Positions 1 through 64,000 of a stretch of 64,000 nt of DNA are shown here, one piece after another. A program made the position numbers and the translations under genes. The notes under the pieces were generated by a model. That model did not search any database, was not told the origin of the DNA, and saw only the letters and a program-made list of their open reading frames with translations. How positions within the stretch are numbered: position 1 is the stretch's first letter; each line of letters begins with the position of its first letter. The stretch comes from Ignavibacteriota bacterium (lineage in GTDB: Bacteria > Bacteroidota > Ignavibacteria > UBA10030 > SZUA-254), in NCBI GenBank assembly GCA_016212665.1, contig JACREZ010000016.1, positions 248,001 through 312,000 of the forward strand, given 5' to 3'.

Positions 1-332
1 ACAACGGTATTGGTGCAAAGCGGAAAGAAGAACGTTTGCGTTATCTCTCCCGTTACTGGATGAACAAACTCAAAGATTTGCCGAACGTTCGTTTCCATAC
101 TTCGTGGGAAGCAAATCAATCGTGCGCAATTGCCAATATTGAAATTACAGATGTTGATACTCCAAAACTTCAGAGTTATCTTTTCGACAAGCACAAAATT
201 TTCACCGTTGCCATCATGCACGACGAGTTCAAAGGACTCCGTATCACACCGAATGTTTACACAACACTGAAGGAACTCGACCGCTTTTGTGAGGTGATGA
301 CGGATGTGGCGAAGAAAGGTTTGCCGAAATAA
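1..332 (+). CDS. Class V aminotransferase-like protein, C-terminal part (5' end outside window)
   Basis: The reading frame is open from the window edge, so only about the last 110 residues are seen and the true start lies upstream. The visible part has the C-terminal small domain of PLP-dependent class V (isopenicillin-N-epimerase/cysteine-desulfurase fold) enzymes: a 'GIGAKRKEERLRYLSRYW' helix, an 'FHTSWEANQSCAIANIEI' strand region and a late 'GLRITPNVYTTLKELDRFCE' segment. This last segment corresponds to the family's 'R(I/L)SP..YNT.E.E.D' end motif that positions the substrate carboxylate arginine. The PLP lysine is outside the window, so activity and substrate cannot be judged. The gene ends 45 bp before the methylase start and is probably not co-transcribed with it, since a promoter-like sequence lies between them. 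Confidence 0.75.
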   Translation, partial: NGIGAKRKEERLRYLSRYWMNKLKDLPNVRFHTSWEANQSCAIANIEITDVDTPKLQSYLFDKHKIFTVAIMHDEFKGLRITPNVYTTLKELDRFCEVMTDVAKKGLPK

Positions 333-340
333 TTTCGGAT

Positions 341-368
341 TTGTCTATTCACGCAACGTTTGTATATT
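341..368 (+). promoter_or_regulatory. Candidate promoter of the DNA methyltransferase gene (leaderless mRNA)
   Basis: TTGTCT at 341-346, a 16-bp spacer, and TATATT at 363-368. A start site about 7-9 bp after the -10 box would fall at or next to the ATG at 378, so the transcript would be leaderless. No Shine-Dalgarno sequence precedes the ATG, which fits. Leaderless transcripts are known for several type II R-M genes. Confidence 0.5.
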
Positions 369-377
369 ATCATAACT

Positions 378-1325
378 ATGAACGGATCGATAAATAGTCC
401 TTTTCGATATGCCGGGGGAAAATTTTATGCAAGGAAACTTATCCTTGAGCATGTCCCACCCCATGTTGCTTACATTGAACCTTTTGCAGGAGGGGCAAGC
501 ATTTTTTTTGCAAAAGCCAAGGCTGATTTTAATCAACTCAATGATATAGATAAGGAACTTATTAACGTGTATCTTACGATTAGAGATAAACCCGAACAAT
601 TGGTCGATATGCTGAAAGTAAGGTTAGGATCAGAAACTAACATCCCTTCCAAACTTACAAAAGGAATTGAAATAGGAGAACCGTTACCAGCTACTAAAGA
701 ACTACATGGATTTTTTAAAAATGAGTTTCAACCACATAGTGACTTGGAAAAAGCATTGCGGTGGTTTTACTTGAATAGGACATCATATAGCGGAATTATG
801 AATTCCCAAAATATGTATTGGGGTTATGGAGATCAGTTTTCCATGCAACCTAAAAACTGGCCACAAAATATTTTCAGAACCAGTAAGAAACTACAAAATG
901 TATGTCTTACAAGTAATGACTTCGAAGAAATTATTGATGATGCACCAGACGGGGCATTTCTGTTTGTTGACCCTCCCTATTTTAATGCAGACCAAGACAA
1001 ATTTTATCAATATGCTTTTTCAAAGGAAGATCATTATCGTTTGGAGAGATGTGTAAGAAGAAACAATGAACGATTATTCTTATTTCTGACATACGATAAT
1101 ACTTTAGAAGTAAGACAACTTTACGGATGGATGAAAGAAATACATGATAAAGAATGGAATTATTGTATTCAAAGAACAGACGATCAAAAAAATGGAACAC
1201 AACGGAAGGGAGAACGTTACAAAGGAAAAGAACTTTTCATTCTGAATTATCATTCAAGATTAATGAATTCAGATATTCGTTTCAGTTTCGCCTTTGAGGA
1301 TGATGAAGTTGCCGTCTCTCGTTAA
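378..1325 (+). CDS. DNA adenine N6-methyltransferase, D12/Dam class (type II R-M methylase)
   Basis: 315 residues from the ATG at 378. The in-frame TTG at 360 is less likely because it would lie upstream of the predicted transcription start. Visible motifs are those of D12-class (alpha) adenine methylases: motif X FRYAGGK at residues 9-15 (SAM binding), motif I EPFAGG at 34-39, and catalytic motif IV DPPYF starting at residue 198. Length fits the family (270-320). The enzyme transfers a methyl group from SAM to adenine N6 in a short DNA site and should protect host DNA from the neighbouring endonuclease. It converges on that endonuclease gene and the two coding 3' ends overlap by 44 bp. The recognition site cannot be read from sequence; GATC-like sites are common in this class, but that is only a family tendency. 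Confidence 0.93.
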   Translation: MNGSINSPFRYAGGKFYARKLILEHVPPHVAYIEPFAGGASIFFAKAKADFNQLNDIDKELINVYLTIRDKPEQLVDMLKVRLGSETNIPSKLTKGIEIGEPLPATKELHGFFKNEFQPHSDLEKALRWFYLNRTSYSGIMNSQNMYWGYGDQFSMQPKNWPQNIFRTSKKLQNVCLTSNDFEEIIDDAPDGAFLFVDPPYFNADQDKFYQYAFSKEDHYRLERCVRRNNERLFLFLTYDNTLEVRQLYGWMKEIHDKEWNYCIQRTDDQKNGTQRKGERYKGKELFILNYHSRLMNSDIRFSFAFEDDEVAVSR

Positions 1326-2037
1326 CAACTTGGAGTAATCGTTCTTCGATATGTGTTAACGGTTTCCAATTTTCGTCGTTAACAAGTTTAACATATGGAG
1401 TACGGGGAATAAAACCTTCTATGGCAATGTCCTTAGGGATACAAAAACGCCAATCACTTTCACTTGCTTGAATTAAGTCCTCATCATTTTCTACATTGTA
1501 GTAATCATACAGTAAACTTTTAAGCTGTAACTCGTGGATAACTTCTAAGTGCTCACCAACGGTATTACCTTCAAAGATTGCATTCGAGGTATTCGTGATG
1601 AGAACATCAAAGCTATCTACGGAATAACGATCATTTGAAGTCCCCGCTAATTTAATGTTACTTCGAGAACGGTGACACTTTACATTAAAATGCGGAACCT
1701 TTAATACTTTGGTTCTCTTGCCATCACTGATACTTCCTCGTACAGCACTTTTACATTCTACCTTCAGAATGATTCCAGACCTGCGATGAGTTATGCTAAT
1801 ATCTTCATCATACGTACCGGGTTGTGCATTTAAGTTAAGTTTTTGAACGCTCCAAATGGATTTTGGCAAGATTTTTTCTAAAAGAAGAAAGGCATTATAC
1901 TCCATTGCCTTACCACGTATCATAGGAGTAACTTTTTGGTCTTCCAGAATCTCGAACAAAAATCCGAGAGGTATATTGAATTTTTTACAATACTGTAAAA
2001 GGTCGCTTCCTAATTTGTTAATTTCTTCAGTCGTCAT
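1282..2037 (-). CDS. Putative type II restriction endonuclease, PD-(D/E)XK fold
   Basis: 251 residues. I do not recognise a named restriction enzyme family, but position and a catalytic motif support the call. Acidic residues at 77-79 (YDEDIS) are followed after a strand-length gap by V-E94-C-K96-S, the D...ExK metal-binding core of PD-(D/E)XK nucleases. The gene starts inside the end of the upstream regulator (11-bp overlap) and has GGGA about 10 bases before the ATG, so the two are translationally coupled. Its 3' end overlaps the convergent methylase gene by 44 bp. C-R in one operon with M opposed is a normal arrangement for regulated type II systems. Expected role: cutting unmethylated foreign DNA at the site the methylase protects. 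Confidence 0.75.
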   Translation of the reverse strand: MTTEEINKLGSDLLQYCKKFNIPLGFLFEILEDQKVTPMIRGKAMEYNAFLLLEKILPKSIWSVQKLNLNAQPGTYDEDISITHRRSGIILKVECKSAVRGSISDGKRTKVLKVPHFNVKCHRSRSNIKLAGTSNDRYSVDSFDVLITNTSNAIFEGNTVGEHLEVIHELQLKSLLYDYYNVENDEDLIQASESDWRFCIPKDIAIEGFIPRTPYVKLVNDENWKPLTHIEERLLQVVNERRQLHHPQRRN

Positions 2038-2260
2038 CTGGCATCCCTTTAGTGAATGCAGCTACATCGCATTCTAAACATCGCGCTAATTTTACAAGTG
2101 TTAAGAGGCTAACATTTCTTTCTCCTCTTTCTATGCCGCCAAGATACGATCTGTCTATTTCTGCATCTAAAGCAAGCTGTTCCTGAGAAAAACCCTTTCT
2201 TTTTCTAATTTCGCGAATTTGGTTTCCTACAAGTACAAGGTATTTATTATTCTGTTTCAT
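2027..2260 (-). CDS. C-type XRE regulator of the restriction-modification system
   Basis: 77 residues, nearly all of it a helix-turn-helix of the XRE/Cro family: 'IREIRKRKGFSQEQLALDAE' followed by 'RSYLGGIERGERNVSLLTLV'. This size, and the position directly upstream of and overlapping the endonuclease gene, are typical of R-M controller (C) proteins. C proteins dimerise on operator boxes ahead of their own gene, activating then repressing transcription so that restriction appears after methylation. An inverted repeat 46-64 bp upstream of the start is a candidate operator. There is no Shine-Dalgarno before the ATG, and TATATT ends 9 bp ahead of it, so this mRNA may also be leaderless. The regulator role is inferred from context. 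Confidence 0.85.
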   Translation of the reverse strand: MKQNNKYLVLVGNQIREIRKRKGFSQEQLALDAEIDRSYLGGIERGERNVSLLTLVKLARCLECDVAAFTKGMPDDD

Positions 2261-2305
2261 ACCAGAATAAATATATCGTTATGATGTATTTAATGCCACA
2301 GACTA

Positions 2306-2324
2306 TAATACCTCATTTGTATTA
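2306..2324. promoter_or_regulatory. Inverted repeat upstream of the C gene, candidate operator (C-box)
   Basis: TAATAC, a 7-bp gap, then GTATTA, a perfect 6-bp inverted repeat in the 72-bp gap between the regulator (2260) and the DinB-like gene (2333). Its place about 46-64 bp ahead of the regulator start fits an operator upstream of a -10 box. It does not match the best known GACT...AGTC C-box consensus closely, so assignment rests on symmetry and position. Confidence 0.35.
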
Positions 2325-2332
2325 AGGAATTT

Positions 2333-2857
2333 TCAATGTTTTAGTATCGAAAGATACTCCTTCCACGCTCCAACTTCATCTGAGTACTGTTTCGCCATCA
2401 CCCGCATCATCTGGCTGATGTGGCTCAGGTCGTGGACAACCCAAGTTGCGAGTAGTTGTTGAAGCGTAACTTCTCCAAGCGCGGGATGTTTTCCTTTTAG
2501 CGCTAAGTGTTCGGGAGTAAGATTCCATGATTTGAGTGTAACTAGATTTTGTTTTCTCTTTTCTGAAAACATTACAAGCAATTCATCGAGAGTGTTATCT
2601 TTGAAACGAGTGAACTGTGCAAACCTGTCGTATGGCTCGAACGTTCTGTTTTCTCCCTGAGCAAGTATAACCTTCGCTCGCGGAATCCAATCCGTATCTT
2701 CTCCGTGAACCAGATGTCCGACAATATCAAACACGCTGAATGTGTTTTCGCCTTCGTTTGTCGTTACCAATTCTTTTGGTAATCCTTGAAGTAAATCGTG
2801 AAGTGTATCAGACGTGTTGCTCAACACTGCGATTGCTTCGTCTAAATTGAATTTCAT
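2333..2857 (-). CDS. DinB-like putative metal-dependent protein (YfiT/DUF664 type)
   Basis: About 174 residues from the ATG at 2857; a longer in-frame extension upstream lacks family similarity. The protein has the four-helix DinB pattern: an N-terminal helix ending 'LLQGLPKELV', a first metal-ligand histidine in 'VFDIVGHLVHGE', and a second pair in 'WVVHDLSHISQMMRVMA' (HxxxH). In the DinB superfamily these three histidines bind a divalent metal. Members act as thiol-dependent S-transferases or hydrolases, and the substrate cannot be told from the sequence. It lies downstream of the R-M operator region on the minus strand, 89 bp after the sugar-binding-domain gene, with no visible promoter of its own. 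Confidence 0.8.
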   Translation of the reverse strand: MKFNLDEAIAVLSNTSDTLHDLLQGLPKELVTTNEGENTFSVFDIVGHLVHGEDTDWIPRAKVILAQGENRTFEPYDRFAQFTRFKDNTLDELLVMFSEKRKQNLVTLKSWNLTPEHLALKGKHPALGEVTLQQLLATWVVHDLSHISQMMRVMAKQYSDEVGAWKEYLSILKH

Positions 2858-2946
2858 AATTTTATTAGCTGATGGGTGAACCGGGGTTAATGATTTGAAG
2901 TACAATCAAGGGTAAAAAAGTCATACCAACTTCCCAAAGAAGATGA

Positions 2947-3981
2947 CTACCGAAACAACCAATCAAAAATACTCTCTGGGCTTTTGTTTCTTTTCTGCCA
3001 CTTGGTGAATTTATCCCGCGTGACAATTCCGATTGGTCCTGTATACATTCCTCCATCTTTAAATCCATCGTACACCCGCACGGCAAGAACATTTTCCTGA
3101 TTTGCGCGGAGAACCTCGGAGGGAATGATGTACGAGCGTAATTGAAGATAGGCATCCGAACCCGGAATTTGTTCATCCCTTGATTTCATGTTTCCCGTGC
3201 TTCCTATTTTCATTCCGTTCAGAAACGCTTCATCGAAGTCATCAATTTTTCCAAGAAGTAAAATCAATCGTTGCTCGGGCAGATTCGAGGGAACTTTAAA
3301 TTTTATCCGATACCAACCAAATCCGTCATACTCTTTATAGCCATGGGCTTCCCAGAATGACGGGACGATAATTTTATCCCATTGACTATCGTTATAGTGC
3401 GGTTCTTTCCAGTTTGCGCTATCGCCCGTTTTGAATTTCCATGCAGCAGAAAGTTGTACATTCAGTTGAATGGCATCAACATCTTCATATACACCGAGAC
3501 GACCACGCATAATACCGCCGCTTAATTCCCGGTCATACACACGTATTGCAATTACGTTATCACCGTCCGGACTAAGATACGCTGATGAAAACGTGTAAAC
3601 TCTCACCTCGCTGTAAGCCGTTACATAATCCGGGGGGAACACTCCATGAGAACCGATGAGTTGTCCGTTGAGATAGACTTCGTCAACGTCGTCAATATTT
3701 CCAAGGTGAAGCGCTAATGTTTTTTTCTCCCAATCGGAAGATGATTTGAAATGTTTTCTATACCAGGCGTAGCCATCGTATCCGGGAAAACCTTCATCTT
3801 CCCATGGAGAAGGTGCATAAATGTTTTCCCATTTACTGTCATCGTAATGCTGTTCTGCACGTTTCATATCATCACCGAGTTCAATCTTCCATTCGCCGCG
3901 CAAACCGAACAACTGTTTCCAGTTTTCTGCTTTGGCTTCATGTACTGATAAGCAAATGAGGAGTATGATGATAAAGTTCAT
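2947..3981 (-). CDS. Exported protein with two tandem glycoside-hydrolase-2-type sugar-binding domains
   Basis: 344 residues from the ATG at 3981; the frame extends to a TTG at 4005 but the ATG sits directly before a clean signal peptide (hydrophobic IIILLICLSV, ending near AKAEN). The mature protein is an internal duplication of about 155 residues. Each half has 'W...Y.DS.WE/D.I..PS.WE..G', 'Y.GYAWYR' or 'Y.GFGWYR', a 'LGNIDDVDEVYLNG' or 'LGKIDDFDEAFLNG' strand pair, and an 'N.(I/L)A(I/V)RVYD' strand. This is the galactose-binding-like jelly roll found at the N terminus of family 2 glycosidases, but no catalytic barrel follows. It is probably a stand-alone carbohydrate-binding or adhesive surface protein. 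It follows the small exported gene by 28 bp. Confidence 0.7.
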   Translation of the reverse strand: MNFIIILLICLSVHEAKAENWKQLFGLRGEWKIELGDDMKRAEQHYDDSKWENIYAPSPWEDEGFPGYDGYAWYRKHFKSSSDWEKKTLALHLGNIDDVDEVYLNGQLIGSHGVFPPDYVTAYSEVRVYTFSSAYLSPDGDNVIAIRVYDRELSGGIMRGRLGVYEDVDAIQLNVQLSAAWKFKTGDSANWKEPHYNDSQWDKIIVPSFWEAHGYKEYDGFGWYRIKFKVPSNLPEQRLILLLGKIDDFDEAFLNGMKIGSTGNMKSRDEQIPGSDAYLQLRSYIIPSEVLRANQENVLAVRVYDGFKDGGMYTGPIGIVTRDKFTKWQKRNKSPESIFDWLFR

Positions 3982-4009
3982 GATGTATGTATCAGATGAT
4001 TTCAATGGA

Positions 4010-4441
4010 TTAACGAATGTAGTTTGTCCCGAACATTGTATCTCTCAATGTATTAGCAAGAGTTGAAAACAACGCTTCGCTATCTTCAAATTCTGTGCGT
4101 GATTCACTTTCAAATATTGAAGGACTGTTAAACACACTGCAAATCAAAAATGCGCGATAGCGGATGTTTGGCGATTGACTATCAGAAGAAAGTTCACAAA
4201 TTTTCTTTTCAAGTTCCGGGAATTCCTGTTCCGGGAAAAAGAGTTTGATTCTTCCGATGTGCGCAAGCGTCGAAGTAACAACTCCTTCGTTCTCGGATTG
4301 AAGACTGAGGAGATATACTTTTGTGAATCGTTCTGCATTCACTTTCTGAAAGTGAGAGTAATCGGGAAAATATTTTTGGGCGCTACTACTACCGATGAAG
4401 AGTAACAATAAAACGGTTGCGAGTGTGATATTCTTTTTCAT
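4010..4441 (-). CDS. Small exported protein of unknown function
   Basis: 143 residues from the ATG at 4441, chosen because a strong AAAGGAA ribosome site precedes it and because it starts a typical signal peptide (MKKNITLATVLLLLFIG, cleavage near SSSAQ). The mature part is helical and acidic, with 'FTKVYLLSLQSENEGVVTST' and 'NIRYRAFLICSVF' helices of the kind seen in HEAT-like repeats, but there is no recognisable catalytic motif. It sits upstream of the duplicated sugar-binding gene in the same orientation with a short gap, so the two are probably co-transcribed. Function not recognised. Confidence 0.65.
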   Translation of the reverse strand: MKKNITLATVLLLLFIGSSSAQKYFPDYSHFQKVNAERFTKVYLLSLQSENEGVVTSTLAHIGRIKLFFPEQEFPELEKKICELSSDSQSPNIRYRAFLICSVFNSPSIFESESRTEFEDSEALFSTLANTLRDTMFGTNYIR

Positions 4442-4598
4442 GACTTGTTCCTTTCTTCGATGGTTGTTAAGAGTTCGTTTGTTGTTCTGCTCTAATGTAC
4501 GCCCATCGTTCGTCAAAGATGTCACATTGAAGTCAAGAATTGTAAAAAGTTGTCACGAAGAATGTTGGAAGGCGAGCCAAATCAGGCGTTAAGTTTCC

Positions 4599-5285
4599 CT
4601 AAACAACAAGTTTGTAACCGATTCCATGAATTGTCAGAATATACCTGTGCGTATCGGGTTTCTCTTCAATCTTTTGCCGTAACTTCAGAATAAAATTATC
4701 TACCGTTCTTGTACTGATGGATTCATCGTATCCCCACACGTTCGTCAACAACTGTTCTCTGCTGACGGTTTGATTTTTATTCTGCCACAAATACTTGAGG
4801 ATTTCGAATTCTTTCGGTGTCATATCAACAGGCTTGTTATTGCGGGTTGCATTGTACGTAGAAAAATCAACCGATAATTTTCCGATAGTTACTTTTTTCA
4901 TTTCCTGATGAGAGCCGGAAGATTCGTTTCTCCGAAGAACCGCCTTCACTCGTGCAAGTAATTCGCGAAGACTGAACGGCTTCGTGATATAATCATCCGC
5001 GCCAAGTTCCAATCCGAGCACTTTATCAATCTCTTCGCTTTTAGCCGTGAGCATAATGATTGGCGTTGCAATCCCTTGTTCACGACTTCGCTTCACGACA
5101 TCCAATCCCGAAACTTTTGGAAGCATCACATCAAGAAGAATCAAATGATAGTTGTTCTGAAGTATTTTTTTCAATCCCGTCTCGCCGTCGGTTGCAGTGT
5201 CAACATCGTAACCGTCAATCTCTAAATTATCTTTTAATCCAGCCAGCATCTTCGGGTCGTCTTCAACAATAAGAATGGTTGCCAT
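4599..5285 (-). CDS. OmpR/PhoB-family response regulator
   Basis: 228 residues. Receiver domain at about 1-120 with the acidic pair at 9-10 (VEDD), the phospho-acceptor Asp at 52 (LLDVMLPKVSG) and a conserved switch region ending in 'TKPFSLRELLARV'. A winged-helix DNA-binding domain of the OmpR type fills residues 130-228 (TPKEFEILKYLWQNK ... RTVDNFILKLRQKI ... GIGYKLV). An AAAAGGA ribosome site precedes the ATG. It lies 18 bp downstream of a sensor kinase gene and is its cognate regulator by position. As the kinase reading frame is broken in this sequence, signalling through this pair may be lost. Targets are unknown. Confidence 0.93.
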   Translation of the reverse strand: MATILIVEDDPKMLAGLKDNLEIDGYDVDTATDGETGLKKILQNNYHLILLDVMLPKVSGLDVVKRSREQGIATPIIMLTAKSEEIDKVLGLELGADDYITKPFSLRELLARVKAVLRRNESSGSHQEMKKVTIGKLSVDFSTYNATRNNKPVDMTPKEFEILKYLWQNKNQTVSREQLLTNVWGYDESISTRTVDNFILKLRQKIEEKPDTHRYILTIHGIGYKLVV

Positions 5286-5303
5286 CGGTGAATCCTTTTC
5301 AGT

Positions 5304-6883
5304 TCATTGTTTTGCTATGAGCGGAAATTCCAAACGGAATGTACTTCCTTTCCCTAACGTGCTTGTGAGAAGTACCTTCCCATTGTGACTCTCCATGATA
5401 TGCTTCACGAGAGCAAGTCCCAGCCCGCTTCCTTTAACATTGTGTACCAGGCCGCTCGTTACGCGATAAAAATTTTCGAAGATTTTTTGTGATGTTCTGT
5501 CGCGATCCCGATTCCATGGTCTTCGATTTCAAGAAATGTGGTTTTCTCGTTTGAGCCGGTTGTAATGCGGACGAATTTTTTTGAGTCGCTGTACTTGATT
5601 GCGTTGTCAAGAATGTTTGCAATCGCTTCGGAGATACTTTCCTTATCGGCGAGCAAGGGGGGAAGAGATGATTGCAGTTGTATCATTAACTCAAAGCCCT
5701 CCGATTGGAGATGAAATCTATACGTATCAAGAAGCGCGGAAACAATTTCGTTCAGGTCGGTCTCCTGCATAGTGTATTGCTTTTTCCCCGCTTCCATTTT
5801 AGAAAAATCTAAAATATTATTGACAAGTCGGGTCAATCGTTCTGTCTCCTGAAGAATTGTAGAATAATATTCCCGTTTTTTTTCTTCTTGCCCGATTCGG
5901 TTCATCTCCAGCGTCTCTGCATACATGCGAATAAGTGAAAGCGGAGTTCTCAGTTCATGGGAAACGTTCGAGACAAAGTCGGATTTCAACCGGACAAATT
6001 GCATCTGGCGGCGAATGTTGTTATAAACAATCCAGACTCCGGCAATCAGCACCACATCGAGCAAAAGGACTAACACGAGATTGCGGTTGAACCGGGCTTG
6101 CGTCAATTCTTCAATCGTTTCACCTTTCAGCGTTATGCCGAGATAATAATTCGGAAAAATCCAGAGTTGTTTGTTTTGTTTCAATTCATTCGTTTGAATC
6201 GGAGACGTAGAATAGACAGGCTCTTGCGTTCCCTCTTTTGAAATTGCAAGAACGAATTCCTCCGTCGCGGCTTCCCGGAGTTTGGCAGAGAGAATTTCGC
6301 GAATGAATGTTTGCTCGTCAAGAACGATTGTAACGACTGTCTGATTTTCCGAAACATCGTTTGTTACAAAGAGAAGTGCGAGCGATGTGTTTCTGTTCCC
6401 CGATTCTATTTCGATGGGTTCCAGTTTTCGATACTCAACTTGCTGATAACGAAGGAGGCGTTCAATTTTTTCTTTGTTTGAACGAAGAGTCTGAACTAAC
6501 GTAGTATCAATGGGCAAACTACGGTTTCCTGATGTTGAGAAAAGAATATTTGTCGTTAGGGAAACATCGGAAAACATCAAAGACTGTATTGCAGAATTCT
6601 TTCCTAAGAATTTTTCGATGACATTCTTCAGAGAATCAGGTTTTGATTCTATATGTTCATTGAAAAGAATCCCAATGGAGCTTGCCCAATTGTTGGCAAC
6701 ATCCAGTGCGTACTGGTTGAGGGAAAAAAGAATCATGTCGAGTTGCTGCCGGTAGATTGTTGCAATGAGTTCCTCGCTTCTGCTCATGGTGTTTAACTCA
6801 TATCCTGAATAAAATAACGCTGGCAACAGGACAACGAGCAGGAGAATAAGAAAAAGTTTCTTGAGTGCGCCGGTTTCTTTCAC
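5304..6883 (-). pseudogene. Membrane sensor histidine kinase interrupted by a single-base frameshift
   Basis: Partner of the OmpR-type regulator. It has a transmembrane helix near the N terminus (LFLILLLVVLLPALF), a periplasmic sensor of about 230 residues, a second helix (NLVLVLLLDVVLIAGVW), the H-box (FVSNVSHELRTPLSLI), an N-box (ANILDNAIKYS) and G1 (DHGIGIA). The frame is then lost in a run of six A on the coding strand (5483-5488) and stops at 5459. Adding one A restores 'KKIFENFYRVTSG' and the G2 box 'GSGLGLALVKHIM' down to a natural stop at 5304. The gene is thus complete except for one homopolymer base, from sequencing error or real mutation. The start is uncertain: GTG at 6883 is preferred, TTG at 6934 is possible. 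Confidence 0.85.
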
Positions 6884-6970
6884 GGGAGGTAACTTATACT
6901 TTATGATTCGTACGTTGAAGCATAACAGCCACAATATACGGCTTAATAAGAAATTTTCATCACGTACATA

Positions 6971-7001
6971 AAAAAGGCAAGCGTGTTAGAGCTTGCCTTT
7001 G
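6971..7001 (-). terminator. Rho-independent terminator after the beta-helix T9SS gene
   Basis: Read on the minus strand: AAGGCAAGC, an 8-base loop, GCTTGCCTT, then a run of T. It lies 23 bp past the stop of the 7024-10005 gene and ahead of the kinase gene, separating the two units. Confidence 0.85.
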
Positions 7002-7023
7002 ATAGAACACTCTGAAAATCGGA

Positions 7024-10005
7024 TTATCTGAGAAGCATGAGTTTCTTTGTATCAGTGAATGTTTGTTTCATTCCCTCCTCGTCAACCGATTCAACATTGA
7101 TGCGATAAAAATATACACCGCTCGGAAGATTGAAAGCATTGAAGGGTATTTCGTATTCTCCTTCTTCCATCTGTTCGTTATTGAGAAGCGTTGCAACTTC
7201 CTGTCCAAGCATGTTGAATATTTTTAAAGATACTAATGACGATTGACCAATGACAAATGACAACAGCGTTGAAGGATTAAAGGGGTTTGGGTAGTTCTGA
7301 TACAATGCAAACTCACCTGGCAATTCATCGAAAAAATCTGAGCGCGGAATTATTCTTGCCGGAAGAACTGCCGGATTGGATTTCAGAAAAGGGACTTCGA
7401 GCAGTTGCTTTGTGCCTGTCAATGAAAGAGAAGAACTGAATCCGCCGTCAGTGGTGTCAATGGCGCCTTCAAATGCAGAGAGTATATTATTGATGACAGT
7501 ATCAAGATTTGCATACCCGTACGCAGCATCGTACTGCGCTTTGCTGCGGAAGGATGAAACAATACTTCTTGCGCTCAGCATCGAGTCGGCAAGTCTGGCA
7601 ACTTCGTTAACCATCTTCCCATTAAGTGGATTAGACGTGCCATCATCATAGATCAACTCTCCAAAACCTGCTGGTGTGGCTTGAAGAGCGCTTGCGGCGA
7701 TACTGACTTTGAGCGCAAGAAGATTTGCAAACAATTTGTTATTGTGCTTCGTTGGCGGGAGTGATTTGTACATTCCAACGAGCGGCTTCGATGATGACAA
7801 CATATCAAAATTTTTTGCAGTTCCCAAATGAACGCCGGTTGTTTTATCGTACAAGGATTTCATAATGTCGTCGTATTTTGCATGGCTCACCCACGCGAAT
7901 TGTTTTGCATTATCAGGCATAGGAAATCCAGCAAGCAAGGGACCACCAAATGCGTTCTGTGCGAACAGTTCATACAGAACATTGATACGATTCGGCATCG
8001 GGAGCCGAAGAAGATTTTTTGAGAATGAAGAATCTGAAACATTTCCTTTTATTGTTTTAGGCAATGTCGCCCAACCGTATGATGCTTTGATTGCTTTTCC
8101 TTTGAACCCGATTCCATCAACCTGAACGATTGTTCCGCTATCGAGAGGTGTATAAGTTGTCACCTGCGCAAGATTACTCCAAGAGAACAATGTATCTGTT
8201 TTCGATTCTCCGCGTGTAATCGCGCCGGAAGTTTTCATTGTAAACTTTAACGTTAATGCCGATGTTTTGGGTGCCGTCAGTTTGAATTTGAATTCGACTT
8301 TATCCGCTTTCTTCTTCACAATCTTTCCTTGCTTTCCGATGTTGTCTTTATCGAATGCAATGCTGTCTGGTCGGAAACTCCGGTAAGTTCCAACATACGA
8401 AGAATCGAACATGAATGTAACCCGAAGCGTGTGTCTGCTGGAAACGTTTGTGAATGAATACGATGAAGAATTATCTGTCAAGACATCGTCAACGAAGAGA
8501 CTGTCAACTTTGTATCCTCGTTCCGGGTTGAATGTAAATGTTTGATCTTCTCCATCAAGGACAATCACATCGCCCGATGGTGAGACGCTTCCATGCTCGC
8601 CTGCTGAGGCTGTGATTGTGTATGCCCGTTCAAACGTTGCAGAGAGAGACTGTTCCGCTCGGACATTCGTAAATGTATAAGAAGAAATTTTTCCAAGCGG
8701 AGTTCCATTCGCATAAACATTTTTTATGATATAGTTTTCTACAGAAACTATCATAAAGGTCTGATTACTTCCAACAGGAACATACAGCATATCAAACCAG
8801 AGTGAAGGAGACGGAACAGGAACAATTGAGCCGCCAGTTTCTGCATTTATCGAAATCGGAATTACGTCCGCAGTTCTTCCTGGTCCGCCAAATGCACCTA
8901 TATCATTTCGCACAGTTCCTTTTGAGAATGATTGAGCAACCGAAGAAGAACCGGAGTCTGTAGGATCGTTATAAATCCCATCAGGATTTCCTGCATCTAT
9001 GCAAGGCGAGCCGTCAGCGAGATGAAAATCCGAATCACCAAACATCGGGTCTTGATTGATGTTTCCCGTCCCTGCAATTCCGCCTTCGACATCGTTGTAA
9101 GAAGCTGTGACAGTAGAGGTTCCGCCGACAGAAACTTGTGTGCCGGTGGTTTGTGAATTTCCCCAAACAATGTTATTGGTCATTTCTACAATTCCGCTGA
9201 TGAGAATTCCGCCGCCTCTTCCCGCGAGTGTACTTCCGGTCCCGCTCGATGAATTTCCAACGATAGTGTTATTCTCAAATATTTTTGGAGTAGATGATGC
9301 GCCGACAGTCCAGATTCCTCCTCCGCCAAATGTGGGAGCTCCCGCAACTGCCTGAAAGACAGAATTATTTTCGAGAACATTATTTTTAATAATTGCGCCG
9401 CTGTAATTGAGAACAATACCGCCGCCGTACATTCCTTTATTTGAGCCTATGTAATTGTTCAGGATGTGCGGGTTACTATCGCCTGAACGGATTGCCCCGC
9501 CGCCTGCGCTTCTGCTGTTCGGAAACATCCGGATTGCTTCGTTGTTGATGATGCGGTTATTTTGAATTGTTGGCGATGAATATTGTATGAGAATTCCACC
9601 CCCTTCAACATAGGGAGTCGTTCCGTGTTCATCCTTCCAGTTAGTTCCGGTTCCTCCTGTCAAGGTAAAACCTTCCAGCACCGCGGTTGAATCTTCTCCT
9701 GAAATAATGAGAACGCAACTTGCAGTATCGGAATAGACCGGATTGCCGCCGAAGATGACCGTGTTCAAAATGTCCAGTTGATTGTGTGTGAAAATGTATC
9801 GGCTTGCGACAACAATGTTTTTGCCGCGGTAGTTGATGTTTTCCGAGTACAAACCGTTATCAACCAGCACGGTATCGCCGTTCGACGCCGTAAGGATTGC
9901 TGATTGAATTGTTGTGTACGATGTTGGCACTCTCAGGACATCTGACAGAGTGAGTGTTTGACAGAGTATCAAACAACAAAGAAAAGAGGTGAATCGTATG
10001 TTCAT
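7024..10005 (-). CDS. Large secreted right-handed beta-helix protein with T9SS sorting domain
   Basis: 993 residues from the ATG at 10005, which starts a signal peptide (MNIRFTSFLCCLILCQTLTL); the frame is open further upstream, but a promoter-like sequence lies inside that extension. Residues about 20-370 form a parallel beta-helix with repeated 'NNxIxxN' turns (IQNNRIINNEA, ILNNYIGSNKG, IKNNVLENNSV, FENNTIVGNSS). Two InlB-type 'bacterial repeat' modules follow (ITASAGEHGSVSPSGDVIVL ... YSFTNV). A 350-residue region of unknown fold comes next, and the end is a type A T9SS tail (LYQNYPNPFNPST to KKLMLLR). Beta-helices of this kind often bind or cleave polysaccharide; no catalytic motif is evident. 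Within the tail, bases 7231-7264 are a translated piece of the simple repeat seen between other genes. Confidence 0.85.
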   Translation of the reverse strand: MNIRFTSFLCCLILCQTLTLSDVLRVPTSYTTIQSAILTASNGDTVLVDNGLYSENINYRGKNIVVASRYIFTHNQLDILNTVIFGGNPVYSDTASCVLIISGEDSTAVLEGFTLTGGTGTNWKDEHGTTPYVEGGGILIQYSSPTIQNNRIINNEAIRMFPNSRSAGGGAIRSGDSNPHILNNYIGSNKGMYGGGIVLNYSGAIIKNNVLENNSVFQAVAGAPTFGGGGIWTVGASSTPKIFENNTIVGNSSSGTGSTLAGRGGGILISGIVEMTNNIVWGNSQTTGTQVSVGGTSTVTASYNDVEGGIAGTGNINQDPMFGDSDFHLADGSPCIDAGNPDGIYNDPTDSGSSSVAQSFSKGTVRNDIGAFGGPGRTADVIPISINAETGGSIVPVPSPSLWFDMLYVPVGSNQTFMIVSVENYIIKNVYANGTPLGKISSYTFTNVRAEQSLSATFERAYTITASAGEHGSVSPSGDVIVLDGEDQTFTFNPERGYKVDSLFVDDVLTDNSSSYSFTNVSSRHTLRVTFMFDSSYVGTYRSFRPDSIAFDKDNIGKQGKIVKKKADKVEFKFKLTAPKTSALTLKFTMKTSGAITRGESKTDTLFSWSNLAQVTTYTPLDSGTIVQVDGIGFKGKAIKASYGWATLPKTIKGNVSDSSFSKNLLRLPMPNRINVLYELFAQNAFGGPLLAGFPMPDNAKQFAWVSHAKYDDIMKSLYDKTTGVHLGTAKNFDMLSSSKPLVGMYKSLPPTKHNNKLFANLLALKVSIAASALQATPAGFGELIYDDGTSNPLNGKMVNEVARLADSMLSARSIVSSFRSKAQYDAAYGYANLDTVINNILSAFEGAIDTTDGGFSSSLSLTGTKQLLEVPFLKSNPAVLPARIIPRSDFFDELPGEFALYQNYPNPFNPSTLLSFVIGQSSLVSLKIFNMLGQEVATLLNNEQMEEGEYEIPFNAFNLPSGVYFYRINVESVDEEGMKQTFTDTKKLMLLR

Positions 10006-10038
10006 GTGAATCATAAATAAGTTGTGGAAGAATATATT

Positions 10039-10067
10039 ACTGTATCCAGTGTACGAAAGAAGTACAA
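10039..10067 (-). promoter_or_regulatory. Candidate sigma-70 promoter of the beta-helix T9SS gene
   Basis: Minus strand: TTGTAC (10067-10062), a 17-bp spacer, TACAGT (10044-10039), about 34 bp ahead of the ATG at 10005. This supports the downstream ATG as the start. Confidence 0.5.
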
Positions 10068-10145
10068 GTGTTAGAACACAAATGCAGGGAAGGTGAATGT
10101 GAAGCAGTGAACGAAGGAAGGAGTGAAGGGAAGGGTGAATCATTT

Positions 10146-10172
10146 CCCCCTTGGAAGGGGGATAAAGGGGGA
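10146..10172. repeat. Small intergenic C/G-rich hairpin repeat
   Basis: CCCCCTT-GG-AAGGGGG (10146-10161) followed by a further AAAGGGGGAT. There is no T run on either strand, so it is not a normal terminator. This style of C5/G5 hairpin recurs between genes in many environmental genomes. Confidence 0.5.
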
Positions 10173-10180
10173 TGTTATTT

Positions 10181-10981
10181 TCACGTCGGGAAGTGCATGA
10201 ACGCTTTCAATTTTTGTTTGTAGGTTTTCCCGAGTTTCAATTTTGTTCCGTTGTGAAGAAGGACGAACGATTCCCCCTCGAAGAACGGACGGATTTCTTT
10301 AATGGCGCTGATGCGAACCATGACCGAGCGATGAATTCGGATGAACACATTCGGGTCAAGTTTCTCTTCAAGGTTGGAGAGCGTTTCGCGAAGCAAGTAT
10401 GATTTTGTCTGCGTGTGAATGTTCACATAATAATCAGCCGCCTCGAACCAGATGATTTCATCAACAGGAATCGGGATGATATTTCCTTTCAGGGTGACGG
10501 CGATGCGTGATAGATATTCGATGTGTGATGTGCGATCTGCGATTTGAGCCGGGGATGGTTGAGAAATATCCTGTAACAATTCCCGCAACCGGTTTGTCAG
10601 CGGCTCGACTGATTTCAGTCGCAGGTATTCTTTTGCATGATGAAGAACATCGAAAAACTCTTTGTCGGAATATGGCTTGAGGAGATAATTGAGCGCGTGG
10701 ACTTTGAACGCTTTCAGCGCAAACTGGTCGTACGCGGTAACGAACACAACGAGCGGCATCCGGTGTTGTGGGATGGAGGAGAGAACTTCGAAACCGTCCA
10801 TCTCCGGCATTTGTATATCGAGAAAGAGCAGGTCAATTTCTGTTGTTTGTATTGTCTGAACTGCTTGCATTCCGTTCCCGCACTCGCCAACGATGGAAAT
10901 ATCCGTCTCTTTTTGAAGAAGCAGACGGATGCCTTCCCGCGCCAGAGGTTCATCATCAACAATGAGCGTTCGTATGTTCAT
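10181..10981 (-). CDS. LytTR-family response regulator
   Basis: 266 residues from the ATG at 10981 (an in-frame TTG 6 bp upstream would overlap the kinase stop). The N-terminal receiver domain has the acidic pair in 'LIVDDEPLAREG', the phospho-Asp at about 55 (LLFLDIQMPEMDG) and a conserved Lys in 'HALNYLLKPYSD'. The C-terminal LytTR DNA-binding domain covers about 160-260 ('IIWFEAADYYVNIHT', 'FIRIHRSVMVRISAIKEI', 'LKLGKTYKQKLK'). It begins 2 bp after the sensor kinase and forms with it a LytS/LytR-type pair. Such pairs commonly control cell-surface or exopolysaccharide genes; here the target is unknown. Confidence 0.93.
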   Translation of the reverse strand: MNIRTLIVDDEPLAREGIRLLLQKETDISIVGECGNGMQAVQTIQTTEIDLLFLDIQMPEMDGFEVLSSIPQHRMPLVVFVTAYDQFALKAFKVHALNYLLKPYSDKEFFDVLHHAKEYLRLKSVEPLTNRLRELLQDISQPSPAQIADRTSHIEYLSRIAVTLKGNIIPIPVDEIIWFEAADYYVNIHTQTKSYLLRETLSNLEEKLDPNVFIRIHRSVMVRISAIKEIRPFFEGESFVLLHNGTKLKLGKTYKQKLKAFMHFPT

Positions 10982-10983
10982 CG

Positions 10984-12096
10984 TCAACGTTCGCGAAATG
11001 GAAGGGCGATGTGAACAAGAGCTCCGCCTTCCGGTTTTGATTTCAATTCAAACTCGAACGAAGAACCATACAACTTTTGCAGTCGTGATTCTGAGTTTTG
11101 CAAACCGATGCCATGATGTTTTAATTTCTGCAAATCAGATGTTATCCCGGGACCGTTATCGGATATGGTGATGTGGACTTTTCCGTTCATTCGTTCTGCG
11201 GAGAGTTCGAGGATGCCGCCCCGTTCCCGTTTTGCGATTCCATGTTGAAGCGCGTTCTCGACAAGCGGTTGTAAAATCAGCGTCGGGACTTTCGTGCTTA
11301 ACACATCGGAAGAAATTGTTCGCTTAATACTGAGGTTCTCCTGAAAGCGAACTTTCTGAATTTCCAGATACAAATCTATTGCACTCAGTTCTTCTTCCAG
11401 CGTAACTTCCTGAGTATTCGTTTTATCGAGCGTGTAGCGGAGGAACTTGCTTAACTTTGCAATCATCTCCACAGCAAGGTTGTTCTCCTGCTTCCGAATC
11501 AAGACGGAAATCGTATTCAGCGTGTTGAAAAAGAAATGTGGATGGAGTTGCATTTTCAGCGCAAGCAGTTGCGCTCTGCCAAGTTCATTTTCCAATTGTG
11601 CGGCTCGGATTTCCCGTTCCCGCACCTGCGTATAAAACACAAACGAGTAGCTGAATAACATGTTCAGCAAGTAACTCATCACACCGTAATCGAGCGCTTC
11701 TGTCATGTTACTCAACACACGCTCGAACGTTACCGGAATTGCGAACTTGTACATGAAGATTGTTGTCAACACGGTTCGTCCTGCCATCGTCAGCGCAGAC
11801 ATAGCCGTCCCGACTGCAAGATGAACAAGCAACCCGGCAAAGAACTTTTTGCTTTGCAACGGAAACTTTCGTGCGAGCCAGAGAGTAATCGGCGAAAGAG
11901 CAACCCATTGCAAACAGTACAATATCTCTAAACTCAGACCGTTCAGCCAATCAACGGGATATTTCCCATCTGCCGTGCGAAGGACGAGTTGGCTTGTCAT
12001 GAAGATGGAGAGGATGAGCCACACTCCGCTCAATAACCACCAGAAGGTGCGGCGATGCGAAGGGGAAATGTTGGTTTCTGTGTTTGATGTACTCAT
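10984..12096 (-). CDS. LytS/YehU-type membrane sensor histidine kinase (His_kinase family)
   Basis: 370 residues from the ATG at 12096; the frame extends to 12237, but a good promoter lies within that extension, so the shorter start is preferred. Four hydrophobic segments make up the first half (WWLLSGVWLILSIFM, LEILYCLQWVALSPITLWLA, FFAGLLVHLAVGTAMSAL, VMSYLLNMLFSYSFVF). A short coiled coil precedes the His_kinase signature 'MQLHPHFFFNTLNTISVLI' with the phospho-acceptor His. Then come an N-box 'LILQPLVENALQHGI' and a G-box 'ISDNGPGI'. Adjacent to and upstream of the LytTR regulator, 2 bp apart. Signal unknown. Confidence 0.92.
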   Translation of the reverse strand: MSTSNTETNISPSHRRTFWWLLSGVWLILSIFMTSQLVLRTADGKYPVDWLNGLSLEILYCLQWVALSPITLWLARKFPLQSKKFFAGLLVHLAVGTAMSALTMAGRTVLTTIFMYKFAIPVTFERVLSNMTEALDYGVMSYLLNMLFSYSFVFYTQVREREIRAAQLENELGRAQLLALKMQLHPHFFFNTLNTISVLIRKQENNLAVEMIAKLSKFLRYTLDKTNTQEVTLEEELSAIDLYLEIQKVRFQENLSIKRTISSDVLSTKVPTLILQPLVENALQHGIAKRERGGILELSAERMNGKVHITISDNGPGITSDLQKLKHHGIGLQNSESRLQKLYGSSFEFELKSKPEGGALVHIALPFRER

Positions 12097-12110
12097 ACAG
12101 CGACGGGTGC

Positions 12111-12139
12111 AAGATACGAAGCGAACCGCAGGAAGACAA
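12111..12139 (-). promoter_or_regulatory. Sigma-70 promoter of the LytS/LytTR operon
   Basis: Minus strand: TTGTCT (12139-12134), a 17-bp spacer, TATCTT (12116-12111). The predicted start site is only about 8 bases before the ATG at 12096, giving a nearly leaderless transcript. Confidence 0.55.
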
Positions 12140-12272
12140 TTATTGTGCAGGGAAGGCAAGAAATAGTATGATGAATGGCTTGAATATGCAGTCAAAGAAG
12201 GATGGAACAAATTTCTCTGGCTACATGCCGATATCATTTTGTTTATTGAGATTTCTTTAGTACGTTTTCACC

Positions 12273-12626
12273 GTGAGAGAGATAGTATTTTACAAAACAC
12301 GATCCGGAAATTCACCTGTCCGCGAATTTCTCGATGAACTTCCGGGAAAAATAGCACAGAAGGTAACATGGGTACTATCACTTATTGAAGAACTTGATAG
12401 TGTCCCAAAACAATATTTAAAAAAATTAATTGGCACAGATGATATTTGGGAAGTTCGGGTTCAATCGGGGAATGACGTACTACGCCTGTTAGGGTTTTTT
12501 GATGGAGGAAGATTTGTTGTTTTGACAAACGGATTTATCAAGAAAAGTCAGAAAGTGCCGCTTGAAGAAATACGACTTGCGGAACGAAGGAAACAAGAAT
12601 ATGTTACACGAAAGAAAAAACTATGA
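12273..12626 (+). CDS. HigB/RelE-type toxin (phage Gp49-like family)
   Basis: 117 residues from a GTG start. The family pattern is clear: 'REIVFYKTRSGNSPVREFLD' at the N terminus, 'LIGTDDIWEVRVQSGNDVLR' in the central sheet, then 'FVVLTNGFIKKSQKVPLEEI' and a basic C-terminal helix 'RRKQEYVTRKKK'. Members of this group are ribosome-dependent mRNA interferases of the RelE fold. The gene overlaps the following antitoxin gene by 4 bp (ATGA), with toxin first as in HigBA systems. Divergent from the LytS operon. The chromosomal role, such as addiction or phage defence, cannot be told. Confidence 0.88.
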   Translation: MREIVFYKTRSGNSPVREFLDELPGKIAQKVTWVLSLIEELDSVPKQYLKKLIGTDDIWEVRVQSGNDVLRLLGFFDGGRFVVLTNGFIKKSQKVPLEEIRLAERRKQEYVTRKKKL

Positions 12627-12898
12627 GTGACTTACAACGATACATACAGCAACGAAAGAACAAGGATAAAGAATTTGCTGAAGAGTACGATGCCGGATAT
12701 ACCGATTTCAAAATAGGAATTCTTCTTCGACAGTTCAGAGAAGAATTGGGGTTAACGCAAGACGACATTGCCCGAAAGTTGAAAACGCGAAGGTCTGCAA
12801 TTTCGAGAATTGAAAACCATGCAGACGAAATACGGCTTTCGATGTTGAAGAGGTATGCAAAAGTTATTGGAAAAAAAGTACGGGTAGAATTGGCGTGA
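12623..12898 (+). CDS. HigA-type XRE antitoxin
   Basis: 91 residues. The central HTH reads 'LLRQFREELGLTQDDIARKL' followed by 'TRRSAISRIENHADEIRLSM', a standard XRE fold. It overlaps the toxin gene and should neutralise it and repress the shared promoter. The N-terminal 30 residues (QRKNKDKEFAEEYDAGYTDF) form the toxin-binding arm typical of this sub-family. No terminator hairpin follows, only a T-rich stretch. Confidence 0.9.
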   Translation: MSDLQRYIQQRKNKDKEFAEEYDAGYTDFKIGILLRQFREELGLTQDDIARKLKTRRSAISRIENHADEIRLSMLKRYAKVIGKKVRVELA

Positions 12899-13012
12899 TT
12901 TGATAGCTGTTCTTTTTTTTGATGAAACCATGACACTCTATATTTAATACATTACACCACACCAGGAGGACTCCATGTCCAGACATATTTTTACACTCAT
13001 CAATAATTGTAG

Positions 13013-14128
13013 TATCTCCCGATTTGGCGGGAAAACGAGAGGATAGTATTGCAAGGGCATACTGGACAATTCTTTGGTGCGACCGGAAACGGCGTTGAGT
13101 ACCACGCCTACAACGCGTGGGGCGAACTGATGGCTTCCCAGATTTCTCCCGATGTGAAGTACAAATACACCGGGCAGGAGTACGACGTACAAACAGGCGT
13201 GTACAATTACCGTGCAAGAATGTACGACGAACAGTTGGGAAGATTCTATGCGATGGACCCGGCTGGACAGGGCTTCTCTCCATACAGTTATGCAGGAAAT
13301 AATGCAGTAAGTTTTGTTGACCCGGATGGGAAAGTATATAAAGATTACTGGAAAGATTATTACGAAAAATTGGAGAGAGAAGAAGCTTCTTTACAGGCAA
13401 TGCGGGCAGAAAACCATAGATTGCAGATGGGAATGTTGGGGGGGGCTGAGTGGGGTGATTATTGGTCAATAATGTTGTGGATGGCTGATGAGGTGAGAGA
13501 TGTAAGTTATACTGAAGCTGTTTATACAATGAGTTTAGAAATAAAAATGCAAATTACTATAGAATACAATGGACATATTGTTGAGGTTAATGGTCCACGA
13601 GAAGAAGCAATACAAGCTTCAGCCCAAATAATTTACAATATATACGAAAGTCATTTAACAAATAGTTCGATTGCTGCCAATGGGAATTCCGATTCTAAAG
13701 AACCTATAGATAGGACACAATGGTTAGAATTTGATGGCGAATCTCTAACATGGCACTATTATGCAACTGGACTTAGAAGTGAAGGCGTTTTTCCATTTGA
13801 AGGTGATGATCTTATTGTTGGAGAATATAAAGCTTTATCGGGTCCTTATAGAAAAGGAAAATTACCTGAAGGAACATATTTAGGAAATGGATTACGAGAA
13901 CGCACAGATAAATCAGCTTTTATTTGCCCGGCAGGCGGTTGGAGTTTAAATCTTGAGCCTATGTTTAGAACAGACCGGACCCTTCTTCGTATTCACCCAG
14001 ATGGAAATGTTAAGGGAACCGAAGGATGTATAGGAGTCCACTGTTCAGATTCACAACGATTGTATAATTCTTTATTAAATTACTTCCAAAATTATTCAAA
14101 TATTCGTGTTGATGTTGATTACCGGTAA
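13013..14128 (+). pseudogene. Orphan RHS-repeat tip with C-terminal L,D-transpeptidase-like toxin domain
   Basis: The frame is open from 13013 but has no convincing start, and the long RHS shell expected upstream is missing. Bases 13049-13320 encode the end of an RHS core: 'YHAYNAWGELMAS', 'KYTGQEYDVQTGVYNYRARM', 'GRFYAMDP', 'SYAGNNAVSFVDPDGK'. After this junction the sequence becomes AT-rich and unrelated, as in polymorphic toxins. The last 150 residues contain 'YKALSGPYRKGKLPEGTYLG', 'GGWSLNLEP' and 'LLRIHPDGNVKGTEGCIGV'. The pairing of His (13994-13996) with GTxGC-I (Cys 14027-14029) resembles YkuD/Tlde1-like L,D-transpeptidase toxins that attack peptidoglycan. The toxin assignment is inferred from motifs. 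A putative immunity gene begins 4 bp after the stop. As it stands the tip cannot be secreted and is either a relic or a silent cassette. Confidence 0.7.
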
Positions 14129-14132
14129 GATT

Positions 14133-14666
14133 ATGAGTAAAGTAATTTCCGAAATATTAGTCTTTTCTTTTTTACTTTTTTATTATCCTTTGTTCGCGAC
14201 ACCGAAAGATGATTCGCTTTCAATCAGAGGTAAAATAATTGAGAGGTTTCATTTCGGTATAATGTTAAATGAAAACTTAAAAGCGAGTATAAGCACCAAC
14301 AAATATATCGAAGCAAGAATTGAAGTAGAAAAATATTTTGAGAATCAGATGCAAGATGCTATCTGGACTTGTGTTTCTATTATTTCCCATAATAACGATA
14401 CAACACTTGGGAAAGAATTCTTTAAATTATTAATGTCATTCGAGAATTCTGCTGATGAGAATCTTTCTTATGCAATAGGAGAAATATTTTTTTGGAATTC
14501 AGATTTCATATCGTACTTGTTGACTACTATTCCAAATCCCTATAGGCTAAAAATAATCGATAAAATCGAATTCGGTTTTAAAAATTATTTAAACATTATT
14601 GATAGTAATAAAAAAAAAAGAGAGTCTATCAATAGAATCATGGAATTAAAAAGGCGTAATAAATAA
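14133..14666 (+). CDS. Putative exported immunity protein for the RHS toxin tip
   Basis: 177 residues from the ATG at 14133, 4 bp after the RHS stop, with GGTAAG as a possible ribosome site inside the toxin's last codons. The N terminus is a signal peptide (ISEILVFSFLLFYYPLFA). The rest is helical, with no known domain: 'YIEARIEVEKYFENQMQDAI', 'LGKEFFKLLMSFENSAD', 'YRLKIIDKIEFGFKNYLN'. Base composition is as AT-rich as the toxin half of its neighbour and unlike the flanking genes, so the two probably arrived together. Export to the periplasm would match a peptidoglycan-directed toxin. A run of ten A (14610-14619) near the 3' end is prone to slippage. The immunity role is inferred from position. 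Confidence 0.55.
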   Translation: MSKVISEILVFSFLLFYYPLFATPKDDSLSIRGKIIERFHFGIMLNENLKASISTNKYIEARIEVEKYFENQMQDAIWTCVSIISHNNDTTLGKEFFKLLMSFENSADENLSYAIGEIFFWNSDFISYLLTTIPNPYRLKIIDKIEFGFKNYLNIIDSNKKKRESINRIMELKRRNK

Positions 14667-14819
14667 TAATAATTGCTTTTAATTCATATTCTGTTCCCAC
14701 GCTTCTATCATGTATCCGGTCAACGACTCTTATTTGCCAATCGTGAGGATGAGAAGCAATATGCTCGCTGTTCATAACCCATTATACTCATTTTGAGAAG
14801 AATGACTTTGTATTTTTAA

Positions 14820-15584
14820 ATGAAAAAAGCAGCTCTCCATACAAGCACTCTAATAATCGTTCTGATGCTGAGTACCGCATCACTCACTCACAGCCAAACG
14901 AAGAAAGAGACAAACACATTTATTTATTCAGAAGAATATCTCCGCTCAAACTTAATCAAGGTAGAAAACATCTATAAGCGTATGAAAGAAGAATCCGCAC
15001 AGGAAACTTCTACTTCACGTTCACATACACAAACATTCACTCAGGAGGTTTCTTCTTCTCAAGGTGTTGGCTGGGTTACGGGGTACGGTATTCCCAATGG
15101 CATCTGGGGCGGCATCGGTCCCTTCGCACACGATGCGTCCGGCAATTTGTATATCGGGGGGAAGTTCCGGTTTGCAGGAAACGTAGAGGTCAACAACATC
15201 GCCAAATGGAACGGGCGTGAATGGTCGGCGTTGGGAAAAGGTATCGGCGGTGTTGTTAACGCCATTCTCCCCATCGGCACACCACCGATGCTCTTTTTTT
15301 CATACCCTGCCGAGCGTAGGCAATTCTCCTCTCCCCCTCTAAAACAGAGCAATTTCAGCACATTCTCAGTCCTGCGCGCCGCAGGGAAAATCCTGTACGG
15401 CGCGGGACAAAGTCCGATTTACTCAGTCCAAAGTTCGTCGTGCGTAGTCAGAAGCCTCGACCATTCAGTCCAATGTTTTTGCTTCGCAGTCCAAAGACCG
15501 GGCTTCTCAGGGCGGGGCTGTATCGCTCGCTCCGTGTCCTGCGTTGTTCCGTCTCTTCCCTGCACAGTTCTGTCCAAGTCCTGA
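14820..15584 (+). pseudogene. 5' fragment of an exported repeat protein, broken by repetitive DNA
   Basis: Starts with a clear signal peptide (LIIVLMLSTASLTHSQTKK) and reads sensibly for about 155 residues, ending in one beta-propeller-like unit ('ASGNLYIGGKFRFAGNVEVN', 'NIAKWNGREWSALGKGIGG', 'VVNAI'). Proteins with this unit normally repeat it many times and end in a T9SS tail. Here, from about 15285, the frame runs into GC-rich, 21-bp-periodic DNA and stops at 15584 after a low-quality cysteine/serine-rich tail. I take the true coding remnant to be about 14820-15285, with the remainder deleted or replaced. Confidence 0.6.
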
Positions 15585-15660
15585 GCGACACAGCCAAGGG
15601 AAGATGCCTCTTCTCTTCAGCCTGAGATGTCCGGGATTCAGCCTGCGCGGTTCAGGCTTT
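15367..15660. repeat. Degenerate tandem repeat, about 21-bp period, GC-rich
   Basis: The motif CAGTCC or a variant recurs at 15424, 15445 (TAGTCA), 15466, 15487 and 15508 (CAGGGC), exactly 21 bp apart, with an earlier copy at 15367. Later units drift but keep TTC-C/T-GTCC and TTCAGCCTG cores to about 15650. Short hairpins are embedded (CCTGCG-CGC-CGCAGG at 15371-15385; AGCCTG...CAGGCT near 15640-15657). No gene is supported in 15286-16184 apart from these repeats and the palindromic elements after them. Confidence 0.65.
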
Positions 15661-15768
15661 TCCCTGTAGTCTGTTATCTTAAGACGGAGAGGTGCGGAAT
15701 TTAGTATTTGGGATTCAGGCTAAAGGTAAATTAGTCCGTAGTTAAAATATATGCCAATGTTATTCTGA

Positions 15769-15952
15769 GACCCAACCCCAGACGGGGTTAATCGTGGAAA
15801 TGAACCGAAAGATATGGTTCATTAGTCGTCACGTTTTCCTTGGGGTTGGGAGATTGCTTCATCCCGTTCTGATACATGATGAACGTGATTCGCAATGACA
15901 GTGAAGTGTGGGTCATTGCGAATCCCGCTTCAGCGGGGTGAAGCAATCTCCT
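15769..15952. repeat. Nested palindromic intergenic element (MITE-like)
   Basis: Two inverted repeats are stacked. CCCAACCCCA near 15770 pairs with TGGGGTTGGG near 15841. AGATTGCTTC (about 15851) pairs with GAAGCAATCTC (about 15940), and inside it TTCGCAATGAC (15889-15899) pairs with GTCATTGCGAA (15912-15922). The single-stranded form would fold into a long cruciform. Sequences of the 'AAGCAATCTCC ... CGCAATGAC' type are widespread non-coding repeats in environmental genomes. A further short piece with 'TGGTTCATTAGT' occurs at both about 15815 and 15981, and GC-rich half-palindromes continue to about 16080. Confidence 0.7.
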
Positions 15953-16184
15953 ACTTTCATGCTTCGAATAAATCGAACGTGTGGTTCATTAGTAGGGATT
16001 TCTTCTACGGTCCCGCAGTCGGCATGGTGCAAGGGGCTCACTTCACCCCACTAAGGCGGGGATTCAGAATGACAATGCCCTAAAATATTTTCTTCATGTG
16101 AACAAATTGGGAACTTTGGAAAATTGTTCTTCGTTGTAACAATACAATTCACATAATTTTAACAATCATTAAGAGGAAATCTTT

Positions 16185-16799
16185 ATGGATTACGTTCCAA
16201 AACCTGATCTGGGATTTTTCCAGTGGGGTGAAACATTCAACAAAAACCTTGAACCGTATGAAGGACAACTTGGGATTACGGGCGAGGTAAAGACGCAGAT
16301 TCAAAATCACTTAGATGCAGTGAAACTACGACTTAGTGAGGTTGACGGTCAGAAGAAAACGTTGCAAGGATTAACGAAGTTGAAGAATCAGGTAATCGCC
16401 GAGGCGAAACAATTCTTCAGAAATCTTGCCAACAAAATTAAAGCACACGATAGTTATACACCCGACATCGGTGAAGCGTTAGGCATCGTCGGAGCGGAAG
16501 ATACATCCATGCAATCCATCAACGATGCGATGCCGGAGTTCTGGCTCACCTTGCTCTCTGACCACATTCGTGTTGATTGGAAGAAGGGAATCTTTGATGG
16601 AGTGAAAATCAGGTGCAAATGTGGAAACGAAACAACCTTTACTACGCTCGGTACAGATAATTATTCACCGTATGAAGATACACGGAAGAATCTTGTCGCC
16701 GGTGTGCCGGAAATGCGTGAGTATGAACTCATATATATGTTAGACGATAAAGAGGTTGGCAAGCCATCGGCGGTGAAGAATATCGTGTGTAATCTGTAA
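16185..16799 (+). CDS. Conserved-looking protein of unknown function with a C-terminal fibronectin-like strand region
   Basis: 204 residues, with an AGAGGAA ribosome site before the ATG. There is no signal peptide. Residues 1-95 are helical with a coiled-coil stretch (VKTQIQNHLDAVKLRLSEV, LKNQVIAEAKQFFRNLANKI). The C-terminal third reads like a beta-sandwich ('HIRVDWKKG', 'GVKIRCKCGNETTF') and ends with 'DTRKNLVAGVPEMREYELIY', a segment reminiscent of proteins built of a helical N domain plus a fibronectin-type end. Followed by a strong terminator, so it is a single-gene unit. Function not recognised. Confidence 0.7.
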   Translation: MDYVPKPDLGFFQWGETFNKNLEPYEGQLGITGEVKTQIQNHLDAVKLRLSEVDGQKKTLQGLTKLKNQVIAEAKQFFRNLANKIKAHDSYTPDIGEALGIVGAEDTSMQSINDAMPEFWLTLLSDHIRVDWKKGIFDGVKIRCKCGNETTFTTLGTDNYSPYEDTRKNLVAGVPEMREYELIYMLDDKEVGKPSAVKNIVCNL

Positions 16800-16809
16800 T
16801 CTGTATTAA

Positions 16810-16840
16810 CAGATGCTGAAATAAATTCAGCATGACGATA
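16810..16840. repeat. 31-bp intergenic palindromic repeat, copy A
   Basis: Contains ATGCTGAA-ATAAA-TTCAGCAT and continues GACGATA. The same 31 bases recur exactly at 20322-20352. Arms of 8 bp and a 5-base loop. It sits between a gene end and that gene's terminator. Confidence 0.85.
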
Positions 16841-16858
16841 ATTCGTGCTATCGGAAAA

Positions 16859-16896
16859 GTCGGAGCGATGGGAAACCGTCGCTCCGATTTTTTTTC
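16859..16896 (+). terminator. Rho-independent terminator
   Basis: An 11-bp stem CGGAGCGATGG / CCGTCGCTCCG (one G-T pair), loop GAAA, followed by eight T (16888-16895). It ends the unit of the 16185-16799 gene. Confidence 0.9.
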
Positions 16897-17040
16897 ATCG
16901 AATCGAAACTAACAGCTCATCAACAGTTCATCAAAAATTCAACAATATTTCCTCATTTCTTGTTTAAGAAAATTGTATATTAGCACCCGGTGATGATGCC
17001 TGTATGTGCAAAATGAATCGTTGGATGAAATAGCATCAAT

Positions 17041-17445
17041 ATGAAAAGACTATTTTATAGTTTTTTGCTTGTATGTTTCTTCGCTCCGTCGTTCACTTTA
17101 TCACAAGAAGACGGAAAGCAACCAGTTTATCTCCCCTCTAAACTCAACACCGCTATTGATAAAATCTTAGACGACCAGTTTGCGGAGATTGAGAAGACAC
17201 TCGTGCGTGAAGAGCGGTTAGACCCGAAAGAAGTTCTGCTTATCACCGTTCCGCTCGAAAATTATATCGAGGATGTGTTGTTCACCATCAATCGCCCGGC
17301 GACGATTTACCCACTCGTTATTTATTCAACCCTCCGTACCCTGTTCCGCGAAGGAAAACCGAAAGCGGAAATTGAACAAATCCTGATTGATATGCAGAAG
17401 AGCAATCAATTCAGGAAATTGTATGAGGCGCAACGTGCGGAATAA
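17041..17445 (+). CDS. Small exported protein of unknown function, first gene of a porin/cyclase operon
   Basis: 134 residues with a signal peptide (MKRLFYSFLLVCFFAPSFTLS, cleavage near SQ). The mature part is helical and acidic ('LNTAIDKILDDQFAEIEKTL', 'PKAEIEQILIDMQKSNQFRK') with no domain I recognise. The last codons overlap the start region of the porin gene, so the two are translationally linked. The same run continues into an adenylate cyclase, suggesting that this protein takes part in an envelope sensing unit; this is inference from order only. Confidence 0.7.
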   Translation: MKRLFYSFLLVCFFAPSFTLSQEDGKQPVYLPSKLNTAIDKILDDQFAEIEKTLVREERLDPKEVLLITVPLENYIEDVLFTINRPATIYPLVIYSTLRTLFREGKPKAEIEQILIDMQKSNQFRKLYEAQRAE

Positions 17446-18412
17446 TATTTTCAAGATTACATTATTTCTGATTCTCTTCTGTTCGTTGGCGGTTCAAGCA
17501 GGAGATATCAAGCCATCGGTCGAACTGGAATTCAACATCTTCTATGATAAGAATTATCCTCAACCGTTTTCATTCCAGATGCGTGAAGCGAAATTGTTTT
17601 TAGATGCAAACATTTCAGAACACTCGAGTGGATTGATTGAATACACAATGCGCGATGATTTAAAGCGGGGCGAACTTGAGCGACTCTATTTTGTCCAAAG
17701 AGATTTGCCGTTCAATAGTCAGCTTACGCTTGGACAATTCCGCAGTCCGTTTGGTTATTACGATGCATTCACAGTTTCTCACTCGCTAACCAAAAGCGCA
17801 GGAGTTTCTCCCGACGGAATTCTCCCGACATTCAAGTTGCGTTCGCATGATGTCGGCGTACTCTGGGAAGCGCAGGGTGAAGCAATCTCGTGGGGGTTGG
17901 CTGTCGTAAACGGAAACGGCATCAGCGGGATTCGCGATGATAATAATTTCAAAGATGTTATCGGACATGCGCTCTATGCGTTCGAGCGTATTCAGGTCGG
18001 ACTCAATGGATTTTACGGCAGGAAAAATTCGCTGAATGCGGACGGTTCGGTGAAAGAACATTCTTCAGTCGAAGTAAAAGCGCTTGGTATCGAGGCGATG
18101 GGAATTTTCAATAAAGCGGTCATTGCCGGTGAAGCAATCATACAACAATACGAAGCACAACAAAGTCAAGGCGCATACGTGATGATGAATTACGATTTGG
18201 GAGAGATGCTTCACACGCTTCGTTCGGTTACTCGTTTTGAAGTGTTCGACCCGAACACCGATGTAGATAGTGATGAACGCGTTCAATGTGCGCAAGGTTT
18301 CCGCTACACCATTGACCGGGGCTACACAATAAAGTTTGAGTATATCATGAATTGGGAGAAGGTTAAACAACAGTTCAATGAACTTTTTGTAGAGTTGGAA
18401 TACGAGTTGTGA
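17435..18412 (+). CDS. Outer membrane porin-like beta-barrel protein
   Basis: 325 residues from the GTG at 17435, preferred because GAGG lies six bases ahead; an ATG at 17423 would add four residues and one at 17387 sixteen. Signal peptide 'NNIFKITLFLILFCSLAVQA'. The mature protein shows alternating strands with aromatic ends and the 'FSFQMREAKLFLDANIS' and 'LPFNSQLTLGQFRSPFGYYD' pattern common to DcaP/phosphate-selective-type porins, and ends with 'FNELFVELEYEL'. It probably forms a diffusion channel; substrate unknown. It overlaps the upstream gene and, by GTGA, the adenylate cyclase that follows. Confidence 0.75.
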   Translation: MRNNIFKITLFLILFCSLAVQAGDIKPSVELEFNIFYDKNYPQPFSFQMREAKLFLDANISEHSSGLIEYTMRDDLKRGELERLYFVQRDLPFNSQLTLGQFRSPFGYYDAFTVSHSLTKSAGVSPDGILPTFKLRSHDVGVLWEAQGEAISWGLAVVNGNGISGIRDDNNFKDVIGHALYAFERIQVGLNGFYGRKNSLNADGSVKEHSSVEVKALGIEAMGIFNKAVIAGEAIIQQYEAQQSQGAYVMMNYDLGEMLHTLRSVTRFEVFDPNTDVDSDERVQCAQGFRYTIDRGYTIKFEYIMNWEKVKQQFNELFVELEYEL

Positions 18413-19806
18413 GGAGTTCGTTCAAGAATCTTTCTGTCGGATACAAGATTCTTCTCGTTGTCATCGTTATTGTACTTCTTGGGGAAATCGTGTTTACGGC
18501 GTTTGCCTTGCATTACAGCCGCGAGTTTCTCATCAAGGAGATGCAACAAACGCTGGTTGGTTTTTCGAGAACAGTCGCACTCGATATTGCCCGAGGGTAT
18601 GAGGTCAGCAATACGCGGAGTTTGTACAGCCTGCTTGATGAACTGGAACATTTCGATACGCGCATCATTTCTCTTTCGGTGATTGATTCGACAGGAAGCA
18701 TAACGGCAGACCTTGAAAGCGAACACCTTTTCACTCACGATTCTTCAAATGCTGTATCGTTCGTACTTCAGAACAAAACTTCGTTCGTGGAGTTTGATGA
18801 GGAAACAAAGCGCGCTGTTACCGCCGTCCCTGTTGTAACTTCTCATGCCGGAATGCTGATTGGTGTATTCAAAGCAACATTCTCTATTGAAGAATTGTAT
18901 GAAGTCCTTTCTTCGCTTCAAACGCTGATTACCATTGTCTCGGTTGTCGTTTTTATTTTTTTGATTATCAGCATCCTCACTATTACAAGAGTTATTATCG
19001 TCAAGCCATTGCAAGATTTTTTGCCTGCGCTTGAGCGAATAGAAAAGGGAGATTTCTCACTTGCATTGCCGGTGAAAAATAACGATGAGATCAATGTGCT
19101 TGCCAAACATGTCAACCGGATGGCTTCGGGATTGAAAGAGCGGGAGTTTGTGAAAGATACATTCTCGCGCTACGTTCCGAAAGAAGTCGTTGACCAAATT
19201 ATGGAAAAGAAAATCCGTCCGCATCTTGAAGGAGAACTTCGGAACGTAACGGTTTTCTTCAGTGATATTCGCGGCTTCACGAAAATGACGGAACGGCTCG
19301 GCGCAGAGCAAATCGTGAAAATGCTCAACCGGTATTTTACTGCAATGACGGAAGTTGTTTTGCAATTTGAAGGCATCATTGATAAATTCGCCGGTGATGA
19401 AATCATGGTTGTGTTCGGCGCGCCGGTGCATCACGATGATGACCCTCTGCGTGCAGTTAGAATGGGACTTGCGATGCAGAAACGTATGCAATCGCTCAAC
19501 GAAGAATTCGCGAAAGAAGGAATGGAAAAAATCAGCATCGGCATCGGCATCAATTCCGGCACTGCCATCGCAGGGAACATCGGTTCGGAAAAGCGGCTCA
19601 CCTATTCTGTTATCGGAGATGACGTGAACCTTGCCTCGCGATTGGTAGAGCGGGCAGGACCGAGGGAAATCATCATCAGCGATGCGACACACGAGTTGGT
19701 GAAAGAATATTTCCATTGCAAATCGCTCGGTGAATTGAATGTAAAAGGGAAAACACATCCTGTTGCGATGTATTTAGTAATGGAAGAACAAATTTCAAAA
19801 AGTTGA
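18409..19806 (+). CDS. Membrane-bound class III adenylate cyclase with HAMP domain
   Basis: 465 residues from the GTG that overlaps the porin stop. A transmembrane helix (about 13-35), an extracytoplasmic sensor of 130 residues, a second helix (172-195) and a HAMP linker (197-250) lead into a class III cyclase domain (275-440). Metal-binding Asp286 (FFSDIRGFT) and Asp330 (AGDEIMVVFG) are present. Lys326 and the Asp in 'YSVIGDDVNLASRLV' are the residues that select adenine, and the Asn and Arg of that segment are the transition-state pair. The sequence therefore predicts an active enzyme making cAMP from ATP in response to an envelope signal. No CRP-like receptor is in the window. RNase HI follows 2 bp later. 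Confidence 0.93.
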   Translation: MRSSFKNLSVGYKILLVVIVIVLLGEIVFTAFALHYSREFLIKEMQQTLVGFSRTVALDIARGYEVSNTRSLYSLLDELEHFDTRIISLSVIDSTGSITADLESEHLFTHDSSNAVSFVLQNKTSFVEFDEETKRAVTAVPVVTSHAGMLIGVFKATFSIEELYEVLSSLQTLITIVSVVVFIFLIISILTITRVIIVKPLQDFLPALERIEKGDFSLALPVKNNDEINVLAKHVNRMASGLKEREFVKDTFSRYVPKEVVDQIMEKKIRPHLEGELRNVTVFFSDIRGFTKMTERLGAEQIVKMLNRYFTAMTEVVLQFEGIIDKFAGDEIMVVFGAPVHHDDDPLRAVRMGLAMQKRMQSLNEEFAKEGMEKISIGIGINSGTAIAGNIGSEKRLTYSVIGDDVNLASRLVERAGPREIIISDATHELVKEYFHCKSLGELNVKGKTHPVAMYLVMEEQISKS

Positions 19807-19807
19807 A

Positions 19808-20263
19808 ATGAAAAAAGAATCCATTATCATTTACTGCGACGGCGCCTGTTCCGGCAATCAGTTCTCGAAAAATAAAGGGGGCTGGGGAGTTGTATTGAAA
19901 TATGGGAGTCACGTGAAAGAATTGTATGGTGGAGAAACCAACACGACGAACCAACGGATGGAGTTGACCGCGTGCATCAAAGCGCTGGAAGCAATCAAAC
20001 AAAAAGAAATACCAATTGAAATCTTTACCGATAGCGCATACCTTGTCAATTGCTTCGGGCAACGATGGTTTGAAAAATGGGAACGGAACGGCTGGAAAAA
20101 CGCGCATAAGAAACCGGTCGAGAATAAAGAACTGTGGCAACGATTGCTCGAACTTGTAAACGAGTACAAGCCGACCATCAACAAAGTGAAAGGGCACGCG
20201 GGGGTTGAGTTGAACGAGCGTGCGGATGAGTTGGCGAGATTGGGGATTGAGGAGATGAAATAG
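19808..20263 (+). CDS. rnhA: Ribonuclease HI
   Basis: 151 residues, the normal length for bacterial RNase HI. All four catalytic carboxylates are visible: Asp11 (YCDGACSGN), Glu52 (NQRMELTA), Asp75 (IFTDSAYLVN) and Asp140 (NERADELA), plus His130 in 'VKGHAG' and the basic handle region 'WFEKWERNGWKNAHKKPVEN'. It cuts the RNA strand of RNA-DNA hybrids, removing primers and R-loops. It starts 2 bp after the cyclase stop and is probably expressed with it. Confidence 0.97.
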   Translation: MKKESIIIYCDGACSGNQFSKNKGGWGVVLKYGSHVKELYGGETNTTNQRMELTACIKALEAIKQKEIPIEIFTDSAYLVNCFGQRWFEKWERNGWKNAHKKPVENKELWQRLLELVNEYKPTINKVKGHAGVELNERADELARLGIEEMK

Positions 20264-20321
20264 AAATTATTAAAAACTGGAATATTACCCAGAACTTGTT
20301 ACAGAATTTTTCCACGGCACT

Positions 20322-20352
20322 CAGATGCTGAAATAAATTCAGCATGACGATA
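20322..20352. repeat. 31-bp intergenic palindromic repeat, copy B
   Basis: Identical over 31 bases to 16810-16840, with the same ATGCTGAA/TTCAGCAT hairpin. Lies in the 134-bp gap between rnhA and thiI. Confidence 0.85.
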
Positions 20353-20397
20353 CGTGTGTTCTTTGTTTTCCCTTCCTCAAACTCGTATCTTCTTTCC

Positions 20398-21597
20398 ATG
20401 AAACCTGTCATCGTCGTTCACCACCACGAAATTACACTCAAGCGGGACAATCGTTCATACTTCGAAAAGCAATTGATGAAGAATGTTCGCACCGTGTTAC
20501 TCGGATTTTGCAAATCATTTGTTCTGCGCGGCGGCTATGGGCGATTTGTCATTGAAGAAATCCCGAATGAACAAGTTGATGCAATCGCTCAACGTTTGAC
20601 GCAGGTGTTCGGTCTGGCGAATATTTGTATCGGCGTGAAAGTCAATCAAAGCGTTGATGAGTTTAATTCTGTAGCGGAACAATTACTTGCAGACAGAAAA
20701 TTTTCCACAATTAAAGTTGAGACGAAGCGACCCGACAAACGATTTCCTCTTACGTCTGTTGAAGTAAACACTCAAGTCGGAGCGTTTCTCTGCGTGAAGT
20801 TCGGTGTGCGGGCAAATCTGACACAGCCGGACGAGACACTCTATATCGAGATAGTGGAGGGAGTTGCGTATGTTTATCGCTCGAAAATGCAAGGCGCTGG
20901 CGGTTTGCCGGTTGGTGTAAGCGGGAAAGTGCTTTCGCTTCTCTCTGCCGGATTCGATTCGCCGGTCGCTTCATGGCGAATGATGAAGCGGGGATGCAAC
21001 GTTAACTTTGTCCACTTCCACAGTATGCCGTACACAAGCCAATACTCGGTTGACCAGGTGAAACAGTTGGTGAAGATTTTGACCGAGTATCAATTCCAAT
21101 CGCGTCTCTTCATCGTTCCGTTTGCAGATGTACAAAACGAAATTGTTCTGCAAGCGCCGCAACACTTGCGCGTGGTTCTTTACCGTCGTTTCATGATTCG
21201 TGTTGCTGAAACAATCGCCAGACAAAAGCGAGCGGAAGCATTGGTAACGGGCGAAGCAGTCGGACAAGTTGCATCGCAAACGCTCCGTAACATCCGTGTG
21301 ATTGATGAAGCCGCATCCATGCCGATTCTCCGTCCGCTTGCCGGTATGGACAAAGAGGAAACGATGCACACTGCCCGACTCATCGGCACGCACGATATTT
21401 CCAAAGAGCCGTATGATGATTGCTGTTCGTTCCTCGCGCCGCGCAATCCCGCCACGTGGGCATCGCCGGAAGAAGTTCTTGAAGCAGAATCGAAGTTGAA
21501 TGTCCCGCAGTTGCTTGAGTTGGCGCTGAGCAAAACAACATCGGAAATATTTCTTGTGCCGCAGTTACAGAAGGAGAAAGTGAATGAAGGAAAATAA
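20398..21597 (+). CDS. thiI: tRNA 4-thiouridine synthetase ThiI, form without rhodanese domain
   Basis: 399 residues from the ATG at 20398; the frame extends back to 20344 through repeat DNA. An N-terminal ferredoxin-like segment and THUMP domain (about 60-165, 'RPDKRFPLTSVEVNTQVGAF') precede a PP-loop adenylation domain (LLSAGFDSPVASW at 181-193). The sulfur-accepting Cys pair in 'KEPYDDCCSFLAPRNP' corresponds to the conserved active-site region of ThiI. The protein ends before the rhodanese domain of the E. coli enzyme, as in many short ThiI forms that take sulfur directly from a cysteine desulfurase. Product: s4U8 in tRNA, possibly also thiazole for thiamine. The end overlaps the next frame by 14 bp. 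Confidence 0.93.
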   Translation: MKPVIVVHHHEITLKRDNRSYFEKQLMKNVRTVLLGFCKSFVLRGGYGRFVIEEIPNEQVDAIAQRLTQVFGLANICIGVKVNQSVDEFNSVAEQLLADRKFSTIKVETKRPDKRFPLTSVEVNTQVGAFLCVKFGVRANLTQPDETLYIEIVEGVAYVYRSKMQGAGGLPVGVSGKVLSLLSAGFDSPVASWRMMKRGCNVNFVHFHSMPYTSQYSVDQVKQLVKILTEYQFQSRLFIVPFADVQNEIVLQAPQHLRVVLYRRFMIRVAETIARQKRAEALVTGEAVGQVASQTLRNIRVIDEAASMPILRPLAGMDKEETMHTARLIGTHDISKEPYDDCCSFLAPRNPATWASPEEVLEAESKLNVPQLLELALSKTTSEIFLVPQLQKEKVNEGK

Positions 21598-23800
21598 TAT
21601 CTTTGTACTCGTTCCAACGCTCCTGCGTTGGAATGAAAAGACAAACGCTCCGCGTTTTTTCCGCAGAGCGGAATTGGTTGCCGTTCCTACGGAGACCGTA
21701 GGAACGAGAGTTTGGTTTTTGACTTTCCTATTGTATTTCCTTTTTTATGGTTTGATATCTGCCCAACCCTTTACCCGCGAACTCGAATCCATCCCCTTCA
21801 TTTTTGGCAACGACACACTTGCGCAACCCTTTATCGGTGGAATTGACGGACCGAATCACCGTTTTGTTGATATAGATTCCGATGGCGATTATGATTTATT
21901 TGTGTTCGATGCCGACCAGAATGTAGATTTCTACCGAAACGAAGGAACTCCTCAAACGTTTGATTTCAAAATGAAATTGAATGAAATCACTCTTCCTCAG
22001 TTTACCGCGTGGTTTTATTTTACCGACCTGAACGGCGATTCCAAAATTGACCTCTTATGCGATAACGGCGGAAACGGAATCAGTTACTACAAAAATATTG
22101 GAACGGTTCACGAACCGGATTTCGTTCTCGAAATACAGACGATGCTCGACACATCGAACAGTCAGATTCTTGCCGGGTTCCTCAGCGTTCCTTCCTTCAC
22201 TGACCTTGACGGTGACAACGATTTTGATTTCTTCACCAGTGATTTTAACGGCAACATCATCCGTTACGAAAACATCGGCACGGCGACAACTCCTGCATTT
22301 CGTTATGCTGATGAACAGTTTCAGGGAATTCAAATATTAAATGATTCATGTTTGAATAATGGATTGAGTCAGTCATCAATCTCAAATGCAAGACACGGGG
22401 GAAGTCTCTTCGCATTCGCGGATGTTGATGGGAATCAGTCGCTTGAATTATTTATGGGTGACATGAACTCGTACAAACTGTTCTACATTAAAAATCATGG
22501 AACGGCAACTCAACCCGATTTATTTTGTACCGGAGACCAGATATTGCCTGAGGATGCTCAGCTCACAACTGTTTATAATCAACCGAACTTTGTGGATATT
22601 GATAACGACCACGACCTCGATTTGTTTGTCGGAACGTTTGTGAACATGGGACAATCGTCTCCGCCCTATCACTCATTCTGGTTTTATGAAAATCAGGGAG
22701 ATTCTGTTTCGCCGAATCTTCAACTTGTGACAAAAGATTTTCTCAGAACGCTCGATGTCGGGAAGAATGCTCATCCCGCGTTTGCTGATATCAACAACGA
22801 TGGCTTGTCCGACCTTGTGCTTGGAACGTTGAGTGGACAACTTTCGTATTTCAAAAATACAGGAACGAAGACACAACCTGCGTTTACACTGGAAGACTCC
22901 TCCTTCTCCGATATCGGTGGAAATTTCGCGTACGCCCCCACGTTTGTTGATATCAACGGAGACGGAAGAAAAGATTTGGTTCTCGGACGATTCGACGGAC
23001 AGGTGGAAATCTATTATGGATTTGATTCAATCATAACAATTTATAATTACAAGCCGGATGATTCACTAATGACGGGACAATTTGCCGTCCCGGCGTTTAC
23101 TGATATTGATGGTGATAATGATTTCGATTTGTTTGTGGGAACATCAAACGGGAAAATTCGATTGTACCGGAACAACGGTAATACAATGCAATTTATAGAT
23201 ACACTCATTACTTCATCGTTTCAATCCATAGATGTCGGAGAAAATGCAAAACCATTGTTTGTTGATATTGATAATGACGATGACGACGATTTGTTCATCG
23301 GCAACTCGGAGGGGAAAATGTTTTTCTTTGAAAATGATGGAACGGGTCAATTTACAGAACGAACAAATCGTTATGCGGACATTCATGGTATGAAAGAATC
23401 CGCCCCTGCGTTTGCTGATGTTGATAGCGACGGCGACCTTGATTTGTTTGTCGGAACATCGAAAGGTGGATTACAATTCTATCGAAACGCTAAGCCGGTT
23501 GGAGTGGACGAATCAAACCGGGAACCTCAAACCCCGAACCAAATTATGTTGTTCCAGAATTATCCCAATCCGTTCAACCCCTCGACGAATTTCGGATTTC
23601 GGATTGCCAATTTCGGATTGGTTACATTAAAAATATTTGATGTATTGGGACGTGAAGTTGCAATTGTGGTGAATGAAACGAAGCAAGCGGGAAATTACTC
23701 AGTTTCTTGGGATGCTTCTGGTTTGCCAAGCGGAGTGTACATTTACAGGCTGAGCACGGGACAGAAAGTACTCAGCAAGAAACTTCTTCTCGTTCGGTAA
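21584..23800 (+). CDS. Secreted FG-GAP/VCBS-repeat protein with T9SS sorting domain
   Basis: Up to 738 residues. At least nine FG-GAP-like calcium repeats are visible (FVDIDSDGDYDLFV, FTDLDGDNDFDFF, FVDIDNDHDLDLFVGT, FADINNDGLSDLVLGT, FVDINGDGRKDLVLG, FTDIDGDNDFDLFVGT, FVDIDNDDDDDLFIGN, FADVDSDGDLDLFVGT), predicting a beta-propeller. The end is a type A T9SS tail (FQNYPNPFNPST to KKLLLVR). The start is uncertain. The ATG at 21584 overlaps thiI, and its first 43 codons are made of an intergenic hairpin repeat; the signal-peptide-like stretch 'LTFLLYFLFYGLISAQ' begins only at a TTG at 21719. A natural start may have been displaced by the repeat. Confidence 0.85.
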   Translation: MKENNIFVLVPTLLRWNEKTNAPRFFRRAELVAVPTETVGTRVWFLTFLLYFLFYGLISAQPFTRELESIPFIFGNDTLAQPFIGGIDGPNHRFVDIDSDGDYDLFVFDADQNVDFYRNEGTPQTFDFKMKLNEITLPQFTAWFYFTDLNGDSKIDLLCDNGGNGISYYKNIGTVHEPDFVLEIQTMLDTSNSQILAGFLSVPSFTDLDGDNDFDFFTSDFNGNIIRYENIGTATTPAFRYADEQFQGIQILNDSCLNNGLSQSSISNARHGGSLFAFADVDGNQSLELFMGDMNSYKLFYIKNHGTATQPDLFCTGDQILPEDAQLTTVYNQPNFVDIDNDHDLDLFVGTFVNMGQSSPPYHSFWFYENQGDSVSPNLQLVTKDFLRTLDVGKNAHPAFADINNDGLSDLVLGTLSGQLSYFKNTGTKTQPAFTLEDSSFSDIGGNFAYAPTFVDINGDGRKDLVLGRFDGQVEIYYGFDSIITIYNYKPDDSLMTGQFAVPAFTDIDGDNDFDLFVGTSNGKIRLYRNNGNTMQFIDTLITSSFQSIDVGENAKPLFVDIDNDDDDDLFIGNSEGKMFFFENDGTGQFTERTNRYADIHGMKESAPAFADVDSDGDLDLFVGTSKGGLQFYRNAKPVGVDESNREPQTPNQIMLFQNYPNPFNPSTNFGFRIANFGLVTLKIFDVLGREVAIVVNETKQAGNYSVSWDASGLPSGVYIYRLSTGQKVLSKKLLLVR
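21608..21708. repeat. Double-hairpin intergenic repeat captured in a reading frame
   Basis: TTCCAACGC-TCCT-GCGTTGGAA (21612-21633) and CGTTCCTACG-GAGAC-CGTAGGAACG (21682-21706), with a third weaker pair (CGCTC...GAGCG) between them. This lies between thiI and the signal peptide of the FG-GAP protein and is open in that protein's frame. Confidence 0.75.
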
Positions 23801-23862
23801 TTGGTTAGTGGTGAGTCGTGATTTTGTATTAAGGGTAGTTCCAAAAACTTCAATAAAAATGT

Positions 23863-23907
23863 TTTACCGCTAAGCACACAAAGGATACGCAAAGTGGCGC
23901 AAAGAAA
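23863..23907. repeat. Intergenic 'CGCAAAG'-type repeat
   Basis: Short direct motifs (ACCGCTAAGCACACAAAGG, ACGCAAAGTGGCGCAAAG) of a kind widely scattered between bacterial genes. Part of the 262-bp gap 23801-24062, which holds only repeats. A related motif on the other strand occurs at about 49680-49710. Confidence 0.5.
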
Positions 23908-23960
23908 ATAGAGTTTTTGTAACATCCCTTAAGAAGTTTCAAGAGGTTAATACGAGAATC

Positions 23961-24061
23961 TTGAATTCTCAAAACCTAAAAACCAAATCTCAAATCTTCA
24001 ATCCTAAATCCGCAATTGGCAATTCGCAATGCCGAAGGCATGCCCTTGGCATCCGAAATCG
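23961..24061. repeat. Degenerate simple-sequence array next to a gene 3' end
   Basis: Loose repeats of AAATCTCAAATCTTCAATCC, then CAATTGGCAATTCGCAAT, then the palindrome GCCGAAGGCATGCCCTTGGC, ending at the stop codon of the minus-strand transporter gene. Same style as the arrays at 42830-43006 and 44407-44450. Confidence 0.6.
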
Positions 24062-24062
24062 A

Positions 24063-26330
24063 TTAGTATTCCACTTCTTTTCCGAGTAACCGAAACTGAA
24101 GCCACGTTACGAACATGATGAGAACGAAGAGAACCCACGACATTGCGGAGGCGTAGCCCATCCGTAACTGTTCCCACGCCGCCTGATAAATATGATAGAC
24201 AATGACATCGGTACTCCGAACCGGTCCTCCCGCTGTCATTACATAGATTGAAGTGAAGACCTGAAACGAACTGATGAGTGACGTAACAAGAATAAAAAAC
24301 GTTGTCGGCTTCAGAAGCGGAAAAGTAATTTTCCAGAAACATTGTCCGGTACTTGCGCCGTCTATCGTTGCCGCGTCGTACAGTTCTTCGGGGATGCCTT
24401 GCAAGCCGGCAAGAAAAATTACCATCTGGTAACCAAGTCCAAGCCAGATAGAAAAAATCATCACCGAGAGCATCGCTGTCTTTTCCGAGTTCAACCATTG
24501 TGACGGTTCGAAGCCGAAACTCATCAGGAGGAAGTTCGCCGCGCCGAAACTCGGATGATACATCCACATCCACACCAACGCAATGGCAACGAAGGAGGAG
24601 ACGCTTGGGAGAAAATAGAGCGTGCGGAGAAATCCCAATCCTTTCAATCGCTTGTGTAGCATCAGCGCAACCGCAAGCGAAACGAGCATTCCAACCGGAA
24701 CGTTGAGCGAATAGACAAACGTGTTTTTGAACGCGTTCCAAAACAACGGGTCGTTCAGCATTTCAGAAAAATTATCAAGCCCGATGAACGGTTTATCCGG
24801 CACAACAACATCCCACCGGTGCATACTTAAATACGCGGAGAACGCGATGGGCGTAAACATAAAGACGATAAGATGTAGAATCGAAGGAGCGAGAAACGAA
24901 TACGCAGTTCGGAGAGTTTTTCGTTTGTTGTTTTTCGTTTTCAGATACAATAACACTGAAACCACTAACCAGAAACCTGAAACCATCAGCAGAAACCAGA
25001 GTATTTCCGACTGTTCTTTCATCGGCTTAAACTCCGTCGCTTCGTGACTCCGAATCTCGGCAAGTTCTTTGTCAACGCGTGCGGAATACTTCGTCATCGT
25101 TTCATGGAGCGGTTTGCCGTTGACCATTACTTCGTCAACTGCATCCTGTAATGTCCATTCGATTTCACTGAACCGTTCGATGAGTGAACCCCACGGTTGG
25201 CGGCAATATTGTACTTCATCAAAAAAAACTTGTTCTAACCCGGTTGCATCAGTTTTTACATTCTCTTCAGCGACGGAAATGACGGCAGGAATTTCGAGTC
25301 GTTGTGAAGAACGGACACGCGCTGTAATTTCTCCCGCCATGAACGAGGCAAGCAACACCGCTTCTTCCGGATATTTTGTGTTCACCGGAACGCACCAGCC
25401 GGATTCATACATGACATTTACTTTGTTGGCGTCGGGATGGCGTGGCAACGGCGCAACTCCGATATCGAGTGTCCCGTCCTGAATGTACTTCACAAATTTC
25501 GGCATCAACCAATGACCGCTTGTCAGCATTGCGAGTTTTCCGTTCGAGAAGAGCGCGTAACTTGTTCCCGTTTTTTCCGATTGTACCCATGTTCCCAAAT
25601 CGGGCGAGACCTTGTGCTTGTTTCTCAAGTCTATGAGAAACTGAATTGCAGATTCCGTTCTTTCCGAATTGAGAAATCCCGTAGCATGAAACCCGGTTGC
25701 ATCAACAACATCTCCTCCCGCCGACCAAATCCAGGGAATCCACTGGTAGTAATAATTGGTGAACGCTGTTCCGTACTGGTCAACCGTTCCGTCGTTGTCT
25801 GTATCTTTGGTAAGTTGTTTTGCTGTCTCAAGATAATCGTTCCATGTCCAATCTGATGTGGGATATGAGATGTTTGATGTGCGAAACAGTTGTTTGTTGT
25901 AATAGACCATGATAGGCGTGAAGCCCTTGGGAAATGCGTAGAGCGAATTTCCTTTCCGCGCAATGCTCAACACATTCGGGAACCACTGAGAAGAATCAAT
26001 ATGAAGTTTGGAGAGGTAGGGATGAAGGTCGAGGAGGACGTGTTTGTTGGTGAACGTCGGAATCAGTTTCGAGTCGAGCAGAAAAACATCTGGCGGCTCA
26101 TCGGCGACAAGCGAGGTCAAAATTTTTTCTTCATACACACGCCCCGGGCTCGGTTCGTACAAGACATTGATGTGTGGATACCGTTTCTTGAATTCTGCAA
26201 GCGAGAGTTCATCACTCGGCATTTCATCTACACTTGCCCAATCCATGAGACGAAGCGTTACCTGTTGCTGGGCGAATGTCATCGTCAACACGAACAACAT
26301 CAACCCGGCAACAAAGCAATATCGTTTCAT
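24063..26330 (-). CDS. Fused sugar-type solute-binding protein and MalF-like ABC permease
   Basis: 755 residues. A signal peptide (MKRYCFVAGLMLFVLTMTFA) precedes an extracellular family 1 solute-binding domain (about 21-430: 'PDVFLLDSKLIPTF', 'YAFPKGFTPIMVYYNKQLF', 'MLTSGHWLMPKFVKYI', 'PVNTKYPEEAVLLASFM'). An extra transmembrane helix near 442-462 with a basic cytoplasmic tail then leads into a six-helix CUT1 permease (about 475-755). The permease has the ATPase-docking EAA loop near residue 650 (EELYDAATIDGASTGQCFWK). The topology works: binding domain outside, permease N terminus inside. It follows a glycosidase-like gene by 39 bp. The ATPase is not in the window, and a MalG-type partner lies at 42004-42819. 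Confidence 0.88.
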   Translation of the reverse strand: MKRYCFVAGLMLFVLTMTFAQQQVTLRLMDWASVDEMPSDELSLAEFKKRYPHINVLYEPSPGRVYEEKILTSLVADEPPDVFLLDSKLIPTFTNKHVLLDLHPYLSKLHIDSSQWFPNVLSIARKGNSLYAFPKGFTPIMVYYNKQLFRTSNISYPTSDWTWNDYLETAKQLTKDTDNDGTVDQYGTAFTNYYYQWIPWIWSAGGDVVDATGFHATGFLNSERTESAIQFLIDLRNKHKVSPDLGTWVQSEKTGTSYALFSNGKLAMLTSGHWLMPKFVKYIQDGTLDIGVAPLPRHPDANKVNVMYESGWCVPVNTKYPEEAVLLASFMAGEITARVRSSQRLEIPAVISVAEENVKTDATGLEQVFFDEVQYCRQPWGSLIERFSEIEWTLQDAVDEVMVNGKPLHETMTKYSARVDKELAEIRSHEATEFKPMKEQSEILWFLLMVSGFWLVVSVLLYLKTKNNKRKTLRTAYSFLAPSILHLIVFMFTPIAFSAYLSMHRWDVVVPDKPFIGLDNFSEMLNDPLFWNAFKNTFVYSLNVPVGMLVSLAVALMLHKRLKGLGFLRTLYFLPSVSSFVAIALVWMWMYHPSFGAANFLLMSFGFEPSQWLNSEKTAMLSVMIFSIWLGLGYQMVIFLAGLQGIPEELYDAATIDGASTGQCFWKITFPLLKPTTFFILVTSLISSFQVFTSIYVMTAGGPVRSTDVIVYHIYQAAWEQLRMGYASAMSWVLFVLIMFVTWLQFRLLGKEVEY

Positions 26331-26369
26331 GGTTGTCAGAAATAATTCGGGCGACTGCCCTGAACCATG

Positions 26370-28661
26370 TTAATCAATTTGTCCGAAGATTCTCCAGATC
26401 GCTTCCCACTCGAGGCAGTTCGGTTCAACGATAACTCTGCCGCCGTTTTTGTACCATTTCACATCAACGCCTTCCACTTTATCGAGTTGATGTTTCTTGG
26501 AAATCTTACGCGGGAATTCAACCGCTTCAAACTTCGGCATCATCTTCTCGTTGAAATCTTCCCGTTTGAATTTCATCTTCCATGAACGTTCGTCCAACGG
26601 TTCGAGCGTGAGTGTAATTCTTCCCCACCGGGTCGGAGAGTACGTGAACGAAAATGGTTTCTGTGCATTGAGGTCGCCTTCCACCAATCCATCAAGCAGA
26701 CGGAGTTTGGTTTCATCTTCAAGAATAAAACTGTGGCGCAAGTAGCGAATGCACTCTGCGCTTGCCCAATTGTGCGGCATGTCTCCGATGAATCGTTCAT
26801 CCGCGATGGAGCGTAGCGTTTGTTCTTCGCGCCATGCATACATCGGCGAAGCGTGATTAAGAAATCCGTTGAAGAAGTTGCGTGCGAGTTGAGGTTGTCC
26901 TGCCCATAATAACACCTGACTAACAATCGGGGCGTTGTACGCCCAAACCGCATCGTGAGCAAGCCACCCTGTTTCTGCCGGAATATCTTCCTGAACAATA
27001 GACTTCATTAAATCAATATGACCAAGAACTTCAGCCGATTCAACATCGTACAGCATCCCGGGATAAATAGCATGCGACATGTAAATTTGAGCGGCTTGAA
27101 CGTTCGGACGATTCAATGGATTCGGGTCATTCCATTTTGGATCGTCTTTCATCAACATGGGAAGAAACTTGAACCCGTTTTGATGTTGCCGCGTTTCCTG
27201 CTGCGATGCAGTTCTGAAGGAAATCCAGAGTTCACGGTAAAAGTCCCGGATATCTCCGCGATTCATAAGAAACAACCTGTCGGCAGTGGATTGCATTGCT
27301 TTTAATCCGATGACTGTCCAAAGCGAATTTGTTAACTCTGAACGAACGCCGCCGATGCCACTGTCCCCGAACCCTTGCGGCAGTAATCCGTAACTTCCGT
27401 TTGCAGTTCCGTCTCTGTATGCTTTGTCGCGGAGGTTGCGTAAATACATTGCGGCTTTGTGCGCATCGGGCCACAGTTCGTTGAAGTAATCCCAGTTCTG
27501 CGAGAGTTCTGCCTGACGAATGAGCATATAGATTGCCGCCGCAGTGTCTTTCCAATGGTTCTCACCACCGCCGGCAAAAATTCCGCCTGCGGAGTTTTGC
27601 AGATTCCAGATTGACTCAAGTCCTTCCTGCGCTTCTTTATCATGTCCCATGTAGCGCGCCGCTTCGAGAAGAAATGTTCCGTCAATGACCCACAACCCGC
27701 GATAGACAGTCGGTCCGACCTGAAATGCTTTCTTTCCTTCTTTGATTGTGCGGGATTGTAAAATATTTCTTGTTGATGTAATGAGAAATTCGTGATGCTT
27801 ATCCTGAATCTGCCAGTTTACTTTTCCGTCGAACGGTTTCCAGTTTTGCCAGAACAAACGGGCTTCATCAAGCAACTTTTGCGGTTCTTCGATTCCGTCT
27901 TCAATTGCATCGAGTTCCTGCGCGGCTTGCGGGAAGCGGAAGAAGAAGTTCAGCGGAGATGATGCCGTAGCTTTGTCTTTTGCCAATGTGCAGGTGTAGG
28001 TAGTTCCGTCGTTGCTCATTTCGATATGTGCGTTGACCGCAAGGAACAATGTTTTGTTCTCATCGCCGAGCAGGAGCGTACTGAGGTCGTCGTCCTGTTC
28101 ATCGAGCGTGAGTTCTGCTTTTGAACTGATGGTGAGGAACGGAGCGCAATCAAGTTCTTCTTTCCCGTCGGGACGAATTTGAACGAGGACGTTATCCACG
28201 CGTCCTTCGTTGTTGCTGTTGGTGGCGAACGTGGTCAGCGTCATTACTGCATCGGGGAAACGGAGTTTTGTTGTAATGATGGGAATTCCCGGCGCTTCCA
28301 ATTTCTGTTCGATGTATTCGCCTTTCTGCGTTCCGTTTAACCCGAACCAGACTTTTTGAGCAAACGCATCGAGTTCAGCAAGCAAACCCGGGTGATTGTA
28401 CAGGAGTTCACCATACTTCCCGACTAAACTCTTATATGGGTCATCAGGGAAACAGAATGTGGATTGCCATGTCGAGGGAGAATACCGGAAGTCAATAGGG
28501 ACAGTTGACTCGACAATTGTTTTTGGTTTTACGGTCACAACTTTTTTCTTTCCTTCCTGTTTGAAGAATGAAAACGCGTTCAGCGCATCGGCTCCGAGCG
28601 TTACTGCGCCTCCTGCCAATGCAAGTTCTTTTAAGAATTTTCGACGATTGTGTCTGTTCAT
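26370..28661 (-). CDS. Tat-exported (alpha/alpha)6-barrel glycoside hydrolase-like protein
   Basis: 763 residues. It begins with a twin-arginine signal (NRRKFLKELALAGGA), so it is probably exported folded. After an N-terminal beta-sandwich region (about 60-270), residues about 290-660 look like an (alpha/alpha)6 barrel of the GH15/GH65/trehalase type: 'YRGLWVIDGTFLLEAARYMG', 'NHWKDTAAAIYMLIRQAEL', 'SGIGGVRSELTNSLW', 'WLAHDAVWAYNAPIVSQVL', 'HNWASAECIRYLRHSF'. A C-terminal beta domain follows. Acidic residues suited to catalysis are present, but the exact family and substrate are not certain. It precedes the fused transporter gene by 39 bp, pointing to an oligosaccharide that is trimmed and imported. 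Confidence 0.75.
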   Translation of the reverse strand: MNRHNRRKFLKELALAGGAVTLGADALNAFSFFKQEGKKKVVTVKPKTIVESTVPIDFRYSPSTWQSTFCFPDDPYKSLVGKYGELLYNHPGLLAELDAFAQKVWFGLNGTQKGEYIEQKLEAPGIPIITTKLRFPDAVMTLTTFATNSNNEGRVDNVLVQIRPDGKEELDCAPFLTISSKAELTLDEQDDDLSTLLLGDENKTLFLAVNAHIEMSNDGTTYTCTLAKDKATASSPLNFFFRFPQAAQELDAIEDGIEEPQKLLDEARLFWQNWKPFDGKVNWQIQDKHHEFLITSTRNILQSRTIKEGKKAFQVGPTVYRGLWVIDGTFLLEAARYMGHDKEAQEGLESIWNLQNSAGGIFAGGGENHWKDTAAAIYMLIRQAELSQNWDYFNELWPDAHKAAMYLRNLRDKAYRDGTANGSYGLLPQGFGDSGIGGVRSELTNSLWTVIGLKAMQSTADRLFLMNRGDIRDFYRELWISFRTASQQETRQHQNGFKFLPMLMKDDPKWNDPNPLNRPNVQAAQIYMSHAIYPGMLYDVESAEVLGHIDLMKSIVQEDIPAETGWLAHDAVWAYNAPIVSQVLLWAGQPQLARNFFNGFLNHASPMYAWREEQTLRSIADERFIGDMPHNWASAECIRYLRHSFILEDETKLRLLDGLVEGDLNAQKPFSFTYSPTRWGRITLTLEPLDERSWKMKFKREDFNEKMMPKFEAVEFPRKISKKHQLDKVEGVDVKWYKNGGRVIVEPNCLEWEAIWRIFGQID

Positions 28662-28690
28662 AATCTGATGTTGAGGTTGATATCGTTAAG

Positions 28691-28726
28691 AAAAAAAGCC
28701 CGCGATACGGTTCTGTATCGCGGGCA
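28691..28726 (-). terminator. Rho-independent terminator of the three-paralog operon
   Basis: An 11-bp stem GCCCGCGATAC / GTATCGCGGGC (28698-28725) followed on the minus strand by seven T. It lies 43 bp after the stop of the last paralog and 30 bp before the glycosidase-like gene. Confidence 0.92.
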
Positions 28727-28768
28727 TAAATATACACAAGAAAAGTGAAATCTAAACAAATAAAAAAA

Positions 28769-31012
28769 TCATCGTGCGATAACAAACTTCCCGATTTGCC
28801 TTCCGTATTCCGACTCGACTGTGAAAACAAATATTCCGTTTGCCAACTGTCTTCCGCTCTCGGTGAAGAGATGGAAATCATGCTGACCGGGAATATCTCC
28901 GGCGGCTTCATCATGTTGGAAGGTAGCAACAACTTCTCCGGCAATTGTGTAAATCCGAACGGTTGCTTTCGATGGAAGATGAATGAACCTCACCATCCGT
29001 TTATAAGGAGTCCAATCACTGCTAGAGCCTTCAAATCCTCCTCCATTAACATAGTCTTCTGAGTTAAGATACGGATTTGGAACAACCAACACTTCTCCGA
29101 GTTTTTCACCCGGAGTGAATGTCATATAGACTTTCGTCGCATTCGATTTCAAATCCGATTCAGTTCCTTCGTACCAAAGTGTATCATAAAGAGTCCCGCC
29201 CGGTATTGGGCGTTCAATAATAGTAAATCCGGGTTCTGAAAACGCGGTAATGGCATACCAATAATGTTTTCCGGTGGAAAGATTACTATCAACAAAGGCG
29301 GTTTCGATTCCGGTATCATACCCGAATGGAAGCCCGTCAATTTTATCATACTGTGCAAGAAGAACAAATGATTTGTCATCATAGTGTTCTGAAATACTTC
29401 GATAGACCCGGTATCCTTCCCGGATAACACGTTTGGGAGTAAACGTTGACCATGGTGCCAGACCGCATGGTGTCGGAGTGGTGTACGTATCTCCGTAACA
29501 AGGTTGTGTCAGATCAACATTGCAATCCCAACGAAGCCGGACGGAATTTTTTGCTTGTTCTATTTTGAGAGGCGGCGGTGGAGGTTGTAACCTGTTCCAA
29601 CCTTCTTCAGGATTATATGGTTGTAATCTCCGGGCAAGGTCTATTAACCACTCAACTTTATCCTCTGTCAGCAAAGCGATACACAATCGTAACGTATCGC
29701 CGGGACGAAATTCTTTGAATGGTCCGGCAGAAAGTAAGAACCGCGTGTCGTTTGGTGAATTGACAGGAGGTTCCGCGAACAAACAGTTCAGGTCGGATTC
29801 ATCCGAGCAACTGATGCACCGGTAATTAGAAGTATTATCACTTCCTCCGCAAGGCGGCTCAAAACCAAATTCGCGAAAAATAATTTTTACACTATCCCAC
29901 GGTAACGAAGCCTTGAGCAACGTGATACCGGCCGGTGTTGCACCTTGTTCAACAGGATTATGAGTGTAGCCCAATCGGACATCACTACTATATGCTGAAT
30001 AATTTCTACTTGCATATCCCGATGTGCTACCGATGTCCATATCAGCAATGACACCAAGGTACACATCATTGATGATGTTGGAGCCAATGTTCACGAATGT
30101 ATATTCGATGGGAATTGTATTTTTGTGGTCGGCATAATCAAAGTAAAATGTTCTCTGAATGATTTTGATTCCCATTGGTTGATGATGAATATCTGAAACA
30201 ACCGTATCTGTAGCGGAAAAAGAAATTTCGTTGTTTGCAAACGTGCCGTAATCTTCATCAACGTGTGGTTCACCATGGTCGGGTATCCCGTTGTTTTGTG
30301 TGTATAAATCTCTGCTTCTGATGACACGAAACAGGCAAGAATCATAATTGCCGGCAAAAAAATTATCAAACGCAGGGTCGGGATTTTTTACCGGGTCGTA
30401 CATTCCTTTGCATCCTTGTTCTTCAGTATCCGGCAGACCGTCCGTTCCAAGGTCATCGGTAACTCTATTCCAATCATCATCATTATCTTCGCCATCCAAA
30501 ATATCTTCATCAACGTTTCCGTCGCCGTCATCATCAACACATAATTTATTCATCGCATAGTTGTAGTAACCCTGACGTGAACTATTGTACGCCGTATCTT
30601 TTTTCGAACCAAGCCAGAACTGGTTTCTCAGAGAATCTTTTGCGGCAAGATTGAATTCCGTTCTTCCTTCGGTTCCGTCATACGCTGTACTGACGTGCGG
30701 AACACCGTTGATTATTCCTCCGATAAAAGGACCGCCGCCATACAGATGTTCAATGCAACTGCCAAGCGGGTACTCCAAGCCAACGGGAATATTTCCGCAA
30801 CTCGAATCTGAAGGCGGGTTTCCGTGAAACGCTACTTTCCCGAGCACCAGATCGTTGCTCATCCAGAGTTTCATTTCCTTTCCAATTGAAATGCGTTTTA
30901 CCCATGAGTATGATGTATCAGTAACCTGAAATGTTTTTTTGTGCTGAGGGTGTACGCCACCAACGAAAATGAAAAGAAGCATTCCAAGAATTATTGTTGT
31001 AAGTGATTTCAT
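28769..31012 (-). CDS. Secreted surface protein, paralog 1 of a four-member family (third gene of operon)
   Basis: 747 residues with a signal peptide (MKSLTTIILGMLLFIFVGGV). Family features in order: an N-terminal module with 'LEYPLGSCIEHLYGGGPFIG'; a thrombospondin-3/EF-hand-like acidic stretch, probably calcium-binding, at about 155-195 ('DDDGDGNVDEDILDGEDNDD'); 'YTQNNGIPDHGEPHVDEDY'; a four-cysteine motif (PPCGG...YRCISCSD...NC); a fibronectin-like region ('YRVYRSISEHY', 'HYWYAITAFSEPG'); and a C-terminal domain 'GEVLVVPNPYLNSEDYVNGG ... GRQIGKFVIAR' that I take as an outer-membrane sorting domain. Function unknown. It starts 13 bp after paralog 2. Confidence 0.8.
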   Translation of the reverse strand: MKSLTTIILGMLLFIFVGGVHPQHKKTFQVTDTSYSWVKRISIGKEMKLWMSNDLVLGKVAFHGNPPSDSSCGNIPVGLEYPLGSCIEHLYGGGPFIGGIINGVPHVSTAYDGTEGRTEFNLAAKDSLRNQFWLGSKKDTAYNSSRQGYYNYAMNKLCVDDDGDGNVDEDILDGEDNDDDWNRVTDDLGTDGLPDTEEQGCKGMYDPVKNPDPAFDNFFAGNYDSCLFRVIRSRDLYTQNNGIPDHGEPHVDEDYGTFANNEISFSATDTVVSDIHHQPMGIKIIQRTFYFDYADHKNTIPIEYTFVNIGSNIINDVYLGVIADMDIGSTSGYASRNYSAYSSDVRLGYTHNPVEQGATPAGITLLKASLPWDSVKIIFREFGFEPPCGGSDNTSNYRCISCSDESDLNCLFAEPPVNSPNDTRFLLSAGPFKEFRPGDTLRLCIALLTEDKVEWLIDLARRLQPYNPEEGWNRLQPPPPPLKIEQAKNSVRLRWDCNVDLTQPCYGDTYTTPTPCGLAPWSTFTPKRVIREGYRVYRSISEHYDDKSFVLLAQYDKIDGLPFGYDTGIETAFVDSNLSTGKHYWYAITAFSEPGFTIIERPIPGGTLYDTLWYEGTESDLKSNATKVYMTFTPGEKLGEVLVVPNPYLNSEDYVNGGGFEGSSSDWTPYKRMVRFIHLPSKATVRIYTIAGEVVATFQHDEAAGDIPGQHDFHLFTESGRQLANGIFVFTVESEYGRQIGKFVIAR

Positions 31013-31025
31013 AACGCTCTCCTGT

Positions 31026-33245
31026 TTACCGTGCTATCACAAATTTCCCGATTTGCTTTCCGTATTCCGACTCGACCGTGAAAACAAAAATGCCGTTTGC
31101 AAGTGGTCGTCCGCTTTCTGTGAAGAGATGGAAATCATGCTGACCTTCCGTATCTCCCGCACTTTCATCATGCGTGAATGTAGCAACCACTTCTCCCGCA
31201 ATTGTGTAAATGCGAATGGTTGCTTTCGATGGAAGATGAATGAACCTAACCATGCGTTTGTATGGTGTCCACTCGCGTTCCAATCCTTCAAATCCATCGC
31301 CATTGACGTAATATTCACTTCCGCGATATGGATTGGGGACGACGAGTACTTCACCCGATTGGGTTGAAGGTCCAAAAGAGTTAAATACTTTTTGAGCGTT
31401 TTCAGAAATAGAAGATTCAACTCCCTCAATAACAAGAGTATCATACGAACTACCATTCCAGTGTGATGTATGGGCAACCACAGAATATGAAGTTACAGCG
31501 TACCAATAAATATTTCCTTTTCTTATTGCCGCATCTACAAATGTGGTTTCAATTCCTGTTTGAAATCCATATTTGTACGCATTATCAACATCGTATTGCG
31601 CGAGTAAAGTTGCTTTCGAAATATCGAGCGTATCTGAATCAATCCGATACACACGGTAACCTTCAAATGTATTTCCATTCAAGTTTGCCGATGGATTGTT
31701 ACCTACATGTTCCCATGATAACGTCACACTCTCTTGTTCCTTCGAAACCTGTAATCGGGGAGAAGGAGGTGGAGTTGGAACTGCATATCCGTTTTGATGA
31801 AATATCAATGCCTTTCTTGCTCTACCCGACAGACTGTTCTCATGATTCCGCAAGTCATTTCCGACAACAAACGCAACAGTGAATCGAAGCGTATCTCCCG
31901 GTTTCAATTCCTCAAACGGTCCGAACGATAAAAGAAATCGTGTATCGTTCAAGGAATGACTCGATTGATCTGGTTTGATACAATTATGTTCATTCGGTCC
32001 ACATTTCATACACTCCAACATTTCATCTTCATTATATGGTGAACTACCACAATCATCTGCTTCAAATTCATACCAATTGTAAACGATACGTAACGCGTTG
32101 AATGGTATAGAACTTCCTAAAAGTGTAACTCCTGCCGGTGTTGCATATCGGTCGAGAGGATTATGGATATATGCCGTTCTCTCGTTCGGGTAGTAACCGC
32201 TATAATTCCTGGAGGCAAATGAACTTCCGTTCACCCAACCGACATCCATATCGCAAATCATACCCATATAAACATCATGGATAATATTATTGCTGAAATT
32301 GGTAATCGTGTATTCAATTGGCAGGATACCTTCGAGCCATTTGTCTTTCCATGCGAACGAACGCTGATGAATTTTAATGCCAATCGGATTATGCCACGAA
32401 AGAGTTGCCACGGTGTCTGTTGAAAAGAGTAAAATATCATTATCAGAAATTGTAGCGTAGTCTTCATCAACATGTTGTTCTCCATTGTCGGGGAGTTTAT
32501 TTCCTTGTGTATAAAGATATCTGCTGTTTTTCTTATACGGAGTGGTTCCGCGTTCTGCTTTGCAGACATCATAACTTGTTGAATCCCAGTTATCATTTGC
32601 CGGGTCTGGATTATAGTACGGTTCAAATCCACCTCTGCAACCGATTTCCAGAGTGTCGGGCAAACCATCAGAACCTAAATCGTCCGTAAGTTCATTCCAG
32701 TCGCCATCATTATCGAGACCATCGAACATATCTTCATCTGTCTTACCATCGTTGTCGTCATCAACTCCCTTTCTGTTCATCGCATATTTATAAAATCCAG
32801 TTCGAGTTGAATTATACAATGTATCGTCAATCGAACTTGTAAAAATATGTCGTTTATCCTTGTCGAACGAACTTTGCTGAAAATCTCCTTCTGCATCCGA
32901 CGGATAATATGCCGCTGAGACATATCGCACGCCATTCACAATCCCACCAAGTATCGGACCTCCACCGTACAAATGGTCAACGCAGGAATGAACGGGATAT
33001 TCCAAACCCAACCAATCATCGCACTCATATTCGGATGATGGCGATACGCCTTCATACGCTCCAAGCGCTTCTTTCCCTAACATCAATTCGCTGTTCATTC
33101 TGAGTTTCATATTGAAACCCTGAATAATTGATTTTGGATAGGATGCTGTTACTTCAGTCGGTTGACGTTTTGATTTTTTATTAACCTGTCCAACAATTTG
33201 TTGAGACAAGAAAAAAACGGTGACAAAATAAACTAAGTATTTCAT
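31026..33245 (-). CDS. Secreted surface protein, paralog 2 of a four-member family (second gene of operon)
   Basis: 739 residues with a signal peptide (MKYLVYFVTVFFLSQQIVGQ). Same order of modules as its neighbours: 'LEYPVHSCVDHLYGGGPILG', an acidic calcium-type stretch ('DDDNDGKTDEDMFDGLDNDG'), 'YTQGNKLPDNGEQHVDEDYA', a CMKCGPNEHNC cysteine cluster, a fibronectin-like 'YRVYRIDS' region and the sorting domain. The last about 108 residues are the same as in paralog 3, and a 120-bp stretch here (31141-31260) has no base differences from the matching part of paralog 3, although flanking parts differ silently. This is expected for recent gene conversion. 12 bp separate it from the upstream paralog. 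Function unknown. Confidence 0.8.
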   Translation of the reverse strand: MKYLVYFVTVFFLSQQIVGQVNKKSKRQPTEVTASYPKSIIQGFNMKLRMNSELMLGKEALGAYEGVSPSSEYECDDWLGLEYPVHSCVDHLYGGGPILGGIVNGVRYVSAAYYPSDAEGDFQQSSFDKDKRHIFTSSIDDTLYNSTRTGFYKYAMNRKGVDDDNDGKTDEDMFDGLDNDGDWNELTDDLGSDGLPDTLEIGCRGGFEPYYNPDPANDNWDSTSYDVCKAERGTTPYKKNSRYLYTQGNKLPDNGEQHVDEDYATISDNDILLFSTDTVATLSWHNPIGIKIHQRSFAWKDKWLEGILPIEYTITNFSNNIIHDVYMGMICDMDVGWVNGSSFASRNYSGYYPNERTAYIHNPLDRYATPAGVTLLGSSIPFNALRIVYNWYEFEADDCGSSPYNEDEMLECMKCGPNEHNCIKPDQSSHSLNDTRFLLSFGPFEELKPGDTLRFTVAFVVGNDLRNHENSLSGRARKALIFHQNGYAVPTPPPSPRLQVSKEQESVTLSWEHVGNNPSANLNGNTFEGYRVYRIDSDTLDISKATLLAQYDVDNAYKYGFQTGIETTFVDAAIRKGNIYWYAVTSYSVVAHTSHWNGSSYDTLVIEGVESSISENAQKVFNSFGPSTQSGEVLVVPNPYRGSEYYVNGDGFEGLEREWTPYKRMVRFIHLPSKATIRIYTIAGEVVATFTHDESAGDTEGQHDFHLFTESGRPLANGIFVFTVESEYGKQIGKFVIAR

Positions 33246-33257
33246 ACTTTCTCCTCA

Positions 33258-35552
33258 TTATCGTGCTATTACAAATTTCCCGATTTGCTTTCCGTATTCC
33301 GACTCGACTGTAAAGACGAAGATACCATTTGCCAGCGGTCGTCCGCTTTCCGTGAACAAATGAAAATCATGTTGACCTTCCGTATCTCCCGCACTTTCAT
33401 CATGCGTGAATGTAGCAACCACTTCTCCCGCAATTGTGTAAATGCGAATGGTTGCTTTCGATGGAAGATGAATGAACCTAACCATGCGTTTGTATGGTGT
33501 CCATTCGCGTTCCAATCCTTCAAATCCATCGCCATTGACGTAGTACTCACTTCCGCGATATGGATTGGGAACAACGAGAACCTCGCCCAATGATTCGGAA
33601 GGACGAAATGAATGATACACTTTCGTTGCATTATCTTCTATTGACGACTCATACTGCTCGCTGTATAACGTATCATACAAAACGCCGCCGTTTGAAAGAG
33701 GGCGCGTAATAATTGTCATATCGGGAATGGAAAATGAAGTCACAGCATACCAATAGGTGTGTCCTTTTCTTGCAAAACTATCGGTGAACTCTGTTTGTAA
33801 ACCAACGTTGAATCCAAATATATCATCAGCCACGTCGAACTCTCTTAAAAAGGTAAACGGAGTTCTTGTCCCATTTTGTTCTTCCGCGCGATACAACCGG
33901 AATCCTTCAAAGATTCTTCCGCCGCGCGTTGCACCTGCAGGAGGATTACTTCTTCTCCAATGATTGGGTTCGAATGATTCTGCTATTTTGTTGGAATCAT
34001 CCCATGTGTCGAGAGGATTCAAACATCCGGGTTTTTCCAAGTTCCATTGTAGTTTGATTCCTTCATCCGAAGAAGTAGCTTCAAGACATGGCGAGGGCGG
34101 GGCGAGGGGTTGTCTCCAACCTCTGCCCCATAATTTAATCGCTTGTTCTGCGTGAGCCTTCAGACTTTGAGACCCGGCGGAAAGGCGTGTTCCGCTCAGA
34201 AACGCTACTGTTGTGCTAATCGTATCACCCGGTTTCAATTCACGAAAAGGACCGAATGAGAAAAGGAATCGTACATCGGTATTTGTCGGAAAGGTGTTTT
34301 CGTCAATACAATGAACTCCGCCAAAAGCTTCGCAACTCATACATGCATATAAATCTTCATCAAGGGTTCCGCCGCATGGCGGGACAAAATCATACCACTG
34401 TAGTGTGTATTTCAATGATTCTAAGGCTACAGGTGTTTCAAGCAAGGTAAACCCGAACGGCGTAGAATTCCGTTCGGATGGATTTGCAACGAATATTGTC
34501 CGGAGTGAATCGAAATATCCTCCGTCATTTTGCTGTGCAAGCCCGACATCCGCATCAACAAAGAACCCGAGATACACATCGCGGATAGTTTTTCCTCCGA
34601 TGTTTACAAATTCATATTTAATTGGAAGGATGCCATCAAAGATATCACTCTTCCATGCGTATGAATTCTGGATGATTTTTATTCCAAGTCGTGAATGTGA
34701 TGTTGGCAATGAGGGAGATGTATCCGTTGCGGAAATATATACATCCTGGTCAGAGAATGCCGCGTAATCTTCGTCAACATGAGGTTCGCCATGGTCCGGA
34801 ATTCCGTTTCCCTGTGTGTATATCTCCCTGCTTCTCATGTTCGGGAACTTTCCGGAATGCGTGGGATGGCATGAGTCGTAGTTTGCCGGATTCCAGTTGT
34901 CGAATGCGGGGTCAGGATTTGTGATGGGGTCGTAGCCACCCCTGCATCCATGCTCAGAGGAGTCGGCTACACCATCGCTGCCAATGTCGTCAGCAATGGA
35001 ACTCCAATCGTTATCATTATCCTCTCCGTCGAGCGCGTCTTCGTCAATGATTCCGTCTTTGTCGTCATCAACGAAGCGTTTGTTTGGTTGCTTCTTATAA
35101 TACCCGGTTTCAACAATTGATGAGTCGGTTGCAGAAGTAACCCAGATGGTATTTCGAAATTCATCCTTTTCTGAAGGGATAAAATATCCTCTTCCTGTAT
35201 TTGGGTTATACGCTTCCGAAACTCGGCGGACTCCATCAACAACTCCACCAATAACCGGACCCGCGCTATACAGATGGTCGTAACAACTTCCGACAGGATA
35301 TTCCATTCCGGGAATGTACCCGCATCGTTCATCGGAGGGTGGACTCCCTTCAAATGCCTGAACGCCCAGAGTGAGATAGTTGGTCATCAAGAGTTTCATA
35401 CTGAACCCTTGTTGGAAATATTTTAGGAAAGTTGCGCTTGCAGAGTTCGGGGAAGGCGCGTTCGTTTTCTGTTTCGCAGATTGAGCGAAGACGGTTTGTG
35501 AAATCAATACAAAAAAAAGAACGAGTATCCTGATAGAATATCGAGAAGCAAT
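33258..35552 (-). CDS. Secreted surface protein, paralog 3 of a four-member family (first gene of operon)
   Basis: 764 residues from the ATG at 35552, chosen because GGAGG lies just ahead of it; an in-frame ATG 15 bp upstream overlaps that ribosome site. Signal peptide 'SIRILVLFFVLISQTVFAQ'. Modules: 'MEYPVGSCYDHLYSAGPVIG', a calcium-type stretch ('DDDKDGIIDEDALDGEDNDN'), 'YTQGNGIPDHGEPHVDEDYA', a cysteine motif (PPCGG...YACMSCEAF...HC), 'RGGRIFEGFRLYRAEEQNG' and 'YWYAVTSFSIPD' in the fibronectin-like part, and the sorting domain ending 'GKQIGKFVIAR'. Closest in the middle part to paralog 4 at 59618-61975. A consensus promoter lies 88-116 bp upstream of the ATG. Function unknown. Confidence 0.82.
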   Translation of the reverse strand: MASRYSIRILVLFFVLISQTVFAQSAKQKTNAPSPNSASATFLKYFQQGFSMKLLMTNYLTLGVQAFEGSPPSDERCGYIPGMEYPVGSCYDHLYSAGPVIGGVVDGVRRVSEAYNPNTGRGYFIPSEKDEFRNTIWVTSATDSSIVETGYYKKQPNKRFVDDDKDGIIDEDALDGEDNDNDWSSIADDIGSDGVADSSEHGCRGGYDPITNPDPAFDNWNPANYDSCHPTHSGKFPNMRSREIYTQGNGIPDHGEPHVDEDYAAFSDQDVYISATDTSPSLPTSHSRLGIKIIQNSYAWKSDIFDGILPIKYEFVNIGGKTIRDVYLGFFVDADVGLAQQNDGGYFDSLRTIFVANPSERNSTPFGFTLLETPVALESLKYTLQWYDFVPPCGGTLDEDLYACMSCEAFGGVHCIDENTFPTNTDVRFLFSFGPFRELKPGDTISTTVAFLSGTRLSAGSQSLKAHAEQAIKLWGRGWRQPLAPPSPCLEATSSDEGIKLQWNLEKPGCLNPLDTWDDSNKIAESFEPNHWRRSNPPAGATRGGRIFEGFRLYRAEEQNGTRTPFTFLREFDVADDIFGFNVGLQTEFTDSFARKGHTYWYAVTSFSIPDMTIITRPLSNGGVLYDTLYSEQYESSIEDNATKVYHSFRPSESLGEVLVVPNPYRGSEYYVNGDGFEGLEREWTPYKRMVRFIHLPSKATIRIYTIAGEVVATFTHDESAGDTEGQHDFHLFTESGRPLANGIFVFTVESEYGKQIGKFVIAR

Positions 35553-35639
35553 CATGGGTCCCTCCATGTACTTGTTTATAAATAGGAATTAATCGAACAT
35601 TTACTAACTAACTTTTCTCTTGGTGTAGCTGGTAGTATG

Positions 35640-35668
35640 AAATTACAAAACTTTTTTCACGTTGTCAA
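35640..35668 (-). promoter_or_regulatory. Strong sigma-70-type promoter of the three-paralog operon
   Basis: Minus strand: TTGACA (35668-35663), a 17-bp spacer, TAATTT (35645-35640). The start site would be near 35632, giving a leader of about 80 bases before the ATG at 35552. With the terminator at 28691-28726 this bounds a 6.9-kb transcript of three genes. Confidence 0.75.
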
Positions 35669-35693
35669 GCAAAATCGTGAACAAAAAGTAAAA

Positions 35694-35915
35694 TTATACT
35701 TTCAGAGGTTCAAGCACGCGTGCTTTGATTTCGGATTGAAATCCTATTTGTTTGTGTGTACTGTCGCAAAACGGCATGTTTTTGCTTTGCCCGCACCGGC
35801 AGAGGGAAATTGCCGTGCGTCCTGATAAATCAAATTTGTTCCCTTCAGCGTCGAAGAGTTCAAATTCTCCTTCGATGCGAATGGAGCCGTTTGTTTTTAC
35901 TGTTATCTTTGTCAT
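35694..35915 (-). CDS. CDGSH-type iron-sulfur protein
   Basis: 73 residues. The 2Fe-2S ligand set is complete: Cys39-R-Cys41, then Cys50-D-S-T-His54, in the pattern CRCGQSKNMPFCDSTH. The N-terminal half is a short beta domain ('NGSIRIEGEFELFDAEGNKF'). Single-CDGSH proteins of this size carry an acid-labile, redox-active cluster and are thought to work in electron transfer or cluster handling. The start is preceded not by a ribosome site but by a simple-repeat stretch. It stands alone between the secreted-protein operon promoter and the beta-helix gene. Confidence 0.9.
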   Translation of the reverse strand: MTKITVKTNGSIRIEGEFELFDAEGNKFDLSGRTAISLCRCGQSKNMPFCDSTHKQIGFQSEIKARVLEPLKV

Positions 35916-35937
35916 GGTTGGTAGTGATTAGTGATTT
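35916..35937. repeat. Short simple-repeat stretch abutting the CDGSH start codon
   Basis: On the minus strand AATCACTAATCACTACC runs up to CAACC and then the ATG. Same style as the longer arrays at 42830-43006 and 44407-44450. Confidence 0.5.
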
Positions 35938-38093
35938 GGTTTTGAAGGTATTGTTGAATTCAAAAGGAGTTGTCCGTCATCGTTGACTTTTATCCAGTAG
36001 CCTTTGAGCGGTTGCAATGTTTCTGTTTGGTTGTATCCATTTTCAAATTCATAAAAGGATGACTGGAGCGTTGTTCCTTCGGTGATGATTGTGTTTGATT
36101 GAGTTGGAACGGAAAGTGTGCCGATGAGATTCCATCCTTCGACAACGTCGAGCGTGTCGGCAAAGATGCTATCGCCGGTGATATTCGATGTTTGGTCTGC
36201 ACCGAATTTCAACCAATAGCCGACTCCGTTTTCAAGCGAATCCTGAATTGTGTATCCTGCATTTTTATCAAACGAGAATGCTTCAGAAATAGCAGTTGGG
36301 AAGAGCGTTGTTCTTCGCGGGTCGCTGACACGAAGCGGGACGGAAACGAGGAACCACTTGTTCGCACTTGCGTACGTGAACTTCCGAATTGATGACCACG
36401 GACTACAGACGTTGTTCAACTTCGCCCGTACTCGCCAGAAGTATGTTCCGTTCACCGTCAATGAAATTTGTGTTGATGTATTTACAAGTATCGAATCGTT
36501 ACTCAGCAATGATTGAAACAACGAGTCGTGAGCAACTTGAAGATGGTAGGTTGTGCCGCTATCCGAACTCGTCCAGATGAAAGTTTGATTTGATGAAACG
36601 AGAACAGTATTGTTTTCCGGCTGAAGGAGCAAGGGAACAGTTACCACAGTTTGAACTTTTTCAAACGCTCCGCAATCAACACGTGCATTATCAACACGAG
36701 GGTTTCCATCATAATCAGTTTCGCCTGAAGCGGGAACGAACGCAGGGTCGCCGGCATCAATTGCGGGTGAACCATCTTGCAATCGCAGATCGGGATTCGG
36801 AAGCGTATTTGATACAAAAAGCGGGTTTGCGAACGTGGAGTTTGCATCTTGTCCTGTTCCCGTTTTGTAATTATTGAAACCGGTGTACACTGTTCCGGCG
36901 TAATCAATTGTCGCTGAGTTCACTCCGCCCGGAGCGAACCAGAGATTGTAATCAAAAATATTTCCGGTACTGTTTCCGACCATTGTTGTCATCAAACGGT
37001 TTTGAGAAGATGAGTAAAATATGTTGTTTTTGATGATGCAGTCTTCCGTGTACTCTACTATAAGTTCTCCCGCGCCGGTACCTTCCGTATCGTTGTTGAA
37101 GCAAGTGTTGTTGAGGATGCTTGTCGTCGTTACTTTTCCTGTTGCCGGATAATCATACCCGCCGATGCCGATACCGCGTTTTTCATTATCAAACACAAGA
37201 TTATTCCGCACAATCATTCCCGAAGAAACTCGTCCCTGATTTTCACATCCGATTTCGATGCCGACATCATTCGAGTATGAAGCATTGTTCTCCACTATTA
37301 TATTGATGCCGCCGTCAACATAAATCCCCGCCGCATATCCGCCGCCATACAACGAGTGAGCATTATAGACAATGTTCCCGCGGCAAACTCCGTTTCGTAC
37401 CGCATCAAGTGAGGGAGTTGGGCAAGTTCCTTCGCCGCCAATCATATCAATGCCGATGTTGTTGACATCGTGAACGAGATTGTTTGTCACCCAAAATGTA
37501 TCCACGTTTCCGTTCAGCGTCAACGCTTCGCTGTGTCCCGGCTCGCAATCATAAATAATGTTGCTATCAACAACGATGTTGGAAAGAGATGTATTGCTTG
37601 TTCCGTAAATTGATATTGCCATGCAATCTCCCGCGCCCGCGCGTCGCATATCATGAATCGTGTTGTTCCTGAGTTCGATATGACTTCCGCCGCCTTTCAC
37701 CCAAATGCCTGAGCCGAACGCTTGATTGAGATTGTTCCTGATTTCCAACCCAATGATTTTGACGTAACTCTTCTCTTCAATCAGAATTATCTGGTCGCCT
37801 GTTTTTCCCGTTCCATCCATGATAACCGTATCATCTTCAAACGGACGAAACGCGATGAAGCCATCAACAGAATTTCCGGAAACATTGAGCGTACATTTTT
37901 CATTGTAGATTCCTCCTTTAATGAAGACCGTACTTCCTGCCGTCGAGGCGTTGAATGCTTGTTGTAATGTTTTCCATGGTTGAAGTTCAGTGCCGGGATT
38001 TGTATCGTTGCCTGTTGGCGAAACGAAGTACTCCGTTTGCGCGTGCGCGAACGAAAACATCAAACAATAAATAACAAGCGATAAAATTTTCAT
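35928..38093 (-). CDS. Exported right-handed beta-helix protein with FN3 and 'W..(V/I)..VP' C-terminal modules
   Basis: 721 residues from the ATG at 38093, which starts a signal peptide (MKILSLVIYCLMFSFAHAQ). Residues about 20-470 are a parallel beta-helix with the DUF1565-type opening 'EYFVSPTGNDTNPGTELQPW', the pattern found in polysaccharide lyases and related carbohydrate-active proteins. Repeated turns follow ('IRNNLNQAFG', 'LRNNTIHDM', 'VTNNLVHDV', 'VENNASYSNDVGIEIGC'). An FN3-like domain ('HLQVAHDSLFQSLL', 'YFWRVRAKLN') comes next, then two copies of a short beta module (WFLVSVPLRVSD..., WNLIGTLSVPTQ...) that also occur in the BNR protein at 44455-46485. There is no standard T9SS tail. 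No catalytic residues can be assigned. Confidence 0.8.
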   Translation of the reverse strand: MKILSLVIYCLMFSFAHAQTEYFVSPTGNDTNPGTELQPWKTLQQAFNASTAGSTVFIKGGIYNEKCTLNVSGNSVDGFIAFRPFEDDTVIMDGTGKTGDQIILIEEKSYVKIIGLEIRNNLNQAFGSGIWVKGGGSHIELRNNTIHDMRRAGAGDCMAISIYGTSNTSLSNIVVDSNIIYDCEPGHSEALTLNGNVDTFWVTNNLVHDVNNIGIDMIGGEGTCPTPSLDAVRNGVCRGNIVYNAHSLYGGGYAAGIYVDGGINIIVENNASYSNDVGIEIGCENQGRVSSGMIVRNNLVFDNEKRGIGIGGYDYPATGKVTTTSILNNTCFNNDTEGTGAGELIVEYTEDCIIKNNIFYSSSQNRLMTTMVGNSTGNIFDYNLWFAPGGVNSATIDYAGTVYTGFNNYKTGTGQDANSTFANPLFVSNTLPNPDLRLQDGSPAIDAGDPAFVPASGETDYDGNPRVDNARVDCGAFEKVQTVVTVPLLLQPENNTVLVSSNQTFIWTSSDSGTTYHLQVAHDSLFQSLLSNDSILVNTSTQISLTVNGTYFWRVRAKLNNVCSPWSSIRKFTYASANKWFLVSVPLRVSDPRRTTLFPTAISEAFSFDKNAGYTIQDSLENGVGYWLKFGADQTSNITGDSIFADTLDVVEGWNLIGTLSVPTQSNTIITEGTTLQSSFYEFENGYNQTETLQPLKGYWIKVNDDGQLLLNSTIPSKPNH

Positions 38094-38163
38094 GCAAGAG
38101 TGTAGCGAAATTAGAGAAGAAAGACAAGTCAAAAATAACAAATCAAAAATCTATTTTTTTGCT

Positions 38164-38191
38164 TTGTTTCGCTCTGAGAATCTCTTATCTT
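38164..38191 (+). promoter_or_regulatory. Candidate promoter of the propeller sensor kinase
   Basis: TTGTTT (38164-38169), a 16-bp spacer, TATCTT (38186-38191). It ends 7 bp before an in-frame ATG at 38199 and 58 bp before the ATG that starts the signal peptide. The region is shared with the divergent beta-helix gene. Confidence 0.4.
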
Positions 38192-38249
38192 CCTACAAAT
38201 GCAACACAAATCGAATCAGTACTGTCGAATGAATGTTCATCTATTGTCC

Positions 38250-41200
38250 ATGATGAAACTCATTTGGTTTTTTCTCCTTGCATCTGTCGCAGGTGTAGGA
38301 CAGAACACTACAAACGATGTGCACAACCCTCAAAAAGTCCTCACGCAATTCAGTCACGAAGTCTGGCAGACAGAGGAAGGTCTGCCGCAAAACTCGATTT
38401 CCTCCATCACGCAAACACGAGATGGGTATCTCTGGCTTGGAACGCTCGAAGGACTTGTTCGGTTTGATGGTGTTCGCTTTACTGTCTTTGATGTCGGAAA
38501 TACTCCGGCGTTACCTTCAAACAGAATTGTCTCGTTGTTTGAAGATAAGTCAGGCAACTTGTGGATTGGAACAGAAGATGGCGGCTTGGCAAAATTATCG
38601 CACGGAAAATTTACTACGTTTACAAAGAACGAGGGATTACTTTCCAACACCATCGGAACTATTTGTGAAGATTTACGTGGGACAATCTGGATAGCGCATG
38701 GCAACGGTCTTTCACTTTTCAGTAACGGAGAATTCCGAACACTCACACGCGACGAGGGTTTTCCGGCGAATACTGTCAGTGCTGTGTGCAGCGACCTTGA
38801 AGGTTCCATCTGGATTGGAACAGAAAAAGGATTGGTACGTTGGCATGATAATGAGTATGAATTATTTCCAAGCTCACATTTTCCAGCCGGCGCTGAAATA
38901 TTTTGCCTTCGTGCGGGCGCACAAGGAACCCTCTGGATTGGAACGACGGAAGGACTCACGCGTCTTTCAAACGGAACATTCACTTCGTGGACAAAGAAAG
39001 ATGGATTAACTCATGAATTTGTCTGGTCGTTGTGGGAAAGTCAAAGCGGAAAACTCTTTCTTGGCACACACGGCGGCGGTTTGTGTGAGTTCGACGGGAA
39101 GAAGTTTGTTCCCTTCACCACCAGCAACGGACTTTCGAGCGATTTAGTCTGGTCAATCTTTGAAGACCGCGAAGGACTTCTCTGGATTGGCACGAACGGC
39201 GGCGGATTAAATCGCCTGAAAAATGCATTGTTTACTGCCTATACTTCGCTTCATGGTTTGGTCTATGATTTTGTTTGGTCAATTTGTGAAAGCCCTTCGG
39301 GAGATTTGTGGCTCGGCACATACAAAGGGCTCACAAAATATGACGGTAGGAAATTTACATCATACACAACCCAAGATGGCTTGTCTGATAATTTTATCTG
39401 GTCGGTCTATGTTGATTCGCGGGAAAGAGTCTGGGTGGGTACAACGAACGGGTTGGATGTTTTTGTCAACGGGAAGATTGTCAACTATTCATTAAGAGAT
39501 GGATTGGCAGGAAGCACTATCAAGTGTATTCTTGAAGATAGTGACGGACGATTGTGGGTGGGAACATCGAACGGATTAAGTACAAGCACGACGACGATGA
39601 ATGAAGATAGTCCCGTTCGGTTTACGTCAGTTTCAAAAGGAACAGGATTGTTAAACGATGTCGTGATGTCGTTGTGTGAAGGAAGCGACGGCTCCATGTG
39701 GATTGGAACCAACGGCGGTTTGACTCGTTACAAAAACGGAAATTACACTTCGTACACAACCATGGAAGGTTTGTCGGATGATGTGATACGAAGTTTGTAT
39801 CAGGATAAAGAAGGAAATCTCTGGATAGGAACACAAGGAGGCGGATTGACTCTCTATCGAAACAAGAAGTTCACACAAATTACACAGCGACATGGTTTGT
39901 TTAACAACGTCGTTTCCCGGATTCTGGAAGATGATGATGGTCGGTTGTGGATGAGTTGCAACAAAGGAATTTTCCGGGTGAAGAAAAGCGAATTGCTCGA
40001 TTTTGCAGAAGGAAAAATTGAGAAGGTCAATAGCGTCGCGTATGGAAAAGATGAAGGAATGAAAAGCGCCGAGTGTAACGGCAGTTCTCAACCAGCCGGA
40101 TGGAAAACCCGCGATGGCAGGTTATGGTTTCCTACCATAAAAGGTGTTGTGGTCGTCAATCCGAAACAAGAAGAGCCGCATACAATTATCTCCCCGGTCA
40201 TCATAGAGCGAGTGTTGGTGAACGAACAACCACTTTCTGAACTTGACCCGACAGGAATTCCGGTCGGTTCGGGAGAACTGGAAGTGGAATATACCGGTTT
40301 AAGTTTCTACGCGCCGGGGAAAGTTCATTTCAAATATAAATTGGACGGCTATGATGAAGAGTGGAAAGAAGCAGGAACAAGAAGAACGGCATTCTATACA
40401 AATTTATCCCCCGGAACATATACGTTTTGGGTAACCACGAGCGGAGAAGATTCGACTCAGTTAGGACCTTCGATTTCGTTTAGTTTTACCCTGCTTCCGA
40501 ATTTTTATCAAGAGGTATGGTTTTACGGGTTGTGCATTGTTACAATTGCCGGAGTAACATACTCTTTGTTCCGGTTGAGATTACGCAGGATGAAAATTCG
40601 CGAACAAAAGTTGCTGGAACTTGTAAAAGAACGGACAAAAAATTTACAGGAAGAAAAAGAGCGGGCGGAACAGTCGCGGCAACTCGAAGAACAACAACGG
40701 AAACTTGCTGAAGAAGCAAATCTCATCAAGTCGGAAATTCTTCACATTGCCGCCCACGATATGAAAAGCCCGTTGGTTTCCATCAAGATGTTTGCTCAGG
40801 TTATCGCCTCCGAATCGGAAAGCCAATCAACCGCCGCACAGTTTTCGGATGATATCCATGCCAACGCGGAACGCTTGCTCGAACTCATCAATGAATTGCT
40901 TGAAGCATCGGCGATTGAAAGTCCGAAATTCAGATTACAAATAACACGGGTTGATTTTTCAAAGGTAGCTCAAACTGTCGTATTGAATAATCAAAAAATG
41001 GCAGAACGAAAAGAGCAAGCGTTACATTTCGAGAGCGGTGGTGTATGTTTAGTAGAAGCGGACGAAGGGAGAATCCGGCAGGTCATGGATAATCTTGTGA
41101 ATAATGCAATTAAATTTTCACCGAGCGCAAAACCGATTCGCATCAAAACTTCCACCGAGAACGATTCTGTCCGGTTTGAGGTGAACGATGAAGGTCAGGG

Positions 41201-41444
41201 CTTCACCGAGGCAGACAAGAAGCGGGTGTTTGGAAAATTCCAAAGACTATCTGCACGTCCGACTGGCGGTGAACCTTCAACAGGATTAGGGCTTTCCATT
41301 GTGAAACAACTTGTTGAAATGCAAGGAGGAAAAGTATGGGTGGAAAGCGAAGCAGGAAAAGGAAGTACATTCATCGTGGAGTTTCCATATTGCAAGAAAA
41401 GCAGCGGCGTGTTTATGAATGAGATACTGTCACGGCAAGAATGA
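38250..41444 (+). CDS. Two-component-propeller hybrid-type sensor histidine kinase (Reg_prop/Y_Y_Y/HATPase)
   Basis: About 1064 residues; the ATG pair at 38250/38253 precedes the signal peptide (MKLIWFFLLASVAGVG), with in-frame alternatives at 38199 and 38229. The periplasmic half is a double beta-propeller of about 12-14 'GxLWIGT..GL.(R/K)' repeats. A Y_Y_Y domain ('GELEVEYTGLSFYAPGKVHF', 'WVTTSGEDSTQ') and one membrane helix (VWFYGLCIVTIAGVTYSLF) follow. The cytoplasmic part has a coiled coil, an H-box with the phospho-His (HIAAHDMKSPLVSI, His codon 40755-40757), an N-box (DNLVNNAIKFSPS) and G boxes (DEGQGFTEAD, STGLGLSIVKQLVEM). Unlike the HTCS proteins of gut Bacteroides it has no receiver or AraC domain. 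It probably senses a glycan; its regulator is not adjacent. Confidence 0.92.
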   Translation: MMKLIWFFLLASVAGVGQNTTNDVHNPQKVLTQFSHEVWQTEEGLPQNSISSITQTRDGYLWLGTLEGLVRFDGVRFTVFDVGNTPALPSNRIVSLFEDKSGNLWIGTEDGGLAKLSHGKFTTFTKNEGLLSNTIGTICEDLRGTIWIAHGNGLSLFSNGEFRTLTRDEGFPANTVSAVCSDLEGSIWIGTEKGLVRWHDNEYELFPSSHFPAGAEIFCLRAGAQGTLWIGTTEGLTRLSNGTFTSWTKKDGLTHEFVWSLWESQSGKLFLGTHGGGLCEFDGKKFVPFTTSNGLSSDLVWSIFEDREGLLWIGTNGGGLNRLKNALFTAYTSLHGLVYDFVWSICESPSGDLWLGTYKGLTKYDGRKFTSYTTQDGLSDNFIWSVYVDSRERVWVGTTNGLDVFVNGKIVNYSLRDGLAGSTIKCILEDSDGRLWVGTSNGLSTSTTTMNEDSPVRFTSVSKGTGLLNDVVMSLCEGSDGSMWIGTNGGLTRYKNGNYTSYTTMEGLSDDVIRSLYQDKEGNLWIGTQGGGLTLYRNKKFTQITQRHGLFNNVVSRILEDDDGRLWMSCNKGIFRVKKSELLDFAEGKIEKVNSVAYGKDEGMKSAECNGSSQPAGWKTRDGRLWFPTIKGVVVVNPKQEEPHTIISPVIIERVLVNEQPLSELDPTGIPVGSGELEVEYTGLSFYAPGKVHFKYKLDGYDEEWKEAGTRRTAFYTNLSPGTYTFWVTTSGEDSTQLGPSISFSFTLLPNFYQEVWFYGLCIVTIAGVTYSLFRLRLRRMKIREQKLLELVKERTKNLQEEKERAEQSRQLEEQQRKLAEEANLIKSEILHIAAHDMKSPLVSIKMFAQVIASESESQSTAAQFSDDIHANAERLLELINELLEASAIESPKFRLQITRVDFSKVAQTVVLNNQKMAERKEQALHFESGGVCLVEADEGRIRQVMDNLVNNAIKFSPSAKPIRIKTSTENDSVRFEVNDEGQGFTEADKKRVFGKFQRLSARPTGGEPSTGLGLSIVKQLVEMQGGKVWVESEAGKGSTFIVEFPYCKKSSGVFMNEILSRQE

Positions 41445-41758
41445 TTGTGAAAAAGATGATATTGTTTGAAGTACAAACTCCCTTAGGATTTCCGGTGAGA
41501 ACGACGAGAGAATAATGGGAGAAAGTGGTCGCCAAGCACCCCGATATGGAAAATCGCTTACAAGATGTAATGAATACACTCACCTCTCCGGACGAAATTA
41601 GAAAAAGCCGGCACGATGAATTGGTGTTTCTGTTTTATACGAAATCAGAAAGCCGTTGGCTATCGGTCGTTGTAAAACGTTTAAACGATGTTGGCATTCT
41701 TATAACATGTTATCGAACTGACAAAATAAAAGAAGGAGAAATATTATGGCACAAATAA
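41441..41758 (+). pseudogene. DUF4258-like toxin-type protein interrupted by an in-frame TAA
   Basis: From an ATG that overlaps the kinase stop (ATGA), the frame reads MIVKKMILFEVQTPLGF, PVRTTRE, a TAA at 41513-41515, then WEKVVAKHPDMENRLQDV and on to 'SESRWLSVVVKRLNDVGILI'. Both sides of the TAA fit one continuous small protein of the kind that pairs with DUF2283 genes ('TPLG..V..TR.YW..I...KHP.M'), so the stop most likely replaces a Tyr codon by one base. Translation might restart at the GTG at 41525, giving 77 residues. The end overlaps the next gene by 13 bp, as in toxin-antitoxin pairs. The toxin role is inferred from this pairing. Confidence 0.7.
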
Positions 41759-41979
41759 AAATATATTATGAACCGGAGGAAGAATTACTAACAGTCTTTT
41801 GGCAACCTCCGAGAAAACATCAACTCTGTCAAGAAATTGACAATGGAATTGTAATAATTAAAGATGAAATGAACAACGAAGTGATTGGGGTTGAATTGCT
41901 TTCCTACAAACCAAACGACAATAGATTTGATTCTGTCATGGTTGAGTTAGGAAAACAGAAAGAACTCGTTCCGGCGTAA
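41746..41979 (+). CDS. DUF2283 family protein, putative antitoxin
   Basis: 77 residues. The start 'MAQIKIYYEPEEELLTVFW' and the late 'NEVIGVELLSYK' strand are the DUF2283 pattern (a small beta-sheet protein, 'xxYDxExDxLyi...G.eil'). It has an A-rich GAAGGAG ribosome site inside the upstream gene. DUF2283 genes are usually found directly after a DUF4258-like gene, as here, and are thought to act as antitoxins. The MalG permease follows after 24 bp. Confidence 0.75.
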   Translation: MAQIKIYYEPEEELLTVFWQPPRKHQLCQEIDNGIVIIKDEMNNEVIGVELLSYKPNDNRFDSVMVELGKQKELVPA

Positions 41980-42003
41980 TATTCGTTCCTGTTGAATTTT
42001 TTG

Positions 42004-42819
42004 ATGAAAACAATTCATTCATACATTATCATTAGCGCGCTTCTGCTTCTTGCCCTCACGATGCTACTTCCCTTTCTCTGGATGATTAGCACATCGTTGA
42101 TGACAGAACTTGAAGTCTATCAGTTTCCCCCGAAGTTTCTTCCATCGTCATGGAAGTGGTCGAACTTTATCGAAGCGTTGACACTTCAACCGTTCCCAAG
42201 ATATTTTTTCAACACGATGGTTGTTGCCACTGCTTCCGTTCTCGGTCAATTATTATTTTGTTCGATGGCGGCATACGCGTTTGCCCGGTTGAAATTTGTC
42301 GGGCGCGATAAATTGTTTGGGTTGTATCTTTCCACGATGATGATTCCGGCAATCGTTACTATCATCCCGGCATTTCTTATTATCAACAAATTCGGTTGGG
42401 TGAATACGTATTGGGCGTTGTTTACCCCGTCGCTTTCAAGTGTGTGGGGAATATTTTTGCTCAGGCAATTTTTTCAAACCATTCCCAAAGATTTGGAAGA
42501 TGCCGCGCGTGTTGATGGCGCAAGCGAGTTCACTATTTTCTGGAAGATAGTTTTGCCGCTTTCCAAGCCTGCGCTTGCGACGCTTGCCATTTTTGCATTT
42601 ATGGGAAGTTGGAAAGATTTTCTTTGGCCCCTTCTTGTTACAAACCGAATGGATATGCGCACCGTCGAAGTCGGGATTGCAAATTTCAGCAATCTCTACA
42701 CAACCGATTGGCCCCACCAGATGGCAGCCGCTGTTATGGTGATGCTTCCGGTGATTATCGTTTTCTTTTTCGCACAGAAATATTTCGTTCGGGGAATTAC
42801 GTTTACCGGGATGAAGTGA
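42004..42819 (+). CDS. MalG-like ABC sugar permease (CUT1 family)
   Basis: 271 residues from the ATG at 42004 (an in-frame TTG 12 bp upstream is the longer option). Six membrane segments are visible, starting 'YIIISALLLLALTMLLPFLW'. The cytoplasmic EAA loop is at about 163-185 ('PKDLEDAARVDGASEFTIFW'), the docking site for the ATPase. The end 'FFAQKYFVRGITFTGMK' is the typical MalG C terminus. It is the natural heterodimer partner for the fused binding protein/MalF permease at 24063-26330, 16 kb away and on the other strand. No ATPase gene is nearby, so a shared MsmX/UgpC-like ATPase elsewhere is likely. Confidence 0.92.
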   Translation: MKTIHSYIIISALLLLALTMLLPFLWMISTSLMTELEVYQFPPKFLPSSWKWSNFIEALTLQPFPRYFFNTMVVATASVLGQLLFCSMAAYAFARLKFVGRDKLFGLYLSTMMIPAIVTIIPAFLIINKFGWVNTYWALFTPSLSSVWGIFLLRQFFQTIPKDLEDAARVDGASEFTIFWKIVLPLSKPALATLAIFAFMGSWKDFLWPLLVTNRMDMRTVEVGIANFSNLYTTDWPHQMAAAVMVMLPVIIVFFFAQKYFVRGITFTGMK

Positions 42820-42829
42820 ATTCTGAAGG

Positions 42830-43006
42830 TTGATTTCTGATTGCAGATTTACGATTAATGATTTAGATTGAAACGATATGCGATATGAGATATGCGATGT
42901 GCGGAAGACAAAGTACATTTCTCAGTAAAACTTAAAACTCGAAACCCAAAACCCAAAACCCAAAACTCAAAACTCAAAACTTAACAACCTACAACCTACA
43001 ACCTAC
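42830..43006. repeat. Degenerate simple-sequence arrays ending at a start codon
   Basis: Three blocks: GATTTACGATTAATGATTTA, then CGATATGCGATATGAGATAT, then from 42926 an array of AAACCCAAAACCC, AAACTCAAAACTC and finally ACAACCTACAACCTAC directly before the ATG of the transporter gene at 43007. No hairpin or ribosome site. It fills the whole gap 42820-43006. Confidence 0.75.
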
Positions 43007-44326
43007 ATGACCAACACACAAACAATATCAACTTGGAAATTTCCCAAAGCATTCTGGACTGCCAACATCGTCGAGTTATTCGAGCGGGCGGCGTATTACG
43101 GAGTGTTCATCGCTGTCACTCTCTATCTCACCGATGTCGTCGGGTTCGATGATGTGGACGCCGCGTGGTTAAGCGGCTTCTTCTCGGCGGGAATGTATTT
43201 TCTTCCGCCGTTCACCGGAGCGTTTGCCGATAAAATCGGTTTCCGAAAAGCAATCTTACTGGCGTTTTCACTGTTAACTATCGGGTACTTCACGCTCGGC
43301 GCACTGCCGTACAAAGCCATGGTTGTTCCTGCGTTCGTCATTCTGATGTTCGGAGGCTCGTTCATCAAATCCATCATTACCGGTACGGTGGCAAAAACAT
43401 CCGACTCGGCTAATCGTGCAAAAGCATATTCTATCTTTTATGGAATGGTGAATGTCGGAGCGTTCCTTGGAAAGACCATTGCGTTTCCGCTTCGTCTGAA
43501 TCTTGGACTTGTCTCCATCAATTATTTTTCCGCGTTGATGACGTTGCTGGCGCTAATTACTGTCTATCTCTTTTACAAAAATGTTGATATGCACGGCGAG
43601 GGAAAAAAGATTCGCGAGGTGTGGGACGGACTTGTTCGCATTCTGAAAAGACCGCGCTTGTTGATTTTAATTCTCATTGTCACTGGCTTCTGGATGATTC
43701 AACACCAGATGTATGCAACAATGCCGAAATATGTGTTGCGCACGGTCGGCGTTACCGCCTCACCCGAATGGATTGCCAACGTTAATCCGGCTGTTGTTAT
43801 GACATGTGTTGTTCTCATAACAGCGATGATGAAGAAGGTAAAGGCGGTCAGTTCTATGTTTGTCGGTATGGTATTGATGCCATTCTCTGCAATTTGTATG
43901 GCGTCAAGTCCGTTACTCGAATCAATTGCCGGGCATCAGGTTTCTATTTTCGGGTTGTTTACTGCTCATCCGGTTACGGTGATGATGATTGTGGGTATAA
44001 TGTTCCAGGGACTTGCCGAGTGTTTCATCTCCCCGCGCTATTTAGAATTTTTCTCACTTCAGGCGCCCAAAGGTGAAGAAGGATTATATCTCGGATTCAG
44101 TCACTTACACTCATTTCTTGCATCGGTGCTTGGCTTCGGCATCTCCGGTTACTTGTTGATGAATTATTGTCCCGACCCGAAAACATTATCGCCCGAACAA
44201 ATGGTTCACGCATACGACAATGCAAATTATATCTGGTATTATTTCTCTGCTATCGGATTTGTTTCAGCCGTCGGGCTTGCTATTTATTCGAAAGTAACGG
44301 CAAAGATTGATGCGAAGAAGCGGTGA
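43007..44326 (+). CDS. POT/PTR2-family proton-coupled transporter (MFS)
   Basis: 439 residues with about twelve membrane helices. The ExxER proton-coupling motif of the POT family is at residues 23-27 (VELFERAAYYG) in helix 1, with the family's 'GVFIAVTLYLTD' continuation. 'GFFSAGMYFLPPFTGAFADK' and 'SFIKSIITGTVAKTSDSANR' match the signature regions of helices 2 and 4. POT proteins import di- and tripeptides with protons; some members carry nitrate or other small molecules. The stop codon itself lies within the start of a GAGCGGTGAGC simple array. The start has no ribosome site, being preceded by the repeat array. Confidence 0.85.
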   Translation: MTNTQTISTWKFPKAFWTANIVELFERAAYYGVFIAVTLYLTDVVGFDDVDAAWLSGFFSAGMYFLPPFTGAFADKIGFRKAILLAFSLLTIGYFTLGALPYKAMVVPAFVILMFGGSFIKSIITGTVAKTSDSANRAKAYSIFYGMVNVGAFLGKTIAFPLRLNLGLVSINYFSALMTLLALITVYLFYKNVDMHGEGKKIREVWDGLVRILKRPRLLILILIVTGFWMIQHQMYATMPKYVLRTVGVTASPEWIANVNPAVVMTCVVLITAMMKKVKAVSSMFVGMVLMPFSAICMASSPLLESIAGHQVSIFGLFTAHPVTVMMIVGIMFQGLAECFISPRYLEFFSLQAPKGEEGLYLGFSHLHSFLASVLGFGISGYLLMNYCPDPKTLSPEQMVHAYDNANYIWYYFSAIGFVSAVGLAIYSKVTAKIDAKKR

Positions 44327-44370
44327 GCGGTGAGCAGTGAGCGCTGAGCAATGAGCACAGAGCGTAGAGT
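44320..44370. repeat. Simple-sequence array overlapping the transporter stop codon
   Basis: GCGGTGAGCAGTGAGCGCTG and AGCAATGAGCACAGAGCG in an approximate 7-8 bp period, beginning inside the last codons of the POT gene, whose TGA is part of the repeat. Confidence 0.7.
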
Positions 44371-44406
44371 CTGGAATACGTGACTACACAACGTTACAGA
44401 CTATAA

Positions 44407-44450
44407 ATGCAAATGACGAATGACAAATGACCAATAACAAATGACAAAAG
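44407..44450. repeat. Octamer-like simple-sequence array ahead of a start codon
   Basis: AAATGACGAATGACAAATGA and CCAATAACAAATGACAAAAG, period about 8, ending 4 bp before the ATG at 44455. Its minus-strand reading matches the minus-strand coding stretch at 7231-7264 inside a T9SS tail. Confidence 0.8.
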
Positions 44451-44454
44451 AAAG

Positions 44455-46485
44455 ATGATGAACATGTTACCCAGAATCTTCACAGTGTTAATCATCATCG
44501 TGTGCGTCTGCATGCCAGTTCTTTCACAGTTCCCGAACATCAGAGTCAGCAGTGTTTCTTCCAATGACCCGGAAGAAGTGAGCATTGCAATCAATCCGGT
44601 TAACCCGCTCAATCTCGCGGCGGGAGCGAATATCAATTATTACTATTACTCCACGAACGGCGGACAAAGTTGGACGCAAGGGCGACTCAGTTCTTCGTAT
44701 GGAGTTTGGGGCGATCCCGTTGTTACGTACGACGCGGATGGTAATTTATATTTCGGACATCTTTCCAATCCGCCGTCGCCGGGATATTGGATTGACCGCA
44801 TCGTTGTACAAAAATCTACCAACGGCGGACAAACATGGAACAACGGAGCCGGCATCGGGTTCAGTCCGCCAAGTAAAAATCAGGACAAAGAATGGCTTAT
44901 CGTAGATTGGACAAACTCGCCGTATCGCAACAATGTCTATATGGCGTGGACGGAGTTTGATAGTTACGGAAGTTCCAGCGTTCTTGATAGCACGCGAATT
45001 CTTTTCTCCCGCACAACTGATGCCGGCGCAACGTGGTCGTCGCCGGTTCGCATCAGCGACCACGGCGGCAACTGCATTGACGAAGATGAAACAGTTGAAG
45101 GCGCAGTGCCTGCAGTCGGACCGAACGGCGAGGTCTATCTTGCATGGTCGGGTCCGCTTGGAATTATGTTTGATAAATCAACCGATGGCGGCGTGACATG
45201 GGGAACGGATGTCTTTGTTACGCCGCAACCCGGCGGTTGGGATTATGCAATCCCCGGAATTTACCGCGCAAATGGCTTACCGATTACCGCATGCGATATC
45301 AGCAACTCTCCGCATCGCGGCAATGTTTATGTTCAGTGGACTGACCAACGGAACGGAACGGGCAATACGGATGCATTCATTATCAAATCAACCGACGGAG
45401 GCGCAACGTGGGGAAATGTTGTGCGGGTGAATAACGACACGACAACGCGCCACCAGTTTTTTTCATGGATGACAGTTGACCCTATGACGGGAGTCGTGTA
45501 TGTCTGCTTCTATGATAGAAGAAACACCACCGGCAACGCCACTGATTTCTATGTTGCAAAGTCAACCGATGGCGGCGAGACGTTTACCAATTTCAGAGTG
45601 AGCGATTCGTCCTTCACACCGACGTCAAGTATTTTCTTTGGTGATTATTCTTGCATAGCCGCACTTGAGGGGAAGGTCTATCCGATTTGGATGCGACTTG
45701 ACGGAAGTAAACTCAGCGTCTGGATTGCGCCGTTTGATGATACCTACCATGCCAGTTTGTCGGTCCGTGAAAAATGGAACATGGTTTCCGTTCCTCTTGC
45801 CGTCAATGATTTCCGGAAGAGCGAATTGTTCCCGTATGCGGAATCGCCTGCGTTTGCCTACGAAGGGAGTTACGTCGTCAAAGAAACGCTTGCGCTCGGT
45901 GCTGGGTACTGGATGAAATTTCCTTCGCCGGACAGCATTCAACTGTTGGGAGTACAGGTTACCCGCGAAACGCTTGATGTACAAGAAAGTTGGAACATGC
46001 TCGGTTCGATCTCAGAGCCTGTAGCAGTAAACAACATTGTGAGTATTCCTCCGGGAATAATTTCCACGCCGTTTTATTCGTTCGATGGAACAAGATACAA
46101 TCCGGTTGATACGATTCATCCCGGGACGGCAACGTTTGTGAAGACAAATCAGGATGGGCAACTTCTTCTTGCATCTGCGGCACAAGCACGTGGGAAGATT
46201 CTTCAAACAGAAAATATTGAACAATCGCCTGTGTACTTTTCATCAAGCAATACTATCACCTACGAAGTAAAAGAACACGGCAACGTTACACTGAAAATAT
46301 TCGAACGTGAAGGAGAAGCGATTGCAACGCTTGTTGACGAAGTAAAAGATGCAGGAACGTATCAGGTGAAATGGAAACCTGAACGAGAACAACCCGGCGT
46401 ATATCGTTTTTGGTTGTGCACGCGTTCAGGTTCAGAGAACGAACCGGTGGTGGAGACGGGGAAGTTGATGATGTATGGAAAATAA
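44455..46485 (+). CDS. Secreted BNR/sialidase-like repeat protein with T9SS-type tail
   Basis: 676 residues (or 675 from the second ATG). Signal peptide 'IFTVLIIIVCVCMPVLSQ'. Residues about 20-430 form a beta-propeller with six Asp-box motifs (STNGGQSW, KSTNGGQTW, RTTDAGATW, KSTDGGVTW, KSTDGGATW, KSTDGGETF). Two copies of the short 'WNM(V/L)..(V/I)' module follow at about 440-580 (WNMVSVPLAVND, WNMLGSISEPVA), shared with the beta-helix protein at 35928-38093. The end has the sorting-domain pattern 'VTLKIFEREGEAIATLVDEV ... GTYQVKWK' but a divergent last strand. Asp-box propellers include sialidases and many non-enzymatic binders. No sialidase arginine triad or catalytic Asp could be assigned, so catalysis is not claimed. 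Confidence 0.82.
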   Translation: MMNMLPRIFTVLIIIVCVCMPVLSQFPNIRVSSVSSNDPEEVSIAINPVNPLNLAAGANINYYYYSTNGGQSWTQGRLSSSYGVWGDPVVTYDADGNLYFGHLSNPPSPGYWIDRIVVQKSTNGGQTWNNGAGIGFSPPSKNQDKEWLIVDWTNSPYRNNVYMAWTEFDSYGSSSVLDSTRILFSRTTDAGATWSSPVRISDHGGNCIDEDETVEGAVPAVGPNGEVYLAWSGPLGIMFDKSTDGGVTWGTDVFVTPQPGGWDYAIPGIYRANGLPITACDISNSPHRGNVYVQWTDQRNGTGNTDAFIIKSTDGGATWGNVVRVNNDTTTRHQFFSWMTVDPMTGVVYVCFYDRRNTTGNATDFYVAKSTDGGETFTNFRVSDSSFTPTSSIFFGDYSCIAALEGKVYPIWMRLDGSKLSVWIAPFDDTYHASLSVREKWNMVSVPLAVNDFRKSELFPYAESPAFAYEGSYVVKETLALGAGYWMKFPSPDSIQLLGVQVTRETLDVQESWNMLGSISEPVAVNNIVSIPPGIISTPFYSFDGTRYNPVDTIHPGTATFVKTNQDGQLLLASAAQARGKILQTENIEQSPVYFSSSNTITYEVKEHGNVTLKIFEREGEAIATLVDEVKDAGTYQVKWKPEREQPGVYRFWLCTRSGSENEPVVETGKLMMYGK

Positions 46486-46487
46486 CA

Positions 46488-46587
46488 TGGTAGGTCAGAC
46501 ATTCCTGATGGTAGGTCAGACATTCCTGTCTGACAGACACGTGGTAAGAACACGAAACGATGACAGGCAGGAATGCCTGTCCTACCA
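46488..46587. repeat. MITE-like inverted-repeat element, copy 1
   Basis: Ends GGTAGGTCAGACATTCCTG and CAGGAATGCCTGTCCTACC are imperfect inverted repeats of about 23 bp around a central ACACGTGGTAAGAACACG. The left end is partly doubled (ATGGTAGGTCAGACATTCC occurs twice in tandem). Copy 2 is 50 bp further on. The whole gap 46486-46798 holds only these repeats and an A-rich stretch. Confidence 0.8.
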
Positions 46588-46640
46588 ATTCAATACAGAA
46601 TAAAAGTGCAGACAGAAATTTATGGCAATTTAAATAACAA

Positions 46641-46725
46641 TATGGTAGGTCAGACATTCCTGTCTGACAGACACGTGCAAAGAACACGAAACGATGACAG
46701 ACAAGAATGTCTGCCCTACCACCAT
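46641..46725. repeat. MITE-like inverted-repeat element, copy 2
   Basis: GGTAGGTCAGACATTCCTGT ... GACAAGAATGTCTGCCCTACC with the same inner ACACGTG..AAGAACACGAAACG as copy 1. No reading frame is inside. Confidence 0.8.
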
Positions 46726-46798
46726 TCGACCTTTTGAGACAGCCCCATGTTGAAGAAATTGAAACCTGAATATTTCAAAACTTAAAACTCAAAAAACT

Positions 46799-49546
46799 AT
46801 GAAACGACTTCTCCTCCTTCTTGTCACTGCTCTAACATTTGTTTCTGCACAAGACAAAATCCCGGAACAAAAATATATCTCCGCGTTCGACTTCAAACCA
46901 AACGACCTCGAACTTTCCCGTCTCGCCCAACCGAATCAATACTTCGATAAGATTGGTCGGCGGGCGGGATTGATGGGCTATGAAAGTGGTCAGTTCGAGA
47001 TGTGGGTGTGGCCCTGGAAGCCGTTCAGAAATTTTGAATTGCAATTCTTTCTCGGCACATCAACTCAGCCAATTCTTGCAAAAGATATTGTCCGGACAAT
47101 CTCCGTTACACCGGAATTGACCACGCTGACCTACACCTATGAATCGTTCACGGTGAAAGAACATATCTTCATCCCTCGCAACGAACCCGGTGCGATTTTG
47201 TTGCTTGATGTTCACTCCACTACTCCGCTATCCATCATTCCGGGATTTATTCCTGTGATGCAACCGATGTGGCCCTGCGGTGTTGGCGGACAGTTCAGTT
47301 ATTGGGAAGATGATGTGAAAGCGTATTTGATTTCCGAACCGCAATACCGGAGCGTGTTCTTGTGCGGCTCTCCCGCCGGAACGCAGATGGCGGCGCCCCC
47401 CGCACACATGTTTGCCGATAACCCGATACAATTCCGGATTGATATTAAACCGGGAGAAACGACTGGGAAATTTATTCCGCTTGTCATTGCCGGTGTAGTT
47501 CCTGATTGGTCAACGCTTCAATCGAACAGGGATTCGTTGAAGAAGGTCGTGAAGGCAACGTATTCAAACTTATGGCAGAACGCGGAGAAATATTACAATG
47601 AGTGTTTCGACTACTATCAAAACCTCCGCACCTCGACAATGCAAATCACCACGCCGGATAAAGAAATCAATCTTGCGTACGAGTGGGGAAAGGTTGCTCT
47701 CGATAATTTAATGATTGAAAATCCGCGTCTCGGTTACGGAATGGTTGCGGGTTTCGGACTTTCGGGTGGCGGCGCGCGCCCCGGTTTTGCGTGGTACTTC
47801 GGCGGCGATGCGTTCATTAACATCCTCACGATGAACAGCGTCGGGATGTTTCAGCAATCGCGTGATGCGCTTGCGTTCACACAAAAGTGGCAGAGACAGG
47901 AGAATTATCCCATCAGAAAAAAAGACCAGAACGAGCCGCCGAAAGATGTCGGCAAGATGTCGCACGAACTTTCTCAGAGCGACGGCTTGTGCGATTGGTG
48001 GAACGATTACCGATACGGCTACAATCACGCCGATACTTCTCCATGGTATCTTGTGGCGATGGGAGATTACGTTCGCACGAGCGGCGATGTGGAGTTTCTG
48101 CGGCAGAGTTGGAAATCGGTGAAGCAGGCGTACGAGTGGTGCCTGAGCAAAGATACCGACGGCGACGGTTTGATGGATTTGAAAGGCGCGGGACTCGGCG
48201 CTCTGGAGTTCGGAAAACTCGTCGGCATTTATGCGGATGTTTATACGTGCGGCGTGTTCGTGCAGGGAACGAAAGAGATGAAGTACATGGCAGAACTTCT
48301 TGGTGATAGCCTCACGGCGAAGCAAGCGGATGAACAATTCAAAAAAGCGCAGCCGCGACTTGAAGAATTATTCTGGATGGAAGAAGAAGGATATTACGCG
48401 TACGGTGCAACGGAAAAAGGCGAGCAGGTGAAGGAGAAAACTCCGTGGTCGGGCGTGGCGATGATGTTCGGTTTGCTTGATGAAGAACGGACTGCGAAGA
48501 GCATCGAGGCGTTTAACTCGGCGGACATGTGTACCGATTGGGGAGTGCGAACGCTTTCCAACAAGAGCGAATTGTTCGAACCGACGAACTACAACTACGG
48601 AGCGGTGTGGCCCTTCATCGGTACATTTTTTAACACTGCGCAATTCAAACATCATTACGCATTGTCCGGCTATCAGATTTTGAAAGCAAACATCGCTCAC
48701 GTTTTTGACCATGCGCTTGGCGTTGTACCTGAAGTATTTTCCGGAGAGTTAAATGAAAAACTCGGAGAAGGGTATCATCATCAGGGATTCTCTACGACAG
48801 GGTACATGCTTCCGTTGGTGAGAGGGTTGTTGGGGTTGGAGGTGGATGGGGTGGGAGGGAAAATTAATGTTAGTCCTCATGTTTTTTCATTGACAGACGT
48901 TGTTCAATTGTACAATGTTAGTAATATAATAGTAGGAGAAGATACAATCTCTGTTGAATTTAATGATGCTACTACTCAATGTTTATTAGCTACTCGCGGA
49001 AAAGATAGCATTGATATTATTTTTTCAGCAACTTGTAGACCAAATGAAAAATTTGATGAAGGCGTATTGTTATTAGACTTAGATACAAAAAATGTTGTAG
49101 GAGAAGGAGAATCTCAGAGTTATAGTTTAAATAGACAAAGGCTCGTAGGTTTATTCTCAAAAGGAATTGATAATCATCTTTTATTAACTTTTAAAATAAA
49201 AGGAAGAATCTCTGTAAATTGTTATACAGATAGAGATCCTTATTCTAATCCACTCTTCTTACCTCCAAAAGCTAACACAAGTATTGGTATTAATAACAAT
49301 GGTTTGAAAATAATAACACAAAAAGTAATTAATGATAGTCTACAATTAATCGTCGAGGGTTTGTCGGGAAAAACATACAAGTTGGAATTATTTAGACAAC
49401 CTGGTAACGTAAGGAGTTCTCAAATTGAAAATGGAACAAGTTATAGTCTTGATAAAATGACATTAGAAATTTCCTTTAACGGAAAATCAAAAAACGAATT
49501 TATTAGAAAAGAAATACCAATTCCCAATAGAATTCATCAAAAATAA
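46799..49546 (+). CDS. Exported (alpha/alpha)6 glycoside hydrolase-like protein (amylo-1,6-glucosidase/GH65-like)
   Basis: 915 residues with a signal peptide (MKRLLLLLVTALTFVSAQ). Residues about 30-250 are an N-terminal beta domain. About 280-680 form an (alpha/alpha)6 barrel ('FAWYFGGDAFINILTMNSVG', 'DWWNDYRYGYNHADTSPWYL', 'DTDGDGLMDLKGAGLGALEF', 'WPFIGTFFNTAQFKHHYALS', 'ALGVVPEVFSGELNEKLGEG') similar to the glucosidase half of debranching enzymes. Asp and Glu residues in 'FGGDA' and 'VVPEVFSGE' are possible catalytic residues by analogy, not proven. From about 48840 onward base composition shifts sharply to AT-rich for the last 235 residues, a beta-sandwich-like tail. There is no ribosome site; an A-rich repeat stretch precedes the ATG. 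Confidence 0.75.
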   Translation: MKRLLLLLVTALTFVSAQDKIPEQKYISAFDFKPNDLELSRLAQPNQYFDKIGRRAGLMGYESGQFEMWVWPWKPFRNFELQFFLGTSTQPILAKDIVRTISVTPELTTLTYTYESFTVKEHIFIPRNEPGAILLLDVHSTTPLSIIPGFIPVMQPMWPCGVGGQFSYWEDDVKAYLISEPQYRSVFLCGSPAGTQMAAPPAHMFADNPIQFRIDIKPGETTGKFIPLVIAGVVPDWSTLQSNRDSLKKVVKATYSNLWQNAEKYYNECFDYYQNLRTSTMQITTPDKEINLAYEWGKVALDNLMIENPRLGYGMVAGFGLSGGGARPGFAWYFGGDAFINILTMNSVGMFQQSRDALAFTQKWQRQENYPIRKKDQNEPPKDVGKMSHELSQSDGLCDWWNDYRYGYNHADTSPWYLVAMGDYVRTSGDVEFLRQSWKSVKQAYEWCLSKDTDGDGLMDLKGAGLGALEFGKLVGIYADVYTCGVFVQGTKEMKYMAELLGDSLTAKQADEQFKKAQPRLEELFWMEEEGYYAYGATEKGEQVKEKTPWSGVAMMFGLLDEERTAKSIEAFNSADMCTDWGVRTLSNKSELFEPTNYNYGAVWPFIGTFFNTAQFKHHYALSGYQILKANIAHVFDHALGVVPEVFSGELNEKLGEGYHHQGFSTTGYMLPLVRGLLGLEVDGVGGKINVSPHVFSLTDVVQLYNVSNIIVGEDTISVEFNDATTQCLLATRGKDSIDIIFSATCRPNEKFDEGVLLLDLDTKNVVGEGESQSYSLNRQRLVGLFSKGIDNHLLLTFKIKGRISVNCYTDRDPYSNPLFLPPKANTSIGINNNGLKIITQKVINDSLQLIVEGLSGKTYKLELFRQPGNVRSSQIENGTSYSLDKMTLEISFNGKSKNEFIRKEIPIPNRIHQK

Positions 49547-49611
49547 AGATAAGCATAGACCGATCAAAAATTCTTCATTAAAGAAATTGTGATAACATTG
49601 AAGTAGTGCTC

Positions 49612-49643
49612 AGATGGACTCCACCCGCAGGTGGAGTCCATCT
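49612..49643. repeat. Perfect 14-bp-arm palindrome
   Basis: AGATGGACTCCACC, loop CGCA, GGTGGAGTCCATCT. It lies 66 bp after the glycosidase-like stop. There is no T run, so it is not a standard terminator. About 35 bp downstream a 'GACGGCTTTGCGTCTTGGCG' stretch of the CGCAAAG repeat type follows. The gap 49547-49723 holds nothing else. Confidence 0.8.
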
Positions 49644-49723
49644 ACCGTACGCTTAAGAATGTCACACAAGGGGGTATCTTGACGGCTTTGCGTCTTGGCG
49701 TGAGTGAAGTATATTACCATCGA

Positions 49724-51445
49724 ATGAAACATCAAATAGAAAACAGACAACAGCGCTACACTATAATAGTGCTTCTCATTGCAACAACGCTCGTTGCTTT
49801 CATCAATATTTTCGAGAGCGAGTTCATCAAGTTTGATGACACAGGATATGTGTTGAACAATCGTCAGGTGCAATCGGGGCTGACTGGCGAAACAATCAAA
49901 TGGGCATTTCAAACAAATCAGCAAAGCAACTGGCATCCGCTAACATGGCTCTCGCTTGCGGCTGATTACTCGATGTACGGGTTGAGCGCGAAGGGATTTC
50001 ATACCACGAATTTGTTGCTTCATATACTGAACAGTGTCTTGCTATTTCTCGTGTTCGAGCGGATGACGAAATCGTTGTGGCAGAGCGCGTTCGTGGCGTT
50101 CGTGTTTGCGCTTCATCCGCTTCATGTGGAATCTGTCGCATGGGTTTCCGAGCGTAAGGATGTTTTATCGTCTCTCTTTTGGATATTGACGATGGGAGCG
50201 TATGTATTGTATGCTGAATCCGAAAATAAAAAATATTTTTACTTTACGATTCTCTTCTTTGCTTTGGGATTGCTTGCAAAGCCGATGTTGGTAACGCTAC
50301 CGTTTGTCTTGTTGTTACTGGATTATTGGCCCCTTCAACGACTCAGGCTCGGTGAAGCACTGCCGGTACGTGGCAAAAAGAACATGAGCAAATCATTTGT
50401 TGATTTAGCAAAAGAGAAAATTCCATTCTTTCTGTTATCGCTCATATCAAGCATCATCACAGTCATAGTTCAGGATAAAGGAAGGTCGGTTGTTGAATCG
50501 ATGGTGATTCCAATGAATGAACGATTGGCAAATGCGGTGGTGTCGTATGTTCAATATTTAAAACTGACATTGTTCCCAAGCGGACTTGCAATTTTTTATC
50601 CTCACCCGGAAAATTCAATAAGTATTCTCTTGATTCTTGGCTCAATCATCATTCTTGTCGGAGTGAGTGTGCTTGTGTGGAAGTTAAAGAGAAACCATCC
50701 GTATTTGTTTACCGGTTGGTGTTGGTTTCTCGGGACGCTTGTACCGGTCATCGGAATCGTTCAGGTCGGGATGCAGGCAATGGCAGATAGGTACATGTAC
50801 ATTCCGTTGATTGGAGTTTCAGTAATGATTGCTTTTGCAGGGACGTCTTTGTTGAAGGAAAGCAATCGCAAGTTGCTTACAATCTTTTTTGTACTTGTGG
50901 TTGGAGCGATGATGTCGGCAACGTACATGCAGACGGGGAAATGGAAAAACAGCAAGACATTGTTTGAACACACACTTGCCGTAACATCTGATAATTATCT
51001 CGCTCACCATATTCTCGGAACGGTTGCACTTGGTTCAGGAAAGACAAGCGATGCAATTTCTCATTTCCGCGAAGTAATACGCATCATGCCGACATATGAG
51101 CAGACATACAATAATCTTGGTGTTGCGTTTGCACGGATAGGGAATCTGGTTGAGGCAGAAAAGAGTTGGCGACGCGGATTGGAACTTGCCCCTACTGCCG
51201 ACATGTATTCTAATTTAGGAAATCTGTATCTCTCGCAAGGGAAGGAAAGTGAAGCGAGTCGGGAATTGCAAAATGCGTTGCGGATGAATCCGAATCATAT
51301 TGAGGCGCATTTTAATTATGGACATGTGTTGGCGAGGACAGGAAAATTTAAAGAAGCAAGGTTCCAATTTGAGGAGGTGCTTCGGTTAGCGCCTGGATAT
51401 CAAGCGGCAAAGGAAGCATTGCAGAGATTAGAGAATGTAAAGTGA
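49724..51445 (+). CDS. TMTC-like polytopic membrane protein with C-terminal TPR repeats
   Basis: 573 residues from the ATG at 49724; the frame extends to 49631, but that part is repeat DNA. About ten membrane helices fill residues 10-400, with the sequence style of the PMT/TMTC glycosyltransferase superfamily: an early acidic loop 'IKFDDTGYVLNN', 'NWHPLTWLSLAADYSMYGL', 'ALHPLHVESVAWVSERKDVL', 'LLAKPMLVTLPFVLLLLDYW'. Residues about 425-570 hold four TPR units ('TYEQTYNNLGVAFARIGNLV', 'TADMYSNLGNLYLSQGKES', 'IEAHFNYGHVLARTGKFKEA'). By analogy it may transfer mannose or another sugar from a lipid carrier to exported proteins; this is inference. It runs 14 bp ahead of the next glycosidase-like gene. 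Confidence 0.8.
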   Translation: MKHQIENRQQRYTIIVLLIATTLVAFINIFESEFIKFDDTGYVLNNRQVQSGLTGETIKWAFQTNQQSNWHPLTWLSLAADYSMYGLSAKGFHTTNLLLHILNSVLLFLVFERMTKSLWQSAFVAFVFALHPLHVESVAWVSERKDVLSSLFWILTMGAYVLYAESENKKYFYFTILFFALGLLAKPMLVTLPFVLLLLDYWPLQRLRLGEALPVRGKKNMSKSFVDLAKEKIPFFLLSLISSIITVIVQDKGRSVVESMVIPMNERLANAVVSYVQYLKLTLFPSGLAIFYPHPENSISILLILGSIIILVGVSVLVWKLKRNHPYLFTGWCWFLGTLVPVIGIVQVGMQAMADRYMYIPLIGVSVMIAFAGTSLLKESNRKLLTIFFVLVVGAMMSATYMQTGKWKNSKTLFEHTLAVTSDNYLAHHILGTVALGSGKTSDAISHFREVIRIMPTYEQTYNNLGVAFARIGNLVEAEKSWRRGLELAPTADMYSNLGNLYLSQGKESEASRELQNALRMNPNHIEAHFNYGHVLARTGKFKEARFQFEEVLRLAPGYQAAKEALQRLENVK

Positions 51446-51459
51446 CTTCAGGAGAGATG

Positions 51460-53658
51460 ATGAAAAAAATCCGACCACTGAAATATTTAGAACGAACCGA
51501 CAAATGGTATCTCGGCGGCGGCAACCGTTTGATTTGGACACCGACCTTTCCTGTCTGGCTTGATTATCCCGGCTTCTGGGATAAAGCGCACTATTATAAT
51601 TATTCGATTGAACCGGTGTTTACATGGACGATTCTTTCGGAAGATGGAGATGAGATTTCTTTACGAGCGGAAAGTAGGAAATGGAATCCATCGAAACTGG
51701 TTACTTGGTTCGAGGTTCGAGGTTCGGGGTTTGACAAAGCGATTAACGATTTTCACCCGCCAAAGGCGGGCAAGGGATTCACGATTCACGAAACGAAGTG
51801 TTGTTTACCAAACGACGTGCTTGCATCAGTCGTTCATATCAAGAACACATCAAACAAAAAAAGAACATTGACATTTGTTGCGTGGACGATTCAACCGAGT
51901 CAACCATCAACAAAAACAACATGGATTGAGGATGTTGAGGTGAAGAAGGGAATTATTTCATTCACAAAACATCTCCATCGCTCCAATGCTCCAATACTCC
52001 CCGTTGCATGTTCGTTCGCACTCAACAAAAAAGTAGAATCAAGTTCAATCAACCTCAGCGAAGGTTCGGTGATACAACCTCACTGGAAGTTGACACCGTT
52101 TGCAGAGAAACTCCGGAACGGGAAACTTCAGAATGATGTAAAGTTGAACGGAGTGACGGATGATGGATTGATGTTTATGGCTTTGCAAACGAGCGTTGAG
52201 CTCGGAGCGCTGAGCAGTGAGGATGTTGGTGTTTTCTTTGCAGCCGCACCAACAAAAACTATTGTAAAGAAAAGCATCTCGGTTGCAGTTACATTGAAAG
52301 ATCCGGTCAAAGCAAGTGAGAAAAACTGGAATGATTACTTTTTGACTGTCCCATATTTTCATTGTTCGGATGAATACGTTACAAAATATTATTGGTATCG
52401 CTGGTACGGATTGAAATTGAATACAATTGATGTAAAGGAAGGAAATTACAAACATCCGTTTGTGTGTGAAGGGATTGATTATTTCCGTGCGCCGATTTCA
52501 TACAGCGCGCCATGTCATATGTTAGAAAATCGTTGGTTGAAAAATCCGAGACTTGCGCAAGGAAGTTTGTTGACATTCCTTAGCAATCAAAGAGAAGATG
52601 GAGGATTTCGCGGGTATATTGATGTGAATTACTACAGACAGGAAATGTTTTATCATGCAAATTGGGGAATGGCATTGAGAGAACTTCGCGCACTTCATCC
52701 TGATGTGAAATTTTTGAAGCAAGTCTATCCAGGGTTGAAAAAATATGTTGAGTATTTCGATCGCGAACGAGATGCAGAACAAAGCGGATTGTACGATATT
52801 GACAATCACTACGAAACAGGACAGGAGTATATGCACCGTTATCTTGCAGTTGATAAGAATGCAGATAAAGATAATTGGGGAGAAGTGTTTCGGTTGAAAG
52901 GCGTTGATTTTACTGTCTATATTTATGAGTTGAAGAAAAGGCTTGCGTGGATTGCTACTATCTTGAAGCGGAGTGATGGTGAAGTGGAGTATTGGAGTAA
53001 TGGAGCATTGGAGATAAAGCGAGCGGTGTTGGAAAAGATGTGGGACAAGAATGAGCAAATGTTTTTTGATGTGAATCCGAAAACGGGAAAGAGAACGAAC
53101 GTGAAAGCGGCGACGTGTTTTTATCCGTACATGACTGATATTGTTGACGAGTCTCATATTGCGGGTTTAAAATCTCATCTGCTGAATTCTAAAGAATTTT
53201 GGACAGAATTTCCGGTTCCTTCATCCAGTGTGGATGACAAGTATTTCAATGCAGAAGCAGAGTGGAAGGGGAAGCGAATGAACTGTCCGTGGAACGGAAG
53301 AGTGTGGCCCATGACGAACAGCCACATTGCAGAAGCATTAGCGCAAACTGCACTACGGTTCAATGATGATGAACTAAAAGCAAAGGCAGTTGAGTTTATT
53401 TCTCTATTTATTCGGATGATGTTCTTTGATGGTGATGTAACGCGACCGAATTGTTTCGAGCATTACAATCCATTAACGGGTAAACCAAGTACCTATCGCG
53501 GCGTGGATGATTATCAGCACTCGTGGATTATTGACTTGATACTAAAGTATGTCGTCGGGATAAGGATTGTAGAAAATGAAATTGTCTATGAACCTTTACC
53601 TTTTAATTTAGACAACTGTGTTTTTCATGGAAAAGGATTGAAGAAACATCGTAGATGA
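51460..53658 (+). CDS. Cytoplasmic (alpha/alpha)6 glycoside hydrolase-like protein (GH63/MGH1-like)
   Basis: 732 residues from the ATG at 51460, with AGGAG five bases upstream; the adjacent ATG at 51457 is also possible. No signal peptide. Residues about 20-270 form a beta-sandwich N domain ('TDKWYLGGGNRLIWTPTFPV'). About 300-690 form the (alpha/alpha)6 barrel with 'ENRWLKNPRLAQGSLLTFLS', 'YHANWGMALRELRALHPDVK', 'DNHYETGQEYMHRYLAVD', 'CPWNGRVWPMTNSHIAEALA' and 'HYNPLTGKPSTYRGVDDYQH'. These resemble mannosylglycerate hydrolase/GH63 enzymes, where an Asp and a late Glu act in catalysis; the exact residues are not assigned. It may process imported oligosaccharides. Bases 51706-51770 carry a simple repeat and a small palindrome inside the coding frame. 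Confidence 0.78.
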   Translation: MKKIRPLKYLERTDKWYLGGGNRLIWTPTFPVWLDYPGFWDKAHYYNYSIEPVFTWTILSEDGDEISLRAESRKWNPSKLVTWFEVRGSGFDKAINDFHPPKAGKGFTIHETKCCLPNDVLASVVHIKNTSNKKRTLTFVAWTIQPSQPSTKTTWIEDVEVKKGIISFTKHLHRSNAPILPVACSFALNKKVESSSINLSEGSVIQPHWKLTPFAEKLRNGKLQNDVKLNGVTDDGLMFMALQTSVELGALSSEDVGVFFAAAPTKTIVKKSISVAVTLKDPVKASEKNWNDYFLTVPYFHCSDEYVTKYYWYRWYGLKLNTIDVKEGNYKHPFVCEGIDYFRAPISYSAPCHMLENRWLKNPRLAQGSLLTFLSNQREDGGFRGYIDVNYYRQEMFYHANWGMALRELRALHPDVKFLKQVYPGLKKYVEYFDRERDAEQSGLYDIDNHYETGQEYMHRYLAVDKNADKDNWGEVFRLKGVDFTVYIYELKKRLAWIATILKRSDGEVEYWSNGALEIKRAVLEKMWDKNEQMFFDVNPKTGKRTNVKAATCFYPYMTDIVDESHIAGLKSHLLNSKEFWTEFPVPSSSVDDKYFNAEAEWKGKRMNCPWNGRVWPMTNSHIAEALAQTALRFNDDELKAKAVEFISLFIRMMFFDGDVTRPNCFEHYNPLTGKPSTYRGVDDYQHSWIIDLILKYVVGIRIVENEIVYEPLPFNLDNCVFHGKGLKKHRR

Positions 53659-53765
53659 ACCGTGATTGGGATTCAATGGCGACTTCAAACATGATTAAAC
53701 ACCATCAATCCGTTTATTTGCAAACAAACATCCTGCCATAAACCGGTAATTCGTATCAGGAAAGC

Positions 53766-53805
53766 ATCGGGAAATTCCTTACAGTAGCATAGGGAATTTC
53801 CTGAT
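53766..53805. repeat. Long-stem hairpin overlapping the upstream edge of a promoter
   Basis: ATCGGGAAATTCCTT pairs with AGGGAATTTCCTGAT through 15 positions with two G-T wobbles, loop of 10. No T run follows, so termination is doubtful. It abuts the TTGACA box at 53805 and could be an operator or the end of the upstream transcript. Confidence 0.55.
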
Positions 53806-53833
53806 TGACATTTTCCTAATCTCGTTGTATCTT
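53805..53833 (+). promoter_or_regulatory. Sigma-70-type promoter P1 of the TonB-receptor operon
   Basis: TTGACA (53805-53810), exactly 17 bp, TATCTT (53828-53833). It would give a leader of about 265 bases before the first gene. Confidence 0.7.
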
Positions 53834-54020
53834 GTTACAAGAGAAAATATCTAAGTAAAACTTAGGAGACAAAGTATACTGAAACGCATAGTTTATTTGA
53901 TATAGAGTTCATCCGATAAATCGACAAGGTGATTTGCAAAAAGGAATGAATTCCAAAGAGAAAATTGTAGAACCATTTGCAGAATAGAAGAATCGAACGC
54001 TATAATTAAGTAAATGATAT

Positions 54021-54049
54021 TTGTCACCAAACCATTTTTTTTGTATAAT
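54021..54049 (+). promoter_or_regulatory. Sigma-70-type promoter P2 of the TonB-receptor operon
   Basis: TTGTCA (54021-54026), exactly 17 bp, consensus TATAAT (54044-54049). The start would be near 54056, about 52 bases ahead of the ATG at 54108. Confidence 0.75.
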
Positions 54050-54107
54050 AGTTTAACGAAGTATCTACATACTATCAGAAGTTTTTCAAACCTTTAATAG
54101 ATTACAC

Positions 54108-54701
54108 ATGAAACGAGTTAACATCCAACCGATAATCCTTATTGGAATATTGTCAATTCTTTTACTGTTCATCAATAGTTGTGAACAATATGAATATGCC
54201 TCCCCGGCCCCCGGAATCCTTGAAATTCGCTTGAAAACAAAGTCAGACCAAATAGCGTTTAGCGGGCTCAACAATTTTGTTATGTCTGTTACCGAGGTTA
54301 AAGCGGTGAGGAATGACGATGCAAAGTTGAATGTCTATCAAGATTTGAGAGCTATCAGAAGAGAGAATTCTACCTATAATATTTTACAGCCTGCCGCAAG
54401 AGATTCAAATTTAGTTATTGGACAGACATATGCTCCCCCAGGAGATTTTGCCGGTATCAATATCTTGATGAAACCTCAGGGAGATTTGGTCTTAGATGGG
54501 TACAGAAATATTCCTGTTGTAAAACCACCAGAAAATCCAACGCTCGACGTTACATTACAATTCAGGAAATCATTTTCGATCGAAGCGGATAGGACAACGG
54601 TAGTGACACTAACGATAGATGTAGATTCATCGTTAGTCAGAGGTGCGGATGAATATTATTTCTACCCGTACTATTTTATTTCTTCTATTAAGACATATTA
54701 A
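54108..54701 (+). CDS. DUF4382-like lipoprotein
   Basis: 197 residues. Lipoprotein signal peptide with lipobox LLFINSC (Cys25). The mature part begins with 'GILEIRLKTKSDQIAFSGLN', has 'NFVMSVTEVKAVRND' and ends 'VTLTIDVDSSLVRGADEYYF', the strand order seen in DUF4382 proteins ('..G.l.v.ltD.p......v.v.i..v.v'). Probably anchored in the outer or inner membrane; function unknown. First gene after two promoters, and 41 bp ahead of the next gene. No ribosome site. Confidence 0.7.
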   Translation: MKRVNIQPIILIGILSILLLFINSCEQYEYASPAPGILEIRLKTKSDQIAFSGLNNFVMSVTEVKAVRNDDAKLNVYQDLRAIRRENSTYNILQPAARDSNLVIGQTYAPPGDFAGINILMKPQGDLVLDGYRNIPVVKPPENPTLDVTLQFRKSFSIEADRTTVVTLTIDVDSSLVRGADEYYFYPYYFISSIKTY

Positions 54702-54742
54702 GATTTTCAGACGAAGCGGATTCACTATAAGTTTAGAAAAAT

Positions 54743-56626
54743 ATGAAAAGAATACTTTTACTCGGAATCTTCATTTTTAGTTTACTGTCCATATTGGGTA
54801 TGGATTGCGAAGGCGATGGCAATGTTTACCAGAACAGTCCTCCTATAGCGCGACTATCAAATATTCCACCAACGAATATTGTGTCCAATATCTCGAACCC
54901 TGTCATTACTCTCTCTTGGGTTGGTGATGACCCTGACGGATACATTACGGCATATAAATATCGTTGGAGTTTTACAAATACACATGGGAATGTCACGGAC
55001 ACGTTATTAAAGTCGTGGTACACAATCCTAAATATTCGATACGGAACAGGTACCGCCGCTCTTGCATTGATGATTGATACGACATATAGTAATAGTGAAC
55101 TCTTGGCGCCAAAAGTCTATAAGTATTTTGCAAATTTGAATCCAAAGGATGGAGTTGATTTGACACCGGCATTTAAAGAGGCTCTGTACAGAGGAGATAC
55201 GGTGTTGATTGAAGGTGTTCGTGTGTATGCATCAAACCCTGATTCTACAATTGAACAAGCAACAGGAACAAGAATTGTAAAGCGCTTTCCTGTGCATGAG
55301 AATTCTAACAGTGGGACATTTATTTTCGATTCTCAAGATAGTTTGAACTATCATGAATTTGAAATTCGTGCTATTGATAATCTTGGGACCGTTGGCGCTC
55401 CCGCGACTGTCGAATTTGTTACTCCGAGAATTAGTGCACCTAACACCTATATCGTTTCATCCCCACAGGATACATCATTCATTCTCGATCGTGCCACTGC
55501 TACATTCACCGGGCTTGAATTTTCGTTTAATGCCTACGATGTCAATAGTCGTACAAGAGAATATCAATGGGTAGTTGACAAGGACAAGTGGGTAGAAAAT
55601 AATCAACCCATTCCGTGGTCTCCATGGAGTGAGCGAACTGAAGCGTTGGTTAATGCTTCTCATTTTCATCCAAGTATCAAATACGATATCAGGCATACAT
55701 TCCACGTTCGTGCGAGAAATGAATTTGGTTCGATTGATACATTAGGATTGTTTTGGTATCCGGTGTACAATACGACATTAGACAGTATAGTACGATGGGA
55801 TACGACAAGAGCAAATGTTGATTTTTATACAATCTATCCTGACTTTATGAAGCCGGGATATCAGAAAAAAACGCTTCTTCTGAATTTCTCATATGAATAT
55901 AAAGAACCCGAGATTAGTCCTGCTTATCCCACCTACGCGACACTGAATTCTTTCTACGAAAGTATCATGGCTGATGCTGGGATGACCGGAAAGTACAAAC
56001 TACATCTCTCGAAAAAAGAGGGTTTTCCTCAACAGAGCGAATTAGGAAAATACAGTAGTATCGTGTTGTTCGCCGATGTAACAAGTTCGTTTGGGAAATG
56101 GGATGACCTTGTTCCAAATGCTTCTGTTGATACAAATCTCTCTTTTTTAGGTAAAAAAGCACAGGCGGTAATTAATTACTGTCGGATTGGGGGACGAATG
56201 ATCTGGAGTACAAAGAATGTAGGACTGGGCCTCAATGTTAATATTCAAGAACAACAAATTTTTCCTAGATTATTTCATGCAGATTTATTGAGGGATACTA
56301 TTTTTCATAACCCACCTCCGGGTTTTATTGGACCTCGTGGTTTACTTGGTTATCCCGATGCATCATTAGACAGCTCAAAGCTAGATCCGGCATGGAATGG
56401 AAGGTTACCTGAAGTGTGGCTTGTGCGACCAATCGGATTTGGCGAACGAATTTACCAATTTGATCATGCAACGGATAGTTTCCTCGCTGAGAACTTTGAT
56501 ATCGGTGTTCGGTATGAGGGTGTCACGTTTAGTAATATTCTCTTGGGATTCCCTCTCTACTATATGAAACAAGCCGATGCCGCCCTTGTGTTGAAGGCAG
56601 CATTAGATGATATTGAAGCACGTTAA
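54743..56626 (+). CDS. Large exported protein of unknown function in the TonB-receptor operon
   Basis: 627 residues. The N terminus is a signal peptide (MKRILLLGIFIFSLLSILGM) followed by Cys22, but Asp precedes that Cys, so the lipobox is poor and lipidation is uncertain. Residues about 35-290 contain two FN3/cadherin-like sandwich modules ('ITLSWVGDDPDGYITAYKYR', 'YHEFEIRAIDNLGTVGAPA', 'FSFNAYDVNSRTREYQWVVD', 'IRHTFHVRARNEFGSIDTLG'). The last 270 residues include 'GKKAQAVINYCRIGGRMIWS' and 'PEVWLVRPIGFGERIYQFDH', resembling a glutamine-amidotransferase-like (GATase/DUF4159-type) fold without an identifiable active site. It starts 41 bp after the lipoprotein and ends 14 bp before the TonB receptor. 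Confidence 0.7.
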   Translation: MKRILLLGIFIFSLLSILGMDCEGDGNVYQNSPPIARLSNIPPTNIVSNISNPVITLSWVGDDPDGYITAYKYRWSFTNTHGNVTDTLLKSWYTILNIRYGTGTAALALMIDTTYSNSELLAPKVYKYFANLNPKDGVDLTPAFKEALYRGDTVLIEGVRVYASNPDSTIEQATGTRIVKRFPVHENSNSGTFIFDSQDSLNYHEFEIRAIDNLGTVGAPATVEFVTPRISAPNTYIVSSPQDTSFILDRATATFTGLEFSFNAYDVNSRTREYQWVVDKDKWVENNQPIPWSPWSERTEALVNASHFHPSIKYDIRHTFHVRARNEFGSIDTLGLFWYPVYNTTLDSIVRWDTTRANVDFYTIYPDFMKPGYQKKTLLLNFSYEYKEPEISPAYPTYATLNSFYESIMADAGMTGKYKLHLSKKEGFPQQSELGKYSSIVLFADVTSSFGKWDDLVPNASVDTNLSFLGKKAQAVINYCRIGGRMIWSTKNVGLGLNVNIQEQQIFPRLFHADLLRDTIFHNPPPGFIGPRGLLGYPDASLDSSKLDPAWNGRLPEVWLVRPIGFGERIYQFDHATDSFLAENFDIGVRYEGVTFSNILLGFPLYYMKQADAALVLKAALDDIEAR

Positions 56627-56640
56627 TAAAGGATAAAATA

Positions 56641-59586
56641 ATGAAAACAACATTTTACTCGCTTGTAATTCTTTTTCTTTTTAGTACGTTCGCCGGTTCG
56701 TTGCTCTTTGCAGGGAATACCGGAAAAATAATCGGTCGTGTTGTAGATGAAAGAAATGAACCGTTAATGGGGGTAAACATTCTTGTTGTCGGAACAACGC
56801 GCGGCGCTGTTTCGGATATGGACGGAAAATATGCCATCATCGGTGTCCCGATTGGCTCTCATACTGTACGTGCAAGTCAGATTGGATATCAAACGGTAGA
56901 AGCTACCGGTGTAAAAGTCGGGGCAGATGAAACAACACAGTTGAATTTTGAAATGACAAGTTCTGCGTTGGAACAGAAAGAAGTTGTTATTCGAGCCGAT
57001 GTACTTGTGAATCCATTGGCAACCGGCTCAACAAAACAAATCAGTGAAAAGAAGATTGAAGAAATTCCGAATGTGAAAGATGTTGCCGATGTGATGAAAC
57101 TTCAGGCGGGTGTTGTGAAACAAGGAAATAATCTATTTCTTCGCGGCGGACGCGCAAACGAAGTGCAGTACGTTGTTGATGGTGTTCCTGTTAATAGTAT
57201 AGTAGGAAATTCCGGGGAGTTAACAGGTACCTCGAAAGTGAACGAACAAATTGCACAGGTAGCGGCAGGAGTTTCATCGGGTACGATCGGCGGTGGTTCC
57301 GGTGCGCTTTCGGTTTCTGCAAACGCGATTCAATCGCTTAGTGTTCAAACAAGCGGATTCGATGCTGATTATGGGAACGCGCAATCAGGTATCGTGAACA
57401 TCACAACGAAATCAGGTGGTGATAAAATACTTGTTGGTGCGCAATACCGTACAGATAAACTAGCTAACACAAACCAGAATGAAATTTATCAATCGTATAA
57501 CATCGGTGGTCCTGAGCCAATCTCGAGATATTTGTTGCCTTCGCTTGGTCTGAAATTACCCGGCTCAATTTCATTCTTTTTTAGTGCGGATATTACACGA
57601 AGCGACGGAGCAAACTCATACGATGATAATGAGTTTTTCCATCCTCTAGGTAGAAAGGTTGAATTGGATGGTTTCCTTGGCGGGATAATGAACGGACTCG
57701 GTTTTACATTCTATGACAACTTGGAAAATTCATTTACATTTAACTCTAAAATAAAGTACGATATTAGCGGAGACGATCAGGTCTCCTATGGTTACCGAGC
57801 GAGTTTGCAAACTTCGCACGGTTATGTCCATTCCTGGCGATATTTTGCCGATTCTTCAAGTCTGAGTTCGACACTTTCAACGCAGCATGTGTTATCATGG
57901 ACTCATTTCTTTAGTCCAAAAGCTTTCATGAAAATGAATATAGCGAAGCTTTCGCACAGGGATGGTAATGATATTGCAGGATTAAAGCCATATGAATATC
58001 CAGTTGTTAATTCGAATGATTACGATTTTGATATTAATGAAGATGGATTTGTTGATCTTGGTGCATCACAAAGGTGGTACCAATCAAATACAGAGCAATG
58101 GTCAGCCCGGTTTGACTACAATAATCAGATTCATGAACTTCATTTGTTGAAAACTGGTTTGGAATTTAATTACGAGGTGTTACAATCAACTGATATTTCT
58201 CAACCAACAGCACTCATCAAAGATGATACTACAGGTGAGTTAATTTCCCCACCCTACCCCGAGTATATGGATAGACACAGAGGTTTATATCCGGGGTATG
58301 GGAAAATCCGTTATGTGTTGGATAATTATCCACATAGGGGAGCATTATACGTTCAGGATAATATAGAATTTTCTGGTTTAAATATTCACTTAGGACTTCG
58401 TTATGATTATCTAGATTTAGGAAGACAGGTGTATTACTCAAGTTTTGTAAAACGATGGTATAGTAATGTAAATCAGGGTGAAACAAATGAAGGAGAAAAA
58501 TTACGTCCTGAATGGATGGATGTCCATGGTGTTGAGTATAGTCTTGACCTCTCAGATGAAAGTGATGAGCTATTGTTGTCAGATGCGGATAGGTTTTGGT
58601 ATGCGTTGACGCATGGAGATTTTAGTCCAAGGCTTGCAATTGGTTATCCGGTAACAGATAGAATCGTGTTTTATTTTAACTATGGTCATTTTTATCAATA
58701 TCCTGAACGTGACCAATACTATAGAGATTTGCCAAGAAATGTAGAAAGTTGGCTTGGCAATCCTAATTTGAAACCAAGAAAAACTGTTCAGTATGAAGCA
58801 GGATTTGAAGACCAGATGACTGATGATTTTGCTTTTTCAGTTCATGCTTTCTATAAAGATTATTTCGGTTATATAACGTTGGTCAGGCGACTTGGTGAAA
58901 TTCGGATATATCAAAATCTTGACTATGCAAGTACGAGGGGATTCGAGATATCTGCAAGTAATAATTTTTCTCAACACCTTACTTCGAGTATCAGCTATTC
59001 ATATCAAATTGCTAAGGGTCGTTCGTCCAGTGAAATCGGCACAATTATTAATCCTAATTCCGATTTGCCGAGAGAAACCAGATTAGATTGGGATCAACAG
59101 CATACGGCAAATTTTATCTTCAGTTATCGTGTTGGGCATAATGAAGAAGGAGAGTTTTTCGGACTTCCTTTTATCAATAATTACGGTATTTCATTAACGT
59201 GGAGTTATGGAAGCGGATTCCCTTATACACCGCAGATTACAGGACGGAGTACTGATTTGAAGAATGAATATCTTTCAAATAATGAAACACGTCCTTATAC
59301 CTCAACGACGAATCTTTCTATTTATAAAGGATTTCTGCTCTTTGGTAGAATGAACGCACAGGTTACGCTCGATATTACCAATTTATTTAACCGGAGAAAC
59401 GTACAGACTGGAGATCCAAACGGCGGATTTAATAATAGAGACGGAAGACCGTATGTGTTCGGTGATTATAATAATAATGAGGAGAAGGTGATAAACCCGT
59501 ATCGAAATAACGATGCACGTATTCCGCCCACTGTCTTCGAACCCCCGCGTCAAATTTTACTCGGTGTAAAATTAAATTGGGAATAA
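56641..59586 (+). CDS. TonB-dependent outer membrane receptor with N-terminal carboxypeptidase-regulatory-like domain
   Basis: 981 residues. Signal peptide 'YSLVILFLFSTFAGSLLFAG'. Residues about 28-115 are a CarboxypepD_reg-like sandwich ('IIGRVVDERNEPLMGVNILV', 'GKYAIIGVPIGSHTVRASQI'). The plug domain follows ('IEEIPNVKDVADVMKLQAGV', 'LFLRGGRANEVQYVVDGVPV', 'YGNAQSGIVNITTKSGG'), then a 22-strand-type barrel ending 'PPRQILLGVKLNWE'. Such receptors import large ligands, often glycans, peptides or metal complexes, using the proton gradient. No SusD gene is present; the partner place is taken by the paralog 4 protein 31 bp downstream. The barrel half from about 57940 is more AT-rich than the first half. 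Confidence 0.9.
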   Translation: MKTTFYSLVILFLFSTFAGSLLFAGNTGKIIGRVVDERNEPLMGVNILVVGTTRGAVSDMDGKYAIIGVPIGSHTVRASQIGYQTVEATGVKVGADETTQLNFEMTSSALEQKEVVIRADVLVNPLATGSTKQISEKKIEEIPNVKDVADVMKLQAGVVKQGNNLFLRGGRANEVQYVVDGVPVNSIVGNSGELTGTSKVNEQIAQVAAGVSSGTIGGGSGALSVSANAIQSLSVQTSGFDADYGNAQSGIVNITTKSGGDKILVGAQYRTDKLANTNQNEIYQSYNIGGPEPISRYLLPSLGLKLPGSISFFFSADITRSDGANSYDDNEFFHPLGRKVELDGFLGGIMNGLGFTFYDNLENSFTFNSKIKYDISGDDQVSYGYRASLQTSHGYVHSWRYFADSSSLSSTLSTQHVLSWTHFFSPKAFMKMNIAKLSHRDGNDIAGLKPYEYPVVNSNDYDFDINEDGFVDLGASQRWYQSNTEQWSARFDYNNQIHELHLLKTGLEFNYEVLQSTDISQPTALIKDDTTGELISPPYPEYMDRHRGLYPGYGKIRYVLDNYPHRGALYVQDNIEFSGLNIHLGLRYDYLDLGRQVYYSSFVKRWYSNVNQGETNEGEKLRPEWMDVHGVEYSLDLSDESDELLLSDADRFWYALTHGDFSPRLAIGYPVTDRIVFYFNYGHFYQYPERDQYYRDLPRNVESWLGNPNLKPRKTVQYEAGFEDQMTDDFAFSVHAFYKDYFGYITLVRRLGEIRIYQNLDYASTRGFEISASNNFSQHLTSSISYSYQIAKGRSSSEIGTIINPNSDLPRETRLDWDQQHTANFIFSYRVGHNEEGEFFGLPFINNYGISLTWSYGSGFPYTPQITGRSTDLKNEYLSNNETRPYTSTTNLSIYKGFLLFGRMNAQVTLDITNLFNRRNVQTGDPNGGFNNRDGRPYVFGDYNNNEEKVINPYRNNDARIPPTVFEPPRQILLGVKLNWE

Positions 59587-59617
59587 TGTTAATAGGAATT
59601 TAATGCAGGTAAACTTT

Positions 59618-61975
59618 ATGAAAAAAATACTTTATACAATATTATTATTCTCGTTTTGCTTCACGTTGGTCTATGGCGGTGATGATTCCAACTCGAAGCG
59701 ACCTCGTACTCCGGCAAAAACTACTGCCGCATGGGCAAAGAGGATAAAACAAACAGCCGGCGAATTTTCCGTTTGGCTCAGTAATCAAATGGTTATGGGT
59801 GTTCAAGCATGGGATGGAGATGTTCCTGCAGATAATTGCGGACCTACCGGGCTTGGAGCTGTGTATCCTGCCTCTGCGTGTATCGAGCATTTATATGGCG
59901 CTGGTCCATGGATTGGCGCTATTCAGGATGGTGTCAGGAAAGTTTCCGAAGGATACAACGGCAGTCAAGGAACGAGTTATTTTGAGCCATCGCAAAAGGA
60001 CACCGCCCGTGATAGAATTTGGACAACCTCAGCAAGTGATACAGGGTATAACCCAAATAGGGAAGGATACTATAAAAAAGGAATGGGGAACAGGAATATT
60101 GATGATGACGGCGATGGACGACTCAACGAAGACGAACTTGATGGTTTTGATAATGACGGTGATTGGGTTCTCGCCAATGATGATATTGGAAAAGACGGAT
60201 TACTTGATGTTGAGGAGACAGGTTGTAAGGGTGGATATGACCCTGTAACGAATCCTGACCCGGGGTACGATAACTGGGAACCATCAAAAAAAGATTCGTG
60301 CAAACCCGACCCTGTTACCAATGCTTTACCATTCAAACGTAGCAGGGACCACTATACCCAGGGTAATGGTATTCCAGACCATGGTGAACCGCATGTTGAT
60401 GAAGACTTTGCAGCGTTCTCCGACAATGATATCTATATGTCGGCGACTGATACTGCGAGTCATCTACCAACATCACATCAACCATTGAAAATGAAGGTCT
60501 TTCAAAAATCGTATGCCTGGAACAGACCCGATTTAAATGGTATTATTCCATTCGAATATTATTTTGTGAACGTTGGAAAAAAAGCAAGCGATTCGCTGAA
60601 CGATGTATATGTAGGATTCTTTGCTGATATGGATGTCCATGGTCCTTCGGGTTCTCCCCAAAGAAATTATGCCGCGTATTTCGATTCACTGAGAACTGCA
60701 TATATTCATAATCCGGTCGAGCAAGGTGCCACACCGCTTGGATTGGTTGTTCTTGAGACGCCGATTGCGTTGGAATCACTGAAATATACTTTCCAATGGC
60801 ACGAGTTTGAGGCTCCTTGCGGAACTATAAACGATGAAGACCTCTATTCATGTATGTCGTGCGAAGCATTTGGCAACACCAATTGTATTAAAGGAAATCA
60901 AAGCGAGAATTCACTGAACGATACAAGATTTATTTTCTCTTTCGGTCCATTTAAAACTATTAAACCCGGCGATACTCTTAAAATTGCAGTAGCATTAATA
61001 GTTGGTGATGGTATTACCAGTGGAACACGTAACCTTAAAGAACAAGCGGAAAAAGCTATAAAGCTCTGGGGAAGAAATTATCGAACTCCCAAAATTCCGC
61101 CATCACCTTGTCTTAACACAGATGTAGGATTCAAAAAAATCACCCTAACATGGGGCGGGGGGGGGATGACTCCGGTTGGCGATGGGAAATATCGTTGTGT
61201 TCCAGAAAAATTACCATACGAAACTTGGGATGATTCAAGTAAGATTGTTCAGGCATTGCCCGATACTCACTGGAGAAAGAAAAATCCACCGGAAGGGCAT
61301 GAAAAAGGAGGAAGAATTTTTGAAGGGTATAGGCTGTATCGTAGTGAAAGTACCGATATGACGGATTATAAAAGTTACACTCTGATAAAGCAGTTTGACA
61401 TGCCTGGAGATGAATATGAATACAATGTAGGACTTGACACGTTTTTCGTTGATACAAATCTCGTTCGAGGAAAAGTGTACAACTACGCGGTCACATCATT
61501 TGGAATTCCGGATCTGACTGTTATAGCGCGTCCTCTTGCCTCTGGAGGTGTTCTGTATGACTCACTCTACAGTGAGAATACAGAATCGGATTTATTAGAA
61601 AACGCAATTCAGGTGAAGTTGCCATTCTCTATTTCCGAGGAACTCGGAGAAGTATTAGCAGTACCGAATCCTTATCGTGTAGATGAAAACTATACGAGAC
61701 AACAAGGTGGTTTTGAAGGAGAGAATTACAACTGGGATGAAAATGCAAGGAAAATCAAATTCATCCATCTGCCGAGGAAGTGTACGATTCGCGTATTTAC
61801 AATCGCCGGTGACTTGGTCACCACACTGGAACACGATGCCGGAACCAGCGATGTAGGAGAAATTGACTGGAATATTCAAAGTGAAAGCCATCGCGCTCTC
61901 GCTAGCGGAATCTATGTCTTCACGGTAGAATCGGAATACGGAAGACAAGTCGGCAAATTTGTTTTGATTCGTTAA
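59618..61975 (+). CDS. Secreted surface protein, paralog 4 of the four-member family, next to the TonB receptor
   Basis: 785 residues from the ATG at 59618, which starts the signal peptide (MKKILYTILLFSFCFTLVYG) and follows CAGGTAA. Same module order as the 28.7-35.6 kb proteins: 'YPASACIEHLYGAGPWIGAI', a calcium-type stretch ('DDDGDGRLNEDELDGFDNDG'), 'YTQGNGIPDHGEPHVDEDFA', a cysteine motif (APCGT...YSCMSCEAF...NC), 'KGGRIFEGYRLYRSES', 'YNYAVTSFGIPDLTVIARPL', and the sorting domain 'EVLAVPNPYRVDENY ... GRQVGKFVLIR'. A run of nine G at 61157-61165 encodes WGGGGM and is prone to slippage. Placed between a TonB receptor and a PorV-like gene, it may be an outer-surface partner of that receptor; this is inference. 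Confidence 0.83.
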   Translation: MKKILYTILLFSFCFTLVYGGDDSNSKRPRTPAKTTAAWAKRIKQTAGEFSVWLSNQMVMGVQAWDGDVPADNCGPTGLGAVYPASACIEHLYGAGPWIGAIQDGVRKVSEGYNGSQGTSYFEPSQKDTARDRIWTTSASDTGYNPNREGYYKKGMGNRNIDDDGDGRLNEDELDGFDNDGDWVLANDDIGKDGLLDVEETGCKGGYDPVTNPDPGYDNWEPSKKDSCKPDPVTNALPFKRSRDHYTQGNGIPDHGEPHVDEDFAAFSDNDIYMSATDTASHLPTSHQPLKMKVFQKSYAWNRPDLNGIIPFEYYFVNVGKKASDSLNDVYVGFFADMDVHGPSGSPQRNYAAYFDSLRTAYIHNPVEQGATPLGLVVLETPIALESLKYTFQWHEFEAPCGTINDEDLYSCMSCEAFGNTNCIKGNQSENSLNDTRFIFSFGPFKTIKPGDTLKIAVALIVGDGITSGTRNLKEQAEKAIKLWGRNYRTPKIPPSPCLNTDVGFKKITLTWGGGGMTPVGDGKYRCVPEKLPYETWDDSSKIVQALPDTHWRKKNPPEGHEKGGRIFEGYRLYRSESTDMTDYKSYTLIKQFDMPGDEYEYNVGLDTFFVDTNLVRGKVYNYAVTSFGIPDLTVIARPLASGGVLYDSLYSENTESDLLENAIQVKLPFSISEELGEVLAVPNPYRVDENYTRQQGGFEGENYNWDENARKIKFIHLPRKCTIRVFTIAGDLVTTLEHDAGTSDVGEIDWNIQSESHRALASGIYVFTVESEYGRQVGKFVLIR

Positions 61976-61991
61976 TGAAAGGAATAACATT

Positions 61992-62939
61992 ATGAATACG
62001 AAGAGAACTTTACAACAAATCATCGGAGTGGTAATCCTGCTCCTGTTTTTCGTCTCAACGGACGGCTTTTCAGGAAACCGTTCAGGTTCGGTAACGGGAC
62101 AATTTTTGAAATTACCGTTAAGCGCACGAGCGGTCGGGATGGGGGGCGCACAGGTTGCATTGGCGCAGGGTGCCGCATCTATTGGCTACAATCCCGCCGG
62201 AATGATGTCGGTGACAAATTATGGTGTCGGTATTAACTATACATCATGGTTCGCCGGAATAGATTATTCCTATGCCGGTGCAACAGTACGGTTAGAAGGT
62301 ATCGGAAATATCGGGGTTGGAATGATGATGCTTGCAACCGACGAAATGAAGGTGACGACCAATGCTTTTCCGGAAGGTGATGGAAGGACGTTCCGTGCAA
62401 GTGAGTATGCAATTAGTTTTGCATATTCCCGTCAAGTTACTGACCAATTTGTTGTGGGCGTAAGTACAAAAATTATTCGCTCAAGTCTTTTTAATTCTGA
62501 ATACTCCGCTTCGACGTTTGCATTCGATATCGGTACGTTGTATGATATTCCGGTATTAAACAGCCGTATCGGAGTTTCGCTCACAAATATCGGAAAAGAC
62601 TTACAATATATTAAAGAAACATATTCTCTTCCCACAGCGCTGAGGTTCGGTGTTCTTTATGACCTCATCAAAGAAGACAACCATGCGATGGTTACAACCT
62701 TGCAGGTTACACGCTTGAACGATGCGGACGAACAGTACAATGTTGGCGCGGAATATTCTGTGAATAATTTATTTGCTCTTCGTGGCGGGTGGAAATTTGC
62801 CTATGACCAGGAAAATGTAACAGGTGGCTTTGGTATTAAGTTGGAATCGTTCGGTGTGGACGGGATGTTTGATTACGGGTATAATAATTTCACGTACTTG
62901 CCCGGCACTCACTCATTTACCTTCGAAATGCAATTCTAA
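61992..62939 (+). CDS. PorV/PorQ-family outer membrane protein
   Basis: 315 residues with a signal peptide (about 1-28) and an AAAGGA ribosome site. The start of the mature part, 'FLKLPLSARAVGMGGAQVAL' then 'QGAASIGYNPAGMMSVTNYG', is the signature of the PorV/PorQ (UPF0164-like) barrel family related to FadL. 'VGVSTKIIRSSLFNSEYSAS', 'AFDIGTLYDIPVLNSRIGVS' and 'YNVGAEYSVNNLFALRGGWK' are barrel strands, and it ends in an aromatic residue (HSFTFEMQF). In T9SS, PorV shuttles cargo with sorting domains from the translocon to the attachment complex. Position 16 bp behind a putative cargo protein fits a dedicated shuttle, but a plain barrel role is possible. Confidence 0.82.
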   Translation: MNTKRTLQQIIGVVILLLFFVSTDGFSGNRSGSVTGQFLKLPLSARAVGMGGAQVALAQGAASIGYNPAGMMSVTNYGVGINYTSWFAGIDYSYAGATVRLEGIGNIGVGMMMLATDEMKVTTNAFPEGDGRTFRASEYAISFAYSRQVTDQFVVGVSTKIIRSSLFNSEYSASTFAFDIGTLYDIPVLNSRIGVSLTNIGKDLQYIKETYSLPTALRFGVLYDLIKEDNHAMVTTLQVTRLNDADEQYNVGAEYSVNNLFALRGGWKFAYDQENVTGGFGIKLESFGVDGMFDYGYNNFTYLPGTHSFTFEMQF

Positions 62940-62978
62940 ATGAATAATAATGAACATGGAAAATTACTGGAGATTTTG

Positions 62979-64000
62979 ATGAAGTTAAAATTTACAATTA
63001 CTGTGGCGATTTTATTGATAATCTCTTTGTCCGGATGTGATTTAATGACCGACAAAGAGCCATTGCCGGCAAAGGCGGTTGGTAATGATTTAATCATCAA
63101 TGAAGTTTATACGATTTCACCTGATAAATTCTACTCGTATTCCTGGATTGAATTGTTCAATCCGACGAATCACAATATCAATGTTTTCAATTATGAATTT
63201 CCTGCGGAAGGTTGGGCTGTTGGTTCGGGTGGAGTTGTTTTACATACAACAAATACCGGAGCTACCTGGGATGATACACTCACTGGTGTCGTTCCGAAAT
63301 TTAACAGCATTGATTTTTTTACTGAAGATACATTGTTTGCAGTGGGTGATAAAGGTAAAATCTATCGAAGTAACGATAAAGGAAAAACATGGTTTGTCAT
63401 CTATACATTTTCCAATCAAAACATTAATTTGTATAGCAATTGGGTTTTATCCGCTTACTCATCGCCGAATGCAAAGCTCCAATGGGTGTGCGGGGATAGC
63501 GGTGTCATTCTCACAACGGCAAACCGCGGTGTTACATGGTCGAAAGTAAAAATAGACACAACTGGCACAAACGTCAAATTAGTCACAAACAAAATCCGTT
63601 CTATTTTCGCCACCGATGTTTCACCTGCTATGGCATGTGGCGACAGTATTATATTACGATTGAATAGTTTTGCAATCGGATGGCAAGCACAAGCCGTTCC
63701 GAGGAAGGTTCGGTACCATTCAATCAGATTTTTGAAGGCGAATAGTTCCAGTAGCGGTCGTTGTGTCGGGGATAACGGGACAATTTTATATACATCCAAT
63801 GGCGGCGCTACGTGGAACCTTGATGCATCAGGCGTTACAGCAAATCTGAAATCAGTAGCGTATGTGAACGAAGGATATGCATGGGCAGTCGGTGAAAACG
63901 GAACTATTGTCAATACCCGAACTCAAGGTTTCTCCACGTGGACAAGTCAGAACAGCGGCACCACTGTGAATCTCAATCATGTCGAGTTTGTGGATTCTGT
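62979..64000 (+). CDS. Lipoprotein with lamin-tail-like segment and Ycf48/BNR-type repeats (3' end outside window)
   Basis: Open from an ATG at 62979 (TGGAG six bases ahead) to the window edge, at least 340 residues. Lipoprotein signal with lipobox ISLSGC (Cys19). After 'GNDLIINEVYTISPDKFY' and 'WIELFNPTNHNINVFNYE', which resemble the start of a lamin-tail domain, the protein switches to Ycf48/Asp-box propeller repeats: 'GWAVGSGGVVLHTTNTGATW', 'LFAVGDKGKIYRSNDKGKTW', 'WVCGDSGVILTTANRGVTW', 'CVGDNGTILYTSNGGATW', 'AWAVGENGTIVNTRTQGF'. It is probably a surface-anchored binding protein and the sixth gene of the operon starting at 54108. Function unknown. Confidence 0.85.
   Translation, partial: MKLKFTITVAILLIISLSGCDLMTDKEPLPAKAVGNDLIINEVYTISPDKFYSYSWIELFNPTNHNINVFNYEFPAEGWAVGSGGVVLHTTNTGATWDDTLTGVVPKFNSIDFFTEDTLFAVGDKGKIYRSNDKGKTWFVIYTFSNQNINLYSNWVLSAYSSPNAKLQWVCGDSGVILTTANRGVTWSKVKIDTTGTNVKLVTNKIRSIFATDVSPAMACGDSIILRLNSFAIGWQAQAVPRKVRYHSIRFLKANSSSSGRCVGDNGTILYTSNGGATWNLDASGVTANLKSVAYVNEGYAWAVGENGTIVNTRTQGFSTWTSQNSGTTVNLNHVEFVDS

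Follow-up and report, generated by a model that had tools for sequence, protein, structure and literature searches.

The minus-strand gene at 7024–10143 of the window (the whole analysed stretch of 64,000 nucleotides) raises the question of how simple-repeat DNA of a kind that also lies between genes came to supply codons of a protein-sorting domain.

Sorting domain and repeat of the window gene

The gene encodes a 1039-aa secreted protein that was assigned to the T9SS type A sorting-domain proteins by matches above the curated cut-offs of both profile families, TIGR04183 (37.6 bits, cut-off 23) and PF18962 (32.5 bits, cut-off 27). The sorting domain (P0001 residues 951–1019; 7087–7293, minus strand) was delimited by profile match and AF2 model, and its tail is predicted to direct export and to be cleaved. 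The tail reads ...QNYPNPFNPST, then LLSFVIGQSSLVS, then LKIFN..., with the NPFNPST anchor at 7267–7287 and the 13-codon segment LLSFVIGQSSLVS, here called the slot, at 7228–7266, both on the minus strand; the slot DNA is CTGTTGTCATTTGTCATTGGTCAATCGTCATTAGTATCT. Repeat-like DNA directly after NPFNPST, which an earlier note on this DNA had described, was confirmed by TRF as a period-7 array, (TTTGTCA)n, at 7235–7263 (minus strand). The likeness that the same note had seen to an untranslated array at 44407–44450 also held, 19/20 bases being common over TTGTCATTTGTYATTGGTCA; TRF placed this intergenic (AAATGAC)n array, the same repeat as in the slot, at 44405–44448, a few bases ahead of an ORF at 44455. 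Its description of the unit as octamer-like was wrong, since TRF gave period 7 for slot and intergenic array alike and period 8 was ruled out by TRF and lag scans. The TTTGTCA/TTGGTCA unit presumably resembles one from Calothrix.

The lag-7 score of the slot (17/21) was reached by 0/300 synonymous recodings and 0/20,000 codon-order shuffles, which rules out chance or codon usage as the source of its periodicity; it was reached by 85/65,639 coding windows. Elsewhere in the genome the slot 31-mer recurred at 8 places (3 mismatches or fewer), the reversed pattern at 0.

The AF2 model of 7027–7329 (mean pLDDT 90.2) and that of a tail with a perfect GATTTCG slot (pLDDT 89.9) were both six-strand sandwiches, the alignment feeding each model containing both slot kinds. 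A C-terminal beta-sandwich, as in T9SS type A domains, was thus modelled (six strands, pLDDT 90), with strand 1 at residues 20–27 and strand 2 at residues 31–38. The slot occupies residues 22–34 and therefore covers the greater part of strand 1, the turn and the beginning of strand 2, more than the loop that the earlier note had supposed. The tail matched the T9SS sorting-domain chain 8glj_D by profile (E 0.006); Foldseek matches of the tail model were weak, with PorU 6za2 among them.

Heptamer arrays across the genome and in sorting-domain tails

The window genome (3.91 Mb, 45 contigs, at least 150 sorting domains) was sampled for arrays over 1.46 of 3.91 Mb picked around tails. The sample held 78 period-7 arrays of about 50 heptamer classes, against 16 of period 8; period 14 is a harmonic, and other periods mostly reached 5 arrays or fewer (periods 4–6 and 9–13 at most 2 each). 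Arrays outside slots fell into 77 heptamer classes, and AATGAC-type patterns occurred 245 times in the genome (reversed control 32), so that the repeats are dispersed heptamers in having a unit of exactly 7 bases and many genomic sites.

At 42874–43007 of the window three heptamer arrays (CGATATG, AAAACTC, ACAACCT) adjoin one another upstream of an ORF at 43007. AATGACA arrays stand directly ahead of start codons at 44405–44455 of the window and at L332, L333 and L337, and in these last three the array's own ATG may serve as start; a scan with exact AATGACN x3 for start codons within arrays found only 4 arrays. At the centre of L339 a (TTTGTCA)n array lies inside an open frame of 412 codons, not a sorting domain, and reads NSHLSLVNCHS in frame. 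At 46487–46528 of the window, 2 bases past a stop codon, stands a perfect double 21-mer, ATGGTAGGTCAGACATTCCTG, similar to a family of dispersed palindromes.

Period-7 arrays were concentrated between genes (470 per 100,000 positions vs 38 in ORFs of at least 300 aa, by crude ORF calling; small ORFs 50), and in the slots of 97 NPFNPST tails their density was 8362, about 220x that of other long ORFs and 18x that between genes. Arrays of periods 5, 6 and 8–11 numbered zero in these slots. Lag-7 identity was 0.49 and 0.42 within 42 nt after the anchor and about 0.25 through most of the adjoining sequence, 200 nt upstream and 120 nt downstream. The enrichment directly after NPFNPST for which the earlier note had proposed a check was therefore borne out over the 97 tails. 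Neither outcome that the note had named as fatal, a lack of further repeat-bearing tails or the same signal in codon-preserving nulls, was found, because further tails exist and 19/97 tails deviate from the synonymous null at p<=0.01.

Heptamers of at least four families were found in the slot: GATTTCG, read as DFGFRISDFG; GTTATCA/GTTATTC/GTTATAA, read as VISYQL or VIRYQL; TTTGTCA, read as LSFVIG; and ATTATCA, read as IINYQL. In a sister genus (G009, G014; L130, L150) a further one, AATTCTCAATTGCTAATTCACAATTGACAATTCTG, was seen, reading FSIANSQLTIL. The distance to the next conserved block was exactly 13 residues in 101/104 resolvable tails of the window genome, and this constancy rules out insertion of extra sequence for heptamer slots: the array appears to replace the segment without lengthening it, which corrects the 'invasion' of the earlier note. 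A phase-variable contingency locus was likewise set aside, slot length being constant and the frame open in both the window genome (G000) and its same-genus relative (G002).

Where residues agree, codon identity among GATTTCG-class slots was 0.82, far above the flanks (0.58 and 0.47) and the codon-usage expectation (0.38). Codon usage is thereby ruled out as the cause of their likeness, and the likeness of these slots lies in shared DNA rather than in protein convergence. The GTTATNN class (0.53 in the window genome, flanks 0.45–0.49; 65% in the relative) is less diagnostic because AT-rich codons for a VIxYxL strand already come near period 7.

Arrays were also seen at two other protein sites in the window genome. 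Six lie in linkers just ahead of a sorting domain (L047 843–878, L050 850–884, L085 478–508, L110 9351–9384, L111 835–873, L112 16158–16190), where AAACCTG-like and related arrays, different in each paralog, encode the linker (NLKPET or similar) between a proline-rich stretch and FxLxQNYPNPF. Signal-peptide-like N-termini carried arrays in 14/247 cases vs 1/247 downstream, a weaker signal because other periods were raised as well; arrays there encode the hydrophobic core, e.g. MKVKYFLGFGFWVLGFAFVFAQ from (TTTTGGG)n (sites: L079 8732–8776, L061 11315–11368, L088 6988–7030, L043 15252–15282).

Anchors followed by GATTTCG arrays were found in 25/98 genomes of the order and by GTTATNN arrays in 45/98 (reversed controls zero). 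In named Ignavibacteria contigs the slot segment also carries in-frame inserts resembling dispersed palindromes. Inserts seen in the loop between strands 1 and 2 were SSPLAKGxTEEGFV, SLALRERVSEGRV, TLRQAQSD, VIARETKQS and VVETGRAPSLRL (L276, L279, L315, L326; L251, L275, L270, L280, L282, L300, L329). The palindrome CCTCCCCTTTGGCAAAGGGGAGG had 26 sites in its relative's genome (control 0), where four tail loops match it; within the window genome and its same-genus relative, exact 16-mer sharing of palindromic insert copies was weak.

Switching, sharing and origin of slot sequences

Tails of the window genome and its same-genus relative, both draft assemblies, were joined into 39 reciprocal-best pairs. 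In the 24 pairs whose two slots were of one class, identity within the slot was 0.77; four pairs carried different heptamer families at 75–83% upstream identity, with amino-acid identity of 0.15 in the slot, 0.86 upstream and 0.72 downstream. The gene at 7024–10143 belongs to one of these four. Its block is collinear with contig C561 of the relative across nine genes, and the ortholog there has the slot VIRYKLKGTSLVT from GTTATACGTTATAAGTTAAAAGGT, of GTTATNN type; a more distant ortholog, that of G008 (55% identity), shows a plain slot, TITFALPNASIVT. Of the three orthologs one thus has (TTTGTCA)n, one (GTTATNN)n and one a plain slot, the last in a nearly array-free genome (AATGAC-type array matches: G008 1, G000 245, G002 112). 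The second T9SS protein of the window (21584–23800, plus strand), syntenic in the relative, has an unswitched slot of the (GATTTCG)n class, NFGFRIANFGLVT (23588–23626, plus strand), the first 30 bases of which are identical between the orthologs with flanks 62–83% identical.

Exact or near-exact slot strings also lie between genes (at L213 exact over 31 nt), and the flanks of the copies inspected are unlike tails. The TTTGTCA type had 27 matches in the sample, 2 in tails and 25 elsewhere; a GTTATAA...AAAAGT string had 18/19 matches in tails. Both capture from arrays and spread from tail to tail therefore seem to be needed. In 40 relatives, slot matches rose with the number of arrays of another heptamer; Spearman coefficients were 0.68 and 0.64 overall and 0.76 and 0.71 among members of the family, measures that ignore kinship and the number of tails per genome. 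The 14 array-poor genomes had 5 slot matches and 13 array-rich genomes 280.

We consider it probable that dispersed heptamer repeats repeatedly overwrite a structure-compatible segment of T9SS tails and then spread between tails. The source would be the pool of short, mostly intergenic period-7 arrays, hundreds in number and diverse in sequence, that Ignavibacteria of this group carry; DNA from it would repeatedly replace the 13-codon stretch flanked by NPFNP[ST]T and [LV]K[VI][YF][DN]. A heptamer array in an open frame would be read as a 7-residue repeat, and since some heptamers could yield the alternating hydrophobic pattern of strand 1, such replacements would still fold and be retained; most arrays elsewhere in genes would be purged. 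Once there, a slot might be copied among the roughly 150 paralogous tails, the conserved flanks supplying homology. The route could be copying from an array, guided by microhomology, or ectopic conversion with another tail as donor, and selection would retain versions with an open frame and a preserved strand. We infer the replacement step, of which no junction was caught, as well as the recombination route, near-neutrality and array formation. Clean switches number only four and come from a single genome pair, which counts against this explanation. The earlier note's proposal that repeats enter a tolerant part of the domain is nevertheless retained, on the enrichment, the unrelated heptamers, the ortholog switching and the plain outgroup slot, with the unit corrected to 7 bases, the segment to more than a loop, and the event to a replacement of unchanged length.

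Compatibility with the strand does not by itself predict which heptamer wins, because (GATTTCG)n fits the plain-tail profile poorly: among 1170 heptamer classes TAACTGA ranked 3rd, GTTATTC 6th and GATTTCG 444th on a profile that may include aged array slots. Fit to this profile was thereby rejected as the full explanation.

It is unlikely that a few ancestral periodic slots merely spread by ectopic conversion or duplication, with the intergenic arrays as bystanders. Such spread would fit the homogenised slot codons and complex strings like GTTATAAGTTATCAGTTAAAAGTTAAAAGT, which 18 tails from two genomes share and of which 1 copy lies elsewhere. It would also fit the clustering of slot class on a tree of post-slot residues, where at least 17 changes of the two main classes were counted against a shuffled mean of 37 (the tree is short and poorly resolved). 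Because of this partial clustering many slots appear to be inherited or copied from tails rather than newly captured. Against conversion as the only process stand the TTTGTCA type of the window, with most of its sample matches outside tails, the prediction of slot content by array content outside tails, and the exact slot strings between genes.

We hold it to be quite doubtful that an active process recurrently writes dispersed repeats into one structurally fixed position of the T9SS tag, making the slot a genuine exchange cassette; if it did, non-coding repeats (heptamers here, palindromes in relatives) would be a standing source of protein sequence across the cargo set.

Convergence, by which strand-1 residue preferences and AT-rich codons would yield period-7 DNA without any repeat input, is very improbable. 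IxYxL encoded by ATT/TAT/TTA comes close to period 7 of its own accord, and synonymous recodings of the tails already average 9.1/21, but the observed mean was 12.2, with 19 tails at p<=0.01, and plain tails show none of these signals. The codon identity of the GATTTCG class disfavours it as well, as does the contrast in slot matches between array-poor and array-rich genomes; it may account for part of the GTTATNN class.

Selection for slot exchange, altering T9SS cargo recognition or limiting recombination between paralogous tails, has very little to recommend it. Acquired slots are as conserved as their flanks (0.77 vs 0.79), which would speak for selection, but a dedicated recombinase, donor locus or fixed borders were neither found nor specifically sought, and palindromes of other origin in the same loop suggest tolerance. 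The converse inference of the earlier note, that the intergenic arrays are decayed sorting-domain copies, would explain the strings common to slots and arrays and is scarcely credible given 77 heptamer classes outside slots, inspected intergenic copies that lack tail-like flanks, and array-rich genomes with zero slot matches (in G019, 46 ATTTCGG matches and 0 slots of that class).

Comparison with known repeat systems

A limited literature search, which leaves novelty unproven, found no work linking T9SS sorting domains with dispersed repeats. The tails provide a quantified case in which non-coding tandem repeats repeatedly become a modelled beta-strand in one domain family of about 150 copies per genome, and therefore a natural experiment on the entry of repeats into proteins, the tolerance of a secretion tag and the movement of period-7 arrays. 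Functional meaning should not be read into T9SS-tail motifs such as FRISDFGFRIS or VISYQLxV.

TAACTGA direct repeats are period-7, mostly intergenic heptamers of bacteria including Bacteroidetes (MacGregor 2015, PMC4679880), most sets of which lie just before a start codon and for which no mechanism of transmission was evident. The (GTTATCA)n slots, read as VISYQL here, are by sequence the reverse complement of (TAACTGA)n, and a start codon directly follows one window array, as is usual in that system. There one heptamer dominates and few sets lie in ORFs, whereas here the heptamers number dozens and arrays recur in frame at one site of a single protein domain. Cyanobacterial STRR heptanucleotides (Mazel 1990, as cited in PMC4692102) and the heptameric G-rich repeats of Xanthomonas and Nostoc (PMC4692102) are likewise dispersed and over-represented between genes, but no domestication in one protein domain is known for them.

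Rickettsia palindromic elements, as summarised where Ogata 2000 is cited (PMC2635572), are dispersed repetitive DNA in frame within genes, as here. By that account they are palindromic insertions adding residues to many proteins, unlike the non-palindromic replacement of fixed length in one domain family; the loop palindromes of relatives would be nearer to them than the heptamer arrays are. Membership of such a class was rejected for the arrays, whose repeats are direct, palindromes occurring only among the other loop inserts, and so was residue addition, heptamer slots keeping 13 codons in nearly all resolvable tails. In Borg ORFs, tandem DNA repeats also supply protein segments, often in extracellular proteins, and these segments are commonly intrinsically disordered (PMC9879509); in the T9SS tails, by contrast, the repeat encodes a confidently modelled strand of constant length.
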